A DNA stretch of 64,000 nt from Sarcomyxa edulis (taxonomy: Eukaryota > Basidiomycota > Agaricomycetes > Agaricales > Mycenaceae). Positions 1-64,000 of this stretch are shown in pieces; the first letter of the stretch is position 1, and the number at the start of each line of letters is the position of its first letter. Below the pieces are notes generated by a model that did not search any database, was not told the origin of the DNA, and was given only the letters and a program-made list of their open reading frames with translations. The position numbers and the translations under genes were made by a program. Location of the stretch: positions 868,001 through 932,000 of the forward strand of contig QUOL01000009.1 in assembly GCA_009761415.1 (NCBI GenBank), read 5' to 3'.

Positions 1-247
1 ATTGCATCTTCCCATCTTTCTACTTCAATTTTGCTAGCTTTTGCGTGGAGTTAATGTCACGCGACAGACGCGCTTTGGACGCGACAGGACGCGACCGGAA
101 CCTGATATGCTCATTCAAGAGCGGAGCTAGGCAAGACTACAGTCGGCATAAGTACATAATCAGACCCCGTACGTCAACGGAAACAATAAATAACAATCTC
201 CCTTTTGGCCTGATCACCTTCATGTTATAAATTCCTTACACCTTCCT

Positions 248-1983
248 TCAGTTCCTGTCGTCGATTCTAGACAGCTCGAAGCTTTCCAACGCCGAGGAAT
301 TCGTTCCATCGTGGTCCCGCTCTTCAAAAGTCTTGATTCCCCACGGAATGCTGGTGACACTATCCTTGAGGCTGGCTCGTTTCAGATTCAACGTGATGCG
401 GGTAATCATAATCGAAGAAATTCTGAAAGCAAAAAGACTTGGATAAAATTCTGAAGCCTTTGTCTGTGGGCTTAGATGACTTACAATACTGCCGGCCTTG
501 AGGAATGAGATTAAGAGCCGTTAGATGATAGAATCCTGTAAGCAGCGTGTGTACTCACTCATTATGAATGAATTGCAACGAAGGCTACGAGACAAGTACG
601 CTTTAAGCCCAGCTGTTTGAATAGCGGACATAAATACTTACCCGTCCATAGATGAAGAGCAGGATCCATACGAGGTTGGAGGAGAACAGAACGAAAAAGT
701 ACTGGAGAATGACGGTCAAGCGAGTCCATGATTCGGGTCTGAGTGGACTCACCATGATTCCATCGTTACGAATGACCCTGAGCATTCGACTCGGAGAACG
801 CGACCGGTGGAGTGCTTTGATGGACAGAAATGTCAAAGCGATAAACGCCAGTCCGTCAAACGAGAGAGAAAGGCAGAGGAAGGCTTCCAACCAAGACTTT
901 CTGAAAATGAAAATACAAATTGAGCAGTAACATTGATAAATCAACCAACTAGATACCTACACGATGAGTGGGGGAAGGAACAGACATACTACAGGAAATT
1001 TGAATGAGCAGTGAGCCACTGAGCTGAACGGGAGGAACTTACAATGATACGGATCAGTATTGGGAACAGTTGGGAGGGCTGGTGCAGCACGAGACATAAG
1101 TACTGCGACGGCGACTGTGCTCTTTGCAACCTGAGAGATACTATAGAGGATAATTCCACATTGCCACAACAAGATGATGGCTGTTACGCATAAGACCCCT
1201 TTGTGTCTTTTGGTCAGCGCATAAACCCTATATGGCAATGGTATGAGCAAAAACAGCAATGAAAAGGACGCGTCAGACTTACCTTAAGGTCAGAAATATC
1301 TCTGCAGTTGCGGCGAGGACCAAGGCGTCTAAAGGCTCCATGAAGCTATATCGAGAACAACTATGCGATGACTGTCAAATTTGACGAAATCTGACCACAG
1401 AAGACACCAACATCTAAATGAATGCACGTAGTCAGTTGGAACCACAAATGTCAACGCTGCAGCTGACTTTAGCAGTGAACGATTTCGCGAACCAAGCTAT
1501 AGACCCAAAGTCTATGTCAGTCAAGTATAGAAGAGACTCAAGGAAGTAGCTACCAGTGTAGGTGAGTAATATCACGCAAAGGGGATAATATCGATTCTTG
1601 AAGATAACATGAGACCAGTCGTTCCGAACATAGTGACTGAACGTACCACGAGGAACAGATAGAAAACTACGAAATTGAACGTCAGGATGTGGGCTCGACT
1701 GTTGAGCAGATGACTTTACTGCGGACCAGATGTCTTCCTGCCTTTCCAGGCGCACTCCACTTCGTCGTGCAGCGTCTCAAAATACTCGATGACCCATAGG
1801 GTAGATGCAGCGACCCAATATAACTAGAGAATCGTCACCATAAACCAGGGTCCAGGAGGAATGTGGCATAAATTACCTTCATTGCGAAACTATTCCTAAA
1901 GTCAATATCACAGAAAAAATGTATCGGTGAACTCACAGATCAAAGCCTAGCGCAATCATAGAGGCATCGGCCGAGTCGGACAT
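248..1983 (-). pseudogene. DUF6533-type multi-pass membrane protein, with an in-frame stop
   Basis: This looks like a basidiomycete DUF6533 membrane protein, a family of predicted seven-helix proteins of unknown function. The chosen start gives MSDSADASMIALGFDL, then a tiny exon, then an exon with VAASTLWVIEYFETLHDEV, the usual DUF6533 opening helix. Later exons give NRYYPL, the family-like LTLRVYALTKR, a helix-rich segment near 600-930 and a C-terminal tail with ITLNLKRASLKD ending at 248. There are about ten exons with short introns. In the third coding exon the frame is open except for a single TAA at 1716-1718, which lies between the WKGR and FVVFYLFLV parts of the DUF. Either this is a nonsense mutation or a 28-nt segment around it is removed, which would be very short for an intron. 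Family assignment is fairly sure; the broken state is likely; some exon edges are uncertain. Confidence 0.62.
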
Positions 1984-3046
1984 GACTTCAGAAGGTCGTT
2001 TGACGTATGACAAGACGGCGAAGATTGTCGAAGGTCAATGAACAGAAGTCCAAGAACGGAGTGAGAGCTATCGAGACATTCGCGCCTTTCTTTTTAATGG
2101 GTACTCGCGGGAAACCAGCTGCGTCGAGGAAACGAAGAACACACCGCTTGAATCTCGAGTTGATGTGTTTCAGATACATACAGACCGAGAAGCTCCGTTC
2201 TGGAGATAGCGTGGCTAACTAGATAGCTCTCAAAATAATCAGATGCAACCTGTGGTGACGACTGAGTGAGAAATACACATCTCTAAAGAATTGACGTACC
2301 ATCAAGCATACTTGGAGGGGTCTGATGTCGGGCGCGAGAAGGAGGAAGAGCTTGTTATCAGATCTCGGTGCTCTGGATATCTATCGGACAAGTATATTTG
2401 AGTACTTAGATTCCAATTCAGGGACTCCATATGGGCGAACAAGATGTGAGTGGCATAGGATAGCGATAATATGATCGCCGGTCGCGCCTGGCCCACAGCA
2501 ATTAGAGACTTCATGCGAAAGTATCGATGATGGTCCAGAAAGAAGAGCAGAAGCAGGCGGTGAAATCGCCGATACATACAGCAATCGATACTCTAATCAA
2601 CCCCAGTGCAGCTCGAGAGTTCAGAACGTGCAGATCGTTGACCGTCACTCGAAGCCACGATCGAAATAAATTTTATTGACGCGTGCTTAGATGTGCGTCT
2701 AATACCCAGGCGTGATCAACAAAACTCGGCCCAAAGTGGCCGAACTACTGTTGATCTTGTGTTGATCAATCAGTACTCAGTTCATGAATCATGATGCATG
2801 ATGCATGATGATCCTAGGTTCATCGCAAAGCTGTGGATGTTCATATAGTCAACTGGGCTTCCCGGTCAAGTTCTATTCAGAGTCTCATTTTAACCTTCAG
2901 CGCCATTTTTAATTGATTCGAATGGGCTTATCGGAGAAGTTCCATCATAATGGCCTCCATTTTCACATCTCTAGCTTCTGGGGCGCACTTGTACGATCAA
3001 ACTAGGAGGAGGTTCAACCAGGTAGTCTAGTTCACGGACTTGAATC
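1984..3046. other. Intergenic region without a recognised gene
   Basis: This is the divergent spacer between the DUF6533 gene and the O-methyltransferase. Short open frames here match nothing I recognise. A short run of ATGATGC repeats lies near 2790-2812. It presumably holds both promoters. Confidence 0.5.
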
Positions 3047-4936
3047 ATGGCATCCTCTATCCTCCAACTTTGCGACATCATCACAAGCTCAGCATCCACT
3101 CTTGTAGCAACATGTGCAGAGAACGATCTGGCACTCCCTCAGCTCGACGACGAGCTATCTCTGTTATCTGGAGCCTTTCGCGCCCATCCTGTTGCTAGCG
3201 ATGCTGCCAATATTATCAGTGCAGCGGCCTTGCAACTGGTAGCTACTCTTCTGCCACCGCAGCAATCGGTTCTAGGCATCGCCGCAGGGGTACGTGTCTA
3301 TCTTTCTAGATTTGCGTCTGCTTCCTGACTTGGAGAAAAAAAATGGGGACAGAATTTCAAATCGGCTGCTTTACAAGTGTGTTTGGAATGCAATCTCACA
3401 GAGATCCTGCGTGAGGCGGGGCCAAAGGTCAGCGATCAGTATCATGCATAACTGGCACATAGTGATCTATAATATTGCAGGGATTGCATGTAAACGAGAT
3501 CGCCGCTAAAGCTGATATCAACAGTATGAAACTAGGCAAATCGTGTATCTACTGTGATAATAATTATCTGACCTCTTCTTTGGCACAGCGCGTCTCCTTC
3601 GCGTTCTGGCGAATCATCACATCTACAAAGAGATATCTCCTGACGTGTTTACAAACACTCTTTTGTCACGAGCTTTAGACACCGGAAAGTCCAATGCTGA
3701 AATCCAGGCCAAGTCCGTTCTCCTCAGTCATATCTAACAACACTGGGTCACTAATGGTCGCCTCTTCTTCATTAGCCCGAACAAGAAACATGACGGTACT
3801 TCGGGCTTCCCGGCACTCATGGAACATTGGTAGGCGAGCTTCTGCATTAAAAATTTTTGCAATCTCAATTTCGGGCACTCTAGCACTGCCGACGCGCTCG
3901 ATTCCTCTGCTCACCTCCTAGAGAATCTGAAGGATTCAGTGACTGCAAATTCTGAAGAGCCCAATTGTGCCCCATTCAATCGAGCCTTGAAGGTCGACGT
4001 CCCACTTTGGGCGTGGTATGATCAGCCCGAGCAGAGCTACCGACGAGAACGGTTTTCGTTTGCTATGCATGGTGCAGGCATAATGCAGCCTCCCGATATC
4101 TTGCTCAACGGTATGTTCACTATTTTACACACCGTGACGCAGCATTGAATCCCCTGCCAGGGTATGACTGGGGATCCCTTCCAAAGGGTGCTTTGATGGT
4201 GGATGTTGGTGGCGGGACCGGGGCATCATCTCTATTGGTGGCAAGGGCGTACCCGCACATTGACAATTGTCATTCAAGATAGTCCTCCTGTAGTAGAAGC
4301 CGGCAAAGCCGTGAGTACCTCACCGCAACTCGATTATGGCCATGCAACTGAACAATAGTCTGTTCCAGCTATGGAGTTCGGAATACCCCGAAGCTTTAGA
4401 GTCGGGTCGGGTCAAATTCCAAGCCCACGACTTCTTCACTCCCCAGCCTTTGAAGAATGCTTCCGTCTTCCTCTTGAAGCAGATTCTCCACGACTGGTCA
4501 GATGCTTATGCGAGCACTCTTCTCACCGAGCTCCGCAAAGCGGCTTCCGAAGATACCAAGTTAGTCGTCATAGACAACATTATATCGTATACATGCCATG
4601 ACTCGAGTCTTGACGGTGAAGATGCTGCCATTGCTGGTGCCGCAGACCGTGATGCTCCAGCGCCGCTACTTGCGAATTTTGGTGCGGCCAACGACACTGG
4701 CTATATAATCGACATGGTGGTTCGTCGTTATCCATAATCCTACACCGTGTCATTGCACTTTCATCCTGACACAAATTTTTTGGGACTCGTAGATGATGAT
4801 GTATCTGAACTCTCAGAATCGTACATTTAAGCATCTTCGTGAACTTTTACAGAAGAATGGCTGGTCCGTGGTCAAGGCCCGTCGTGCAGACCCTCCTAAC
4901 AACTTCTTCGAGCCCATCATCGCCCTTCCGATTTGA
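3047..4936 (+). pseudogene. SAM-dependent O-methyltransferase (COMT-like), frameshifted
   Basis: The spliced product resembles fungal small-molecule O-methyltransferases, which move a methyl group from SAM to a hydroxyl of a secondary metabolite. The N-terminal part (MASSILQLCDIITSSAS...) is the usual dimerisation/winged-helix region. VDVGGGTGASS is the SAM-binding glycine motif, and LKQILHDWSD carries the expected catalytic His and following Asp. The C-terminus ends in FFEPIIALPI. About seven exons are joined by short GT..AG introns. Between the glycine motif and the next family block (TIVIQDSPPVVEAGKA) the frame breaks near 4258-4264: read straight it runs into a stop after HIDNCHSR, while the family sequence resumes one base over. 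No splice pair explains this, so the gene is disrupted or the base call is wrong. Its substrate cannot be told from the sequence, and no biosynthetic cluster is visible around it. Confidence 0.75.
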
Positions 4937-5754
4937 CACTTGTCCCGTAGAGTCTTTCCCCGAATTCTTTTTCTCTTGCTGCATCTGTGGAAAAAAATGT
5001 CGAAATCACACTAAAAATGTTCCTCTTGTATTTTTTCGTTCGTTTGTGACTTTGTGCTCTCTGGAAAGAGAATTCCGTACGTGGTTTACCTTATCGAAGA
5101 AGGAATATGCTATGTATTCTGTATCGTCGAAAGCTGAAGTCTCGCCTACTGGCCGGATTTTGGAAATCTCTCAGTGTATTTTGGAGGACTTTTGGCTGCG
5201 TTGCCTCGAATGACTTCGTTCGAAATGAGAATATACAGTTACACCTAAGACGACGAATATACACGAAGCACCTATTCTGAGACCCTCCTTGCAATCGAGT
5301 CAAGGTCTCACGGCGGATGACATCAGCCGACAACGTTCAGAAAGGGATGGAAACACTGCTGAAAACGTCAATATACCTACGATACGATGCGATGCATAGG
5401 TGACGAGCATGTTGATTCAAACAAAGAAGCAACTATCGAAACGACTGATTAGCAAAAGGAAAGGGACCAAAGAGTAGAGAGCGGGCAAGGAGAGAAAATC
5501 TATTCACCTTAGACGGAACATGCACACTTTGGAGATATATATTTGGTATGAAGGCGTAGAGAACTAGAGGAGTCGGACGAGGAAAAAGTACTATCAGTAA
5601 AGAATTTTATGTCTGGTCGTAGGAGAAGGGAAACCCACGTTTTTAGTATTACTATCGCCCCACACTTCTCCTACTCTTTACAAAAATCGCACACACACTA
5701 TACACCCTATCCACACCAAATGCGAACCCAGGTAGGTCAGTATGATTTAGTGGT
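4937..5754. other. Convergent intergenic region, nothing recognised
   Basis: This lies between the 3' ends of the O-methyltransferase and mago. It contains only short open frames without family features. It should hold the two 3' UTRs and polyadenylation signals. Confidence 0.5.
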
Positions 5755-6543
5755 TTATATAGGCTTGATCTTGAAGTGTAGGGAGATCAACGAAAAGATG
5801 AGACACTAAGAAGCGGGAACGTTAGCAGGCGAAAACTTATAAGGACTGAGAAGAGGATCGGCTCACCCTCAGATCTTGTACGAGGTAGTAAAACACTCGG
5901 AGTCCTTCTGGGTCTTCACTGTCTTGAATATCAACTAATGATCCGATCTTGGCTGTCTAAAGCGCGAGAAGAGAGAAATCAATGGTGGGAGAAGAATAAT
6001 AATATGGCGACATCACGCACCTCGAATGCAATGTGGTCATTTCCGACACGGATTTCTAACTCTTGCTTCCCAACAATGTTCTTTTTCGGCCAGTTTGTAT
6101 CGTCTTCTCTGGATGGTGGAAGGAACACGGCGAGTGATCAGTAAAGAGTCTGCATATGAAGGTGTGGAAAAAACGAACTTCGTGATCTCACTAGCTTCTA
6201 CGATCCGCTTGAGTTCCTTTACGACGAGGGGGCCTACCCACACTGCATGAAGATATTCGTTAGATTTCTCAGGTTGCCAGGTTGCGATCAGAGGGGTATG
6301 AGAAGAGAAAAAACTCACTCTCTTTACGAATGAGACTGTCGTTGCGGTAGTTCGAGTTGTTGGCATATCGAAGTCGTCCATGGGAGTACTCAAACTCGAG
6401 GAATTCGTGGCCGTGCTTGCCAGAATGCCCGGTGCTGGGAGAGAACGAGTGGAAGTCGGAGTTGAACTTCTTAGCAAACTGAATAAACAAACGACGACTG
6501 ACTAGTATCTTAGGTAGAAAGGATCTTTTTCTTGAGCAGACAT
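5755..6543 (-). CDS. mago: Mago nashi, exon junction complex core
   Basis: Mago binds Y14/RBM8A and, with eIF4A3, forms the exon junction complex left on spliced mRNA in the nucleus. The spliced reading starts [14 protein letters not shown]. It continues with the near-invariant [78 protein letters not shown] and FYYLVQDLR, and ends with SLHFKIKPI. All junctions use GT..AG and keep frame, giving six exons. Exon 1 is 6503-6543, with a GTCAGT donor and phase-2 end. The protein is about 147 residues, the usual family length. The region upstream of the ATG at 6543 is open in other frames but has no Mago similarity, so this start is preferred. The identification is very firm. Confidence 0.96.
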
Positions 6544-8045
6544 TGTACGAGTTTGAGGAGATATGTAACCCGTGAAGCTCTTGTTGATGGGAGATGGAGA
6601 GCGTCGAGATGTTTTTTGTTGAGCCCGTCGTTGGCGCGAAGTTCAAATTCGAGGTCCACGTGGCCCTCACGTGGTAGATCCTTGAGGACCACCGCAGAGC
6701 AACGTTAACTTCAGAAGACTTTGAAGTGTTTATTTTCACATTTGCTATAGTAACAGTAGGTAGCAGTACTGCATGTATAGTACCGATTATGGCTTGCTAT
6801 GACTTTGAATTGGTGCACGGCATGGAAAAGAAATTCAAGCCGCGCACGCCGCACGGTACCTCACGAGAGGAGTACACAGTAGCAGGCGACGAGTGATTCT
6901 ATAGGCACAGTCTCCTTCAATAAGTAACGTGCAAGTACTCACTGCGCGGACAAGTCCATATGTGTGTTTATTAGCATATTCCCAAACCACAGTTCCCAGA
7001 AATGAAATCACTCCAGGTTGTAGGAATCGAACCACATCGCAGGCGAAAGCAAAGCAAGCCAGTCCGCTCTTGCAGGTAAGAGGACCGTCATGAGTACTCA
7101 TGAGTACCGCTCGGGTTGCGGAGAAGGGTTTGTCACAGAACCTGTGATCATAAGGCTAGGTGAAAAAAAGCGGTGCTGGACTGTTGGAAATGCTAGCTCT
7201 TCCGTTGCAATCAACAGCGATAAGACTCGAAGGATCTGTGATAAAGATGAGGGAGGTAACCTATGTCTTAAGTATGCGGAGCAACGATCCAGAGTCTAAT
7301 TTCAGACTGAGCTGAACTAACTTTGCGCACACGAGTATACAACTCGTGTAAAACGCGTGTTTGAAGCGCTCTTTGAGTGGGCGGGAAGGTTTCGACCTGT
7401 AAAGCACCTTTAATTTCCGGTGTGTATACCACTGTGCGTCACCGAGTGGTAAGCTCTGTAATTAAGATCAATATCCTAGATGTGTGGGGCGTACCATGCT
7501 TGTTGGGGAAGATCGGTGTGCAATCACGGAAACAATGATTGTACCCAGCAACGGACCTATAGAACTAGGTCGAGGTACGCGTCGGCCGTGATTGGCACTT
7601 TTCGAAATTGTGATTGTTTGAAAGTGCTAGTGCAAAGAACACGGGGAGACCCGGAAAACCTCAGGATCAAGAGAAGGGGGTATTGACTGAGTGTGTCGAT
7701 AATGTTCAGAGTGGAAGCCTCTAGTGGTGTCGATGCAATAAGTGGGATGAAGCAAGAATGATAAGACTAGATCATGTTGGTCAAGTGTTGGTGGTTCCGG
7801 AGCACGAGCGCTAGCTAGTCACAGACACCGGTGTCACAGGTATCCATTTTGGGTCACATGCCGAGATGCCGGTGTCACATAAGAGACGCGCGCGAATGGA
7901 AATGAACCATTTCGACCAAATTTGTTTCAGTTTCTTCTCTCCCTGCAACGTCGACCGTCTATCCATTTCTCTCCTGCAAGTCCTCTCAGTGAGCATATTC
8001 CTTATTGTTTCCCTCGAGTTCTACCTGAACTTGTACAAGTACAAC
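6544..8045. other. 1.5 kb divergent spacer between mago and casein kinase
   Basis: I recognise no gene here. Short open frames at 6835-7101 (-), 7090-7299 (+) and 7480-7686 (+) have no family signature. A perfect 12-bp palindrome GACACCGGTGTC lies at 7824-7835, about 210 bp before the kinase start, and its right half (CCGGTGTCACA) recurs near 7870. These may be promoter sites for the kinase. Confidence 0.45.
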
Positions 8046-9347
8046 ATGGACTTTACCTTTGGTGGCAAATACCGACTAGAGGAGGAGATCGCCAATGGTG
8101 GATGCGGTATGTTTCCAGTTTTCTTGCTTGTGAAATAGATTTCACTTATCGTTTATCTTGTAGGCACTGTATTTCTAGGCGTACACACTGTCGCCGGTAA
8201 AGAAGTCGCAATCAAGCTCGAACCCGCACTTCCACCTTCTCACCCAGGACACCCTTCAAGCCACCTTCACCCCAACAACTACGCGAACATGAACTCACCG
8301 CTGAAACAAGAATCACGAATATACAAGACACTCATGGGTGGGCCAGGTGTACCTTGGATTATGTACAGCGGCCGCCAAGGTGACTACAACGTCATGATAA
8401 TCGATTTACTCGGTCCATCTTTGGAGGACCTTTTTAAGATGTGTAATCGTCATTTTACACTCAAGACTGTACTTTTACTCGCGGATCAATTGGTGAACCA
8501 TATCCAAGAACCTTTGTTTCTCCCCAACTCTACTGACCTCAGCGCCACAGATATCTCGCATTGCTTACATTCATTCTCGCCATTTTGTCCACCGCGACAT
8601 CAAGCCAGCCAACTTTGTCATGGGCACAGGCCCGTCTACAGACCTCGTCAACGTCATCGATTTTGGTCTCGCTAAAAAATTCCGCGATCCTCTTACAGGC
8701 GATCACATCCCTTACCGACAAGAGAAAGATGGGATGCACGGTGTCGGTACTAGTCTCTTTGCTGGAATCAATACCCACCTGGGAATAGGTATGACTCATT
8801 GGAGCTTCTCAGATCGACTGACGGGCTAACTTCTTCATAGAATCATCTCGCCGAGATGACCTTGAATCTCTTGCCTACATGCTCATCTACTTCCTCCGAG
8901 GAACTCTTCCATGGCGGAAACTCCGCGCTCCAACCGTCTCTGAAACATGGGACGTCATCAGAGATTCGAAATTGAAAAACGAAGGTCTCTTGACCGTGGG
9001 ATTACCACAAGAATTCGATATCTTTTACAGGCGAGTCAGCATAGTCCACTGACAAGTGATCCACTAATCAGCCATCACATTCTAGATATGCACGCTCCCT
9101 GGAATTTGATGACCTCCCCGACTACGAAGGTCTCCGCGCGCTCTTCCGAGGGCTAGGCGAGAGGACCGGAGAGGGAGGCGTTGATTATGAGAACCTCGAG
9201 TTCGACTGGAGTGTCCCTGCTCCTCATACAAATCCTCATCCCAGCAATCACGGCCATCATCCGAAATACCAGCACGGGAAGAAACCACCACCAGTGCAGA
9301 AACGGATAAGAACATGCGAGGCATGTAACGCCAGGAAGGGACGGTAG
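8046..9347 (+). CDS. Casein kinase I family protein kinase
   Basis: CK1 enzymes are Ser/Thr kinases acting on acidic or primed sites. Five exons (8046-8106, 8164-8492, 8551-8788, 8841-9030, 9086-9347) give 359 residues. The glycine loop is EEIANGGCGTVFLG, the beta-3 lysine is in EVAIKLE, the catalytic loop is HRDIKPANF, and the metal-binding DFG is in IDFGLAKKFRD. The CK1 substrate signature is seen as GMHGVGTSLFAGINTHLG and ESSRRDDLESLAYML. A Pro/His-rich insert of about 20 residues separates the beta-3 strand from the LKQE that should supply the alpha-C Glu. The last intron (9031-9085) uses a GC donor; reading through it gives a stop, so GC-AG splicing is needed. The tail is short and basic, with CEAC near the end. 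CK1 identity is sure; the subtype is not. Confidence 0.93.
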
Positions 9348-10069
9348 CCCGGGCCTGCGTGAGTGGTTTGGAGGAGATCGGAGGTGTTGACGAACAATGA
9401 GCATGAATGGACCAAGAAGAAGACTGATCCAGAGACCATGGATTTTTTAACGACAAAACGGATACGTGGAACGAGATGAATGACATTGACGGGCGAGTTA
9501 TTTGGGGCTGGGTTCGGGTTCGATGGTTTCTTTCTTTTTTGCTTTTCCATCGATCTTTCTTCACTTTGCTGGGGTCCTTCGAGCCCCTACCCATCAACCC
9601 GATTTCCCTACGACCCAAAAAATACGCTCAAGCCGGATCGATTAGTAGCGGTGAAGACTCGATTCTTGTCGCGCGAGGGTGTGTGTCCGCACCCGAGGGC
9701 TCTATCTGTATTATACGACGTGAGCGTCCTTCTGGCCGTCTCAATGTACTTATTTTGTACTGATACATGACTCTTTGTAGACGCTTTTCATCATACACCA
9801 TACGCCGGCGTATACATTTTCCAAATTGGAAAGATATCTTCCACCGTGCTATTGGACTAATCGCCCCTTCCCTTGATAGGACGGACGTTCATGGATATAT
9901 CTACTTATATTTCAATGTATCATACATATCTCTTATGCTCTTATGTTGCAATTATGTTTCAGAATGAAATGTGCCAAGATAGGTAGAATACCGATGAAAG
10001 GAAGTCACAGTCGCGACGATCTGTATCTCTTTTTCCTCCTTCCATCATACTGAGTACGCGTCAAATTCG
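9348..10069. other. Intergenic region, nothing recognised
   Basis: This is the 3' flank of the casein kinase and the promoter side of the Eaf3 gene. Open frames on the minus strand overlap the kinase 3' part and look like shadows. No repeat or RNA gene is evident. Confidence 0.5.
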
Positions 10070-11429
10070 ATGTCGATAACATTCTCTCCCAACGAGCGCG
10101 TTCTGTGCTATCATGGGCCGTTGATGTATGAAGCCAAAATCTTAAAAACAGTTGTATGGGATGAATCGACATCGCTGACAGGCGTAGTCGGCGAACACTA
10201 TTTCGTGCATTATAAAGGATGGAAACAGACGTGCGTCTCGTTATATGAGTTGGCTAATATACGCCTTTCCTGACATCTAGGTTTTCTCTGGTGTCGCTGT
10301 GATATAGGTGGGACGAATGGGTCCCCGGAGAACGACTGTTGAAGTTCAATGAGATCAATGTAGCGAAGCAGAAAGCCTTGACGCAGCAGGCGCACGCTGC
10401 TGCTGCTGCTGCTGCGTCTTCATCTAAAAGCCATGCAGGCTCGGGGAGTAAAGGGCATCATGCGAGCGCCGGAGGTGGTAACAAGGATGGGAGTTTCACT
10501 AGGGCTGGCGGGAGGAAGGACGGGACGAGGGGGACGAAGAGGGGAAGGGAGGAAGTATGTTTTCATCTCCCGGGACTCAATGCTTCGTCATTATCGTTGA
10601 CTGATAGGTTGCGTTGATGTAGGATGAAAGCTCGAAAAAGCCGGATATGAAGCTCAATGTTCCGGAGGTCTTGAAGGTAGCATTAGTGGACGACTGGGAA
10701 GCCGTAACGAAAAATACCCAGGTCCTTCTACTCTTCCCCTCTCCCTTTTTCTGTGTTTTACTGACCGTTTTCCTATATCAGTTAGTAACCCTTCCTCGAA
10801 GTCCAAACGTGGTCGAAATCCTCGACGAATTCCAATCGTATATATGCTCCTCCTCGGTGACGAAACCACCAAAGTGCGTTTTGTTTTCTTGCGTTGCGCA
10901 CGTTTCTGCATCTTTGTGCTGAGACTCTCATTTGCTTGTAGTCTCAAACCGGAGATTGTAGGACCCACAATAGTATCCGGACTTCAGGTGTACTTCGATC
11001 GTTCGTTGGGAGCTAATTTGCTGTACCGTTTCGAACGACCGCAGTATGCTGGCATTCGAAAACAGTATGTCACTGGTCCGAACGTTGTTATCGGTCAGGA
11101 GAAGGATATGAGCGCTATTTATGGTGCGGAGCATCTATTGAGGATGCTAGGTGAGATACATCCGTTGTTCTGTCCTGTCTGCAAGTAAATAATAGACATA
11201 TCTTTAGTGAGTCTTCCTCAGATGGTCGCGAACTCAACAATGGACCCAGAGTCTGTGGCTCTGGTTCGGGATTATGTGAATGAATTATTGGAGTAAGTGG
11301 TCGTTATGTTATCCCTCCTTGTGATGTCTGACATATCTTCTTAGCTATATGGCAAAAGAACGAGAGAGGCTGTTCCAACCTGAATACGAGAGCTCTAGCT
11401 TGCAATACCAGAGTATTTCCAGGTCTTGA
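10070..11429 (+). CDS. eaf3: Eaf3/MRG15-like chromatin subunit (chromodomain + MRG domain)
   Basis: Eaf3/MRG15 reads methylated histone H3 (K36) and is shared by the NuA4 acetyltransferase and Rpd3S deacetylase complexes. The N-terminus (residues about 1-90) is a chromo-barrel domain with FSPNERVLCYHGPLMYEAKI, HYFVHYKGW and WDEWVPGERLLKFNE. A linker rich in Ala, Gly, Ser and Lys follows. The MRG domain starts at LNVPEVLKVALVDDWEAV and continues through LPRSPNVVEILDEF, FDRSLGANLLYRFERPQY, YGAEHLLRMLVSLPQM and DYVNELLDYMAKER. About six exons are joined by short GT..AG introns and all remain in frame. It sits head-to-tail with the RPC6 gene, 283 bp upstream. The identification is firm. Confidence 0.94.
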
Positions 11430-11712
11430 GAGAGAGCTGGGTTTATTTTCCCCTTTCTTTTGCCGTACGTGTATATTTGCTCATTTTTGTTTTGTTTTCT
11501 GTACTATTGTACTACTTTGATGTTTGCCCACGTACGATCATGACTACCGAACCTACTCAGCGAAGGTGCACCAGTCTGCCGAGGGGCAAATCAACGCATC
11601 GGTGACCGGTCCGGGCTATGTGTGACTCGAAATCAACTTTCTTGAAGACAACATCGTCTGATAGTGCATATCCATCCAACAAATCCTCGTGGCTCTCATC
11701 TATTCCATAGTC

Positions 11713-13504
11713 ATGCCTCCCGGAAGGAAACTCAATGCACTCGAAGCGAAACTTCATCAAGCTGCTCTGGCGGCCGCCCGAGTAATCTCTGTTCATGTCT
11801 ACTTTTATGGATTGGCACTGATTACCCATTATCGACTAGCCTCTCACTCAGAAAGAGATAGATAGGTTAGCCACTGATGCGAAAACACGAACTGAAGCCA
11901 TGAATTTCCTTCTGGGAGCGGTACGTGCCACCTGTCTCTCAAACGTAGCATGCGCTTATTTGAACCATCTTGGAAGGGGATGCTGAAAGTCATGGAGGAC
12001 AATAGTCGCGGTCTGACGTATTCTGCTATCATGAAGGAGGAGGTGGATCTGTACGTTTGTTTCAATTCCGGACTGCAAATTGTTTGGGTATCTCATGATT
12101 TTGGACAGGAAGAAAGGGTTGAGTGGAGACGAGCTCATAGTCTTGAATCATATTCAAGCTGCAAAAACCCAAGGTATGTATGCAATGACTTCGTGCTTGT
12201 TGGAAATATTGCTTACTATCGTATCTCGCAGGAATATGGACTAAGCATCTCAAAGCAAAGACTGGGCTGCATCAGACCGTGCTCGACAGATGTCTGAAGC
12301 AACTCTCTCAGAAACGGATCATAAAGACTGTCAAAGGCGCCGCTAACGTCAGGCCCTTCTCATTAACAACCGTTTCGTATCGCATTAATAAATCTCACCA
12401 TAGTATCCAACCCGAAAGATCTACATGATGGCAAATCTCGATCCATCTGTAGAATTGACTGGCGGCCCATGGTACACCGATGGAGAACTGGACGACGAGT
12501 TTATCAAGCTTCTGTCTTCTGCTTGTCTGCGCTTCATTCAGACACGAGTCAGTCCTCTAAATTTCATCCAACAATATAGACTGACATCTGTGACACCAGA
12601 GCTTTCCCAAAAATGGGCACAGCTTAGACAACCCGGCCTCCGCTCGGCCTCTATACGCTATTTCTGACGGACACGCATACCCTACATTACAACAAGTGTT
12701 GCAATTCTTGCACCAAAGTAAGATTACCGATACACAATTAGCGGAAGAGCATGTAGAAACGCTGCTCAACACTCTCATTCTCGATGGTGAAGTAGAAAAG
12801 GTTCGCTTGTGTTCCCTTACGGTGTTCGGATGAACTCACGCCCATAAGTTTCTTAGCTTACAGCGTTTGGCACATCGATGTGGGCCGCCACCGACATCGA
12901 CGGCTCGTCTGACGAAACTGGAGAATCGGAGACAGATGCAGCCCCGAAGGTGAAGAAACGGAAGGTAGATAAAGTCAGCCGCCTCAAGCTGAAGTCTAGA
13001 GAACATCGCGATGAGGGAGAGACGTCGTCATCTTCTGAGGCGAAGGATACTGGCGGTAAGCAGAAGAGACATCGACATATGAGCGAAGAAAGCGATGCAG
13101 GACGTGGAACGAAGAATCCTAAAAGACGTAAAATTGCAAAGACAAGTGTCGACGATATTGACAACGAAGATACAAAACCGGTGTGGAAGTCCTCTAGTAA
13201 AAGCCCCTCACGATCAGGCCGAGGTTCTTCGTCGTCTGACACTGACGAAGTATCTTCCCCTCGGCGACCTCGTATCCAGTCAAAATCTCATTTAAAATCT
13301 CGCACATACAAGGAGACATCTCCTGATACTCTTGAGGGAACGTTCACAAGTGGCGTTCACGTTTACCGCGCCATTCACCAGGAACGCGTTACGATGGGAT
13401 GGTCCCAAGCGCCATGCGCACCCTGCCGGTCTTTTTCTTTTTGTCGCGATGGGGGGCCAGTTGAACCGAAGGAGTGTGTATACTATAGAGAATGGCTGGC
13501 GTAA
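11713..13504 (+). CDS. rpc34: RNA polymerase III subunit RPC6 (Rpc34/RPC39)
   Basis: RPC6 belongs to the Pol III RPC3-RPC6-RPC7 trimer that opens promoter DNA and contacts TFIIIB. The start MPPGRKLNALEAKLHQAAL leads into tandem winged-helix regions with SRGLTYSAIMKEEVDLKKGL, LNHIQAAKTQGIW and TKHLKTKTGLHQTVLDRCLK. Next comes RKIYMMANLDPS and TGGPWYTDGELDDEFI. The C-terminus has the conserved VYRAIHQERVTMGW and the cysteine cluster CAPCRSFSFC plus a fourth Cys, which binds a 4Fe-4S centre in the human protein. It ends EWLA. Between the second winged-helix part and the cluster lies a charged Ser/Lys/Asp-rich stretch of about 140 residues (12930-13330), longer than in yeast or human orthologues. 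At least six introns are needed. The start could lie slightly elsewhere, but the ends are well supported. Confidence 0.93.
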
Positions 13505-14246
13505 TATGCGGCTCTTCTACAATACTAGTTTCACCATCGCGTCCATACCGTGTTGTACGACTCAAGCTCAAATTATGTACCCAGGTTTTCAGCAGCCGAA
13601 CGGGTCAGGAGGGTCCGAGTCATCCAGGAATAAGACAGCCCGAGAGACTCCGGAATATACTAGTATCAGTCCGTCACAGACCATGCAAACACGGACAGTA
13701 GGTTGACAGAAGGATACCGGATAAGTAGCTGATAGGAGGCGTAGACATCACGTGACGTAGGGCGCGTCGCGTCGCGTCGTTTCCTCCCTGATCACCCACA
13801 TCTCATCCTCAGCTCTCTCAAACATCTGAGACGCATGGGACCCGGGAATCTGTGATTTCCGAAACTTGATCAAACTAGCGATGCGCATGAATTCTGGTGG
13901 TGCATCTCCGCCCGAAAGATCCTCCTACTATCTATGAAAGGGATTATTAGACAACTACTATCGATCTCGACAATCCTCAAGTACAGCAGTGAAGTTAAGT
14001 TTCTTGCTATAAAATCACAACATCGAAGAATGGTGACGCTATGACTCATACTGAGACTGGTAATAAGAACGCGCAGCAGAGAGTTTACATTATGGGTCTG
14101 TTGTCCATAGCGTCGTGCGTGGGTGGATACAACTCTGGATGCATGATGATCCAAAACTCGGATGTCGCAGAATAGATATGGACTTTTGTTGACCCTCCGT
14201 GACGCGTCGAGATCTAATCTTATCTCGTTTTATCTCATTAGCCGGA
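13505..14246. other. Intergenic region with a CACGTG box
   Basis: This is the 3' side of RPC6 and the upstream side of the peroxiredoxin gene. No gene is recognised. A CACGTG E-box sits at 13749-13754, followed by a short GCGTC repeat. Promoter elements closer to the peroxiredoxin are listed separately. Confidence 0.45.
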
Positions 14247-14264
14247 TGACGTCACGCTATATAT
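14247..14264 (+). promoter_or_regulatory. CRE/ATF site and TATA box of the peroxiredoxin gene
   Basis: A perfect palindromic TGACGTCA (14247-14254) is followed directly by TATATAT (14258-14264), about 90 bp before the peroxiredoxin ATG. TGACGTCA is the binding site of Atf1/CREB-type bZIP factors, which mediate oxidative and osmotic stress responses in fungi. The placement fits a stress-induced antioxidant gene. Function is inferred from the motif and its position only. Confidence 0.6.
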
Positions 14265-14353
14265 GCCTTGCTCGGTTTCGAATTCCCGTCCAGATTTATT
14301 CTTCCTTTCCACCCCAACAATCCCACCCAAAAAATATCTCATTCTCACATAAA

Positions 14354-15207
14354 ATGGCCTCCATCTTAGCTAGCGCGACTCAAGCAGTTCACTCTGCTGC
14401 AACCTCTCTTCTCGCAAAGGCCCAGATCGAGCCCGGTGCAGCCATTCCTCTCCAGAAAGTCAAGGAAGACGCCGCCGATACCCCTTTCCCACTCGTTCTC
14501 AAGGGTAAAAATGTCATCGTAAGTGTTTTCGCTTTGATTTGGTAACGCGACACGGCAATTGACTGGGGCTTGCTTAGATCGGTGTACCTGGCGCCTTCAC
14601 TGGTAAGCCACGACTTCTTGCATTGAATATCTCTTTTTCTCATGCTTTTGGTTCCACGATGTAGGTACCTGCAGTGCTCAAGTACCTGGATACATCAAGA
14701 GCTACGACCAGTTCAAGGCAAAGGGTGTCAACGAGATCTTCGTTGTGGCCATCAACGATGTTTTCGTCATGAAGTAAGCACAGCACCATCTGATACACAT
14801 ACAGAATATTTCACTAAATGCTGACATCTGCGTCTTGATTAGGGCTTGGAAAGAGAACATGGCTTCCAGTGGAACCCGTATGTATCGACGCGTCTTTTTG
14901 GCGACCCGAGCACCATTCTGATTTTTCTTCTAAAATAGCTATCCGTTTCATCGCCGACGACACTGGTGCATTCACTAGCTCGGTCGGACTTCTCTTCGAT
15001 GCTTCGCCTCTACTTGGGTACCCTCGTTCCAAGGTACGTGTTGTAGTAGACCGCATATATCGTATCGATATGATGCTGACGCGTTCGATTTTTTTCTAGC
15101 GCTACGTTATCGTCACCGATGGAGACAAAGTTGTGTCGGTCACTGTCGAGTCCAACCCAGGTGAACTCACCGTGACTGCTGCGGACAAGGTCCTTGCACA
15201 GCTTTAG
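14354..15207 (+). CDS. Type-5 peroxiredoxin (Prx5/Ahp1/Asp f 3 family)
   Basis: This thiol peroxidase reduces hydrogen peroxide and alkyl hydroperoxides. After splicing, MASILASATQAVHSAATS leads into the thioredoxin-like fold. The peroxidatic motif is PGAFTGTC, matching the P-x3-T-x2-C rule, followed by SAQVPGYI. Further family blocks are IFVVAINDVFVMKAW, IRFIADDTGAFT, SSVGLLFDASPLLGYPRSKR and YVIVTDGDKVVSV. It ends with VLAQL, with no clear C-terminal peroxisomal signal. Six short exons are joined by GT..AG introns, all in frame, giving about 175 residues. The first 25 residues could be a weak mitochondrial presequence. Identification is firm; location is not decided. Confidence 0.94.
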
Positions 15208-15365
15208 GTCGAGTATCTGGAGTTTTCCTGCGATGATTGAAAACTGAAAGAAGTATAAGGGGGTGCATATTGTAGGTTACTTGCATAATAAACGGATGTA
15301 AAATATTCGGATATTCGAAGTGCGAACATACATCATCTGAAATTACCTGTCTTGAGTAACTTTGC

Positions 15366-15405
15366 AGTAAGAAGTGGATAGGAGTAAATATTGGAACCAG
15401 CGGTA
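15366..15405 (+). repeat. 40-bp direct repeat, copy 1
   Basis: These 40 bp, beginning AGTAAGAAGTGGATAGGAGT, recur exactly at 19715-19754. The two copies flank the whole mobile-element nest, which suggests an older repeat or a duplication linked to it. Confidence 0.75.
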
Positions 15406-15484
15406 TTTGCAGTTACGAGTCCTTAAATTTATTTAAGACTCGTTCTTTTCTAATCGTTTCCCCGCGAGATTTTTGCAAAAGTTC

Positions 15485-16260
15485 CAAGAGGCCGCGAGCA
15501 TTTTATTTTAATACACTAACCCCCAAAATTCCCGAAGTGCAAAATTTTCCTTGACCACCCCACCACCCCCTCTTTTTTTTTTCTTCATGCAGCTCGAGGA
15601 AGCAGACCACCCCCCCCCTGTTGGCACAACATCGACTAGAATGGCATTACAACTCATGATACTACATAGTTATTATCATTTCTTCTTTGATGTCTTTACC
15701 AAAGACCCTGTTGAGGTCTCGTCGCTTGCTCATCACACACCATTTGTACATACTTTCTCCTTGAATGAAGGGTAATTTAGGTTTGGGTCTGAGTTCGAGC
15801 CGGTGGCAGCAAGTGGCACAGGCACTGTCAGCTCATAAGCAGTGCCCATGTCCTCAGTATCGAGGCTCAGGAAGTCAGTATACGAGAGCTGATCAGTAAG
15901 AATATCAAGAGAGGTACTGATGCCACTCGTGATGAGTTCAGTTGAAGTTCAGCAAAGAAATGATGACAAGAATCTTGAAGAAGAGGTACGGATTGGTAAA
16001 CATTGGCTCTTGAGGGTGATTTAGGACTGCAGATTTACTACACTGAGCTTGAATCACAGAAAAAAGTCAAATCTGACTGGCCACATGGCCATACAACGAT
16101 GCCGAGACGGACACTTTGCACAAAATCCAAGGTTTCAGTCGCCAAAACGCCGGCCGACCACCTAAATATAATATTCCTTTTCCAGGGTAAATACCACTGA
16201 CCACCCCCCCCACCCCCCCCCAGGTTAGTGTACGAGAAATAATATCCTCGCGGCCTCTTG
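15485..16260. mobile_element. hAT-like MITE, copy 1 (776 bp)
   Basis: The element begins CAAGAGGCCGCGAG and ends with its exact reverse complement; the similarity between ends extends imperfectly for about 38 bp. It is flanked by a perfect 8-bp duplication AAAAGTTC (15477-15484 and 16261-16268). An 8-bp target duplication with CA..TG ends is typical of hAT transposons. No transposase is visible, and the short open frames inside are unlikely to be genes, so it is non-autonomous. The interior has C-rich runs near both ends. A second copy of the same length and apparently the same sequence lies at 23059-23834, so movement was recent. Confidence 0.9.
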
Positions 16261-16268
16261 AAAAGTTC

Positions 16269-16812
16269 GCACATTTTTCGTTGCAGGGGTGGGAAAGTTT
16301 TACGTAATCGTATTGATTTTCGCCAATTTTGTATTGATTTTTTCGGAATTGTATTGATTTTTATCGGATTGTTACCTGTTACAAAAATCAGTAAGAAATC
16401 CACGCATGACCACAGGGTCACAAGTTCGAATCATGGGCTCAACATTATTTTATATGTCAGAATGTGCGGGTCAGAGAGATTGCACGTGGTTTAAATCACT
16501 TATGGCTCCCTCTTGGGAGGCATACCACCTTGTCAAGCATTCAATCAAGCTTCAAAGAGGCCTGCATCTAGGACATATGTAGATAGACCTTCAGCTTTGA
16601 GAACGGATGGCCAATCTATGTCATAGTCACGGTGTGTGACACACTGTAACAGAGCAGGCCAACTCCCGAGTTCAACTCATGAGAAGGGCAACTTGAAGAT
16701 TTGACGATCTCAAATCTACTTCACTGTAATATGTATTTACTCACAGTATAAGTAAAGAGATGAAAATTAGGACCAGTAATCCAAGCTTGCATTGCCGAAG
16801 AGCATTATTCTG
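16269..16812. other. Spacer between two mobile elements
   Basis: No gene is recognised. Two short stretches near 16417-16432 and 16664-16680 resemble tRNA B-boxes (AGTTCGAATC, GAGTTCAACTC), but no matching tRNA fold is seen. It may be an old SINE-like relic. Confidence 0.35.
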
Positions 16813-16859
16813 TATGGTGCGGTTCACTTAGTCACCGCTAGTTTGGAACAGTGGCCAAA

Positions 16860-17095
16860 TGTAATGGTCAGGCTAATGCCGGTCCATTACACCCAGCTCG
16901 TTACTCCGATAGTCACGCTAGTCACACCTTATCTGATCACCACCTGTACACTTTCTTTTCTCTTTGTCTAATCAACGCCAGTAATTGGCATCTCTCAGTA
17001 TCGAGGATCCTACCTAAGTTCTCTCTGACTTCGTCGCTAGTCTGTCACGCCAGACTCTTCCTTCCTCTTCCAGCCTCGGTGCCTTGCCCGTTACA
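16860..17095 (+). repeat. 5' LTR
   Basis: This is the left 236-bp terminal repeat of the element above. It matches 18832-19067 base for base as far as I can compare. Confidence 0.88.
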
Positions 17096-18831
17096 GTTTG
17101 ATTAGACCATCAATCACCTCGACGGAGTCAAGCTCATTTTTGCTCTATCGCTTTTGTGTCTCATCGCTTTTCCCTCATGACTCACTCTCTAGCTGCCATC
17201 TAACACTGTGGTAGTCTCTCTAACCCTCTGGCCTTCGATCTACACCATCCTACGTCATTCCATCGCTCTAGATGCTTTTTTGGACATCTCCAAAGCCATT
17301 GGAGATTGGTTCTGAGCTTTTGAGCTCCGTGGGGAGTTTTTGTGTGCTTTTGTGCACTCCTAGTTCGTCTTCCTTTTCTTATCGACCCCCTCATCCCTTT
17401 TCGTCGATTCCTACACTCGTTCCCCGGTGTAAACCCCTCCTTCATCATCCGAAGTCGAGGTCTCCATTCTACTCCCACTCCGACCCATTTTCTTGGGAAC
17501 CCCTCACTCCCTTCAGTCGAGGACGCCTCATTTTTCCCCTATCCGCTGTTTTGGGATCTCGCCCTCTCTCCCCAGCTCCTACTTCACCTTCCCCCTCAAT
17601 TCTTGAATTCTTCCTTCCCTCCCCCGCTTCCCTCACCAATATCTCCTCTCTTGTATTGCCCACCCACCCATTCCCTTCAGACTATATTCCCACACCACCA
17701 ACTCCCCAGTCCTAATTTCAATCACCCTCCCATTCAATTTCTCGTCAATTCATCCATTCGCCTAATGCCTCACTACTTTACCCACCCTCCCACCCTTAAC
17801 GTCTTCAGCTAAAAGGGGGATAGACAGGTAGAGGTCGTGGAGGTCCAGTGAAGGTGAATGGAAGGAGGGAGAGGACTGGAAGGACGGTCCCAAGTGGAAT
17901 CATCTCCTCGGGTGGAGCAGAGTTCCGTAGGACGGAGCGAACTCGAGATGGACCTCAGTCCTTTCGGATTGAAGCGGAGGCAAGATACGAACGGATGTCA
18001 GTCCTCTAGCCGTCTCGATGACGCTGTGTCGCATTGAGGTCATCCTTCGAAATTCGCGCTCGAAGCGGAATTTTAACGTTTTTTCACATCATTTTAGCGC
18101 AGGCTCATTCCTTCATACTTCGACATCTCCTCCTCTATTCCCTCACTCTCACCCTCATCTCATTCGCTCGGACATGGCTCTGGTCACGTTTCCCTTCCTC
18201 GCCAACTCTACTCTCACTCTCGAACCTCCGATCTCGGATCTCTCTATCACTCTCTCTCGTCGCTTCGCGTCTCGACAACCTCTCAACTAGGGCATAGGCT
18301 CCGGTCTTCCCCACCTCTCTTGATTACGCTCAAGACTTTACCTCACTCAGTACGACGGTACTTACTTTTATTGGTCATGAGCAGAGATTTACGCTCTCCG
18401 TGCGCCTTCCTTTACTCCTCGACGCCACTACTCACTCTGCCTGCGGGCCCCACTCTACACTCGACTTTCACATCATCGACTCTCGTGTCACCCAACTCAC
18501 TTCCTTGACCCTCGTGTCATCTCAATTCTCGGTTTTCGTACCACCTCACCTCCGACTCTCACGTCACTCTATGCCTTCCCTCTCTCCTCATCTCACTTCT
18601 CTGAACTTGACGTTCCATCTCTCTCTCTCTTCTGTACTCTATCACGTCTCTCCCTCTACCTCTCTTGCTTTTTCTCTTTCCCTTACCTACTTTGAACTTG
18701 ATGTTCCTATCAGCTCTACCCTTACTCGAACCTCTACCAGCTATTGGTCATTTTTTTCTTCTTTCCTTCCCTTTACTCTATTCTCCTTTTCACCTACACC
18801 TTGATGGTACATGACCTAAAAAGGGGGATAC

Positions 18832-19067
18832 TGTAATGGTCAGGCTAATGCCGGTCCATTACACCCAGCTCGTTACTCCGATAGTCACGCTAGTCACACC
18901 TTATCTGATCACCACCTGTACACTTTCTTTTCTCTTTGTCTAATCAACGCCAGTAATTGGCATCTCTCAGTATCGAGGATCCTACCTAAGTTCTCTCTGA
19001 CTTCGTCGCTAGTCTGTCACGCCAGACTCTTCCTTCCTCTTCCAGCCTCGGTGCCTTGCCCGTTACA
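18832..19067 (+). repeat. 3' LTR
   Basis: This is the right terminal repeat, preceded by the polypurine tract at about 18819-18829. Confidence 0.88.
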
Positions 19068-19573
19068 CCAAATCGGCCGGAGGCCAAATTTTTTTCTGAA
19101 ATCGGCCATGTAAGAGCTCAAATGGGCCTCATACCGTCTCACTGACCCATCGCTACCACCATCATTGCAGTATACCTTGTTCAGATGGTCATCGAAGCTT
19201 GAAATTACATTTAGTTCGCCATCTACGTCTACGGTGAAATTTTCGACAAAGCCCGGAAATTGCCTGGAAAGTCGTTTTTGGCTAGTTTATTGCCCAGAAT
19301 TTATTTTGACAGGATGTAGGTTTTATGGGTGTATTGTGGAGAGTTTCGCAGCCAGATTTGACCCATAGGAAATTCGTTTGTATAGGCTGGCCAAATTGAC
19401 ACCCAAAATAAATCAAAACTCGCTCAGTTTGGCACCAATTGAAAATCCCTCTTGGGGATCTCTTCCTACACTCGAAATAAGCACTTTTGCAAGAGGGATA
19501 AGAAATCTGATTATTTCTGAGTGAGCCCATAGACTTGTTCCAAACTAGCGGTGACTAAGTGAACCGCACCATA

Positions 19574-21715
19574 GCAAATAGAAGTGACAATCTATTTATA
19601 AGTATGACATAGATGGGCACTCCTAAGACAAAACCTGAGTGGCCATCTATGTCATATTTCCCACGCTCAAAATGGACTCGTATCGCCGTGCCGCTTGCAG
19701 CGGCCCCTTCCCCAAGTAAGAAGTGGATAGGAGTAAATATTGGAACCAGCGGTACATAATATCTTGGATTTAGGGATAGGCTACAACAATGATGGGCATA
19801 TGCATCGGTTGATTTGTTAGATGGTAGCTTGATGCATTCTCTACCAATTATCAGTGTGCTAAGATTGTCCTTGATCGAAGTTAGTATGAATAACACGTAC
19901 ATGATGATGGATTTGCCATGAATACTTGTACTGTTCTCAAGCTGATCTTCCGATCGTTAATTGTGGCGCAACAACGGAAAGTTCCTTGATATCCAGCGAG
20001 ACAGCTTTATATGATTCAGCATCTCAGAGAAAGAACCCCTGGTTGAACGTTGACCGTTGACGACCCAGTCGAACGGTTGATCCTCTGATCTCGAATATCG
20101 AAACTGCCATACAGACAACTGTGTGCGTGCTCGGAGCCGTTCAGCCAAAGCAGTGTACCGGTCGAAAAGACAGACGCCTAGCGGAGATACGCAAACAATG
20201 TATAAGGTTACGGAGAGAACATAAATCGGTATAGTTCAGGTCCCGAGTCCCGACTAATACAACATCAGATTGTGTTCGAGGCTGTACGGCAGACGCCTGG
20301 GCGGCAACTAGAATACTGTCCAGGAAATGTGGCGCGGCTTGCCAATAGTCGTTTGCGAACCTGCGTTTCAGACAGGTGTATTGAATTCGTGGTAGGGAGG
20401 CGATCAGTCAGAAATCGGGACGATTGTGTATGTGCATTGTAGGTCTGGAGTCAAACAAAAATAACATCCCAAGGATTGAACAAATTGTTCACTCTGCTTG
20501 AACAGAATCTGAGGTTGTGACCGTGCGGTCCACACCTGCCAGACTATTGCACAAAAGCGAAGCGACCTGGCATCATGGGTCGAAATCCCGATCATGGCGC
20601 GTCACGGTCCCCTGAAGTAGAGACGATGCGTGAAACTCCAGACCTCAGGCTTCAGCCTTGCAAAGTCTTGGGCTGATGCGGTCGACAGAAAGCAAAACGG
20701 CCACATTGAATGTTGATGAATCGTACTATAGGAGGGCAACATCTCGTTCGTATTCGTAGAATTCCGCGGTTTGACAACAAACACTACTAGACCGAGTCGG
20801 TTGGAAGGCAGGGCTTTTAGTGCATATAATCTGAGCGAGCTCAGGCAACTCTTAAGAGCACGCAGACACGCACCTTCCACCTGGTTACTGATGTTCGGCG
20901 CCAATCGATGTCATCAGGAACAGAAGGTCGAACGGGGAGACCAGCCGACAGTGTCGACAGATGGGAGATGGTTTTGAGCGAGAATGTCGTGGTAACGACG
21001 AAGTCCGAATCACCCCGTATGGATTCATGGATGCTGGTGGTTGGACATACTACTGTGTTGGCCAGTCAGAACTTGGGAATCATGTATCGTTCATGATCAC
21101 TGCACGTGGGAACAAACACATCTCTCCTCGACGCGACAGAGTCACTCACCAAGGCACCTGGATTTGAGGGGGAAAAATGTCTGAAGAATGTGCCCCACGT
21201 TCTGTCGAGTCGTAGAGTCGTTTGCGGGCTGTGGCGGGCGCTCAATTGAAGTGTACCCAAGCCTGGAATATCCCCGTCAGACCGAAGATAGATGGTTCCT
21301 TATTTTGCTATCCGGATCTGCGGCGTTGCCAATTACCATCATGAACTGGTAAAACAAGGAAATAATGCTAGCTGATCCTCTCGACCAGGTGTCCCTTGGA
21401 CCATCATCAGTCCAACTGTGCTACCGGTTTTTACTTGACTTCGTCGTTCTTCTCTCCGGCTGGCTTTGCTCTAGCATCCTGGATTCTAATAAGGTGCGTT
21501 CCTCCTTTATATTCGGACTAGTCGCATTATGTACTCATCCAAATGGACTTTGGCACTAAAAACTGTGACTAACACTCTGATAGGTCCCCTTCCGCGCTAG
21601 TCGCAGTCGTAACTTCTCCGACCTAGCAGGCTAGCACGTATATCTTCTGAGACTTTCTCTTCTCACCCCCGGTTGGGCTTCCATCTCACAAAAGACAACT
21701 TTGTTGTTCTCGTCA
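19574..21715. other. 2.1 kb without a recognised gene
   Basis: Open frames on both strands (for example 20602-20904 minus, 20961-21167 plus) show no family features and no convincing splice chain. The second copy of the 40-bp repeat lies at 19715-19754. The last part should hold the promoter of the membrane-protein gene. Confidence 0.45.
19715..19754 (+). repeat. 40-bp direct repeat, copy 2
   Basis: An exact repeat of 15366-15405, here just right of the TA-flanked MITE. Confidence 0.75.
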
Positions 21716-24210
21716 ATGCGGTCCACCTATACCCTCTTCCAGCTGATCTCGATCGTCAGTCCTTGTTATGCTCAGACGAGTAAACTCTTTCAATGGAAGT
21801 TTGCAAACAACGTGCGTTCTTGAGCGACGTTCTGTGTCGGTTTTACACTGATATATTGATATGGCAGTTTGTTTCGACCTCTCTTCCAACATGCCAGAAC
21901 CTGTCGATCATCGTAGAGTCATACAACGCCGATAATTCGACCCACGGGACCCCACCGTATTATATGATGGCATTCGAGGTCAACGGGGTGCCCACAACAA
22001 CATTCATTGGAACGGATGAGAATAACCTGAATTGGCAAGTCAATCATGCTGCCAGTGAGTTCTATTATCCAGTGGTACGAGTCTTGTTTGACTTTTGACA
22101 CCCGTTTTCCCAGATACCCAACTGCTTCTGAGCGTGGTTGATGCCAATGGAAGTGCTGGAGGCGTCCCACCACATCTGTTCAACGTTTCTGCTGAGAGTG
22201 AGTGCAGCGTCTGTTGATTCGATTGTAACAAATCCAACATGTTCGTCGCAGTCGGGCAATCTACCCAATGTTTACCTTCTACGACCTCGACGGCCTCGGA
22301 TTTTACTATTTCGGCCAATGTTACCACGGGAAAGGATCTGTCGACTTGTCAGCCATGGGGGATCTCGATTACAGGTGGCATCCCCCCTTACGTCGTCACT
22401 CTCCCTGCTCTCAACTCCCCTGTGGTTACGAATGTAACGCTTGAAGCGAACGAAGATCATTTCACATATATCAATCGTGCGGAACCTAACACACAGCTTT
22501 TAGGTGTGTGTCTTGTATAACACTAGATCGACGATGCGAGATTATTGATGTTTTCGTAGTTGCCGTTTCTGATTTGTGAGCTTGATTGCTGACACACAAA
22601 AGCAGCGATACTAAACTTCGAGCTTGTATAGGACTGGACGATTTGCTTCTGGAACTGTGATCGTGGACACTATAGGTGAGTATTCATCGTAAATCAGGAT
22701 ATTCCCATCCTTGATCAAGATATAGGTTCTACCGACGCAAACTGTACGGGTTTAAATAGCTCTGGAGGAACTTCAGCGCAAATTCAACAAGAAGAGCAGG
22801 CGGGTAGAACGTCCCAAAGATCACGAAAACGCACACGCATCATCATTGGGGTGGTCGTAACACTTGTTTCGCTCCTTCTACTTTCTGGCGTGGGTCTACT
22901 CTTGTTCTGGCGTCGCAAGAAGGCGATGGAACGCGAGGCCGAACATGGTGACCTTACTCCTAGGACGTTCGATGTTACTCAGGTGCCCAAAGAAGGCCAA
23001 GTACTATCCATAGTCTCATTCGTTGACTCGCCTGTCTCCACTTCTCCCGCAACTCCCGCAAGAGGCCGCGAGCATTTTATTTTAATACACTAACCCCCAA
23101 AATTCCCGAAGTGCAAAATTTTCCTTGACCACCCCACCACCCCCTCTTTTTTTTTTCTTCATGCAGCTCGAGGAAGCAGACCACCCCCCCCCTGTTGGCA
23201 CAACATCGACTAGAATGGCATTACAACTCATGATACTACATAGTTATTATCATTTCTTCTTTGATGTCTTTACCAAAGACCCTGTTGAGGTCTCGTCGCT
23301 TGCTCATCACACACCATTTGTACATACTTTCTCCTTGAATGAAGGGTAATTTAGGTTTGGGTCTGAGTTCGAGCCGGTGGCAGCAAGTGGCACAGGCACT
23401 GTCAGCTCATAAGCAGTGCCCATGTCCTCAGTATCGAGGCTCAGGAAGTCAGTATACGAGAGCTGATCAGTAAGAATATCAAGAGAGGTACTGATGCCAC
23501 TCGTGATGAGTTCAGTTGAAGTTCAGCAAAGAAATGATGACAAGAATCTTGAAGAAGAGGTACGGATTGGTAAACATTGGCTCTTGAGGGTGATTTAGGA
23601 CTGCAGATTTACTACACTGAGCTTGAATCACAGAAAAAAGTCAAATCTGACTGGCCACATGGCCATACAACGATGCCGAGACGGACACTTTGCACAAAAT
23701 CCAAGGTTTCAGTCGCCAAAACGCCGGCCGACCACCTAAATATAATATTCCTTTTCCAGGGTAAATACCACTGACCACCCCCCCCACCCCCCCCCAGGTT
23801 AGTGTACGAGAAATAATATCCTCGCGGCCTCTTGAACTCCCGCCTCTAATGCTACGCCAAGTTCCACCCCGTCTCGATACGCAGAAGCTTCCCCATATGC
23901 GCGTAAATCCGGCGGTTCGTTATCCAGTCGCCCGTCATTCAATTCTTTCCCGACGGTAGCTACACGACGATATAACAAGGCCGCAGAAGCTGGCGTGGCC
24001 CTTCGTGCTATGCAAATATCAGGTTCTCGCCCGGAATCTTCCATCATGGATTCGGACGTAGCATCTGGCTCCCATTCGCTGGGAAGTAATCAACCTCCGT
24101 CTGGAGCTCAGACTGATGGTGAGATCATCATCCAGCATCGTGACGGTGGTGGAGTGATACGAGAACTTCCCCCGCCGTATGCCGATCGCTCTGTTGCTCA
24201 AGAACAGTGA
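21716..24210 (+). pseudogene. Single-pass secreted-domain membrane protein, cut by a MITE
   Basis: The start MRSTYTLFQLISIVSPCYAQ looks like a signal peptide. The ectodomain, spread over several short exons, includes LPTCQNLSIIVESYNAD, TPPYYMMAFEVNG, GKDLSTCQPWGISITGG and PPYVVTLPALNSP; this style is common in agaricomycete cell-surface proteins of unknown function. A basic RKRTR stretch precedes one long hydrophobic helix (about 22838-22908) and then WRRKK, so the C-terminus is cytosolic. That tail is Ser/Pro-rich and ends PPPYADRSVAQEQ. The 776-bp MITE at 23059-23834 lies in the tail exon. As the sequence stands, translation ends inside the MITE after a dozen foreign residues. Leaving out the MITE and one 8-bp duplication restores the frame exactly. 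The helix is kept upstream, so a truncated membrane protein may still be made. Confidence 0.75.
23059..23834. mobile_element. hAT-like MITE, copy 2 (776 bp), inserted in a coding exon
   Basis: It has the same ends and length as 15485-16260. The target duplication is AACTCCCG (23051-23058 and 23835-23842). The insertion lies in the cytosolic-tail exon of the membrane-protein gene. Confidence 0.92.
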
Positions 24211-24890
24211 TGTTCTCGTCTCGTTGCATGAAAATTTCCTCGTTCTTTCCTTCGATCTCGTTTTTCAATCCGATGGTGACCTTTGCTACTTCTATTTTAC
24301 CCACCTTCAACCTGTAGCGCATTCTGTATATATGGCAAAGCTAACTCTCACCATCCATCCATCCCATCACACACCTTTCGCCACCATCTTCTACCTTACT
24401 CAATGGGAGGTCAGACTCAAAGTCAGACTAATTACGCGTTACGACGTATAGTGTAGAGTACACATTACCGACTTTACAATTAGTCCATGATGCAATGATG
24501 ACACGCGTTGTATCTCTATCCGCGCGCCTCACTAGTTGTCGAGGGTTGCTCTCTAGTTCAGTGCACACGAGTTCTCGATTTTCGCGTCCCAGATGAATAT
24601 TCTAGTCATTCCTCTGAGTGATAGCCTCATGATAGAGTGGACAGCACAGAAATCAGGTCACATATTACTAGGCGAATGGCTATTGCGAGACGTTCTCAAA
24701 TAACGCTGAGCACAAGCCTCGCATCAACGTACATAGATTCAGAGTCCAGAGTCACTCCCACCGACGCGACCTTACATAACGTGACGTGACTCGCGTCTCT
24801 CAAAATCTTGTCGAACAACGATTCCAAGAGCACTTGTCCGACGCTTCTCTCAACTCGAGGGTCATCTATAGAGACTATACTCTGCCAGTG
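24211..24890. other. Intergenic region before the F-box gene
   Basis: No gene is recognised. The frame of the following gene is open back to about 24786, but without a plausible ATG or family similarity. Confidence 0.45.
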
Positions 24891-27323
24891 ATGGCCGATA
24901 GACTTCCCGATGAGATGGTGAAGGAAATACTGTCTCTGGTACTTGCAGTCCCAGACGACATGTTCGTCTCCAGAGAATCAGTTTCCCCCTTTCTTCGCTA
25001 TGACAATCCGTCGAGTTCCATCGTTCTCGAAATTTGCAAACAGTGGCTTCGAGTCGCGACTCCTCTTCTTTATCATGTCGTTGTCGTTCGTTCCAAAGGT
25101 CAAGCCAAAGCTCTCGATCGCACTTTTCGTGCCAACAAGGCCCTCGGCCTGTTTGTCAAGAAATTGCGTCTCGAAGGTGGCTATGGCGCGTCGATGCGCA
25201 CAATCATTCTTGCGACTCCTCATGTTACAGACGTATTCCTTACGCTTCCTTCATGGTCCGATGAGACTGTATCTGGTCTATGCCGATCAATGTCTTCATT
25301 GGATCCTGTCCGTTTTATCCTCCATGACCCTGTTCATAGGAAAAATATCCGGCCGATTAACCAAGTTGTGGAGAAATTGTGCGAATGCATTCCAAAATGG
25401 AAGAAATTGGTGTGTGCGTTCATCCTTCTTCCAGTACTACGATGTACTCAGTATGATCCCAAGAAAACATTCGATTCTCCGCTGTATACAGACCCGAAGA
25501 AGGGCAGACCTATCATCAATGCGTTACAACTATCTCGCACCTTGGAAAAACTCCACACTCCGTTTGACGACCGGTACTACCTGGTGGATTCGTTGGATAG
25601 ACTGAAAAACATTGTGTCACTCAAAACTATCATTGTCTCGGGAATGGACACTGCTGTTCGTGATGACATATTGGGTCGTTATGAGCTTGCGTCTCGCAAT
25701 AGCTTCCGTGAAGAGGTGGCGGCAGACGTCAAGCTTCGAAAGTTGGTCAGATATCATGAACTACAGTTTGTTTTTTCTATGTCTCCACTACAATCTACTC
25801 TAATCGCATTAAAATTATGTATCAGTTCCGACAAACAGCTGAAGAAGCCTAGTGTTGCTGCAACAGAGATCACTGCTAGAGATCTATCATTTGTTCCGCT
25901 GGCATCTGCATCCACGGAAGAAAGGAATGCAATATGGACCAAAGTGATAACTTTTGCGATGGCGCACGACGGACTCGATAATCAAGAATTTCGGGCTGAG
26001 AAGATTGGCCTAACTCGCCGTTCCTTGCCACTGGTCTCGAAAGAATTCAATGTAAGCCTCCTTGTCTGGATGGGTTGAACAGTCGTTGAAGACCCAACAC
26101 CAGAGGCTCTCCCGTCCTGCCCTTTACGCTCACCTCAGGTATTTCAATCTTCGCTTGCTCGCCAATCGCTTCATCTTGGACCCTTCACTTGGACATCACG
26201 TTCGCTCTTTTTATCTGACATGTGCCTGTGACGACGATCCAAAGGACATCCCCATCCTTGAAGCTATAGTAGCCTTAATGCCTAATCTCCAGCAGTTGAG
26301 AAGCATAAACGACGAGTGTTGGGGTATATTGGCTGGACTGGTTGTTGAGACCATCAGCTGGAATACGTTCGAAGGTCTTGCGAAAACGGCCGGATCCTCT
26401 CTCCTCAAACTTCGAGCGATCAAGATTGCGGATGACTTAGAGGGGCCTCAGATCCGGTCTCCAGCTGTATTCGAACATTTTGCTCGACTTCGTAATCTGG
26501 AATGGCGTTCCTACACAAAATTCACTGATAGGGTGGGGGATGTATCCTCACAGTGCCTTGCCACTCTTGAACGACTTGATGTTTTTGAGTGTAATGAGAC
26601 ATTCCTGAACATGTTGACACATATGAGGTAGACCGTATATTGATACCCAATAGATCGACACTAACCCGTTCCCAGTCTACCTTCTCTGCGGCGCGTCAGC
26701 TTCGTACACGTCTCTAATGATCTCTCCGCAATGGAGAATTTTCTCAGGACGCATGGAGGAAAATTACGCCAGCTAGAGATTGCGGACTTTCCGATCGGTA
26801 CTCTAGACGCTTGTTCTGCGTTACCCGTCTTGGAATGGAAATCATCAGGTGTACGTCTCTTGTACCCTTGCAATTGCTCTTATCTTGACTCCTCTGCCCT
26901 CAGGCTCCTGATCCGAGTCATTTTATTTGTAAAGCCAAGCAGCGGTCTCTAGTCAAAATCAATGTGACACCAGATTGGACGTTCGTAGCCTTGTAGCCTA
27001 GAAAAACATCAACCTGTTATTCATATTGCCCTTTGATCCAGTGCAGATTTTCATTCGGAGACACTCCATGAGGAGTGGATGAACTTCTTCAAACATGTCG
27101 ATTGGTCTTGTGTCCCGGCGCTGCGTGAGATTTACTTCGAACCTTGTAACTGGCCAACAAACGAGTATGTTCCTTTCTACATATGAATCAACAAACACTT
27201 ATGTCCACGCGTAGGCGCGATTTTGCCAAAGATTTCTGGGTTCGGGCTGCGGAGTATATGTTGCAGTGGAATGTGCGATTAACGGATAGACATGGCAGAG
27301 GATGGAAGCCGCGATTGAAATAA
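24891..27323 (+). CDS. F-box/LRR-like protein of the basidiomycete type
   Basis: The start MADRLPDEMVKEILSLVL is an F-box-like helix, which in other proteins binds Skp1 of SCF ubiquitin ligases. SSIVLEICKQWLRVATPLLYHVVVV follows, the usual end of the motif. The first exon is long (to about 26050) and irregular leucine-rich repeats run through it and the later exons: LPNEIV-like turns are absent but LRKLVRYHELQ, LPSLRRVSFVHV and LRQLEIADFPIG are seen. The ending is FWVRAAEYMLQWNVRL then RGWKPRLK. Six exons fit with GT..AG introns. Agaricomycetes carry hundreds of such genes, often fast-evolving. A target cannot be inferred. Confidence 0.8.
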
Positions 27324-27757
27324 ATCGCTGACTGGCTTGGGTTATACTCGCATCGTATGGAGATGTACCAGTTCAAATAGGAACGCTTCGGGAACAATAT
27401 CAGTCTCGACTTTCAGCATCTTGTCCTACCACTTTGTCGACAGTCGACGGCCTTGCCAAATTTGAATTTCAAACAGAATCGAACCTACTTTGATCCTCAA
27501 GCTTGTTGCCACATCGAAGAACATATACCAAAGGACTCGGACTCGAAAAAGCACGATCAAACCCGAGATATGGTCAGTAGAACAAACGACATTGTCGAAA
27601 ATGGACCGCTTGTACCCTCCAGGGATTCAGACATTAATACTCGTGGTATGTGCTCTGTATCACCAAGTAGAATTTGAACACACATTTTCGGTTCGAGTTG
27701 TGCTAACCTCTGCGCCATCTCCTGCATCACTAGTGAATGTGCCGGCGGGATGCAAGA
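27324..27757. other. Convergent intergenic region
   Basis: This lies between the 3' ends of the F-box gene and the mitochondrial S10 gene. Nothing is recognised. Confidence 0.5.
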
Positions 27758-30239
27758 CTAGACAGACTTTTCGTTGGTCTGCGCCGTGGCAGCCTCTGTA
27801 GCCTCCGCTTCAATAGCAGCCATCTCCTGCCTAATAATCCTCTCACTCAACTCCTTCACCCTCTCGCTCGTCGTCAAATTCCCCTGGTCCAGCTTCATAA
27901 CCACATCACCCAACATCTTCACCCCAACCCCCACCTCCGCCCTCTCCCACCTCGTAATCCTCATCCCAACCCCCGCCATCGAATTCTTCTTCAAATACGC
28001 AATCCACTTATCCACAGACTCCGCGTCCGCATCCCACGCCTTGATCATCCTCTTATGCACCGTCCTCTCATAATTCTCCTGAGACGTCTTGTACACGAAC
28101 GGACTCTTCAGCACGGTCCATAACGATCGTTTCGTGGGCAAGTAGATGGTTTTGGAAAGGGGAATCCCGAGGGCGCTGCCGGCGTGTGATGCGAAATGGA
28201 TGAAGAGTTCGAGGAGTTTGGGTTGGTGTGACCGGAATTGGATGCTGGCGACGGGGATGGAGGTGGTGCGTGGGAGGTACCATGGTAGGAATATCCCTCG
28301 GCCGTGGATTTGAGTTGCGGTGTATTCGGCTTCGGTGTATGTGGTTTTGGGTGGGGATGGTGCGGGTGTGTCGCTGGATTGATTCGGGGAGGATTCGGCG
28401 GCTTTGGCGGCTTTCTCTGCGGCTCTGGCGGCGGTCCAGGCGTAGCCGCCTTCGTGTCCTCGGATGGGCAATGAGGCTGGATTGATTGTGGAGGGTAGGA
28501 TTAGATTCTTTTGGATGACTCTGGAAAGTAGAGTGAGTCAATGTGGAGGAATTGCGAGATGATACGGCGACGAAACTCACGATCTCCTCTCCTCAATTGT
28601 GTATGCACTTGAGAGAGACATGATAGTCAATACATATCGCTGCATGTAACTATACTAGCATTGACGTACTTCTCTGGTAACAGCCCTGGCTCTTCCTCAA
28701 TCGGTGGGACACCGATGTTTTGCTCGTCTGACGAAATGGCGGAGCTGTCGACGACGGCACCATCTTGAACGATTCCAACTCTAGAGGTAGAATACGGTTA
28801 TGGCACAGTGATGACATGCGTATGAGGATAACGTACTTTTCTGAATCTGGTTCGGCATCAGGGATTTGAACAGATTGTGCTGTTTCGACGTTCTCGGTGT
28901 ATTCAAGGCTGCAGTGAAAAGTTAACATGTAGACATGAGGTTCGGGGTGGTGTAAACGTACGATTCTGGCTCGGATACCAATACCGATTCTGGCACCGGA
29001 GGCTCCACTGCCTCTGCGGATACCTCAGTCTGTGCTGGAGTTGTGACCTCCTGCGCGAGCCTGGCTTGACGCGTCAATACGAAGATATGAGATTGATAAG
29101 ATAGTCAGAACGTACGATTCAGATGGTGGGGTTGAGGACGGAGGAAGTGTCTCCGTTGTATCCGACAGGCTCAGGTCTACGTCTGTTGATTGACTCGTGC
29201 TTGCGCTTGGTAGACTTGATGCCGATGCCGATGTTGCGTCTGTAGGAGGGGACACTGGTGAGGTTTCTGAGACGCTGGGTATTTCAGTTGGTGGTTCTTC
29301 GATGTTCGGGTGTGTGGGTGCGGGTATGGGGGAGGAGGAAGCGGCAGCAACGGGTGGAGCGTCAGTAGTAGTAGTGGTAGGTTCTGAGAGAACAGGTGGT
29401 TCTTGGGTCAGTCTGCGACGGTGATAAGAGAAATTAGGATTAGGATTATAAGCGTCAGCATCTTGAATGAGAAGGCACATACACGGGAGATGACTCCAGT
29501 TCAGCAACACCTTCACTGGGAGCAGAAGGGACGGAGGATCTGGAAGTCGAAGTGAGCGTACTTTTCGGAACATGCTAAGGAGAATGAGAGTGGGATGGAG
29601 GATACGTACGTTTCAGAGCCGTCTATATTCGAAGCACTGGAATAGACGTCAGTGGGATGGAGGAAAAACTAAGATGTAGAGTGGAAACAAGACGAACATA
29701 GATTCAGGTTCCGTAGACGCCGTTCCTTCTGTTTCTGTAGATTTCGACGCGTTTATGTCTACGTCTATGTCTATGGGAGGTATTGAAGGAGAAGGAGCGG
29801 TTGGTCGGAGTTGGACCTGGGGTGGTAGGTGACTAGCATCTGGGGCAGCTCTGTGGGGGTGTCAGTGTAAGTATATAGTGACAACAGGGAGGTGAAGAGA
29901 GGTGGAAGCGCACGTCGTTGGTGTCTCTGCTTCGGTCTCGGTATTAGCATCGGTGGGGGATACTCTGCAAAGCAAATGTGTTGATGTTGGTTGTGAGGTA
30001 TGGTAGGTGAGTGGGGGTACGTACTGTGGTGGAGTAGCAGGTGCAGGAGCAGGAGCGGGAGGAGCGGGTGGTCTGGGGTGATTGTGTTAGTGTTAGTGTC
30101 AGTGTCAGTGAGATTTGGAGATGGAGATGTAGATGGAGATGTGGATGTAGGGTACTCACTTTGTTGAAGTCGAGTATGAGTTGAGACGAGGCCATTGAGC
30201 GAGTGCTCTTCTCGATGGTCTGAGTGCAAGCCGTAGCAT
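27758..30239 (-). CDS. RSM10: Mitochondrial ribosomal protein uS10m with a long N-terminal extension
   Basis: The conserved C-terminal part has the S10 fold: VASIQFRSHQPKLLELFIHF, LGIPLSKTIYLPTKRSLWTV and SPFVYKTSQENYERTVHKR. Upstream exons join in frame through LPIRGHEGGYAW, NAYTIEERRSVIQKN and several short acidic, Pro/Ser/Thr-rich exons. The chain leads back to an ATG at 30239 that gives MLRLALRPSRRALAQWPRLN, rich in Arg and Ser, a good mitochondrial targeting sequence. About eleven exons are needed. The disordered stretch between presequence and S10 core is roughly 300 residues, much longer than in yeast Rsm10. An internal ATG at 28621 would give a short protein, but its first codons lie in an intron of the long model and lack a presequence. 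The long model is therefore preferred. It is divergent from SUS1, sharing a 305-bp spacer. Confidence 0.87.
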
Positions 30240-30544
30240 TGCGATCGACGAGCACTAGCGACGAGCGACGACGAGCTGGGTGGAATGAACGTTGAGCTCG
30301 AAGTGGTGGACGTCGGGTCGAACGGCGCCAGGAATAACTTTTTTATCGTGGCCACGTGCCGCGCACTCACTCACTCATTCACTCGCTCTCACTCACTCAA
30401 TCACTCTCACTTGGGCAACTTGAATCCTCGCGTCCCGGACTACCACCACCACCACCACTTCCCCCCACTCCCACTCCCACCACCACTCCCACTCCCACCA
30501 CCACTCCCACTCCCACCACCACTCCCACTCCCACTCCCACCGGT
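30240..30544. promoter_or_regulatory. Divergent promoter region of uS10m and SUS1
   Basis: This 305-bp gap separates two divergent start codons. It contains a CACT-rich microsatellite (about 30364-30413) and an 18-bp minisatellite (30468-30540). Confidence 0.55.
30468..30540 (+). repeat. Minisatellite directly before the SUS1 start
   Basis: About four copies of an 18-bp unit CACTCCCACTCCCACCAC end four bases before the SUS1 ATG. The frame is open through it and would add Pro-Thr repeats if translation began upstream. Confidence 0.8.
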
Positions 30545-31226
30545 ATGGCATCAGACGGCGTATACACTCAACTCCAACACCGACTCGTCAATTCCGGAGA
30601 ATGGGATCGTATACGAAGTATTCTGAGCTCGAGACTTAATGAGTCTGGGTGGACTGATCAGTTGAGGCATCGGGCGAAGGGTGCGTGCACGTTTTGTTCT
30701 GGGGAGGGGTGGGGTGGGGGAAGCTCTTCTCGTCGACTCGTCGGCCTCGTTCGAGTTCGTTTCGTCGACCTCGTTCGAGTTCATTCTCGCTTGCGTGAGG
30801 GGAAGAGAGAGTATCTGATACTAACAGCCATCCACCTACGCTAGAACACGCTCGATACATGGACCCACTATCGTTCAACGTCTTGTTGTCGGAGCTTAGT
30901 CCTCATGCGCAGAGTACGTACCTTCCTCGTTTCGTTTCGTTTCGTCTCTCGTCTTGTCTTGTGTCGTTTCGTTTCGTTCCGTCTCTTCTCGTCTCGTTGT
31001 GGTATTGGTGTTAATATTGACGCTGACGGTGTTGGTGTTGGTGTTGACGGTGTTATTCTGGTGTTCTGTTATGTTGATCTCGGTGTCATTTTGGCGTTGG
31101 TATTGGTATCGATATTGACGGCCTCATTTTGGTGTTACTGCACTCACTCTAGCCTCGATGCCACTGGCGGTGAAACTCGAAGTCATGAATATTATTCGGC
31201 AGTTTGTGGATAAGCAGTTTGAATGA
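30545..31226 (+). CDS. SUS1: Sus1/ENY2, SAGA and TREX-2 subunit
   Basis: Sus1 is a small helical protein that links the SAGA deubiquitinase module with the TREX-2 mRNA export complex at nuclear pores. Three exons give about 90-95 residues: LYTQ-like VYTQLQHRLVNSGEWDRI, LSSRLNESGWTDQLRHRAK, then EHARYMDPLSFNVLLSEL and finally VKLEVMNIIRQFVDKQFE. Both introns start GTGCGT or GTACGT and end AG, and the frame is kept. The second intron (about 30914-31152) is long for this genome and full of GTTTC and GTGTTG repeats. Length and order match the family well. Confidence 0.92.
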
Positions 31227-31416
31227 ATACACGCGTTCTACAATTCTGGACGTTCGGCGCGTATGCGGATATAACTACATTCTGGCATGGACAGTCGACG
31301 CGTATATATACACAATTCTGGTCTGGTCTGGTCGACGGTCAATACATAAAATCACAATCACAAGTAACACTCTCCTCCCCACTCACTCACCCCCCACACC
31401 TCACACCTCCTCCCCC

Positions 31417-33616
31417 TCACTCCCACACCCCCTCCGCCTCCCCCACCCCCACCAGTCTCCTATACACATCATCCTCCACATGAACACCCGTCTCGCCCTC
31501 GACGGTCGAGCCTTGATGACACGCTGCGGCGTGTTTCCACCAGAAGAGTTCTTTTACCTGTGGTGGGAAGGGTCAGTCGAGGTTAATGTTTATGTCAAGC
31601 TCGACCAAAAGCGATCGCAAGCAATCCTAATCCCCATCGCAAGTCATGACAAGGGAGGGCAACTTGAAGTAAATGACAAGAGGCGACCACGACAACCACA
31701 AACGGACGGAACACCTCGATCACGCACCTTAACCTCAAGATCCTTAACACCCTCCACAGCCACCCACTTCCGACACCTATGACACCTCCCTTCCTGGATG
31801 ACGGTCTTCTCGTGTTTACCTACATTCGCGTGCGGACGTTTGCCGCCGACGTTGGCGTTGGGGCGGGTGGTGTGTCTGAAGGCGGTTGGGGGGGAGAAGG
31901 GGAGGGCTGTTGAGGCTGATATGCCGTGGCCGTATTGCATGTGGTAGCTGTAGAGTCCCTATGTGTTAGCCGTCTCAATACTCACTACATATCAAATACA
32001 CGCTAAAAACAAAACACCAATAAGCCCCTGCCCACACCTCCAAACCTCCCATTCAAAGCACGACTCACCACTTAAAAGCCGAAAACTTCATAGCCAACCA
32101 CACCCCCCTGCCCTCTCCTCCCCTCTCGGGGGGCTCGATGCAGATGGGGCAGAGACCGTTTTTGGAGGGGCCTTTTCCTGTTGTGTAGCGGGGGGTGTAG
32201 AGGTCGAGGGGGGTGCGGGGGGGGTTGTATGTTCCTGGTGGGGGGCGGCGGGGTGGGGGGCTGTGGGGGGGGGGGAGATTGGTGAGTATATGCGGGTGTG
32301 TGATGGATGGGAGGGAAGGAGAGGAGGGGGAGAGGGAGGGCAAGGGAGGGAGGGAAGAGGGAAGGGGAAGGGAAGGGAATGGGAATGGGAAGGGAAGGGA
32401 AAGAAAGAAAGGAAAGAAAGAACGAAAGGGAAATAAAGAAATTAAGGAAAGAAATGTACCCGAGCAAGACACCATTCGGCAGTTGATAGAAAGAGCTTGC
32501 GTGGAATTGACGGTAGAGGAGTGGGAGGTCTGGGGAGATGGGGATGGTTGGCGGGAATGTGCGGTGTGGGAAGGTGCGTGTGCGTGTTGTGGATGTGGAT
32601 GTGGATGAGGATGAGGATGTGGATGGTTGTTTTTGGGGCTGTTGCTGTTGTTGCTTTCGAGGCTGTTGCTGAGATGAAGGAGGCTGTTGTTGCTTTCGAG
32701 GCTGTTGGGGATGTTGAGGCTGCTGTTGTTGGTGCTGCTGGGACGAAGGAGGCGTGATCAATTCAGACGGTGTCGTACGACGTCTCAAGGCTTTAGGCAG
32801 GGGCGTTGGTGAGTCTATGACTTGGTGTTTTCGTTTCTTGTGGTTGTGGTTGGCGGGCGGGGCTTTGGCTTTGTGTTGTTGTTTTGAATTTGCAGTAGGT
32901 GTTGAGGGGGGAGAAAGAGAAGGCGAGAGAGGCGTCAGAGGCGTCAGAGGGCTTAGTGTCAGTGCAAAGTCGGCTGTTACAAGTGGTGTCAGATGTCGAG
33001 CAGGAGCAGGGGTCAGGTTCTTGATGTCGAAGAGAGCCAGAGGCAGAGGCAGAGATACAGAATTCGAAGAAGAGCCAGGGCCGGGTGTCGAGTCGTTGTT
33101 AGTGTTTGGTGCCACAGATTGCAAGTGCTTCAAGAAAGAGTCGCGGATAACAGGTGATACATGAGAGCTCGAGTCTATAGTACTAGTAGTCCAGTCTGGA
33201 AAGTCTGGTTCCTGGTCTTGAAACGGAGTATACGTATAAAAAGCGGTGTTGTTTCGTGAGAGTGAGACGGGAGACGAGAGGGGGATCGTTGCTGGTGTTT
33301 TGAGGCCTCGTAAGAGTGGACTGTCTTGGTCGTGGGTTTGGTTTATGGGCATAGTGGGACCGTAGAGCCAGGCTAGAGAGGTTGGGGTGTGTGAGGAGAA
33401 GAGAGTCGCGTCGTCGAGGTTTGTTGCGGTGTTGTTCAGGGCGTCGTAGTCGTAGTGAAGCAGTGGGGCAGAGTTTGAGTTTGAGTGAGGTGTATCTGGA
33501 GAGACGTTGAGCCATTGGGATATCTTGTAGGGACTGGGCGTGGAATATCTGCACAGCGAGTTAGTCGTGGCTAGTAGGGAGTAGGAGGAGTTGTACCGGT
33601 CAGTAGCAGCGTCCAT
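31417..33616 (-). CDS. Rua1-type transcription regulator (C-terminal zinc-binding domain)
   Basis: The C-terminal domain matches the family named for Rua1, the activator of ustilagic acid glycolipid genes in Ustilago. Its blocks are FHASSFYQLPNGVLLG, TYNPPRTPLDLYTPRY, KNGLCPICIEPPERGG, VWLAMKFSAFKCYHMQYGHG, GRCHRCRKWVAVEGVKDLEV and VKELFWWKHAAACHQGST, with Cys and His pairs that likely bind zinc. The N-terminal 350 residues are low in complexity, with Thr/Pro/Ser runs, a KKRK basic patch and long Gln tracts (32640-32750). Four introns are inferred; the first (after MDAATDR) is 48 nt and open, and a long one (about 32265-32460) is almost pure purine on the plus strand. Many basidiomycetes without ustilagic acid keep Rua1-like proteins, so a glycolipid role is not implied. 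Confidence 0.85.
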
Positions 33617-33815
33617 CGTAAGTCAGTTCAGCTCCAAGAAGTCAGCTCAGCGTAGTCAGCTCAGTTAGCAAGGAGTGGGGAGGAAGGACGCGTAACAGGA
33701 CGCGCTTTGGGTACGCGTTATTTGACGTTATTTGGCCAACTTCAATCTCCGCTTGGACCGTCGTCACACCGCGTGACACCCTCAAGGCTACGACACACGA
33801 CACACCACGGCTGCG

Positions 33816-34913
33816 ATGATTCTGCTACATTTATATTCCTCTTTATTTCTTCTCATTCACCTAATACCCACAGCTCTTACCTCCGCACTTACAACTGCCA
33901 TCTCAGCAAACGAACGACTATGTTTCTACGCAGATGTCGATAAACCAGGAGAGAAGATTGGCGTGAGCGTCCCTACTATCACCGCTTGTACTCGTGTCTG
34001 ACTCGTCGAGGTGTAGTTTTATTTTGCGGTCCAATCCGGCGGTTCATTCGACATCGACTTCGAAGTCCGAGACCCAAACGAGAAAATCATCCTCGACGGT
34101 CTCCGCGAACGACAAGGAGACTACGTCCTCACAGCCAATACCGTCGGCGAATATGCATTCTGTTTCGAAAACGACATGTCTACGCTGACTGAGAAGCTGG
34201 TCGATTTTGATATTATGGTGGAGAGTGAGCCACGGAGAGAGGCGCCGGCGAAGCCGGGTCAGATATCGGAGCATACGAGTGCGTTGGAGGAGAGTGTGTT
34301 TAGGCTTAATGGGATGCTTATGAATATTAAGCGGACTCAGAATCAGTGCGTCTTTCCTAACCCTCACCTGTTGTAGCACTGAATGCATATGACGCGCGCA
34401 TAGCTTCCATACACGAGAGAACAGAGGTTTCTCCGTCGTCAAATCGACACAAAAGTACGTCCACTCGCTACACCCCTCCATCCCTACTAACGTCTGTCTC
34501 GTCTGCTAGTCGCCTATTCTGGTACGCAGTCTTTGAGAGTCTGGGTATGATCGGAATGGCAGTGTGAGTACACACCCCTCCCTCCTCAACCTCCCTAACC
34601 TGCATGCATGAACGCGTCCCTAACTCGATGCCTGAATGCGTCCCTAACCGCCCCAACCTGAACGCGTCCCTAACCTCCCTAACCTAACCTCCCTACCCTG
34701 AACGCGTCCCTCCTTATCCTGCATGCCTGAACGCATCCCTCCTTACCCTCCCTACCCTGAACGCGTCCCTCCCTCCCTCCCTCCCTAACTACCCTTCCCC
34801 TAACCTGAACGTGAACGCGTGAACGCTTACTGACCTCCATTGCACCCCGTAGATTCCAAGTCTACGTATTACAGACTTTCTTTACAAGGACGGGGAGGAG
34901 GTATAAGGTATAA
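33816..34913 (+). CDS. p24-family (emp24/gp25L/TMED) cargo receptor
   Basis: p24 proteins cycle between ER and Golgi in COPI/COPII vesicles and help sort cargo. The start is a signal peptide (MILLHLYSSLFLLIHLIPTA), cleaved before LTTAISANERLCFYADV. The GOLD domain holds GGSFDIDFEVRDPN, GEYAFCFENDMSTLTEK and the two expected Cys residues. A coiled-coil follows (ALEESVFRLNGMLMNIK), then RLFWYAVFESLGMIGMAVFQ as the membrane helix. The cytosolic tail FFTRTGRRYKV has the diphenylalanine and basic signals for coat binding. Five exons are needed. The last intron contains a minisatellite. It is most like the TMED5/Erp-type branch, but the subfamily is not certain. Confidence 0.92.
34608..34815 (+). 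repeat. Minisatellite in the last p24 intron
   Basis: Irregular repeats of CCTGAACGCGTCCCTAACCT-like units with CCCTCCCT runs fill most of the intron between the exons ending near 34562 and starting near 34853. Confidence 0.75.
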
Positions 34914-35389
34914 GGTTTAGGAGTAGGGGGAGGGGGAGGAGGGGGAGGAGGAGGGGGGGGAGGAGGAGGGGGAGGGGGAGGAGGAGGAGGAGGAGGAGGG
35001 GGAGGAGGAGGAGGAGGGAGTGGGAGTGGTGGTATTGAATGCATGCATGTATACCGGGATCGTAACTCAATACCTTAGTGCTTAGGGTCTGCTCGGTTCC
35101 ACAAGACGAGTGCTTGCTAGCTCGATTCCATTTGCTTACTAGTAGGCTTGGGAGCGCGTAAGTGCAAGATCTGATATGTATGTAAATACAGGAAAGTATG
35201 GCAGGCGAAACCGAGACGAGGCAAGGCGAGGCGTGAATCAGATATCAGATAAGTGACTTAAAGGTAAAGGGAACGGTGAATTGAAAGTAAAGAGGGAAAA
35301 AAGCATAAAACGGTCCTAGACTATTCTGACATCCGTGAGTCCGTTGGCGTTGGTGGGTTCAAGTAAGAGGGACTTCAGTGAGAGGGACT
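34914..35389. other. Convergent intergenic region with a GGA tract
   Basis: This lies between the p24 and BAR genes. It starts with a G-rich tract (34923-35025) and otherwise shows no gene. Confidence 0.5.
34923..35025 (+). repeat. (GGGGGA/GGA)n tract, possible G-quadruplex
   Basis: About 100 bp of GGA and GGGGGA units begin ten bases after the p24 stop codon. In the p24 mRNA this would be a G-rich 3' UTR able to form quadruplexes. Confidence 0.8.
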
Positions 35390-37076
35390 TCAGTGGTCAC
35401 GGGACTTTCTGGTTCATCATATATCAGTATCAATATGCACTTGGCTTGGTCAAAGGATGAAGGGAGGGTGGATGAAGGGAGGGACGGACGTGGGATGGAC
35501 GGATGAAAGGGATGGACGAAGGGAGTGATGAATGAATGGATGAATGAATGGGGCAACCTACCTATACTCTCCCTCAGCAGCTACGCTTAGTTCTTCGATT
35601 TCGCCTTGGATGCTGCTTAGGGATTCGGCGGCGGCGGAGAAGTATAGGAGCTGCAGGGGGAACACGGGGGACGAGGGGTTTAATGATGGGGGTTAATAAT
35701 GGGGGGGAGGGGGATTGGGGGGCACGGGGGGGGAGAAGGGAGTAGGGAGTGGGGGGGAGGGAGGAGGGTGTGGGGTGTGGGGTGTAGGGAGTAGGGAGGA
35801 GGGAGGAGGGAGCAGGTTAGTTTGTGGTGCGAGATGAGAGACGATGACGCGTACCTGGGCTTTGGCGAGTTCGTTTAGGTTCTTGATTGGTTCGGGCTGT
35901 GATAGTGAGACGCAGGATCAGGATCAGGTTTAGTATCAGGTTTAGTAGGAGCGGGATGAGCAGAGGCAGGCAGGGTTCAAAGAGTGGGGGAGGCGCAGGG
36001 CTTAGAGAGTAGCTGGAGACGTACATTCTCAAGGACGGTCTTCATAAGCGTAATAGCGACTTCGGTCTTCTGCACAAGGTCATCTTCGGCATTCTCGACT
36101 TCGAGTCGTGCGTGTTCTTGTTTTGCTGGGTTGGCGTTCTTCAGGCTATCAATGATACCCTCTCATGAGTAAAACGCATACGACGTAAAGGTGCAGACGC
36201 AGACGCAGAGGTGCAGACGTAGACACAGACGCAGAGGAAGACGAGACTCACGTCTGCTTAGCAGCATCCAACTCCAACCGACTAACCCTAACCGCCTGAC
36301 GCGCCTTCAACGCAACAGCAATCGACGTCGACAACGTCGTCTGCCACGGATGCAAAAACTGACTCTGAATACTCGCGTCTTGATGTAACCTCGCAGAAGC
36401 GATCTTATCAAAAGCACCCGCGTATAACCCCAGGGCCTTGCCCAACTTATCTTCGCTCCCTACCCCCACATTGGCGTCCTGGAGCGCGGTGGCGGCGGTA
36501 GTGGAGGCACGTCCGAGGGCGTGCGGGAGAGTCTTGTGGTGCGATTGGGGGGCGGGGACGGGGGTGGGGACGGGGAGGTTTGTGCCTTTGAGGTTGGTGG
36601 CTGCGAAGGTGGTGATTCCGTGGCCTATGGAGGTGGATAGTTCTGTGATGGATTCTTGGATTTGGGTTGGGTAGTCGTAGGATTCGTTTTCGTAGACTTT
36701 TGTTATTCTGTGCAATGGTTAGGGTGAGCGTTGAATGGGAGGGGGAGGAGGGGGAGGGGGAGGAGGGGGAGGGGGAGGAGGGGGAGGGGGAGGAGGAGGG
36801 TGCTACTGACTTGAGTAAGGAGAGATGTGCGGTGCGGAGGGCATCAACGCGGGCTTCGAGGTCCTTGTACTCTGTCACAGACGTCAATCTCACAGTCATT
36901 TCAGAGTAGCTGGGATACGCACCTTGAGGAAGTTCAGTAATCTCATCAGGAGCGACTTGACCAAGACGCTCCTTAGTCGCCTGAACGCTAGAATTGAACC
37001 CCTTGGCCAACTTGCTGGCCGATTGGCCAAAGTTGATGGATCCGATGCTGGATTGTAGTTTACCCCAGCCTTCCAT
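35390..37076 (-). CDS. GVP36: Gvp36-like BAR domain protein
   Basis: BAR proteins are coiled-coil dimers that bind curved membranes; yeast Gvp36 acts at Golgi and endosomes. The start MEGWGKLQSSIGSINFG is followed by an amphipathic helix region (SKLAKGFNSSVQATKERLG). The BAR helices contain EYKDLEARVDALRTAHLSLL, VYENESYDYPTQIQESI, KLGKALGLYAGAFDKIA and WQTTLSTSIAVALKARQAV. A second part has AKQEHARLEVENAEDDLV, KTEVAITLMKTVLENPEP and SSIQGEIEELSVAAEGEY, and the end is RKSRDH. About seven exons are joined in frame. It is divergent from the Gfd2-like gene with 199 bp between starts. A purine-rich repeat lies in an intron near 36735-36803. Confidence 0.88.
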
Positions 37077-37275
37077 TGTTCTGAGATTGAAAGTAGTAGG
37101 GAATAGAGATGGGTTGGATGAGTGTGAAGGTGAGAGGAGAAACGACGAAGGGCTGCTGTGCCCGTTTGTACTTTGAAAGCGGTGTTGACGCTCGATTTGT
37201 TTCCGGCGCGTTCACGAAGGACTACTTACAAAGTATCTATCTACCTCAAAAGCCTCCCACTGGCAGGCCTGGTAA

Positions 37276-39262
37276 ATGCACAACCAAAATGCCTTATATC
37301 AACTCGGAGGATTCAACTCGCCCATCAACTGGTACCGCAATCGCAAAGGAAGGGAATTTACCGCTACTGAAAAGACATTGGCGCAGGCCGTAGCCGGGCA
37401 GTCTTCCCCGTTACGGTTGAGAAGAACCTCAGATGCGGATGTGGATGAGCCTGTCGAACTCCTCCTGGGTAAGATACTTTACTATCGAGTATACCCCTAC
37501 ATCCAGGAAGACTCCGATGCAATGTATAATAATGTGACTTAGGAATGCGACGTTCCGGCACGTCCTGCCTTCTCCTCACGTCTGATCAAGTTCAACGCGT
37601 AGCGGATGCCTTACACCTCCCGTATCCCAGACAAGGAGTGGGATATGAGGATTTTGAATCGGTGTCGCCTATTTTGTTTGATGGGCCGGAGCAACTTGAG
37701 CGTGTGTTGGTGTCGTATAGACCCAAGGCGGTCAAGAAGGGGTCTGGGAGGCAGGTGACTGATAATGGGCCTGCTAATCGGTTAGTGCGTCTGAGCCATT
37801 CATTGCTGCACTCGTGTGCGTGTGTGTGTACTGAAGGAAAGCGTTGTTGCCAGATACTATCTTTCTGGAACGAGTGTTTATCGGAGTGCGTTCGAACATC
37901 AACGGTGAGTAAAATACGCGTCTCGTTTCGCGTTTCGTTTTGGATCTGGGGCAACGCTGACTGACGCGTCTTTGAGGTAGATTGTTCGTCAGGATCATGA
38001 AGAGCCAGATTGACCTGGTGAAGTTTGGGCTGCGAGAAGCAACTTGGAAGCGAGATGTTCGCGTTTATAGTCTGGTTATGCATGCGTGGTCTTTCGATAC
38101 GCGTTCGCGAGCGGAGCGAACTCAAAAGCCTAAGCTCCTCGATATGGGATGGGCTCAGGCATCCGTACCAGAGTTGTCTCCGGAACACGAACCAGTGCAT
38201 GTTGTGCTAAATCAGAATAGTGGGATGAAGATGCATGGGCTGAAGGTATGTGGCTTAGTTTTTTAGTTGATCTCAAAAGTCATTGGGATTATTTTTTTCA
38301 GGCGCACAGACAAACTCTCACTTTAGATCCAGTCGCGTTACGCTACAAATTACAAGAGTCTTTTGGAGACACGTCGCACCCAACGGACCGTCCAATTGTA
38401 CTCCTCGTCGTCAACGAAGAAGTCACCCGTGGCGCACTGCGAAGCTTGGGACTAGACATATCCCTTTGGGAATCTGGTATCAAGAGTCTGCTTTGGCCTG
38501 ATAGACGCGAGGTAACATTGCAGTCTTTCAACGATATGTTAATGACCGAAATGACTACATGCATTTAGGACAAACCGGAACCTAGACCCCGGCCAAACGA
38601 CCCTAGGCTACAACGCACAACAGATCCCAGAATGCCACCCCGACCTTACGACCGTCGTTCTCGTTCAAGATCACCTCCCCGACGCGACCAATGGTCTTCC
38701 TCGTCATCACGATACAACGATGACTTTTCCAGCAACAGATCCCGAGCAAGGTCGCCTCCCCCTCCTCCACGATATCCCTACGCCCCCGTATACATCGTAG
38801 ACGTCCAAGAGCTCTACGGAGGGCTATCTCAGAAAGCGGCAAACGATATCGGCAGTATCGCTAACATGGCGAAGGAGCTTGGGTTGCCGGAGGTTGAGGA
38901 TGATATGCAGTGGGTTGCGCCACTGATAACAGTATTCACACTTTGTTCACTTCTCTTCTTCTAGGCAGCTAATCAATATATGGCGGTGCATGGCAGAGGG
39001 GGAGCCTATAGATCAACAGAAGGAACAAAAGTTCCCGTTCGCTGTCGTTCGCGAGTCTCTACCTACAGTGGGCACTTCTGTCAATGCAGAAGATCAAGCG
39101 GAGGAGGGGGAAGAAGGGGAAGGGGCGGAATCAGATGAAGAGCGAGATCCGAACGATATCGTGCAGACTACATTGTCTACAACAACAACGGCTACGGCTG
39201 CGGCAACGGCTGCGTATGATGCGGACGATTTTTCTGATTACGGGGACGACGATGACGATTGA
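37276..39262 (+). CDS. Gfd2/YDR514C-like protein (predicted DEDDh exonuclease fold)
   Basis: I am not certain of the family, but the order of blocks resembles fungal Gfd2/YDR514C-like proteins, which have a predicted RNase H-like 3'-5' exonuclease fold also seen in QIP. The start is MHNQNALYQLGGFNSPINWY. Later come RSGTSCLLLTSDQVQRVADA, EATWKRDVRVYSLVMHAWSF, LLDMGWAQASVPE, PVHVVLNQNSGMKMHGL, PTDRPIVLLVVNEEVTRGAL and PVYIVDVQELYGGLSQKAAN. An Arg/Ser/Pro-rich insert (about 38635-38780), like an RS domain, splits the fold. The tail is acidic and ends in an Asp run. Eight exons fit GT..AG rules. A usual DEDDh set of acidic residues is not complete to my eye, so the protein may be inactive. Confidence 0.55.
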
Positions 39263-40079
39263 CCAAAGAGTTGACACCCGATGCCCAGGGCAATCGAACC
39301 TGGAACGTTCACAGTGCTTCGAACGATCATACTTCTTGAATAAAATTATTTTAAGAGCGAATATGCAGAACTTGAACATTTGCTTGAATTCGGGCCTCAG
39401 GATACATATCTAGTAAGACGCTTAGACGGATACTATTACCTGCTCAATACTGTATCTTTAGTATAATAAGCTACCACTACTCAAGTAAGTACTCAATAAG
39501 CGACTTTCCACAAGCAATATATAGATCTACGAGATGTCCCAAAAAGAATGCCTTCTAGCCTTTCGGGTCCTCTCGATCAGATATGTTTATAAGACGAGGT
39601 CCCCCATAAGGATTTGAGCTCGATGAATTGTTAGTTATTTTTTGATAGATGAGAGACACCACTTGAGCTGGCAACTCAGCGAAGGAAAACACGTCAAATG
39701 ACGGAGAAGAATGCCGTGCAGCAGCAGAAGTAGCAATGATTGTGACGAATGTGAGTGTGCAGTGGAAAAATCCCTAAAAGGCAAACCTGGAAAGGCGAGA
39801 CAATCTTCAAAGGATCCTCCATGATTGAAGAAACACCGCGAATGCGGGTGCAAAAGAGGGAGGAGAAGACGCGACGCGACGAGACGCCCATCTAATTTGA
39901 GACTCCACACGTGACACGAGTGTCGCCGTCGCGTCCAAATGCGGCTTGAAGAATGTCATATTCAATAAAGGGGGTCGACAGTAAAAGTTACTAAAACACA
40001 ATTCCCAAATACATATTCTGAACCTCAAGGCAGGTTTCATTGCAAGCTCAAGTTCAAATTGTTCTAGTCATTTTCATCA
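39263..40079. other. Intergenic region, nothing recognised
   Basis: No gene is seen. A tRNA-like T-arm at about 39280-39304 was examined and rejected. Confidence 0.5.
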
Positions 40080-42870
40080 ATGACATTAATCGACCTGCCA
40101 AAATCCATCCTCGTAAACATCATTCGAAGTGTTCCTGTTGCGGATATTCTTGCTGTTCGACAGGTAAGAGAACGGCTTCTCTCGTTCCCCCTTTCCCCTT
40201 CTATCTGAGCTCATCTATTTCGTTTATCTAGACATGCCGCACCCTCTATGATGCGACCATCTCGAAACATCTTTGGGCTTATGTTTACTGTGATATATCA
40301 GCCCCTACTATGTTGCCACAAATGCATCTGCTTGACTCTGTAGACGACATCGAGATGGAGGCGCTCGCTCGTCGGACTGCCAGACTCAGGCACTTGCTAC
40401 ATACTACAGAATCGATATCCGTCTCCTCAAAACGGTCCACTGGCTCACTTCTATACCTATCGCAGCCCGTGCACTGGCTTCGATTGGTCGCAGGAAGGTG
40501 GCTTCTGGTGGCATCGTCAGACCATTCCGTCAGCAAACTGACTTGTTGGGATGTCTCTCTCGTCGTTACTCGCGGTCTAGCTGAACCCACAACTGAATGT
40601 TTTCTCCCTGGTCAAGTCAAAACTGGACAGGTGGAAATACAATCAGGGGCTATCGTCATCGCTTTGGCAGTAGGTCCCAGTCGGTATGTCATGTCCTCTA
40701 TGGCCTTTCGGGACAACGACTCACTAGCATCATGTCAGCTCTTCCCACATATGTATCTTGTCCTTATGTCTAGTCGACGGCAAGCCCTGTTTTGCCGAAT
40801 TGGCGAAGCTGCATGGGTTTTCTCATGTGGGACTCCTTCGCGGTCCATATGTCGGCTGCGGGCTCAAAGACGACATCAGCATTCCTCATCTCGTGAATTG
40901 GCGCACTCAACAAGTTCATCCCCTAGCCCCGGAACCGAATGCTGGGGTAAGTGTTTCTGTGACTTGTCGTTGTTTCCAGAATTGATTCTTTGAAATCTTC
41001 AGGGAGGGTTCATCAATTTCGAAATTCTCGAACCATTTGTACTTATCGTCACACTCTTCGACCTTAAAATCTTCTCGTTGCCCCAAGGTGACTCGGCTCC
41101 CCGTCTCCTACAGACAATCACTCTCTCAGAAGGCATACAAGAGGTGGGGTTCATTCGCGATCCATCCGAAACACCGATCTTGTCTGGTCCATTCAGTGCA
41201 AGACTAATTGCCATGACAAAATCCGGCGTGTCGTTCTTGACACTCTCTCGCGGTCCCAACGACGATTTTTTTTCTATCCACCTTACTCAAAGCCATGATA
41301 TATTCACCCCCGAAAATAACTATCCGTGTTTCAACCTGCGCGTAGGCAGTACCGGCCGTCGTCTTATGTGGATCACCCCAATGTTAGGCCTGCCTCCGCA
41401 ACTAACATACGGCGTGCTGAGAGAGGAAGCCTTCGACTCGACAGCTCTCGTACTGGATCGCAAGGTTTATTGCGACATCCAAGACTCCCCCACCGGATCC
41501 ACGACAACCCTTTGCGCGTTCCCTCTATTTGATTTCGACGACGCATTGGGATTTGTGGTAGTCGGAAATGTTTATGGGGAGTTGTGTCTCTATGACTTGG
41601 TGGACACGCCGTCTACCCGTCTGTGGCCAGAATCATCGCTCACCCTCGAGGAAGCTTGTCAACCTGACACGTTTGCATCTTTGGTCTGTCCTTCAAGTTA
41701 AGTTATCCGTCTATCGCTTTCTCATTTCTTTCCTTTTACACAGCAACCGCTGGACTTGGAATTGCCACCGCTCGTTCCTGTACCGCCTTCAGTTTGTATG
41801 AAAACACCCTGCTTGCCCTCTGTTTTAAACTACTGCATAATGCGGGATCTGGAATCTACCAAGTTACCAGGATTCTGGAGTACAGATTGGGAAAATTTTC
41901 TCCAACACAGGGAGTGGCAGGGATTTCCAGGTGATCTCTCCTGGGGCCTGGAGCACTGTTATGGTTTCCTGGGTGATGCGAGACCTCTCGCATTCCACCA
42001 CGACGCATGTTTACTGAAGGCTGGCGGCCTTTACTTTCTTCTCTTTTACTCGGATGATGACGGCGGTCTCCTTGTGTTTGACAACGGCGTCACCCTGGTG
42101 GACATAGTGAAAGGACTCCCAGAAGAAGGCGACAACCCAACATATCCTCCCTGCCGGTGGGCAGACAACGTCATTATATCAGCCGAATGTCAAATGGGGT
42201 GGTACAGGGGTGTATGGAAGAAGGAGGCAAGATTAGGACGAAATCGATGGGCCGAGCTGAAGGAAAGGGGAGGGTTTCCTGGGGAAGATTTGCAAGTTAT
42301 GCTTCCTCCACGTGTGATGATATCATAATCTATCGATACTTTCCTCGTTCCAGTCAGTGCCTCAGTACCCATGGATGGACCCCTCTTTCGACCGACTGAC
42401 CACGGAGGGTCTGGTGTCGTTCAACTTCTCTACATGGATCGTAATACTATATACCGATTACGTCGAAGATTACCACCCCTTTCAGCCTATCAAGGAGTTC
42501 ATCCCTACTGTAACCTGTCTTGGCTGGTTCGACAATACAACTCTTACAACCAACCAGTCATCCACGCCGCCATATTCACAAACCCGCATCGACCGAACAA
42601 GGCGGAACTGAAAACAGCAGGGAAGGTTGCTTTGAACAAGAGCCTTGGCTTGACGGTCGCAGCGCCTATGTTTACCCCTCACAGGAATTCCCGGGACTAT
42701 GAGACAGTTGTACTTCAGTAGTAAGTTCGTATCCTTGCATTTTTTTATATTGTGAATGGCTGACATTACTCGAAACTTCAAGCTTTGCTCACCAGAACGC
42801 CGCGCCATCGTGCAAACTCTTCGGAAGTGCTGTACGCATTGTTTTTGGAAGGGTCAAAGTCGAACGTTGA
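40080..42870 (+). CDS. Large F-box protein
   Basis: The start MTLIDLPKSILVNIIRSVP is an F-box, continued over the first intron by VADILAVRQTCRTLYDATIS and KHLWAYVYCD. The remaining 750 or so residues have beta-rich blocks such as LVAGRWLLVASSDHSVSKL, INFEILEPFVLIVTLFDL and FDDALGFVVVGNVYGELCLY, which read like a degenerate beta-propeller. This is a common agaricomycete architecture. I join the long exon ending near 42312 to the next by a GTGTGA..CAG intron. This gives SASVPMDGPLFRPTDHGG, then a last exon ending in AVRIVFGRVKVER. If that intron is not used, the protein stops at 42328. The C-terminal extension is therefore less sure than the rest. Confidence 0.7.
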
Positions 42871-43831
42871 AGTTGATGAAATAGCCTCATTCGACTTCCA
42901 CAGAGTCGTAAGAAATCATGGGATTAGTGCTTGCTGCAATTGCCAATCTCTCATTTCGCAAAGGTCGGGGCGCATCAACCAAGTGACCTTCAATACCGTG
43001 ACATGTTTACCTCGACCGACTATGTCGTTTGCAGGCATTGCTTTGGCTAGGCTCTTCGCTCTGTCTGGTGCAGTGGATGCCGATTGAAACGGAATACTGC
43101 TCCGACGATCATCGCCTTCAGCAATGGCGCGCAGTCCATTACCAGGAATGCACCTATCAGCATTCTCAAAATATATGCGCCAACTGTCGGATCGACCTGA
43201 CCCCACCAATGCTTATCCAGCAGTGCCCTCAGTGCCGTCACGACAAATCGGAATATTGCTCTTCTTCATACCGCCAGGAACACCGACTCATTCGCTCTAT
43301 CTTCGTAGATCTTTGGGACGCAGTACGTAGAGTCTCTTCCAATATACATCAACTGATACTCTAAAATCGGAAGCAGGTTGAATATCCTCATTTACGCACG
43401 ATGTTTAGGCACGTCCTCACGAAATGGAAAATTGAGCTTGAAGTAGTCCAAAACTTTCATTGATATTATAGCACTGTTATGTGGTATGAGGTATGAGTAG
43501 AAGACTAGATAGTATACAGAAAACACTGAACGGAAATCCCATGCATGTATTAGCAGCTATGAGCGACACCGCGATTCTACTAGCTAGTATCATGATCGTC
43601 ATATAGGATCTAGGTACTAGCATGAGGGTGAGGGTGAGGTTGATTGATTGTGAGGAAGAGGAAAGAGGGAAGGAAGGAAGGAAGCGAAGAAAACATGATG
43701 TTGATGTGAATTTACATATGTATGACAACAATCCAAAAACTGTGGCTAGTGACTTGCGTAAATCCGAGTTGAGCTTGAGATGAGATGATGGATATATAGA
43801 CGTGTGTACCGAGACGTCGATGTCGACATGA
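42871..43831. other. Spacer with a possible zinc-finger fragment
   Basis: Apart from the fragment listed next, this stretch shows only simple AGGAAGGA-type repeats near 43660-43690. Confidence 0.4.
42925..43364 (+). pseudogene. Possible MYND-type zinc-finger fragment
   Basis: A plus-strand frame has EYCSDDHRLQQWRAVHYQEC, close to the second half of a MYND finger, followed by CANCRIDL and CPQCRHDKSEYC. An upstream segment has HGISACCNCQSLI, which could be the first Cys pair. The second Cys pair between them is incomplete, and I find no clear start or full-length protein. It may be a relic of a MYND gene. Confidence 0.3.
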
Positions 43832-45989
43832 TTATGTCGCACTAGTGGTATCAAAACTGTGTGGTACCGATGACTCGTTCATGGACTTAGGTCTGGGTCT
43901 AGGGGATATCACAGCTACGATGACGGATATATCTAAAAGAAGATAAAGATGTCAGTGATCCACGCTGACTTACAAAAACACATATGTAGTACACACCATC
44001 ATTCTTCCCCCCACGAAACGACCGCCCCTGTTCCCTCGCCCGTCGCGCAAACGGGACTTCGTCTTCCACTCCTGCTGTTGGTGTTGGTGTGGATCGTGGT
44101 GTGGATGCAGACGCGCGTCGTTCGGAGACGCGTCGGGCACGTGAACATAGGGCTTCACTGAGCATCCCCGGGAGTGTCCTACGGTGTAAAGTATCTGCAC
44201 CCAGTTCCGATGCGGAGGAGGTTTGAAGCCACCCAGAAGTGAATCGTCTGACTTCATCCAGCACGTCTTCGTCCCAGAGATTATCGCTGAGTCCATCGCT
44301 AGCGAGGATGAGAATATCGTTGGCGCGTACTGGGATGGTGAATGTCTGCGCTTGGTCACGGTCGACGTCCAACGGGGCGTTGGCCATGGTGGATTGTAGT
44401 TCTGATTTAGGTTGCGAACGAGTTAGAGTTTGAGGTGTGATGGGTGATAGTGGGCCTAGTTGGACTGGGGTATTGAACTACATGTTTGTCAATAAATGAG
44501 ACGGAATACGATATATTTAGAGGATACTCACACCCCACCACATCTCCTCGCTCCTCCAAGCTATTTCGTCGTCTCGGACGAGCATGGCCATGCAGTCGCC
44601 TACGTGGGCTATTTTAAGGACGGGGTGGTATGCTGTTGCACCTCCATCCGGGGTAGTAGTCGTAGTGTTGTTAGTGTCAGTGTCAGTGTTGAGAGTGAAT
44701 GTAGGTTTCTGGGAGTCATGATCCGAGGGGAGATTTGAACAAACAGATAGATTAGGAACCTCATCGAGAATGGCGAGGAGGGCTGTGGATGATCCGGCCA
44801 TGAGTGGCACGGGATCCTCTGGCGGTTCGGCGGTCCTCGATTTGTCGACTGGGGGTGGTGTAGTGGGAGGTACGACATGAGCCTTGAGGGTACGTTCGTA
44901 TGCCTTTTCGAGGATCATGAGAACGTCAAGCCCTTCTGCGAGTTCTTCCATGGGATCTTGTTCAGTATCATGGTCAAGTTCATATTCGAATTCGGGTTCT
45001 TCGAAAGGATCTGGGACTGTGGGACCAAAGAGGTTATTGGGTATAATGGGGGTGGACCAAGGCCATGCATTGACGATGGGAGAAGCCGGGCGATGGGGTA
45101 CCGGGTGGTGGGAGCGGAATCCCGTGTGCGGAGATACGGAATCCGGGAGGGATTCGGTAGCTTCCATTTCTGCAGAGCAAAAGTGCATGAGACGTCGGGC
45201 GAATAGTGCACTTGGGCTTGGTGCGTTTGGGTTCGTGAGTGGTGGGACGTCTGGGAGACGAGTCAATGCATGTTGTTGAAACTGGGAACGAAGATGCGCA
45301 CCTGCTCCTCGAGCTCTAGCCCATCCACCGACGCCATCTGCGACACCCATAGCGTTGTCTCGTACGAAATAGGCGTCTTCGCCGACTTGGACCGAGAGAC
45401 ACGAGTCATGGTCTGCGGCGGCGCTTGTAGAGAAGGAGCGCAGGGTGTGACGGGTTGTTGCTGAACGACATCTCTTTGGAATGCCATACCCGCCTACGTC
45501 TAGTTGGTATCGTAATCTTGGACGTTTTGATGGAGAGGGAGTGCTGTTAAGCTGTGCCGGAGTCGAGGCCGCAGGGTCGGCGTGTAATGGGATTGAAGAA
45601 AAGTGAGAGTAGGGAAAGAAGGTGGAATATTGGTTTTGATTTTGTGGGTTTGGTGAGTTGTGAGATATCTGTGGGGATGTTACTGCAAGGGAGTAGGGTG
45701 GTGCTTGACCATGGGTATGTGAATGAGAGGATTGTTGGTGTGCTTCGCCTGTTCCTTTTGGTTCTACTGGGATACGATTTGTAGATATAACATGAGGGTT
45801 TCCTGGACGAGAACTTGGAGGAGGAGGTGGAGAGTCGAAGAAAGAAAGAGGAAGAGCACTGGGGTTGGTGTGGAAAGTGCGGGGAGAGGAGGCGGAGTTG
45901 GAACGGACACGAGAAGGGGTAGTTGTTGTAGAAGGTGGGGCAACAACGCGGGGTAGAGCAGAGTAGAGTCGTTTCTGGATACCTTTCAT
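43832..45989 (-). CDS. PTC7: Mitochondrial PP2C-type protein phosphatase (Ptc7/Azr1-like)
   Basis: PP2C phosphatases remove phosphate from Ser/Thr using two metal ions; yeast Ptc7 acts in mitochondria on coenzyme Q biosynthesis. The N-terminus MKGIQKRLYSALPRVVAPP is a good mitochondrial presequence. A long Ser/Pro/His-rich segment follows before the catalytic core. Core motifs are EDAYFVRDNAMGVADGVGGW (metal-binding Asp), ARRLMHFCSAEM, MAGSSTALLAIL, IAHVGDCMAMLV, ANDILILASDGLSDNLWD and, across the last intron, DDISVIVAVIS. A long acidic/Pro-rich insert lies between the early and middle motifs. Codons 45250-45300 match a 51-nt intron that is also fully open, so two isoforms are possible. It is divergent from the ornithine carbamoyltransferase gene. 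Confidence 0.9.
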
Positions 45990-46741
45990 GATGGAGGTAC
46001 GATGATGAGAAGGGCTGGAGGTCGACTAGAGGAGGTCTGGAGTGCGGGGTTATGGGGAACGCCAATAATTTTTGTTGAAATTCAAATCAAAGGGGCGTAA
46101 TAGGAAGCCGGGAATCCCCGAAATCAGCAGCCTGTTCAGTGCAGCACGGACGGGGGAGATCAAGCTGCAGAGAGATGAGTATACTTGAGTATCAAAGTCG
46201 TTTTATTATTCTCATTATGTAGTTACAGATGTAGCGATATGCATATGAGAACTTGTGCCGTCATAACGACTCCAAGACGATGTCGTTCTCAGCGCTCAGC
46301 ATCTGAAGCTTGAAGACTCCACAGGGTACTATGAATCATCGTTCTCGTGGTGGGATTAAAGTCACCCAGTCGATATGGGTAGGCAGTTTCTGTTTGAAAA
46401 GATGTCTATAGACCAGTCTGAGTAAGGAAGTTCATCATGAGTATAAGTCCGTGGGTGTTGTCTACCAAAAATAGGGATCAAATTCGTGGCGCAATATGCG
46501 ACACAGTGCATTCGAGTGTGTTTGTCGTTCTGTGAGAGGGCTAGTGGTGCTCCTGCAACTTTGCATTTTCATACATGGGACGCGAAGGGACGCGATCGAG
46601 TCATGTGCATTTTTTTGCTCGCGTCTGGCCTGACTCGCAAATTCCGAACGTCAACTCACCACAAGTCTCCCCGAGTCTCACCTGGGTGTTCTCCTCCTGT
46701 AGCCATCCAATTGTGGGCTTACCTGGTGTTTTGTCGTCAAA
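45990..46741. other. Divergent promoter region of PTC7 and ARG3
   Basis: No gene is recognised in 752 bp. GCN4/CPC1-like half-sites are listed separately. Confidence 0.5.
46598..46636 (+). promoter_or_regulatory. Paired GCN4/CPC1-like sites before ARG3
   Basis: TGACTC occurs at 46631-46636 and, inverted, at 46598-46603, about 105-145 bp before the ornithine carbamoyltransferase ATG. TGACTC is the core bound by the amino-acid-starvation bZIP factor Gcn4/CPC1, which controls arginine genes in fungi. The role here is inferred. Confidence 0.45.
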
Positions 46742-48077
46742 ATGTCCATTGTTCCCCGTTTAATGACACTGGGAGACCTCACTGGTCCCCAGATAACCCG
46801 GATACTCAAACACTCGTACTACCTCAAACAAATATCCCTTCCATGGCTTGAACCACAGGGCTCCATACCTTCAAAACAGGCCTCGACTCTTCGCATGCCA
46901 TCCCAATCTCTCTTCAATAAATCAGTAGCACTCCTCTTCTCAAAACGCAGTACCCGTACCCGTCTCTCCGCGGAAACGTCTGCTAGTCTACTCGGTGGTC
47001 GCGCTCTATTCTTAGGTAGCGAAGATATCCAGTTGGGCGTCAATGAAACCCCTCGAGATACTGCTCGTGTCATCGGCGGAATGTGTCAGGGCATTTTCGC
47101 TCGTGTCGGAGACCATAGTGAAATAGAGGTACGCATTACCCCCCTCTCATACTTCACGACCTAACTCGAACTTTTGTAGGAAATGGCAGAATACTCCCCA
47201 GTCCCCGTCATCAACGCCCTATCCTCCCTATGGCACCCAACACAAGTCCTAGCTGACCTCCTTACCCTCCACGAAATCGCCGAATCTTTCCAACCCGCAA
47301 CTCATGCTCCTGCACCTATCGCAGAAAGCAAAAAGAATAATAAACGTCGCCTATTGATCAAGACCCTCCCAAACCTCCGTCCATTGACTATTGCATATGT
47401 CGGAGACTCAGCGAATGTCCTCCATGACATGCTGGTCACGTATCCCCGGTTAGGACATCAATTGAGGGTTGCTGTACCTCCTCAGAAGGCATATCAGTGT
47501 CCTGCTCCTGTTTGGGATTTGGTGGTCAAGCTTGGATGTGATAAGGATATTTGGTGGGGCAGTGATCCATTAGAAGCCGTCAAGGGTGCGGATGTCGTGG
47601 TCACAGATACATGGTAGGTTTTTTGTCGTGTGTGGCTTTGTCGGCGTCTCTTAACTGTTACTTCGTGGTAGGATCTCCATGGGTCAGGAAGCGGAAAAAG
47701 AACAGCGATTAAAGGACTTCCAAGGCTATCAAGTCACCGAAGAAATGTGCAAACTCGGTGGTGCTAATCCCAATTGGAAATTTATGCATTGTCTTCCCCG
47801 GAAAAAGGATGAAGTGGATGATGAGGTGCGCCTCCTTCTTTCAACTAAATTATGAATGTACGACTTTGTTTAATGTCACTTCGGCAGGTATTCTACGGAC
47901 CTCGATCTGTCGTCTTCCCAGAAGCTGATAATCGCAAATGGACCATCATGGCTTTGTTCGAGTATGTCCAAACCTGTCTTCTCTTGTCTCTTCGCGTCAA
48001 CTAATCACCTTCCCCGCGTGATTGCTAGTCTCTATTTTGGAAAATGGGACCCCACTGCTGAGACAGTCCGCAATTGA
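46742..48077 (+). CDS. ARG3: Ornithine carbamoyltransferase
   Basis: This enzyme makes citrulline from ornithine and carbamoyl phosphate in arginine synthesis. The start [20 protein letters not shown] leads to the carbamoyl-phosphate motif SKRSTRTR, then [53 protein letters not shown] and the ornithine-binding HCLPRK. It ends [13 protein letters not shown]. Five exons fit. The short N-terminus has few basic residues, so a mitochondrial presequence is weak; no better upstream ATG is in frame. About 355 residues is normal for the family. All catalytic motifs seem intact. Confidence 0.95.
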
Positions 48078-48458
48078 TCGGAGGCAATGATTTTACCATC
48101 AGGACTCAAAAGAGTCGGCCATACATACGTATGCATGGTGCACCTGGCACTCGAGGCATTCACCAGGAGGGGGACGACCAAAAGGTACATATAAATTCGC
48201 CTATAATTACTAGAGACAAGGAATTGGACACGGGGAATCTATATGTCCCTGCTATGGGTGACCTTTGCCTCTGTACTACATCATTAATGGCATACAACTT
48301 GTGAGCTCGGGATGAAGAGGAATGCTTCAAATGGTTCAACGTTCATTATTCAAACTTCGATCACGCTGATCCGGCTTGGGTACCTGGGTCTTCCTCTCAT
48401 TATTGCAAGATGCATTTGCTCCGAGCGCTCGTACGCGTCTCTGTACTTCTTAGTCTGC
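48078..48458. other. Intergenic region before the TMEM19-like gene
   Basis: The frame of the next gene is open back to an ATG at 48312, so its N-terminus may begin there. Nothing else is recognised. Confidence 0.4.
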
Positions 48459-49717
48459 ATGTCTCAGCTCCTTCCCTGCGCACTGGCCACGCTCCTTAGT
48501 ATCCATGGACTGCGTAAACGATCGTTGAGCCCTTCCGGCGCAACAGCAGGTCTGTCGTCGTTTGTCTCCGAGAGCGGCATTCACTCGCTGAAACGAATTA
48601 TTTAGCATGGCTTGTGGGTTTCATCATGATGGGAGCTCCGGTACGAGCATTCGGAGTCTCGTTGATTGTATTCTATCTCGTTGGTAGTAGGGCTACCAAG
48701 TGTGAGTCCCACCTATCTACCAGTATGATCGTATATGAATGAACATTGAATTTTGGACGGAGTATAGTCGGTAAACATCGGAAAGCACTCTTAGAAGAAG
48801 GCCACGATGAAGCAGGAGCTGGTTATCGTACTGCCTGGCAGGTCTTCTGCAATTCTTTGTCTGCTTTCATAGCTACCGTCCTTTGGGTCGCGCTCTTCGT
48901 TCCCGGATCGATCCCGCAAGGAATTCTGGCACTGGCTACTCCCGAGGCCTTGTCCGAGTTGGGAATACCTGCGGGACGAATATCATATGGTTCTGGTACG
49001 CAGTGGTGCCCGCTACAAAAAGACATAGGGAATGGATGGAGTCGGGCGTTGTTGTTTGCCGCACTTGGGTCAGTACTGTACTATTCAATCTATCTGTACT
49101 GTTGTACTGACTATATCTCTTTTGCTCGGACAGACACTTCTCGTGCTGCTTGGGCGATACACTAGCCTCGGAGCTGGGAATCCTCTCTTCATCTCCTCCG
49201 ATACTTATCACGAACTTCAAATCAGTTCCCCCGGGAACCAATGGGGCTGTATCGATAGGCGGCACGTTGGCAAGCGTGGGCGGTGGTGTTATCATGGGCG
49301 CGACTGTGGCGTTGACTCTGGTATTGGAGAATCCTGTGTGTCGATATGATGTTCTTAGTATGGTTCTAAGTTTGGTATCTTTGGGAGGAGTTGCGGGTGG
49401 TCTCGGTAGCTTGGTGCGTTATCTTGTTTCTTCGGAACGTCTCATGGTGTCTTGACTGGGCTTCGATACTAGATTGACTCGGTCATGGGGGCTACTATAC
49501 AGGAATCACGGTATAGTGTCGAGTCCAAGAGGATATTGCAGGACGGCTCGCGGGTATCCGGTGATGTCAAAACCATCAGCGGGTGGAATGTCCTGACGAA
49601 TAATCAAGTAAGCCATGTCACCAGCTGTGTGCATTTCTTCCGGTAGTAACGAGAATACCGCAGGTTAACTTGGTCTCGTCGACGGTTACTGCCCTGGTGA
49701 TGGCGAAGCTGTCATGA
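48459..49717 (+). CDS. TMEM19/DUF92 family multi-pass membrane protein
   Basis: DUF92 proteins include plant VTE6 (phytyl-phosphate kinase) and human TMEM19; the fungal role is unknown. The first exon ends in IHGLRKRSLSPSGATA, the conserved loop that follows the first helix. Next are VRAFGVSLIVFYLVGSRATK, FGKHRKALLEEGHDEAG, RTAWQVFCNSLSAFIATVLW and the signature CCLGDTLASELGILS. The motif KSVPPGTNGAVSIGGTLAS follows, and the last exons carry DVKTISGWNVLTNNQVNLVS. Six exons fit. I start at ATG 48459 because it places one helix before the conserved loop; 48312 is possible. Family assignment is good. Confidence 0.85.
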
Positions 49718-49934
49718 TAATGTACTCCTTGTGTATCAGCGTCGTGTATGTATGCTTGTACTCCAACGAACTCGATCGATATTCTAGCAAACAAATGGTT
49801 TTATTCCGTAAATTCTGATCCTCACGTACACCAACAAATACAACAGGATAACCGTATGTAAGTCGATGCAAATGGTACATATAAAAAAGTTCCGTCCAAT
49901 AGACGCACATGTAGGCTTGTTATTGGAAGAGAAT

Positions 49935-52530
49935 TTAGGCCGACCCGTTGACATGCCCATTGCCATTGACCTGGCTGAGAGCAGCATCTGCCTTTTGCAG
50001 GTCGCCCTCGCTCAAGCTTTTGAAAGTACCGCCGCCTGGGGTAGAGGCGCCGGACATCACAGAGCCTGAGCGGGAACGGACTTTCATAACGAGAGGGCTA
50101 TAGGCTCAAGGTGAGAAGGCGAAGCGACAAAATATGAGACAAACGTACAAAGGATAGCCATCTTCTTCATCCTCGTGGGCTCCCGGCCAGTTGTATCCAC
50201 GGTAATCGCTCGTTCCGAGGGACTGCATCTACACGAAATCGATGGTCGATCAGCTGTAATGCAGAGCCGTAGTGAAGAGGATCTCACCTCTTCCGTTAAC
50301 GTCCCGATATCTCCAGGCGTCGCCATACCTCTCAACCTTGGGCTGGCAGGCATACTATTGGGAGGCATTCTCTCAATTCCATTCCCGAACTCAAAGTCAT
50401 CAACGCCGAACTCTCCGTCCCCATTGCTTCCATAGAATGCATCTGGGTAAGCTCTCCTCAAGGCCAACTGCCTCGCCTTGCTATATTCGATCCCAAGATT
50501 CTTCCAGTCCAGCAATGGCGAAAGTCGTTCGACGCGATTACGCTGGTTTATGCGTTGACGACGCGTTTTGGCACAGAATGTGTACATGTAATCGGTGAGC
50601 TGGTTGACCGAATCCTCAACAGACTGCATACGTCTGTCAACAATGTAGCAACCCTCGTCCTGTGGCCGTTCGATGAGATCTTGCATGAAACAACCGAAAC
50701 CTGATAAATTAGTCGTGATGGACGGGATACCCATCTGGGAAAGACGGGATGTTCAACTTGCAATCGATGAAAATGCGTATTTGCACTTACAACAGTACAC
50801 TCTGCAGGTGTGTAACCCCATGGCTCGTAATAACTTGGGAACACGCCTAGATGACATCCTCTGACAAATTCTTCATAGTCTAATCCAAGGATTGGATTGT
50901 TGCTATTGAGGAAATCGGGATGGAAGACAATCTTGACGCGATCATAGCTGGCGTTGAAGAGTTTGACGCGACGTATTTGATTTAGTATTGGATCGTTAGC
51001 ATCGTCAGCCATATTGTGAGTGGTGATTGGTGGCAGTGAGTTGCGCTTCAAAGCGAAGATCCGACGTTTCAGGAGGACTTGATCCTCTTCAGATAGTAGC
51101 TCCTCCGGGGTGGGAATAGCCTTTTGATCACTTGGATACATAGTGTAAGCTTAAGTTTTATGTCGAGCATCGAGAGAAGAGAAGCTCACCCATGGAACCG
51201 AGCGGCATGGTCGAACAGCCTTGCTCCAATTCGGTTCTGAATTTCTGTTACAGTGTCGCGAAGCTGTTTAGTAACAGCTTGGCCCTTGAGCGCTTCGATG
51301 GTATATGAGTGGGTCGCAGCGGGCATAATAATGAAAGCGACAACTGTGATGGTTGATCCGGCTTTCTGGAGACGGTAGTTGAGCCCTGCCCAAGAAATAG
51401 TCAAGAAAACAAGTCGTCATTGAAGGGGAAGGCAACGCACGAGCTAAAGACTCGATGAACATATCGACACCCTTGTTTCGATACTCGTACCGTCCAGCAG
51501 TGAACATCTAGAAGATTGTCAGGAAGATTCGTCACCGATAAGCAAAGTCACTCACATATAGAGTGTTATCCAAATCGAAATCATAGTGTCCGTAGAAATG
51601 ACCCCGTACGAACTCGTTGATTTTAGCCTTGCTTGTTGAGTGCAGGTTCTGGAACTCGTGCATGGCCTGGAATTTCACGACATTCAAACCATTTGGGAGG
51701 ACTCCATCGGGTTTCCGTTTCAAAAGATGCTCGCTCTCGTATGCCGTGATGTGACTGACAGTTGTGAAGACGTCCGCGCAATGAGCTGCGGATCGCTCTA
51801 TGCAATATCTATGGTAGATGCCGCGTTTTCCAGCCTCATGGTCAACGTCGAAATATTGAAGATTGTTGTAGAAATCGACAGAGCCGGCGCAAAGGTAGCG
51901 ACCGAGGAGTGTCGCGTGGGTAGTAAAGACAGTCGTCACGTCTATATGGCGTTTCCGACATAATGGGATGGCCAGGCCAGCTTGCCATTCATGGAAGTGG
52001 GCAATGACGGATGTGTGCAGTTGCCGCGATACATACTATATGTCGAAGCTTTAGTACGAAAGACCAGTAATGATTTGCAAACGTACGTCTCCAAGAAACC
52101 ATGCTACAAGATAACCAAATACAATTGTCTCGTTCGTTTCGTGATCGTTCGGTGGACTAGGGATTCCTGCCAGATTCCATAGATCGCCCTTCCATTCATC
52201 TAATCTTGAATAGGAGCTCCCAGTATCGAACAATAGAACATGAGGAGCGCCCTCGATGAGCCATCGTCCATAGAGTGCCTTGACGCCCTGGGCACGCATA
52301 CTTTCGAGAGTAGCAGCAAGATGGGGATCGGTGGGCTCTTCAGCTTCGACCTCCATTGGTGCGGTCTTGTAGCTCAGTGGACCGATGAGACAGTATCGGT
52401 CGCCATACTCGGACACTGTAACGGGTACTTTGGTTTTGATTACGGTGTAGATACCACCTACTTTGTTGGCGACCTCCCAAGCGATCTCAAAGAGAAGAGG
52501 ATTGCGCACGTCGCGCTTTTCATCCGACAT
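49935..52530 (-). CDS. GSY: Glycogen synthase (GT3 family)
   Basis: Fungal glycogen synthase adds glucose from UDP-glucose to glycogen primed by glycogenin. The start [20 protein letters not shown] is followed by the substrate-loop motif [18 protein letters not shown]. Later exons have [24 protein letters not shown]-like [58 protein letters not shown] and ALPSP-type sugar-binding segments. The catalytic E-x7-E motif is in [18 protein letters not shown]. The C-terminal tail has [16 protein letters not shown] and Ser/Arg-rich [13 protein letters not shown], matching the regulatory phosphorylation region of yeast Gsy1/2. It ends near 49935. At least eight exons are needed. Length (about 735 residues) fits. 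An in-frame TTG upstream is ignored in favour of ATG 52530. Confidence 0.94.
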
Positions 52531-53388
52531 GGCGATATGCAAGAAGAGAGAGTTGTCACTGTTGTGGCTAAAAAAGTAGGATAAGTAAGTTGTGAGATGG
52601 AGGCTTTAGAAGGTTGTCGATGAAGAGCGTTGCGAAGTTTGACGAGGAGCCTCCGCGGTGTTGGGTCTGATCCTGAGTGGGGTAAGTAACTGGGGCACCG
52701 CAACTTTTCTAGTGACGTAACAGACACACGGTCTTCTCCGGCTAAAACGTGCGCTCAATCGATAATCCTGGATAATCTTTGGATAAACACTTCATCTACT
52801 CCAGATTCCATCGCATTCCCGGCTCAATCTCGGTGCATATCTCCGGCCCAGAACGAGGCCAGATAGACAGGACCCAATGGCTAGTTTCGAATCAAACTTC
52901 CGGACTAGCTCGATTAATTGTCAAATACCTTACAAGGCCCCCGGAAGCTCCACCAAAGGATTGTCCGGCCAGAGTCTCCCAAGTCGGCCTCAAATCTGCA
53001 ACGCTTTCGGTCTGAAATCTGCAACATCGGACAAGAAGTAACTGTGTCACGTTATTCCCACGGTGTGACTACGCCAAAAAAGTGTGACAAAAAGTGGAAA
53101 ACTCGCCCTGGCATTGTGTCACCGTTATCGCTGGGAAAACGAGGACTAAGAACCCTACATACAGCTTATGGATATACAATGATATTATATCGAGATTTTA
53201 CCCATTTTTCCTCCGGGAATGCGTAGCTTCAATGGCGCCGCAACCTTTTTACCTCTGAGCACACCGGACCCGGCCTTGTGAGTGCATGCCACCGCGGTGA
53301 TACCTCTTATTGAGGTAGACGTTGTAGGATCAAGCGAGTCTGTCGGCGTCGGGTCACGGGTCACGTCACACATAGCGGATCAGTTCCC
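52531..53388. other. Intergenic region, nothing recognised
   Basis: This is the upstream side of glycogen synthase, running into the copia remnant. No gene is seen. Confidence 0.45.
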
Positions 53389-53770
53389 GTTCGTGTCCGA
53401 AACACCTCAGTGCTTTAATATCACTGAGGTGTAAGTCCCTACAGTTACTTTACTTCTTTCCTTATCTAACATACCATTAGTTATCTTTCCTTTATTCTTA
53501 GGTATATATATATCTACTACAGTGCTTTAATATCACTGAGGTTTATCTTTCCTTTATTCTTAGTCTCTTCGGAATCTCGCATTCTCAATTCCATAGGTTA
53601 TGGGCCCTGGTACCTACGACACTATGTCCACAGCATCCTCTTCTCTCAAACTAGTCAACCTACCTAAACTCAAGGAGGACAGCTCCAATTGGATCACCTA
53701 CAAGGAGCGGATCCTCAACACATTGACTTCGAAGAGTCTCGCTCGACACGTTGTGGCACTAGCGAACTAA
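53389..53770 (+). mobile_element. Ty1/copia remnant: LTR end and gag start
   Basis: A short frame from the ATG at about 53606 gives MGPGTYDTMSTASSSLKLVN and LPKLKEDSSNWITYKERIL, then NTLTSKSLARHV. This is the usual start of fungal copia gag proteins. It stops early (near 53770) and no protease, integrase or RT follows in this orientation. Upstream lies a direct repeat (CAGTGCTTTAATATCACTGA at 53408 and 53520) and another (TTATCTTTCCTTTATTCTTAG), which look like LTR-internal duplications. Confidence 0.6.
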
Positions 53771-53989
53771 TTCCACAAATACTTGATGACGTGGTTCGTG
53801 TTCAGCGTACTACTGGCGAGCTTCGTGCCGCGTTAGGGGGACTAATATCACCCTTCCTAGCTCACGAGAACAGAGGCCGTTCAGGCAGTCCTCGAACGTA
53901 TGCTCTGTTCTCTAATCTCTCAGGCAGTCCTTGAGAGACGAGATAAGAAGGCTCCTGGATGTAGATTATATCAGTAGCCTTTAATGTAC

Positions 53990-54247
53990 TAATGCTTACC
54001 TCGCGAGGCCCCTGGCCCGAAGTTAGACACGGAGACGTCGACGTGAGAACTTAGGCTAGAGGAACGAGTTGTGGAGATAAGATGATAATATTCGTGTCGG
54101 CGCTTGGCCAGCGTTTACATGACTATGTGACGCGTGACAAGGTCGGAGTTCGTAATGAAAGAAAAGAGAAACGACCATTTAGGTCTGAAAGTAAATCATA
54201 GGGCGTGAATGATACGTAGGAAAGAAAGGAATAAAAGAACGGCCACA
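53990..54247 (-). repeat. Possible 3' LTR of the minus-strand retroelement
   Basis: On the minus strand a G-rich tract (GAAGAGTGGGGGGG) follows directly after the stop of the long element-associated ORF. Then TGTGG begins what may be a 3' LTR. This is the order expected for polypurine tract and LTR. The far end is not defined. Confidence 0.4.
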
Positions 54248-54762
54248 AACCCCCCCACTCTTCAGGCCTCGATGGGATCCCACTGCTCCGGAATCCTGAT
54301 GTCCTGAAGCAAGCGACGCTTCCAGGTCCCTTTGAAGCCGCGTTGAAGGCGGATGCTCGCATCCTGCAGCGCGTTGGGCGGGGGAACGAAAGCTGGGGCG
54401 CGCTTCCCGTGATTATCCGCGTGGAAGAAGTCGGCCCAACCGCTTTCTGAACGCGGCGAGAACTTGTTCTTCTCCCAAGCGTTGTAGATGTTGGTGAAAA
54501 TGCGCTCGCAATCTGCGTTCCATTCACCGCTGAAGCAGTCCAAAGCCGAATGGAGCACGCTCAGAGGAGGCCACATAGTCTGTTCGGCTCCATGAGCACC
54601 GGCGGGTAAGTATCCGATAACCGAGTTCACCCTTAGCTGTAACATTTTGCCTTCCGGTATGGTCGTAGCCAGGCGTTGTTTTGCCTTTATGCTTAACTCT
54701 AGCCAGCCATGGCTAGTGTTAGGACTTTGCCTTCGGTCTTTTACGACTGAAATAAAATGCAA

Positions 54763-54846
54763 CTGGCAAGAATTGAACCCCAGACCTTAGCATAAATTAT
54801 ATAATCTATGTAATAATCTGGCGCTCTTACCAACTGAGCCATAAAG
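54763..54846 (-). other. tRNA-like module, left, copy A
   Basis: On the minus strand TGGCTCAGTTGGTAAGAGCG (54822-54841) is an excellent A-box with a paired D-arm, and GGGTTCAATT (about 54771-54780) is a B-box. The anticodon region is over-long and AT-rich and the acceptor stem does not close, so this is tRNA-derived, not a working tRNA. Confidence 0.7.
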
Positions 54847-54986
54847 AAATATTATTTTGCAACATTTAATGCAATATATACACCATCTACAAACTTATTT
54901 CAATCATTTCTCTATCAAATAAAATACTAAAAATACCAAATAAATTGTAATAAATACTAGGATTAAGCATGAATCTTCCCACACAA

Positions 54987-55022
54987 AGGTTAGGGTAAGC
55001 AGCTTGCTGCTTACCCTAACCT
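54987..55022. repeat. Perfect hairpin, 17-bp arms, 2-nt loop, copy A
   Basis: The arms are 54987-55003 and 55006-55022, with TT between them. Each arm contains a TTAGGG/CCCTAA unit. Confidence 0.9.
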
Positions 55023-55118
55023 GGAATAAAGCATAGTGTAAGGAATCTTATTATGTAATCGTTACACATATATTTAATCATCAAAACCTATGAAAAGCTT
55101 ATATAAGAGGCTAGGATG

Positions 55119-55268
55119 TTAGAGTTAGGGTTAGGTTAAGTTAGGGTTAGAGTTAGGTGTTAGGGTTAGGGGTATATCATCAAAAAAACAAGGTTAGGGT
55201 TAGGAGGTTAGGGTTAGGTAGTTAGGGTTAGGAAGGTTAGGGTTAGTATAGTTAAGTTAGGGTTAGGC
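55119..55268 (+). repeat. Interspersed telomere-type TTAGGG block, copy A
   Basis: At least eight TTAGGGTTAG units are separated by short variable spacers (AGAG, TTAAG, AGGAGG and others). TTAGGG is the telomere repeat of most filamentous fungi. Confidence 0.85.
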
Positions 55269-55360
55269 AAGAGAAAACTCATTTAATATTGAATTTATTG
55301 ATAATAAAAGAATTACCCAAAAGGGTACATAGTTTACTGTATTATAATTGTATTTAAGCT

Positions 55361-55440
55361 TCTATAGCTCAGTTGGTATATTGCCAGATAGTATGATTAT
55401 ATAATCTAACATGGTCACAGGTTCAATTCTTGCTGAAAAC
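55361..55440 (+). other. tRNA-like module, right, copy A
   Basis: TATAGCTCAGTTGGTATA is an A-box and GGTTCAATTC (55420-55429) a B-box, on the plus strand. The D-arm and acceptor stem do not pair fully. It is the inverted partner of the left module. Confidence 0.7.
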
Positions 55441-57871
55441 ATCTTTATTTTGCTTATTAAACATCACGACTGACCTTTGCCTCAGGTCATGGCTGTAGCC
55501 AGGGCCTGGCTAGCGTTTGCGCATTTGACATCGGTACACCATGGCTAGGACCATGGAATTTAGGCTAAATTTCACCTCTAGGGCTCCCGAGTTAAGTTCC
55601 TCCGGCGACATCAGATCCGTGCGAAAGAACAAGAAAGATTCGGAATCGACCCAACCGCGTTGATGTAAGGTAACCTGCACGGATGGCCCTTCCATGAATT
55701 CCTGAACCAAGCGAAGTCCGCCGTATTTGCGAGCGATCCACGCATAAGGACCTCCCAAGCCTATGAGAGCGCGGGCATGAGGTCGACGCAGTATGTCCAG
55801 CAGGTTGAGTTTGTAGCGTGAGTATAGAGCATGGCCGCCACGGCCGTAGACCAGTTCGTGGTCACGGAAATTGACGCCGTAGTAAACGCCCACTAGGAAA
55901 TCTCCCGGACCTACGCCCGGCGGCAAGAAGGACGAGTTGTCCTTAGGGTCTGTGGCAACGAAGAAGGGTAAGCCGTGTTCAACAGCGGTGGTGAGGACCT
56001 TCTGAATATCCGTGACGCTCGCCCAGCAGTTAGCCCAGTAGCGCATGCGGAACTCGCTGTCTGGTTCGACATAGAGAATACCCTTCTCCATCAGCAACGG
56101 ATTCCATTGGAAGTGGGACGGCACCGCGAAAGCTGATCCCGGAGTGACGAGGTTCTTGCCCCATTCGCGCATCTCGCCGACGAATTTGTCGCGTTCCTCA
56201 TAGTTCGGTGGAGGACTTCGCGCTCGCGGAGGCCTGGCGACGGTGCGACGAGGGTAATCCGAGTCGAGGCGATCGGCCAATGACTTCTTAGCTGCCGGCC
56301 GACTCATAGAATCCACCCAACGAGACCCAATGCGCCCATCATGGCTCGCGCTTCGGCTGGACCGCGAAGAAGCTTCCTGATACTCCGAATGCCCTCGACC
56401 GTGACGCTTCTGGGAACGGTCAGCTCGACGGGACCATCCATGACTAGAACGAGGTTCCGCGGACCGGCTGCGACTGCGGCGACTCGAAGTTGCGTCCTCC
56501 ATTTCGACATCGTCCTGGGATTCAGCTGAGTCCGGATCGACGTAGCCCAAGCGAAGGGCAGTCACGGCCTTCTCCCACAAGGAGTCGGACAGCTGCTGCA
56601 GGGAGAGGACTGGGTGAAGGTCGTCGTTAAGGGAGATACCCAACTCTAAAGAGACTTTCTCGCCTGGACGAGGAGCATAACGAGCCTTGTAGAGCTCGCG
56701 TAAGCTAGTGTCGTTCTCCTCGGCCGGAACCGGTAAGGATTCGTCCAAATCCTCCTCCCGCATCGGTCGAAACCTCCAGTACACCACCCATGATTCTGCG
56801 TTGTCGACCACAAGTTTGTAGTGGAATCTCTTGGTGTATGACGAAATAAGGTCCTCGCTGATCACGGGGCGACGTTTCCAAGCGGGGAAGTCGATTACGC
56901 CGTGACGGGGATTTGTCGACTCGTCGATGATGCCCTCACGTCTACGCGGGGAGGGATTCATCTTCCTCCCTAAATAGTCGTACGTGCTGAGACCCGGAAA
57001 AGATTCGAGTAATCCGGGGACGTCGCGGGCCAAAGCCCCTGTTACGAAAGCGCTCGAGGTCATAAATTTGCGATATTCGTCGTACATAACTGGGGAATAG
57101 CGATGGAATCGAGGATCGACGATCTCGGGAGTGTCCCACGGGTAGAAGACCGGTATGTCATGACGCACTAGATGGGCGATATTCACGAACTTCCAGTCAC
57201 GGCAGAGGTCTATCAACACCCCTCTGCGCTTGTAGCCGCGAATGGGGAATTTATTGATCATGTCCACCGTTCGCTTCTCCAGACCACCTTCCCAGTCGTC
57301 TATGGAATGCACCCACCAGGATAAGAAAGCTAGTCCTTCCAGAATACTACGCTTGGTTTGAGCCGCTACGACTTCGGCGTCGACCTCTGAGTAGTGCGCG
57401 CGGGCCAGCGACTGTAAAGGCATCCACTTGGGGATCGGGGATTCCTTCCCGTACGAGGTCCGGTCCCTTATAGCTGAACAGCACGCTACAAGGTCGATGA
57501 GGAGCGACTTAGCTTCCGTCGCCCACGCCTCGGGGATAGTGAAGCGAGTCCCTTTTTTGAGCACATCTGGCATGACCGAGCGGTTCAAATTGAGCAATCC
57601 GCCGCGGTAACCCTCCATCTGAATCTGAATCCAATCCCTCCAGTGACGATCGATATCAGTCCAGTCGGGGTCGTGAGCGAGTTCCATTTCCATTAAGACT
57701 CCCGTTGGACCGGTTGCTAAAGGTCGGTCTCTCGTATACCTGTATTGTTGAGCTTCTAAAGGGATAGCTTGGTTCCAGGCGGGGAAGCCACTCCAATGTT
57801 CACCGTTGATGATGATCATGACCGGCAAGACGGGTTCGCCTCGAGAGTTCGATAAAAAACAGTCCATTGTC

Positions 57872-59759
57872 GATCATCAGGAAAACCCAAAAATTCTACC
57901 TGGTTCTACATAGAACCATATAGAAATCATAGTGTCAGTAGACCTGGTAAAACTTGGCTGATCTATATAGAACGTGTATACCCCCCTTGTCTTCTACAGG
58001 AGTAGCTGTAGATGTCACTCAATCTATGTAGATCCTGGTAGATCCTGGTAGACAACACTCAATCTATGCCAACTTCAGGTAGATGTCACTCAATCTATGC
58101 AGACACCAGTAGACATGTATAGCTGGGGAGTTCTACCGTAGATAAACACAACTCAGATCAAGATTTTCAAAGTGCAGCAAAATAAATATAATATTAAAAT
58201 AAACTGATAATACAAGTGTACACTATGAGATCAAAGGTTCCTGCTCCAAGGTGAAGGGAAGGTGGGGGAACATACAAAGAGGTGGGGAGAGGTGGTAAGA
58301 GGTGAAAAGAGGTAGGGGAAGGTGGAGAAATGTAAAGGGGAGGTGGGGGGAGGTAGAGGAAGGGAAAAAGAGGCAGAAAAAGATGGTGAAAGGTGAAAGG
58401 GAGGTGAGAGAGGTCAAAAAAGGTGTGGGGAGGCATGGGGAGGTAGGGAAAGGTGATAAGAGGTAGGGGAAGGTGAAGAGGGAGGTATGAAGAGATCTAA
58501 AGAGGTGGAAGCAGGTGGAAGATGGTACAAAGAGATGGGGAAGGTGAAAGAAGGTGAAGGCAATATAGGGGAAGGCAAAAAGAGGTGGAGAATGTAGAAA
58601 GAGGTAGAGGGTGATGGAGGGTGGTAGGGGGTGGTAGAGGGTGGTGAAAAAAGTGGTGAAAAGATGGTGATAGATATGCAAAAGATACAACATATCTTCT
58701 TTCCCTGTTCCTGGTTTCTTCCTTCCCATCTCTAAGCTCTCCATCCTCCAGGTTATTGGTAGGATCTAGAAGCAGAATATATCAGCAGAAAGGACACAAA
58801 AAGAAACATATCTACAGCAGCAAAAATGACAGCAAAATTGCCATGTCACCAATTGCTGTGCTCCAGCTTCTCCAAAGAGCGGATTAGTGAGCCAAGAATA
58901 ACCAGGAACACTGGTATTGAGGATGTAGATGATAGAGCAATTAGTGGAAAGAAGAGGGAGGAAGGTGGAAAGAGAAAGAAAAAAGAGGGAGGAAGAAGGG
59001 AGGAAGGAGGGTGATGAGCTGGCAGCCAAGTTCGCTTTCAGAGTGACGTGACACCATCACATGTGCAATGTCACGTCACACAATGAGCGAATTTCTCTAA
59101 GTCCAAAATGTGTTTGTATAAGAGGCTATACCTCAGGTTGATAGAACAAAGATAGTCATGCACATACATGGTCTTGTAGACTATTGGTTAAGTTGTCAGT
59201 TTTCGAAGTCATGTGCTTGTTAAGTGAAGGTCCCGAGTTCAATCCTTGCTGAATGCATTTATTTTCTTCGATGTCCTAGTCATCCGAAATCTGTTTTTTA
59301 CTCTATTTTACATCCTTTTTTAATGGTATGTCAGAGCATCCCAGGGTGTCTGAGGTACTCTGGGAAACTACTTATTCCTAGGGCATCTCAGAAAGCTCTC
59401 AGACAACTCTCAGAGCTTCTCAGAGCTTCTCAGAGTCTCTCAGAGCATTCAGAGCTCTTAAAATACCCTGAGATGCTCTGAGATGCTTTGGGAAGCTTTT
59501 GGTTCTCTCAGAGCATGTGAGAGACAAGTGACTTTTCCTGATGTAGTATCCAGTAGACACTTATAGATATTCCTTTGTGTCAGGTAGAATTCTGCAGACC
59601 CTTGTAGATCTTTATGTATGTCAAGTAGAACCCCATAGAACCTTGTAGACTACATAGTCACACTGTGATCTATATAAGACCTGTAGTACCCAGTAGTCTA
59701 CAGGAGTCTTCCATAGATATGACCCAAACTATATAGACAAAGTGGTTTTCCTGATGATG
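57872..59759. mobile_element. 1.9 kb element with short inverted ends and a tRNA-like segment
   Basis: ATCATCAGGAAAACC near 57873 has its reverse complement near 59758, and GTC lies outside both ends (57869-57871, 59760-59762), a possible 3-bp duplication. The interior has repeats of GTAGATCCTGGTAGA type, a 450-bp purine-rich AGGTGGGGA stretch (58240-58690), GAGCTTCTCA repeats (59400-59510) and a tRNA-like segment. No protein is recognised. The boundaries are less sure than for the other elements. Confidence 0.5.
59169..59250 (+). other. tRNA-like segment inside the 1.9 kb element
   Basis: TAGACTATTGGTTAAG resembles an A-box and GAGTTCAATCC (59235-59245) a B-box. The following TTGCTGAATGCATTTATTTT resembles the sequence after the right module of the 959-bp element, so the two families may be related. 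A full tRNA fold is not evident. Confidence 0.45.
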
Positions 59760-59865
59760 GTCTTCGATAAGAGCTTTACTTCCCGGCAGTCCGTGGAAGC
59801 TAGTGTTCTTCTCAGCGGGCTCAGTCAGGCAGTCCTCGACTGAGTAGACCTCTGAGGTTCGAAGG

Positions 59866-60156
59866 GGGGGATATGTGGTGGTTGATATGAAAGAAAAGTG
59901 ATGGATGAGATATGATAAGAACGAAACATACGGCATCTACCGATCCGGTCCTCGGCGTCTAAATATACCGGTTGCAGTCTGCCACTTGTTAGCGCGGTAG
60001 AGCGTGGAAAATAAGCTAAAAGCCATTACAAAATGAGATAGGGATGAATTGGAAGGGAAAAGGAAACGGAACGAGGAGAAAGAGAAAAAAGAAAATTAAA
60101 GAGGAAACTGAAAGAACTGAGGAAGAGGGAGAAAGGGAACAGGACGAGGGGAACGC
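59866..60156. other. Spacer with a plus-strand polypurine tract and possible LTR edge
   Basis: CGAAGGGGGGATATGTGGTGG at 59862-59881 looks like a polypurine tract followed by an LTR start in plus orientation. This could be the 3' end of the copia element whose gag start lies at 53.6 kb. The evidence is thin. Confidence 0.3.
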
Positions 60157-61879
60157 TCAGCGTCTAGCTTGCGCCAGACCCTTGTAGTAGCGTTGAACTG
60201 CCTGAGGAGCGTTTTTGACATTGATTTCTGGCTCCCAGGTGTCGAATTGGGGTCCGAAACCTTCCCAGCGCACCAGGTACATCACTTTGTTCTTCTTCTT
60301 GTCGAAACGATGGCCCACGATTTTCTCGACGTCATACTCGGGTTCCTCGGGTTTGTGATTGCGAGTCTCGGGAAGAACTACTCTCTGACCGAATTCGGCT
60401 GGCGATTCCACGTACACCTTCAAATGTTCCACGTTGATGACCGGTGAGCCTGGATATTTATTACTCATCTTCAACCGGTAGACCTTCGGGTTGACTCTTT
60501 CCAGCACTTCAAACGGGCCTATCCATCTCTGACCGAGTTTCTTCCCTTCGCCTTTCGACTCCGCCCATTCCAGGGAATGTGGATTCACCAGGACTCGCGA
60601 GCCTTCAGGGAATACCGGGGCCGGTCGACGTCCTCTATTGTACGTTCTGGCTTGATCGTCTTGTGCCTTGGCTATCGCTTGTCTGGCATTATCTCGGTGC
60701 ATATTCAAGGAGCGAACAAACTCGACGGCATCCTCGTCCATCGATCCTAAACGTGGCATGTCTGTGAGCCTCGGGTTGAGAAAGTCGGAGGGGCTTCTTG
60801 GCTCGAAACCGTACAGAAGGAAGTACGGAGTGGCACCCGTGGAACCATGAATGGCGCTGTTGTAGGCGAACTCCAATAGGTGCAACCACTCCGACCATTC
60901 TTCCTTGTCCTGTGCTACGTACGCCCTCAGCATGATACCGAGTTGACGATTCACGATCTCGGTTTGACCATCGTGTTGCGGGTGGTGAGCGCTTGATAAC
61001 GACATCTTGGTTTTTAGGTACTTAGCGGTCGCCCTCCAGAATTTAGACGTCCATCTTGGATCGCGGTCTGTCACAATGCTCTCGGGCAACCCATATCGAC
61101 AGATGACATTCTTTGTGAATAAAAAGGCGAATTCTTCAGCTGTAACCGCCGTCGTCGTGGGTATGAATTGCGCGTGCTTCGAAAGACGGTCCACCACCAC
61201 ATAGACAGCGTTATAGCCGTTCGACATTGGTAAGTTGACCACAAAATCCATGGAGACTGACTCGTAAGGTCGACTAGGTATGGGGTTAGGGATGAGGTAG
61301 CCGTAACGGTTGAAGTTCGAAGGCTTGGTCTTTTGACAGACGTCGCAGGATTTGCAGAACTTCAGAACATCTACCTTCATTCTTTTCCAGTAGAATTTTT
61401 GGCTAATCTTCCCATACAGTTTCTCCGGTCCACCATGCGCGGTTTCCATAGGGCCTTCGTGTATGTCCTTCAGAATCATGGTCTGGAGACTCCTGGGCAC
61501 ACATAGTCTTGGCTGATAGTCTGCGTTCGAGAAGAACAATAATCCGTCCTCGTCCTTGAAAAAGCGAGCCCCCGAGATCCAATGGTCTGGAGAAGAACTC
61601 CTCTTTTCCCATATCACCCTAAAGGCGGGATCTGCAGCGTAGCCTTTCCGAAATTCGTCTTTGAGCTTTGGGTCCATGGCAACATGCAGATTCGGCGGAG
61701 GGTTAGTCGCGGCCCAATACTCGTCTTCTGGCGTGGTTCCCGTAACTTCGCCGCGTTCGGAGAAAGAGTCCTGAGGTTGATTGTCCTGATCTGTCCCCCC
61801 CCCAGCCTCGGGAGTCGCTCCTGGAGACGCTTGGTGCGTCTGGCTTCGAGTCACAGCCCAGACGGACCGGCCTCCTACA
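60157..61879 (-). pseudogene. Ty3/gypsy integrase with chromodomain (3' part of pol)
   Basis: This is the integrase half of a gypsy polyprotein. The zinc-binding HHCC part is marked by HEGPMETAHGGPEKLYGKI and CKSCDVCQKTK. The catalytic core has VSMDFVVNLPMSNGYNAVYV, IVTDRDPRWTSKFW and HPQHDGQTEIVNRQLG, giving the D, D and E of the DDE triad. GPFEVLERVNPKVYRLKM is the C-terminal GPF/Y-type module. A chromodomain follows (YDVEKIVGHRFDKKKNK, YLVRWEGFGPQFDTWEPE), as in chromoviruses. The frame has no own ATG; it is the continuation of the RT/RNase H frame interrupted by element copy B. No internal stop is seen. Confidence 0.9.
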
Positions 61880-62838
61880 CACCCTTAGCTGTAACATTTT
61901 GCCTTCCGGTATGGTCGTAGCCAGGCGTTGTTTTGCCTTTATGCTTAACTCTAGCCAGCCATGGCTAGTGTTAGGACTTTGCCTTCGGTCTTTTACGACT
62001 GAAATAAAATGCAACTGGCAAGAATTGAACCCCAGACCTTAGCATAAATTATATAATCTATGTAATAATCTGGCGCTCTTACCAACTGAGCCATAAAGAA
62101 ATATTATTTTGCAACATTTAATGCAATATATACACCATCTACAAACTTATTTCAATCATTTCTCTATCAAATAAAATACTAAAAATACCAAATAAATTGT
62201 AATAAATACTAGGATTAAGCATGAATCTTCCCACACAAAGGTTAGGGTAAGCAGCTTGCTGCTTACCCTAACCTGGAATAAAGCATAGTGTAAGGAATCT
62301 TATTATGTAATCGTTACACATATATTTAATCATCAAAACCTATGAAAAGCTTATATAAGAGGCTAGGATGTTAGAGTTAGGGTTAGGTTAAGTTAGGGTT
62401 AGAGTTAGGTGTTAGGGTTAGGGGTATATCATCAAAAAAACAAGGTTAGGGTTAGGAGGTTAGGGTTAGGTAGTTAGGGTTAGGAAGGTTAGGGTTAGTA
62501 TAGTTAAGTTAGGGTTAGGCAAGAGAAAACTCATTTAATATTGAATTTATTGATAATAAAAGAATTACCCAAAAGGGTACATAGTTTACTGTATTATAAT
62601 TGTATTTAAGCTTCTATAGCTCAGTTGGTATATTGCCAGATAGTATGATTATATAATCTAACATGGTCACAGGTTCAATTCTTGCTGAAAACATCTTTAT
62701 TTTGCTTATTAAACATCACGACTGACCTTTGCCTCAGGTCATGGCTGTAGCCAGGGCCTGGCTAGCGTTTGCGCATTTGACATCGGTACACCATGGCTAG
62801 GACCATGGAATTTAGGCTAAATTTCACCTCTAGGGCTC
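61880..62838. mobile_element. 959-bp tRNA-like/telomere-motif element, copy B, inside gypsy pol
   Basis: Same length and apparently identical to copy A, offset by 7252 bp. The target duplication is TCCTACA (61873-61879 and 62839-62845). It carries the same modules: left tRNA-like (62015-62098, minus), hairpin (62239-62274), TTAGGG block (about 62371-62520) and right tRNA-like (62613-62692, plus). It splits the gypsy pol between the RNase H and integrase domains. Confidence 0.88.
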
Positions 62839-64000
62839 TCCTACAACGCAATCCTCCAGATCCCACGCAACAAAAGTGGCTCGTCGAGCCGGCCCTTGCG
62901 AATAAGAAGGCTCGAGCGGAGCTAACGAGGCAGAATCCGTTATGATGGGAACTTCGAAGTCCACGCCGGGAGACGTATGTATCGGAGGACCTCGAGGCAA
63001 ACGCGAAAGCGGATCAACGTTCGAATGGGTCCGCCCAGGGCGATGAACGATTTCCAAATCGGGGAAGGCCGAAAAGACCACGCCCCAGGCGGCGAGCCGA
63101 CGATTGGCATTTTCGTAGGTACGAGCCCACTGGAGAGCTGAATGGTCCGTCACCAAAATGACCTTCTCGCCTTCAATAAAAGGCAGGAACTTTACCAGGC
63201 CTTCCTTCGCCCCCAAAGCTTCCCGCTCCGTCGTGGAATAACGCGTTTCCGCCCCTTTGAACGTGCGAGACCAATACGCTATCACCCGCTCGACTTCGAC
63301 AATAGAATCTTCGAAGGTGGATCCCCACGCTGCTGCGGGGTGGCTGTCCACTATCTTCGAGCTCAGGGACACCGTCAACTTGGGAGGAGGCTGACCTGAG
63401 TCATAGGCTTTCTTTAGCTTCGCGTAAGCTCGAGTACCCTTCAAATCCCGGATCGCTATGGGTTGGATCTGTTGGAGCGCACATCCCAGGGCCTCGTCGG
63501 AGGCGTCCGTATAGAGACGGTAGGGCGAACCTTCCTTAGGATGTCCCAGGACCGGAGCCACTCGGAGAGCGTCTTTGACCGCCTTAAACGCGAACTCCTG
63601 CTCGGCGCCCCAGAACCACTTGGTCCCTTGTCGCAACAGCTGAAAAAGCGGGGAGCAAACGTCGGCGTAGAAGGGTATGAACGTCGAAAAGTAAACCGCC
63701 ATCCCTAAAAACGTCTGAAGCTGGGACACCTTTGACGGTCGTTCCAGCTCCAGTATGGCTCGAACCTTTTCCAAGTGCGTCGACAATCCCAAGCGAGACA
63801 CCTTATGACCCAAGAGCAGGATGGATGAATAGAACAGATGGCACTTGGTAGGGGATAATGTGATACCGGCACCTTCTATGGCTGCGAGGACTTTGTCCAG
63901 ATGAACGATGTGCTCTTCGTAGGATTTCGAATAGATCACAATATCGTCTATGTAGACCAAACAGAAAATCCACAAGTAAGGAGCAAGCACAGTCTGCATG
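62839..64000 (-). pseudogene. Ty3/gypsy reverse transcriptase (C-terminal part) and RNase H, partial
   Basis: The frame runs off the window edge, so the N-terminal half of RT, protease and gag are not seen. LVYIDDIVIYSKSYEEHI holds the YIDD catalytic box. LGHKVSRLGLS, LQTFLGMAVYFSTFIPFY and LRVAPVLGHPKEGSPYRLYT mark the thumb and connection. The RNase H part has YTDASDEALGCALQQ, YSTTEREALGAKEGLVKFLP and VILVTDHSALQWA, then the RPGRTHSNVDPLSR end. An unusual Pro/Ser-rich insert separates the first RNase H Asp motif from the Glu motif. The frame ends a few codons inside element copy B. Without that element it would continue into the integrase. Confidence 0.92.

Follow-up and report, generated by a model that had tools for sequence, protein, structure and literature searches.

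A 959-bp element of Sarcomyxa edulis, probably a non-autonomous KDZ transposon, with a telomere-type and Pol III-type interior

The 959-bp element present in two copies, W1 and W2, in the window (the whole 64,000-nucleotide stretch of Sarcomyxa edulis DNA that was analysed) probably belongs to the KDZ (Kyakuja-Dileera-Zisupton) superfamily of DNA transposons as a non-autonomous member. The assignment is made because relatives sharing its interior possess both the ends and the 7-bp target duplications of elements with KDZ transposase matches. Since 7-bp duplications are also published for Kyakuja, the "unrecognised type" of a preliminary description made from the sequence can be replaced by this classification.

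Results

W1 and W2 (Table 1) are both 959 bp long without a single differing base in a base-by-base comparison, and each is bounded by an exact 7-bp target duplication (CCGAGTT for W1, TCCTACA for W2), as initially reported. The element was also correctly described as having no coding capacity, the sole fully internal ATG-started frame of at least 40 aa in W1 being one of 43 aa. That the two copies sit in different contexts was borne out for the right 300-bp flanks, whose similarity is at the level of chance (186 of 200 shuffles score at least as high), and less cleanly for the left 300-bp flanks, which are slightly above it (9 of 200 shuffles); the flanks have no recognisable likeness. W2 is flanked by an integrase/chromodomain frame (60157-61884) and an RT/RNase H frame (62830-63999), and no second copy of these flanks, a possible empty site, was found.

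Table 1 Features of the two 959-bp copies (window coordinates).
Feature	Position	Strand	Remark
W1, 959-bp non-autonomous element (probable KDZ)	54628..55586	+	Identical to W2; 5'-CACCCTTAGCTGT...TAGGGCTC-3'; CAC end left, GGCTC end right
W1 target duplication, left	54621..54627	.	CCGAGTT
W1 target duplication, right	55587..55593	.	CCGAGTT
W1 CAC-side terminal and subterminal region	54628..54753	+	Putative transposase recognition region
W1 left Pol III-type unit	54754..54841	-	Outward; A box TGGCTCAGTTGG, B box GGTTCAATTCT, then TTTT
W1 palindrome, 34 bp	54988..55021	.	GGTTAGGGTAAGCAGC-TT-GCTGCTTACCCTAACC
W1 TTAGGG block	55111..55269	+	Begins CTAGGATGTTAG; homologous to host subtelomeric/telomere-junction block
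W1 right Pol III-type unit	55365..55451	+	Outward; A box TAGCTCAGTTGG, B box GGTTCAATTCT, then TTTT
W1 GGCTC-side subterminal and terminal region	55452..55586	+	
W2, 959-bp element	61880..62838	+	Inside Ty3/Gypsy-type pol region
W2 target duplication, left	61873..61879	.	TCCTACA
W2 target duplication, right	62839..62845	.	TCCTACA
W2 left Pol III-type unit	62006..62093	-	
W2 palindrome, 34 bp	62240..62273	.	
W2 TTAGGG block	62363..62521	+	
W2 right Pol III-type unit	62617..62703	+	

The long imperfect inverted ends originally ascribed to the element were not recovered as a long terminal inverted repeat. The strongest inverted alignment found in the outer 125-135 bp has 19 matching positions in 22 columns and lies about 67 bp inward, and the long inverted similarity comes mainly from the two tRNA-like modules. 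A CAC-side query of 143 bp (54628-54770) matched the three 959-type copies only (3 of 3 candidates). The first 13 bp of W1 are common to the C5-90k lineage and differ by one mismatch from a 13-kb KDZ element described below, and the word GAGCCCTAG of the GGCTC side (inward reading) also occurs in the C1 and C5-90k copies.

In an initial genome search yielding 76 matches, with 40 of 177 candidates scored, the genome was found to hold at least one further 959-type copy (a third copy, approximately 98% by aligned bases), at least one copy of a second lineage, at least five of a third and at least one shortened derivative, these counts being lower bounds within one genome. The family ends are 5'-CA(C)...CTC-3', with CTT in the shortened derivative, and the C13 copy (lineage C) carries a terminal inverted repeat (TIR) that spans about 97 bp, with 92 of 97 columns matching. 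Among 10 insertion events, seven had exact 7-bp duplications, one matched at 6 of 7 positions and two had none (L039 at C36:593k and L059 at C5:56.6k). For the C21 copy an empty site was found at C40:1122963-1123562, with 98% identity over 600 bp across the junction and a single GATATTT. The comparison of flanks and empty sites thus gave full or near-full 7-bp duplications at eight of 10 insertions and one precise empty site. A tandem array or missing duplications had been named as grounds for doubt; no array was seen among the matches listed, and duplications were indeed missing at two of the 10 insertions. The recent mobility originally proposed is supported by the identity of the copies, the duplications, the dispersed relatives and the empty site of one relative.

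The link to KDZ transposons was provided by the relatives. The ends of the C21 copy, from the third lineage, matched those of an 11,106-bp KDZ element at 96 and 95 of 100 terminal bases, and five pairs of inverted matches to the end of the C13 copy, spaced 11-12 kb, were found at 79-88% identity. All five of these 11-12-kb elements contained KDZ transposase matches and exact 7-bp duplications, the latter found at six of six large KDZ elements examined. Pfam family PF18758 was detected in two pieces of one 11-kb element with E-values of 9.5e-43 and 1.3e-20; the transposases are placed in KDZ by Pfam only, which is a superfamily-level assignment. In the frame search the KDZ frames were broken by stops between the pieces, which may be introns. 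Several relatives also carry PF18803/PF18802.

An origin outside KDZ, in hAT7, Dada or another superfamily that duplicates 7 bp, is very unlikely. Dada target duplications are 6-7 bp, which would fit the element. Duplications of 7 bp are likewise reported for hAT7 of Puccinia (PMC12730594), and Dada is tied to small RNA genes (PMC3706591, PMC8869645). Against both stand the ends that same-interior elements share with KDZ-bearing elements, and against Dada, which inserts into multicopy small RNA genes, also the insertion sites, as the copies interrupt a Ty3/Gypsy pol region (W2) and a long unassigned frame (W1), neither being in a tRNA gene. A scan of six ORF pieces from one large element gave no hAT match.

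For the 959-type itself, we infer a KDZ partner from the extreme termini, which resemble those of a 13-kb element at C39:647585-660597. The latter has the ends CACCCGTAGCTGTAACAG.../...GGCTC, the duplication ATAGATA and KDZ matches inside; by eye, the terminal 18 bases agree with the 959-type at 16 positions on one side and at about 13 on the other. The 13-kb element was picked from a list of 13-mer matches that was no richer than its control (24 versus 41). A second 13-mer candidate, C4:592016, had no matching duplication or second end in the 2.4 kb examined, and two exact 13-mer matches, at C14:389026 and C23:227632, were read over about 400 bp. The search for an autonomous relative, suggested in the preliminary description, gave KDZ elements sharing the ends of a relative and none having long 959-type terminal sequence, for which the 143-bp query found its own three copies only. 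The 13-kb element also contains a Tet_JBP match below the cut-off (E 3.8e-4, 20.2 bits against 34.9), and none was present among the six scanned pieces of an 11-kb element.

When the three lineages were compared, they were found to have one homologous interior, placed in one orientation with respect to the ends and ordered as an outward Pol III-type unit, a perfect palindrome, a TTAGGG block and a second outward Pol III-type unit. Across lineages the interiors align far better than the terminal regions, with exceptions. Neither TTAGGG, CCCTAA nor a B-box word of the tested form is present in the 11-kb element, so the interior was treated as a separate cassette and a simple internal deletion of a large element was rejected as its origin.

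The tRNA-like modules noted at the outset are real as pairs of A and B boxes on both strands of W1, the A boxes being assigned from a scan for such pairs. Pairs on both strands occurred in none of 2000 dinucleotide shuffles of W1, and at least one pair on any strand in 61 of 2000. A run of four or more T begins at +11 to +17 at 17 of 17 B-box words in nine elements, against a background of 3-6.5% per position, the range having been set after inspection of the first spacing results. No tRNA was called by ARAGORN (bacterial settings, default threshold) in either copy or in the window as a whole. Rfam, run with permissive filters on the C1, C21, C5-90k and C13 loci, gave no RNA family. Lowering the ARAGORN threshold produced many calls, of which W1 731-814 and C1 746-829 fall on the right unit. 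As these low-threshold calls are mostly implausible and there is no default ARAGORN or Rfam match, the modules are not named tRNAs; a functional tRNA gene was discarded as a candidate, neither ARAGORN at default nor Rfam giving a cloverleaf.

SINE hallmarks are a single 5' Pol III head, retroposition and duplications of variable length. A SINE-like retroelement with tRNA heads would account for the A and B boxes and the Pol III-type terminators, but is barely conceivable given the fixed 7-bp duplications, defined ends, two outward heads and full-length copies, and no separate SINE with these heads was seen among the matches listed (76, with 40 of 177 candidates scored).

The palindrome pattern, with four positions left free, was found at eight sites in the genome, all with zero mismatches even though three were allowed, and the reversed-pattern control gave none. 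As a DNA hairpin the W1 palindrome has a predicted energy of -17.5 kcal/mol (z -5.8). The pattern was absent from IMG/VR and from GTDB genomes. Two derivatives, L059 and a 592-bp form, are without the palindrome; the 592-bp form also lacks most of the TTAGGG block and the left A box, and represents one insertion copied by segmental duplication only.

These observations bear on whether the cassette is merely carried. It is possible, and we hold it tentatively, that a KDZ element once acquired tRNA-like pieces together with a block of subtelomeric DNA, inherited since then as passive cargo, in keeping with a TTAGGG block that is recognisable as host subtelomeric DNA and with the persistence of the two palindrome-less derivatives. 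However, the palindrome is perfect across lineages whose ends can hardly be aligned and whose candidate transposases, compared for two KDZ lineages, have 42-44% identity across alignments of 78 and 135 residues; the terminator spacing is kept at all 17 B-box words; and the palindrome-less forms are a duplication-free insertion and one that spread by segmental duplication only.

The telomere-type motifs were confirmed, with 10 TTAGGG in W1, and the TTAGGG block is common to subtelomeres and to the starts of two contig-end telomere arrays. These arrays, at the starts of C23 and C39, open at the same CTAGGATGTTAG-TTAGGG junction. Homology of the block is claimed because the CTAGGATGTTAG word and a spacer are common to both partners, and not from the z-scores, which are inflated as both partners are TTAGGG-rich and the shuffles keep single bases or dinucleotides, not the TTAGGG unit. 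Among 12 contig ends examined, the exact junction was present at two, a variant at two (the end of C15 and the start of C37) and other sequence at eight; the variant is also present in a subtelomeric block of C38. The direction of the G-rich strand relative to the element ends is the same in all three lineages.

A role of the palindrome and the TTAGGG block in DNA maintenance, as a telomere seed, a replication or recombination site by which excised or broken element DNA would survive, or a means of chromosome-end healing, could be suggested by the telomere arrays that begin at the junction, the constant G-strand direction and the perfect hairpin. We consider this improbable, as the eight elements with the palindrome are all at least approximately 89 kb from a contig end, the exact junction is confined to two of the 12 ends with eight starting in other sequence, and telomere growth could simply have started from a subtelomeric block that belongs to the host.

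Discussion

In the mechanism proposed here for the non-autonomous KDZ element, a KDZ transposase would act in trans to cut out the small element, which would be inserted through a 7-bp staggered cut. TFIIIC/TFIIIB on the two tDNA-like units, together with a TTAGGG-binding protein on the block, may keep the element open, and open chromatin would leave it visible to the transposase; the palindrome would be a putative dimer-binding or hairpin site. The cassette may act as a portable chromatin boundary, a suggestion we hold tentatively and about as likely as passive carriage. A bolder reading, that KDZ transposons have domesticated the chromosome end, with a working telomere-junction and boundary cassette dispersed through the genome, exchange between KDZ lineages and two-way traffic with subtelomeres, is unlikely. 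The same low expectation applies jointly to its further parts, namely that some present telomeres, such as those at the starts of C23 and C39, stand on a transposon-borne or transposon-derived seed and that the palindrome is read by a telomere or transposon protein.

Kyakuja of Laccaria bicolor has 7-bp duplications, and Kyakuja-1_LB and -2_LB have CA..TG ends, no TIRs and a TET/JBP gene (PMC12730594). Shared with the present elements are the KDZ transposase (at superfamily level), the 7-bp duplications, the 5'-CA terminus and an Agaricomycetes host. The present elements differ in their CA(C)..CTC ends (3' TC, not TG) and in the TIRs of lineage C; of the TET/JBP gene published for Kyakuja, one weak sub-threshold Tet_JBP match was seen in one large element. 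The available part of PMC12730594 describes no non-autonomous Kyakuja form with such cargo. Zisupton belongs to the same superfamily but has 8-bp duplications (PMC12730594), in contrast to 7 bp here. KDZ1, KDZ2 and KDZ3 of Cryptococcus neoformans, of approximately 9-11 kb (PMC12810828), resemble the large elements in their KDZ transposase, size and long TIRs, but their duplications measure 8 bp or 4-8 bp. The Cryptococcus elements are reported to have a CxC1 domain and none is shown in those described here, and the same paper contrasts C. neoformans with organisms where shortened non-autonomous elements often move (PMC12810828).

Looking beyond KDZ, the telomere repeats of the telomere-bearing elements (TBE) of Oxytricha sit at the element ends, and the yeast STAR elements are, to our knowledge, not mobile. 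MITEs are short, non-coding and mobilised in trans; the 959-type is short and non-coding and would likewise be mobilised in trans, but its interior is not a simple deletion of a large element. TBE are Tc1/mariner-type elements named for their telomere repeats (PMC12242761) and are likewise DNA transposons carrying such repeats, but in a ciliate host, whereas the repeats here are internal and accompanied by host junction sequence. In yeast, silencing is counteracted by TTAGGG arrays to which Tbf1 binds, and Tbf1 is also capable of insulation (PMC6410037); subtelomeric TTAGGG blocks are common to STAR elements/Tbf1 sites and the present case, the likeness extending to the likely mode of action only.

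No description of such transposon cargo was found in the open-licence literature, and the earlier statement that no described fungal family has this set of parts holds as far as that literature was searched, while the KDZ assignment places the element in a known kind. Its novelty stands so far as it is set by descriptions in the literature.

Many non-autonomous transposons are reduced versions of the elements from which they derive. Here, small elements linked to two or more KDZ lineages keep the same elaborate interior. This common interior points either to cargo having passed between transposon lineages or to cargo under selection. The 959-type elements offer short substrates for a biochemical assay of KDZ transposase. 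If the proposed reading is true, they would provide a direct and testable system for asking whether host boundary or telomere DNA is used by transposons to stay active, and what the origin of interstitial telomere repeats in fungi is.

Identity and insertion sites of the 959-bp copies

The two copies in the window, W1 and W2, were compared base by base and found to be the same at all 959 positions, as the preliminary description had stated, and the exact 7-bp duplication it reported for each was confirmed. The two sites, likewise described as different contexts, had flanks without recognizable likeness in a shuffle test (right flanks at chance level, left score matched by 9 of 200 shuffles), making an origin of the pair by segmental duplication unlikely. 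W1 cuts short a long open frame, which continues for 762 aa beyond the element; no Pfam match was found in this frame. Among the 7990 proteins of the set that had the most words in common with it and were scored, two relatives were seen, which carry PF28437. W2 interrupts a Ty3/Gypsy-type element, with the RT/RNase H frame on one side of it and the integrase frame on the other.

Family members in the genome

When the genome (35.6 Mb, 40 contigs, here C1 to C40) was searched with the 959 bp, 40 of 177 candidates were scored, and the counts are thus lower bounds. The copies were assigned to lineages A (959 type), B and C (see table). The third 959-type copy, on C1, differs at 17 of 935 aligned bases, with 2 gaps besides; its insert carries long terminal repeats in direct orientation, shows a 5-bp duplication (TAAAT) and, judged from its repeats, is a predicted LTR-type element. 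The 592-bp derivative of the 959 type represents one insertion found six times, copied together with its flanks; three of the stretches belong to small contigs and the other three lie close to the end of a contig. In one of them (L031), a further tRNA-like module lies directly beside the derivative. Two further words, on C34 and C38, look like the GAG-side terminus of the 959 type and could be more family members; in total, this word search gave no more hits than its control did (42 vs 65).

The family has been mobile in the past. With W1 and W2 counted in, the 7-bp duplications were exact in 7/10 insertion events examined, including the C12 copy despite its interruption, and imperfect at the C1 copy (TATCCAG/TATCCAA), and none was present in the flanking sequence of the C36 and C5-56.6k copies. 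The C21 insertion has an empty counterpart, 98% identical over 600 bp, with a single GATATTT.

Locations of the family members and associated features
Feature	Location	7-bp duplication	Remark
W1	window 54628-55586	CCGAGTT	lineage A
W2	window 61880-62838	TCCTACA	lineage A
C1 copy (L070, L003)	C1:3494365-3501493		lineage A; split near one end by ~6.1-kb insert
592-bp derivative (L031-L036)	C35, C33, C32, C19, C3, C1:4.117M	CCCACCT	palindrome-less; six near-identical duplicated stretches
C5-90k copy	C5 at 90 kb	GGTCTAA	lineage B, single copy
C12 copy (L072, L041)	C12:538078-544607	TCGTAAC (outer)	lineage C; left Pol III-type unit interrupted by ~5.5 kb of other DNA
C13 copy	C13	CACGACA	lineage C
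C21 copy	C21	GATATTT	lineage C
C36 copy	C36		lineage C
C5-56.6k copy	C5 at 56.6 kb		lineage C, palindrome-less
Empty counterpart of C21 insertion	C40:1122963-1123562
Frame cut by W1	window 55510-57873
13,013-bp KDZ stretch	C39:647585-660597	ATAGATA	read in part
Sub-threshold Tet_JBP match	L071:1-462 (-)		in the C39 KDZ stretch
GAG-side words	C34:51136-51155; C38:1281385-1281404
Telomere-junction words	C23:111-137; C39:112-138		open terminal telomere arrays themselves
Two telomere-junction words	C38:50146-50252		80 bp apart, 50 kb from contig start

Association with KDZ transposases

Relatives of the element are associated with transposases of the Kyakuja-Dileera-Zisupton (KDZ) superfamily. The end of the C13 copy recurs as inverted pairs 11–12 kb apart in five places (79–88% identity, 80–100 bp); each of the five pairs contains KDZ transposase matches, with PF18758 in two pieces of one, and each shows an exact 7-bp duplication. 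One of the five, an 11,106-bp element, agrees with the C21 copy at 96 of the 100 outermost bases of one end and at 95 of the other. Small and large elements have asymmetric ends in common, CACTAGTG... and GAGTCATG... (CATTAATG... in some small copies). A large element bearing the long 959-type terminal sequence was looked for in this assembly and not found. The stretch on C39 starts CACCCGTAGCTGTAACAG vs CACCCTTAGCTGTAACAT in the 959-bp element, and ends in GGCTC as the latter does. The 13-mer search leading to it was not richer than control (24 vs 41), and it was accepted as a candidate KDZ element with extreme ends of the 959 type because of its duplication, its second end and the KDZ matches inside.

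Among the matches listed, 93 KDZ-matching pieces were found in the genome, several groups having equal scores and long open frames, and KDZ elements look recently active here. The relatives of the host KDZ protein, where the source names them, are Agaricomycetes. A KDZ transposase would move the 959-bp element in trans. Published Kyakuja elements have 7-bp duplications and CA..TG ends (PMC12730594); the duplication length and the transposase agree with the elements described here, whereas the published ends do not fit.

Pol III-type units

Using the A-box and B-box consensus with thresholds of 6/8 and 9/10, respectively, Pol III-type units were scored on both strands in 7/10 sequences (W1, C1, C21, C13, C36 and two 592-bp forms), on one strand in C5-56.6k and the partial C12 piece, and on neither in C5-90k. 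The left A-box match of the 592-bp forms is poor and was therefore not counted as a unit. Among 2000 shuffles each of W1, C21, C13 and C5-90k, both-strand pairs occurred in none and at least one pair in 39–61. A run of four or more T follows all 17 B-box words in nine elements at +11 to +17, a range fixed after seeing the data, vs 3–6.5% per position by chance; the words are not independent, representing about six module lineages, with W2 and five 592-bp copies left out as duplicates. This spacing resembles that of a tRNA gene. Of the B-box-like words in the window, four show it, all inside W1/W2, and three others do not.

Conservation of the interior

With the CA and CTC ends as reference, the parts follow the same order and point the same way in lineages A, B and C. 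One member of each (W1, C5-90k and C13) was compared piecewise with shuffle scoring. For the terminal regions, the A–C left score was attained by 11/300 shuffles, A–B left by 6/300 (the likeness being the common first 13 bp) and A–B right by 1/300; the other three comparisons were at chance level. The palindrome matched at 34/34 or 32/34 positions, the TTAGGG block gave z 10–15, the left modules z 5–8 and the right modules z 5–9 for A–C and A–B. As A and C have candidate transposases that are 42–44% identical over 78 and 135 residues, the interior seems more similar between lineages than the elements carrying it. Against this stand the B–C right module (no alignment, z -0.5), the stretch directly after the palindrome (no alignment; A–C z -0.5, A–B z 1.9) and that directly before it, which aligned weakly (A–C z 2.4, A–B z 2.9).

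The palindrome occurs at 8 sites in the genome that match at every position apart from four left free (sites with 1–3 mismatches absent; control 0), and is perfect at all eight. In C5-90k, a C-to-T change is paired with a G-to-A change, and C12 has AA in place of TT at the centre; either selection or palindrome correction in replication could account for the paired change. The palindrome is cleanly gone from two derivatives.

The TTAGGG block begins CTAGGATGTTAG, and CTAGGATGTTAG followed by TTAGGGTTAG occurs at 17 sites in the genome (reversed-pattern control 0), 8 in elements and nine elsewhere, the latter never farther than ~61 kb from the end of a contig. Two subtelomeric blocks also have an A-rich spacer with ATCAT in common with the elements (z 6–7.7 for lineage C and 3.8–6.0 for W1, from composition shuffles). 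The common junction word and spacer argue that the element block derives from the host's telomere junction or the junction from the element, transfer being conceivable in either direction. Of 12 contig ends viewed, two had the exact junction, two a variant and eight neither; none of the eight palindrome-bearing elements comes closer than ~89 kb to the end of a contig.

Possible role and novelty of the cassette

tDNAs can be insulators, and the tRNA-type units are placed between the core and each end of the element. In yeast, TTAGGG-bound Tbf1 is reported to be anti-silencing and insulating (PMC6410037). By analogy with both, and given the flanking position of the units, the cassette may be a chromatin boundary, a reading that is conceivable though short of probable; its carriage as passive cargo, the main rival, is about equally likely. 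In the open-licence literature, as far as searched, no description of an element with such cargo was found. To our knowledge, such cargo is known from no other transposon. The 959-bp element would be of a kind already known, a KDZ non-autonomous element, and what appears new, as far as the open-licence literature shows, is its cargo.
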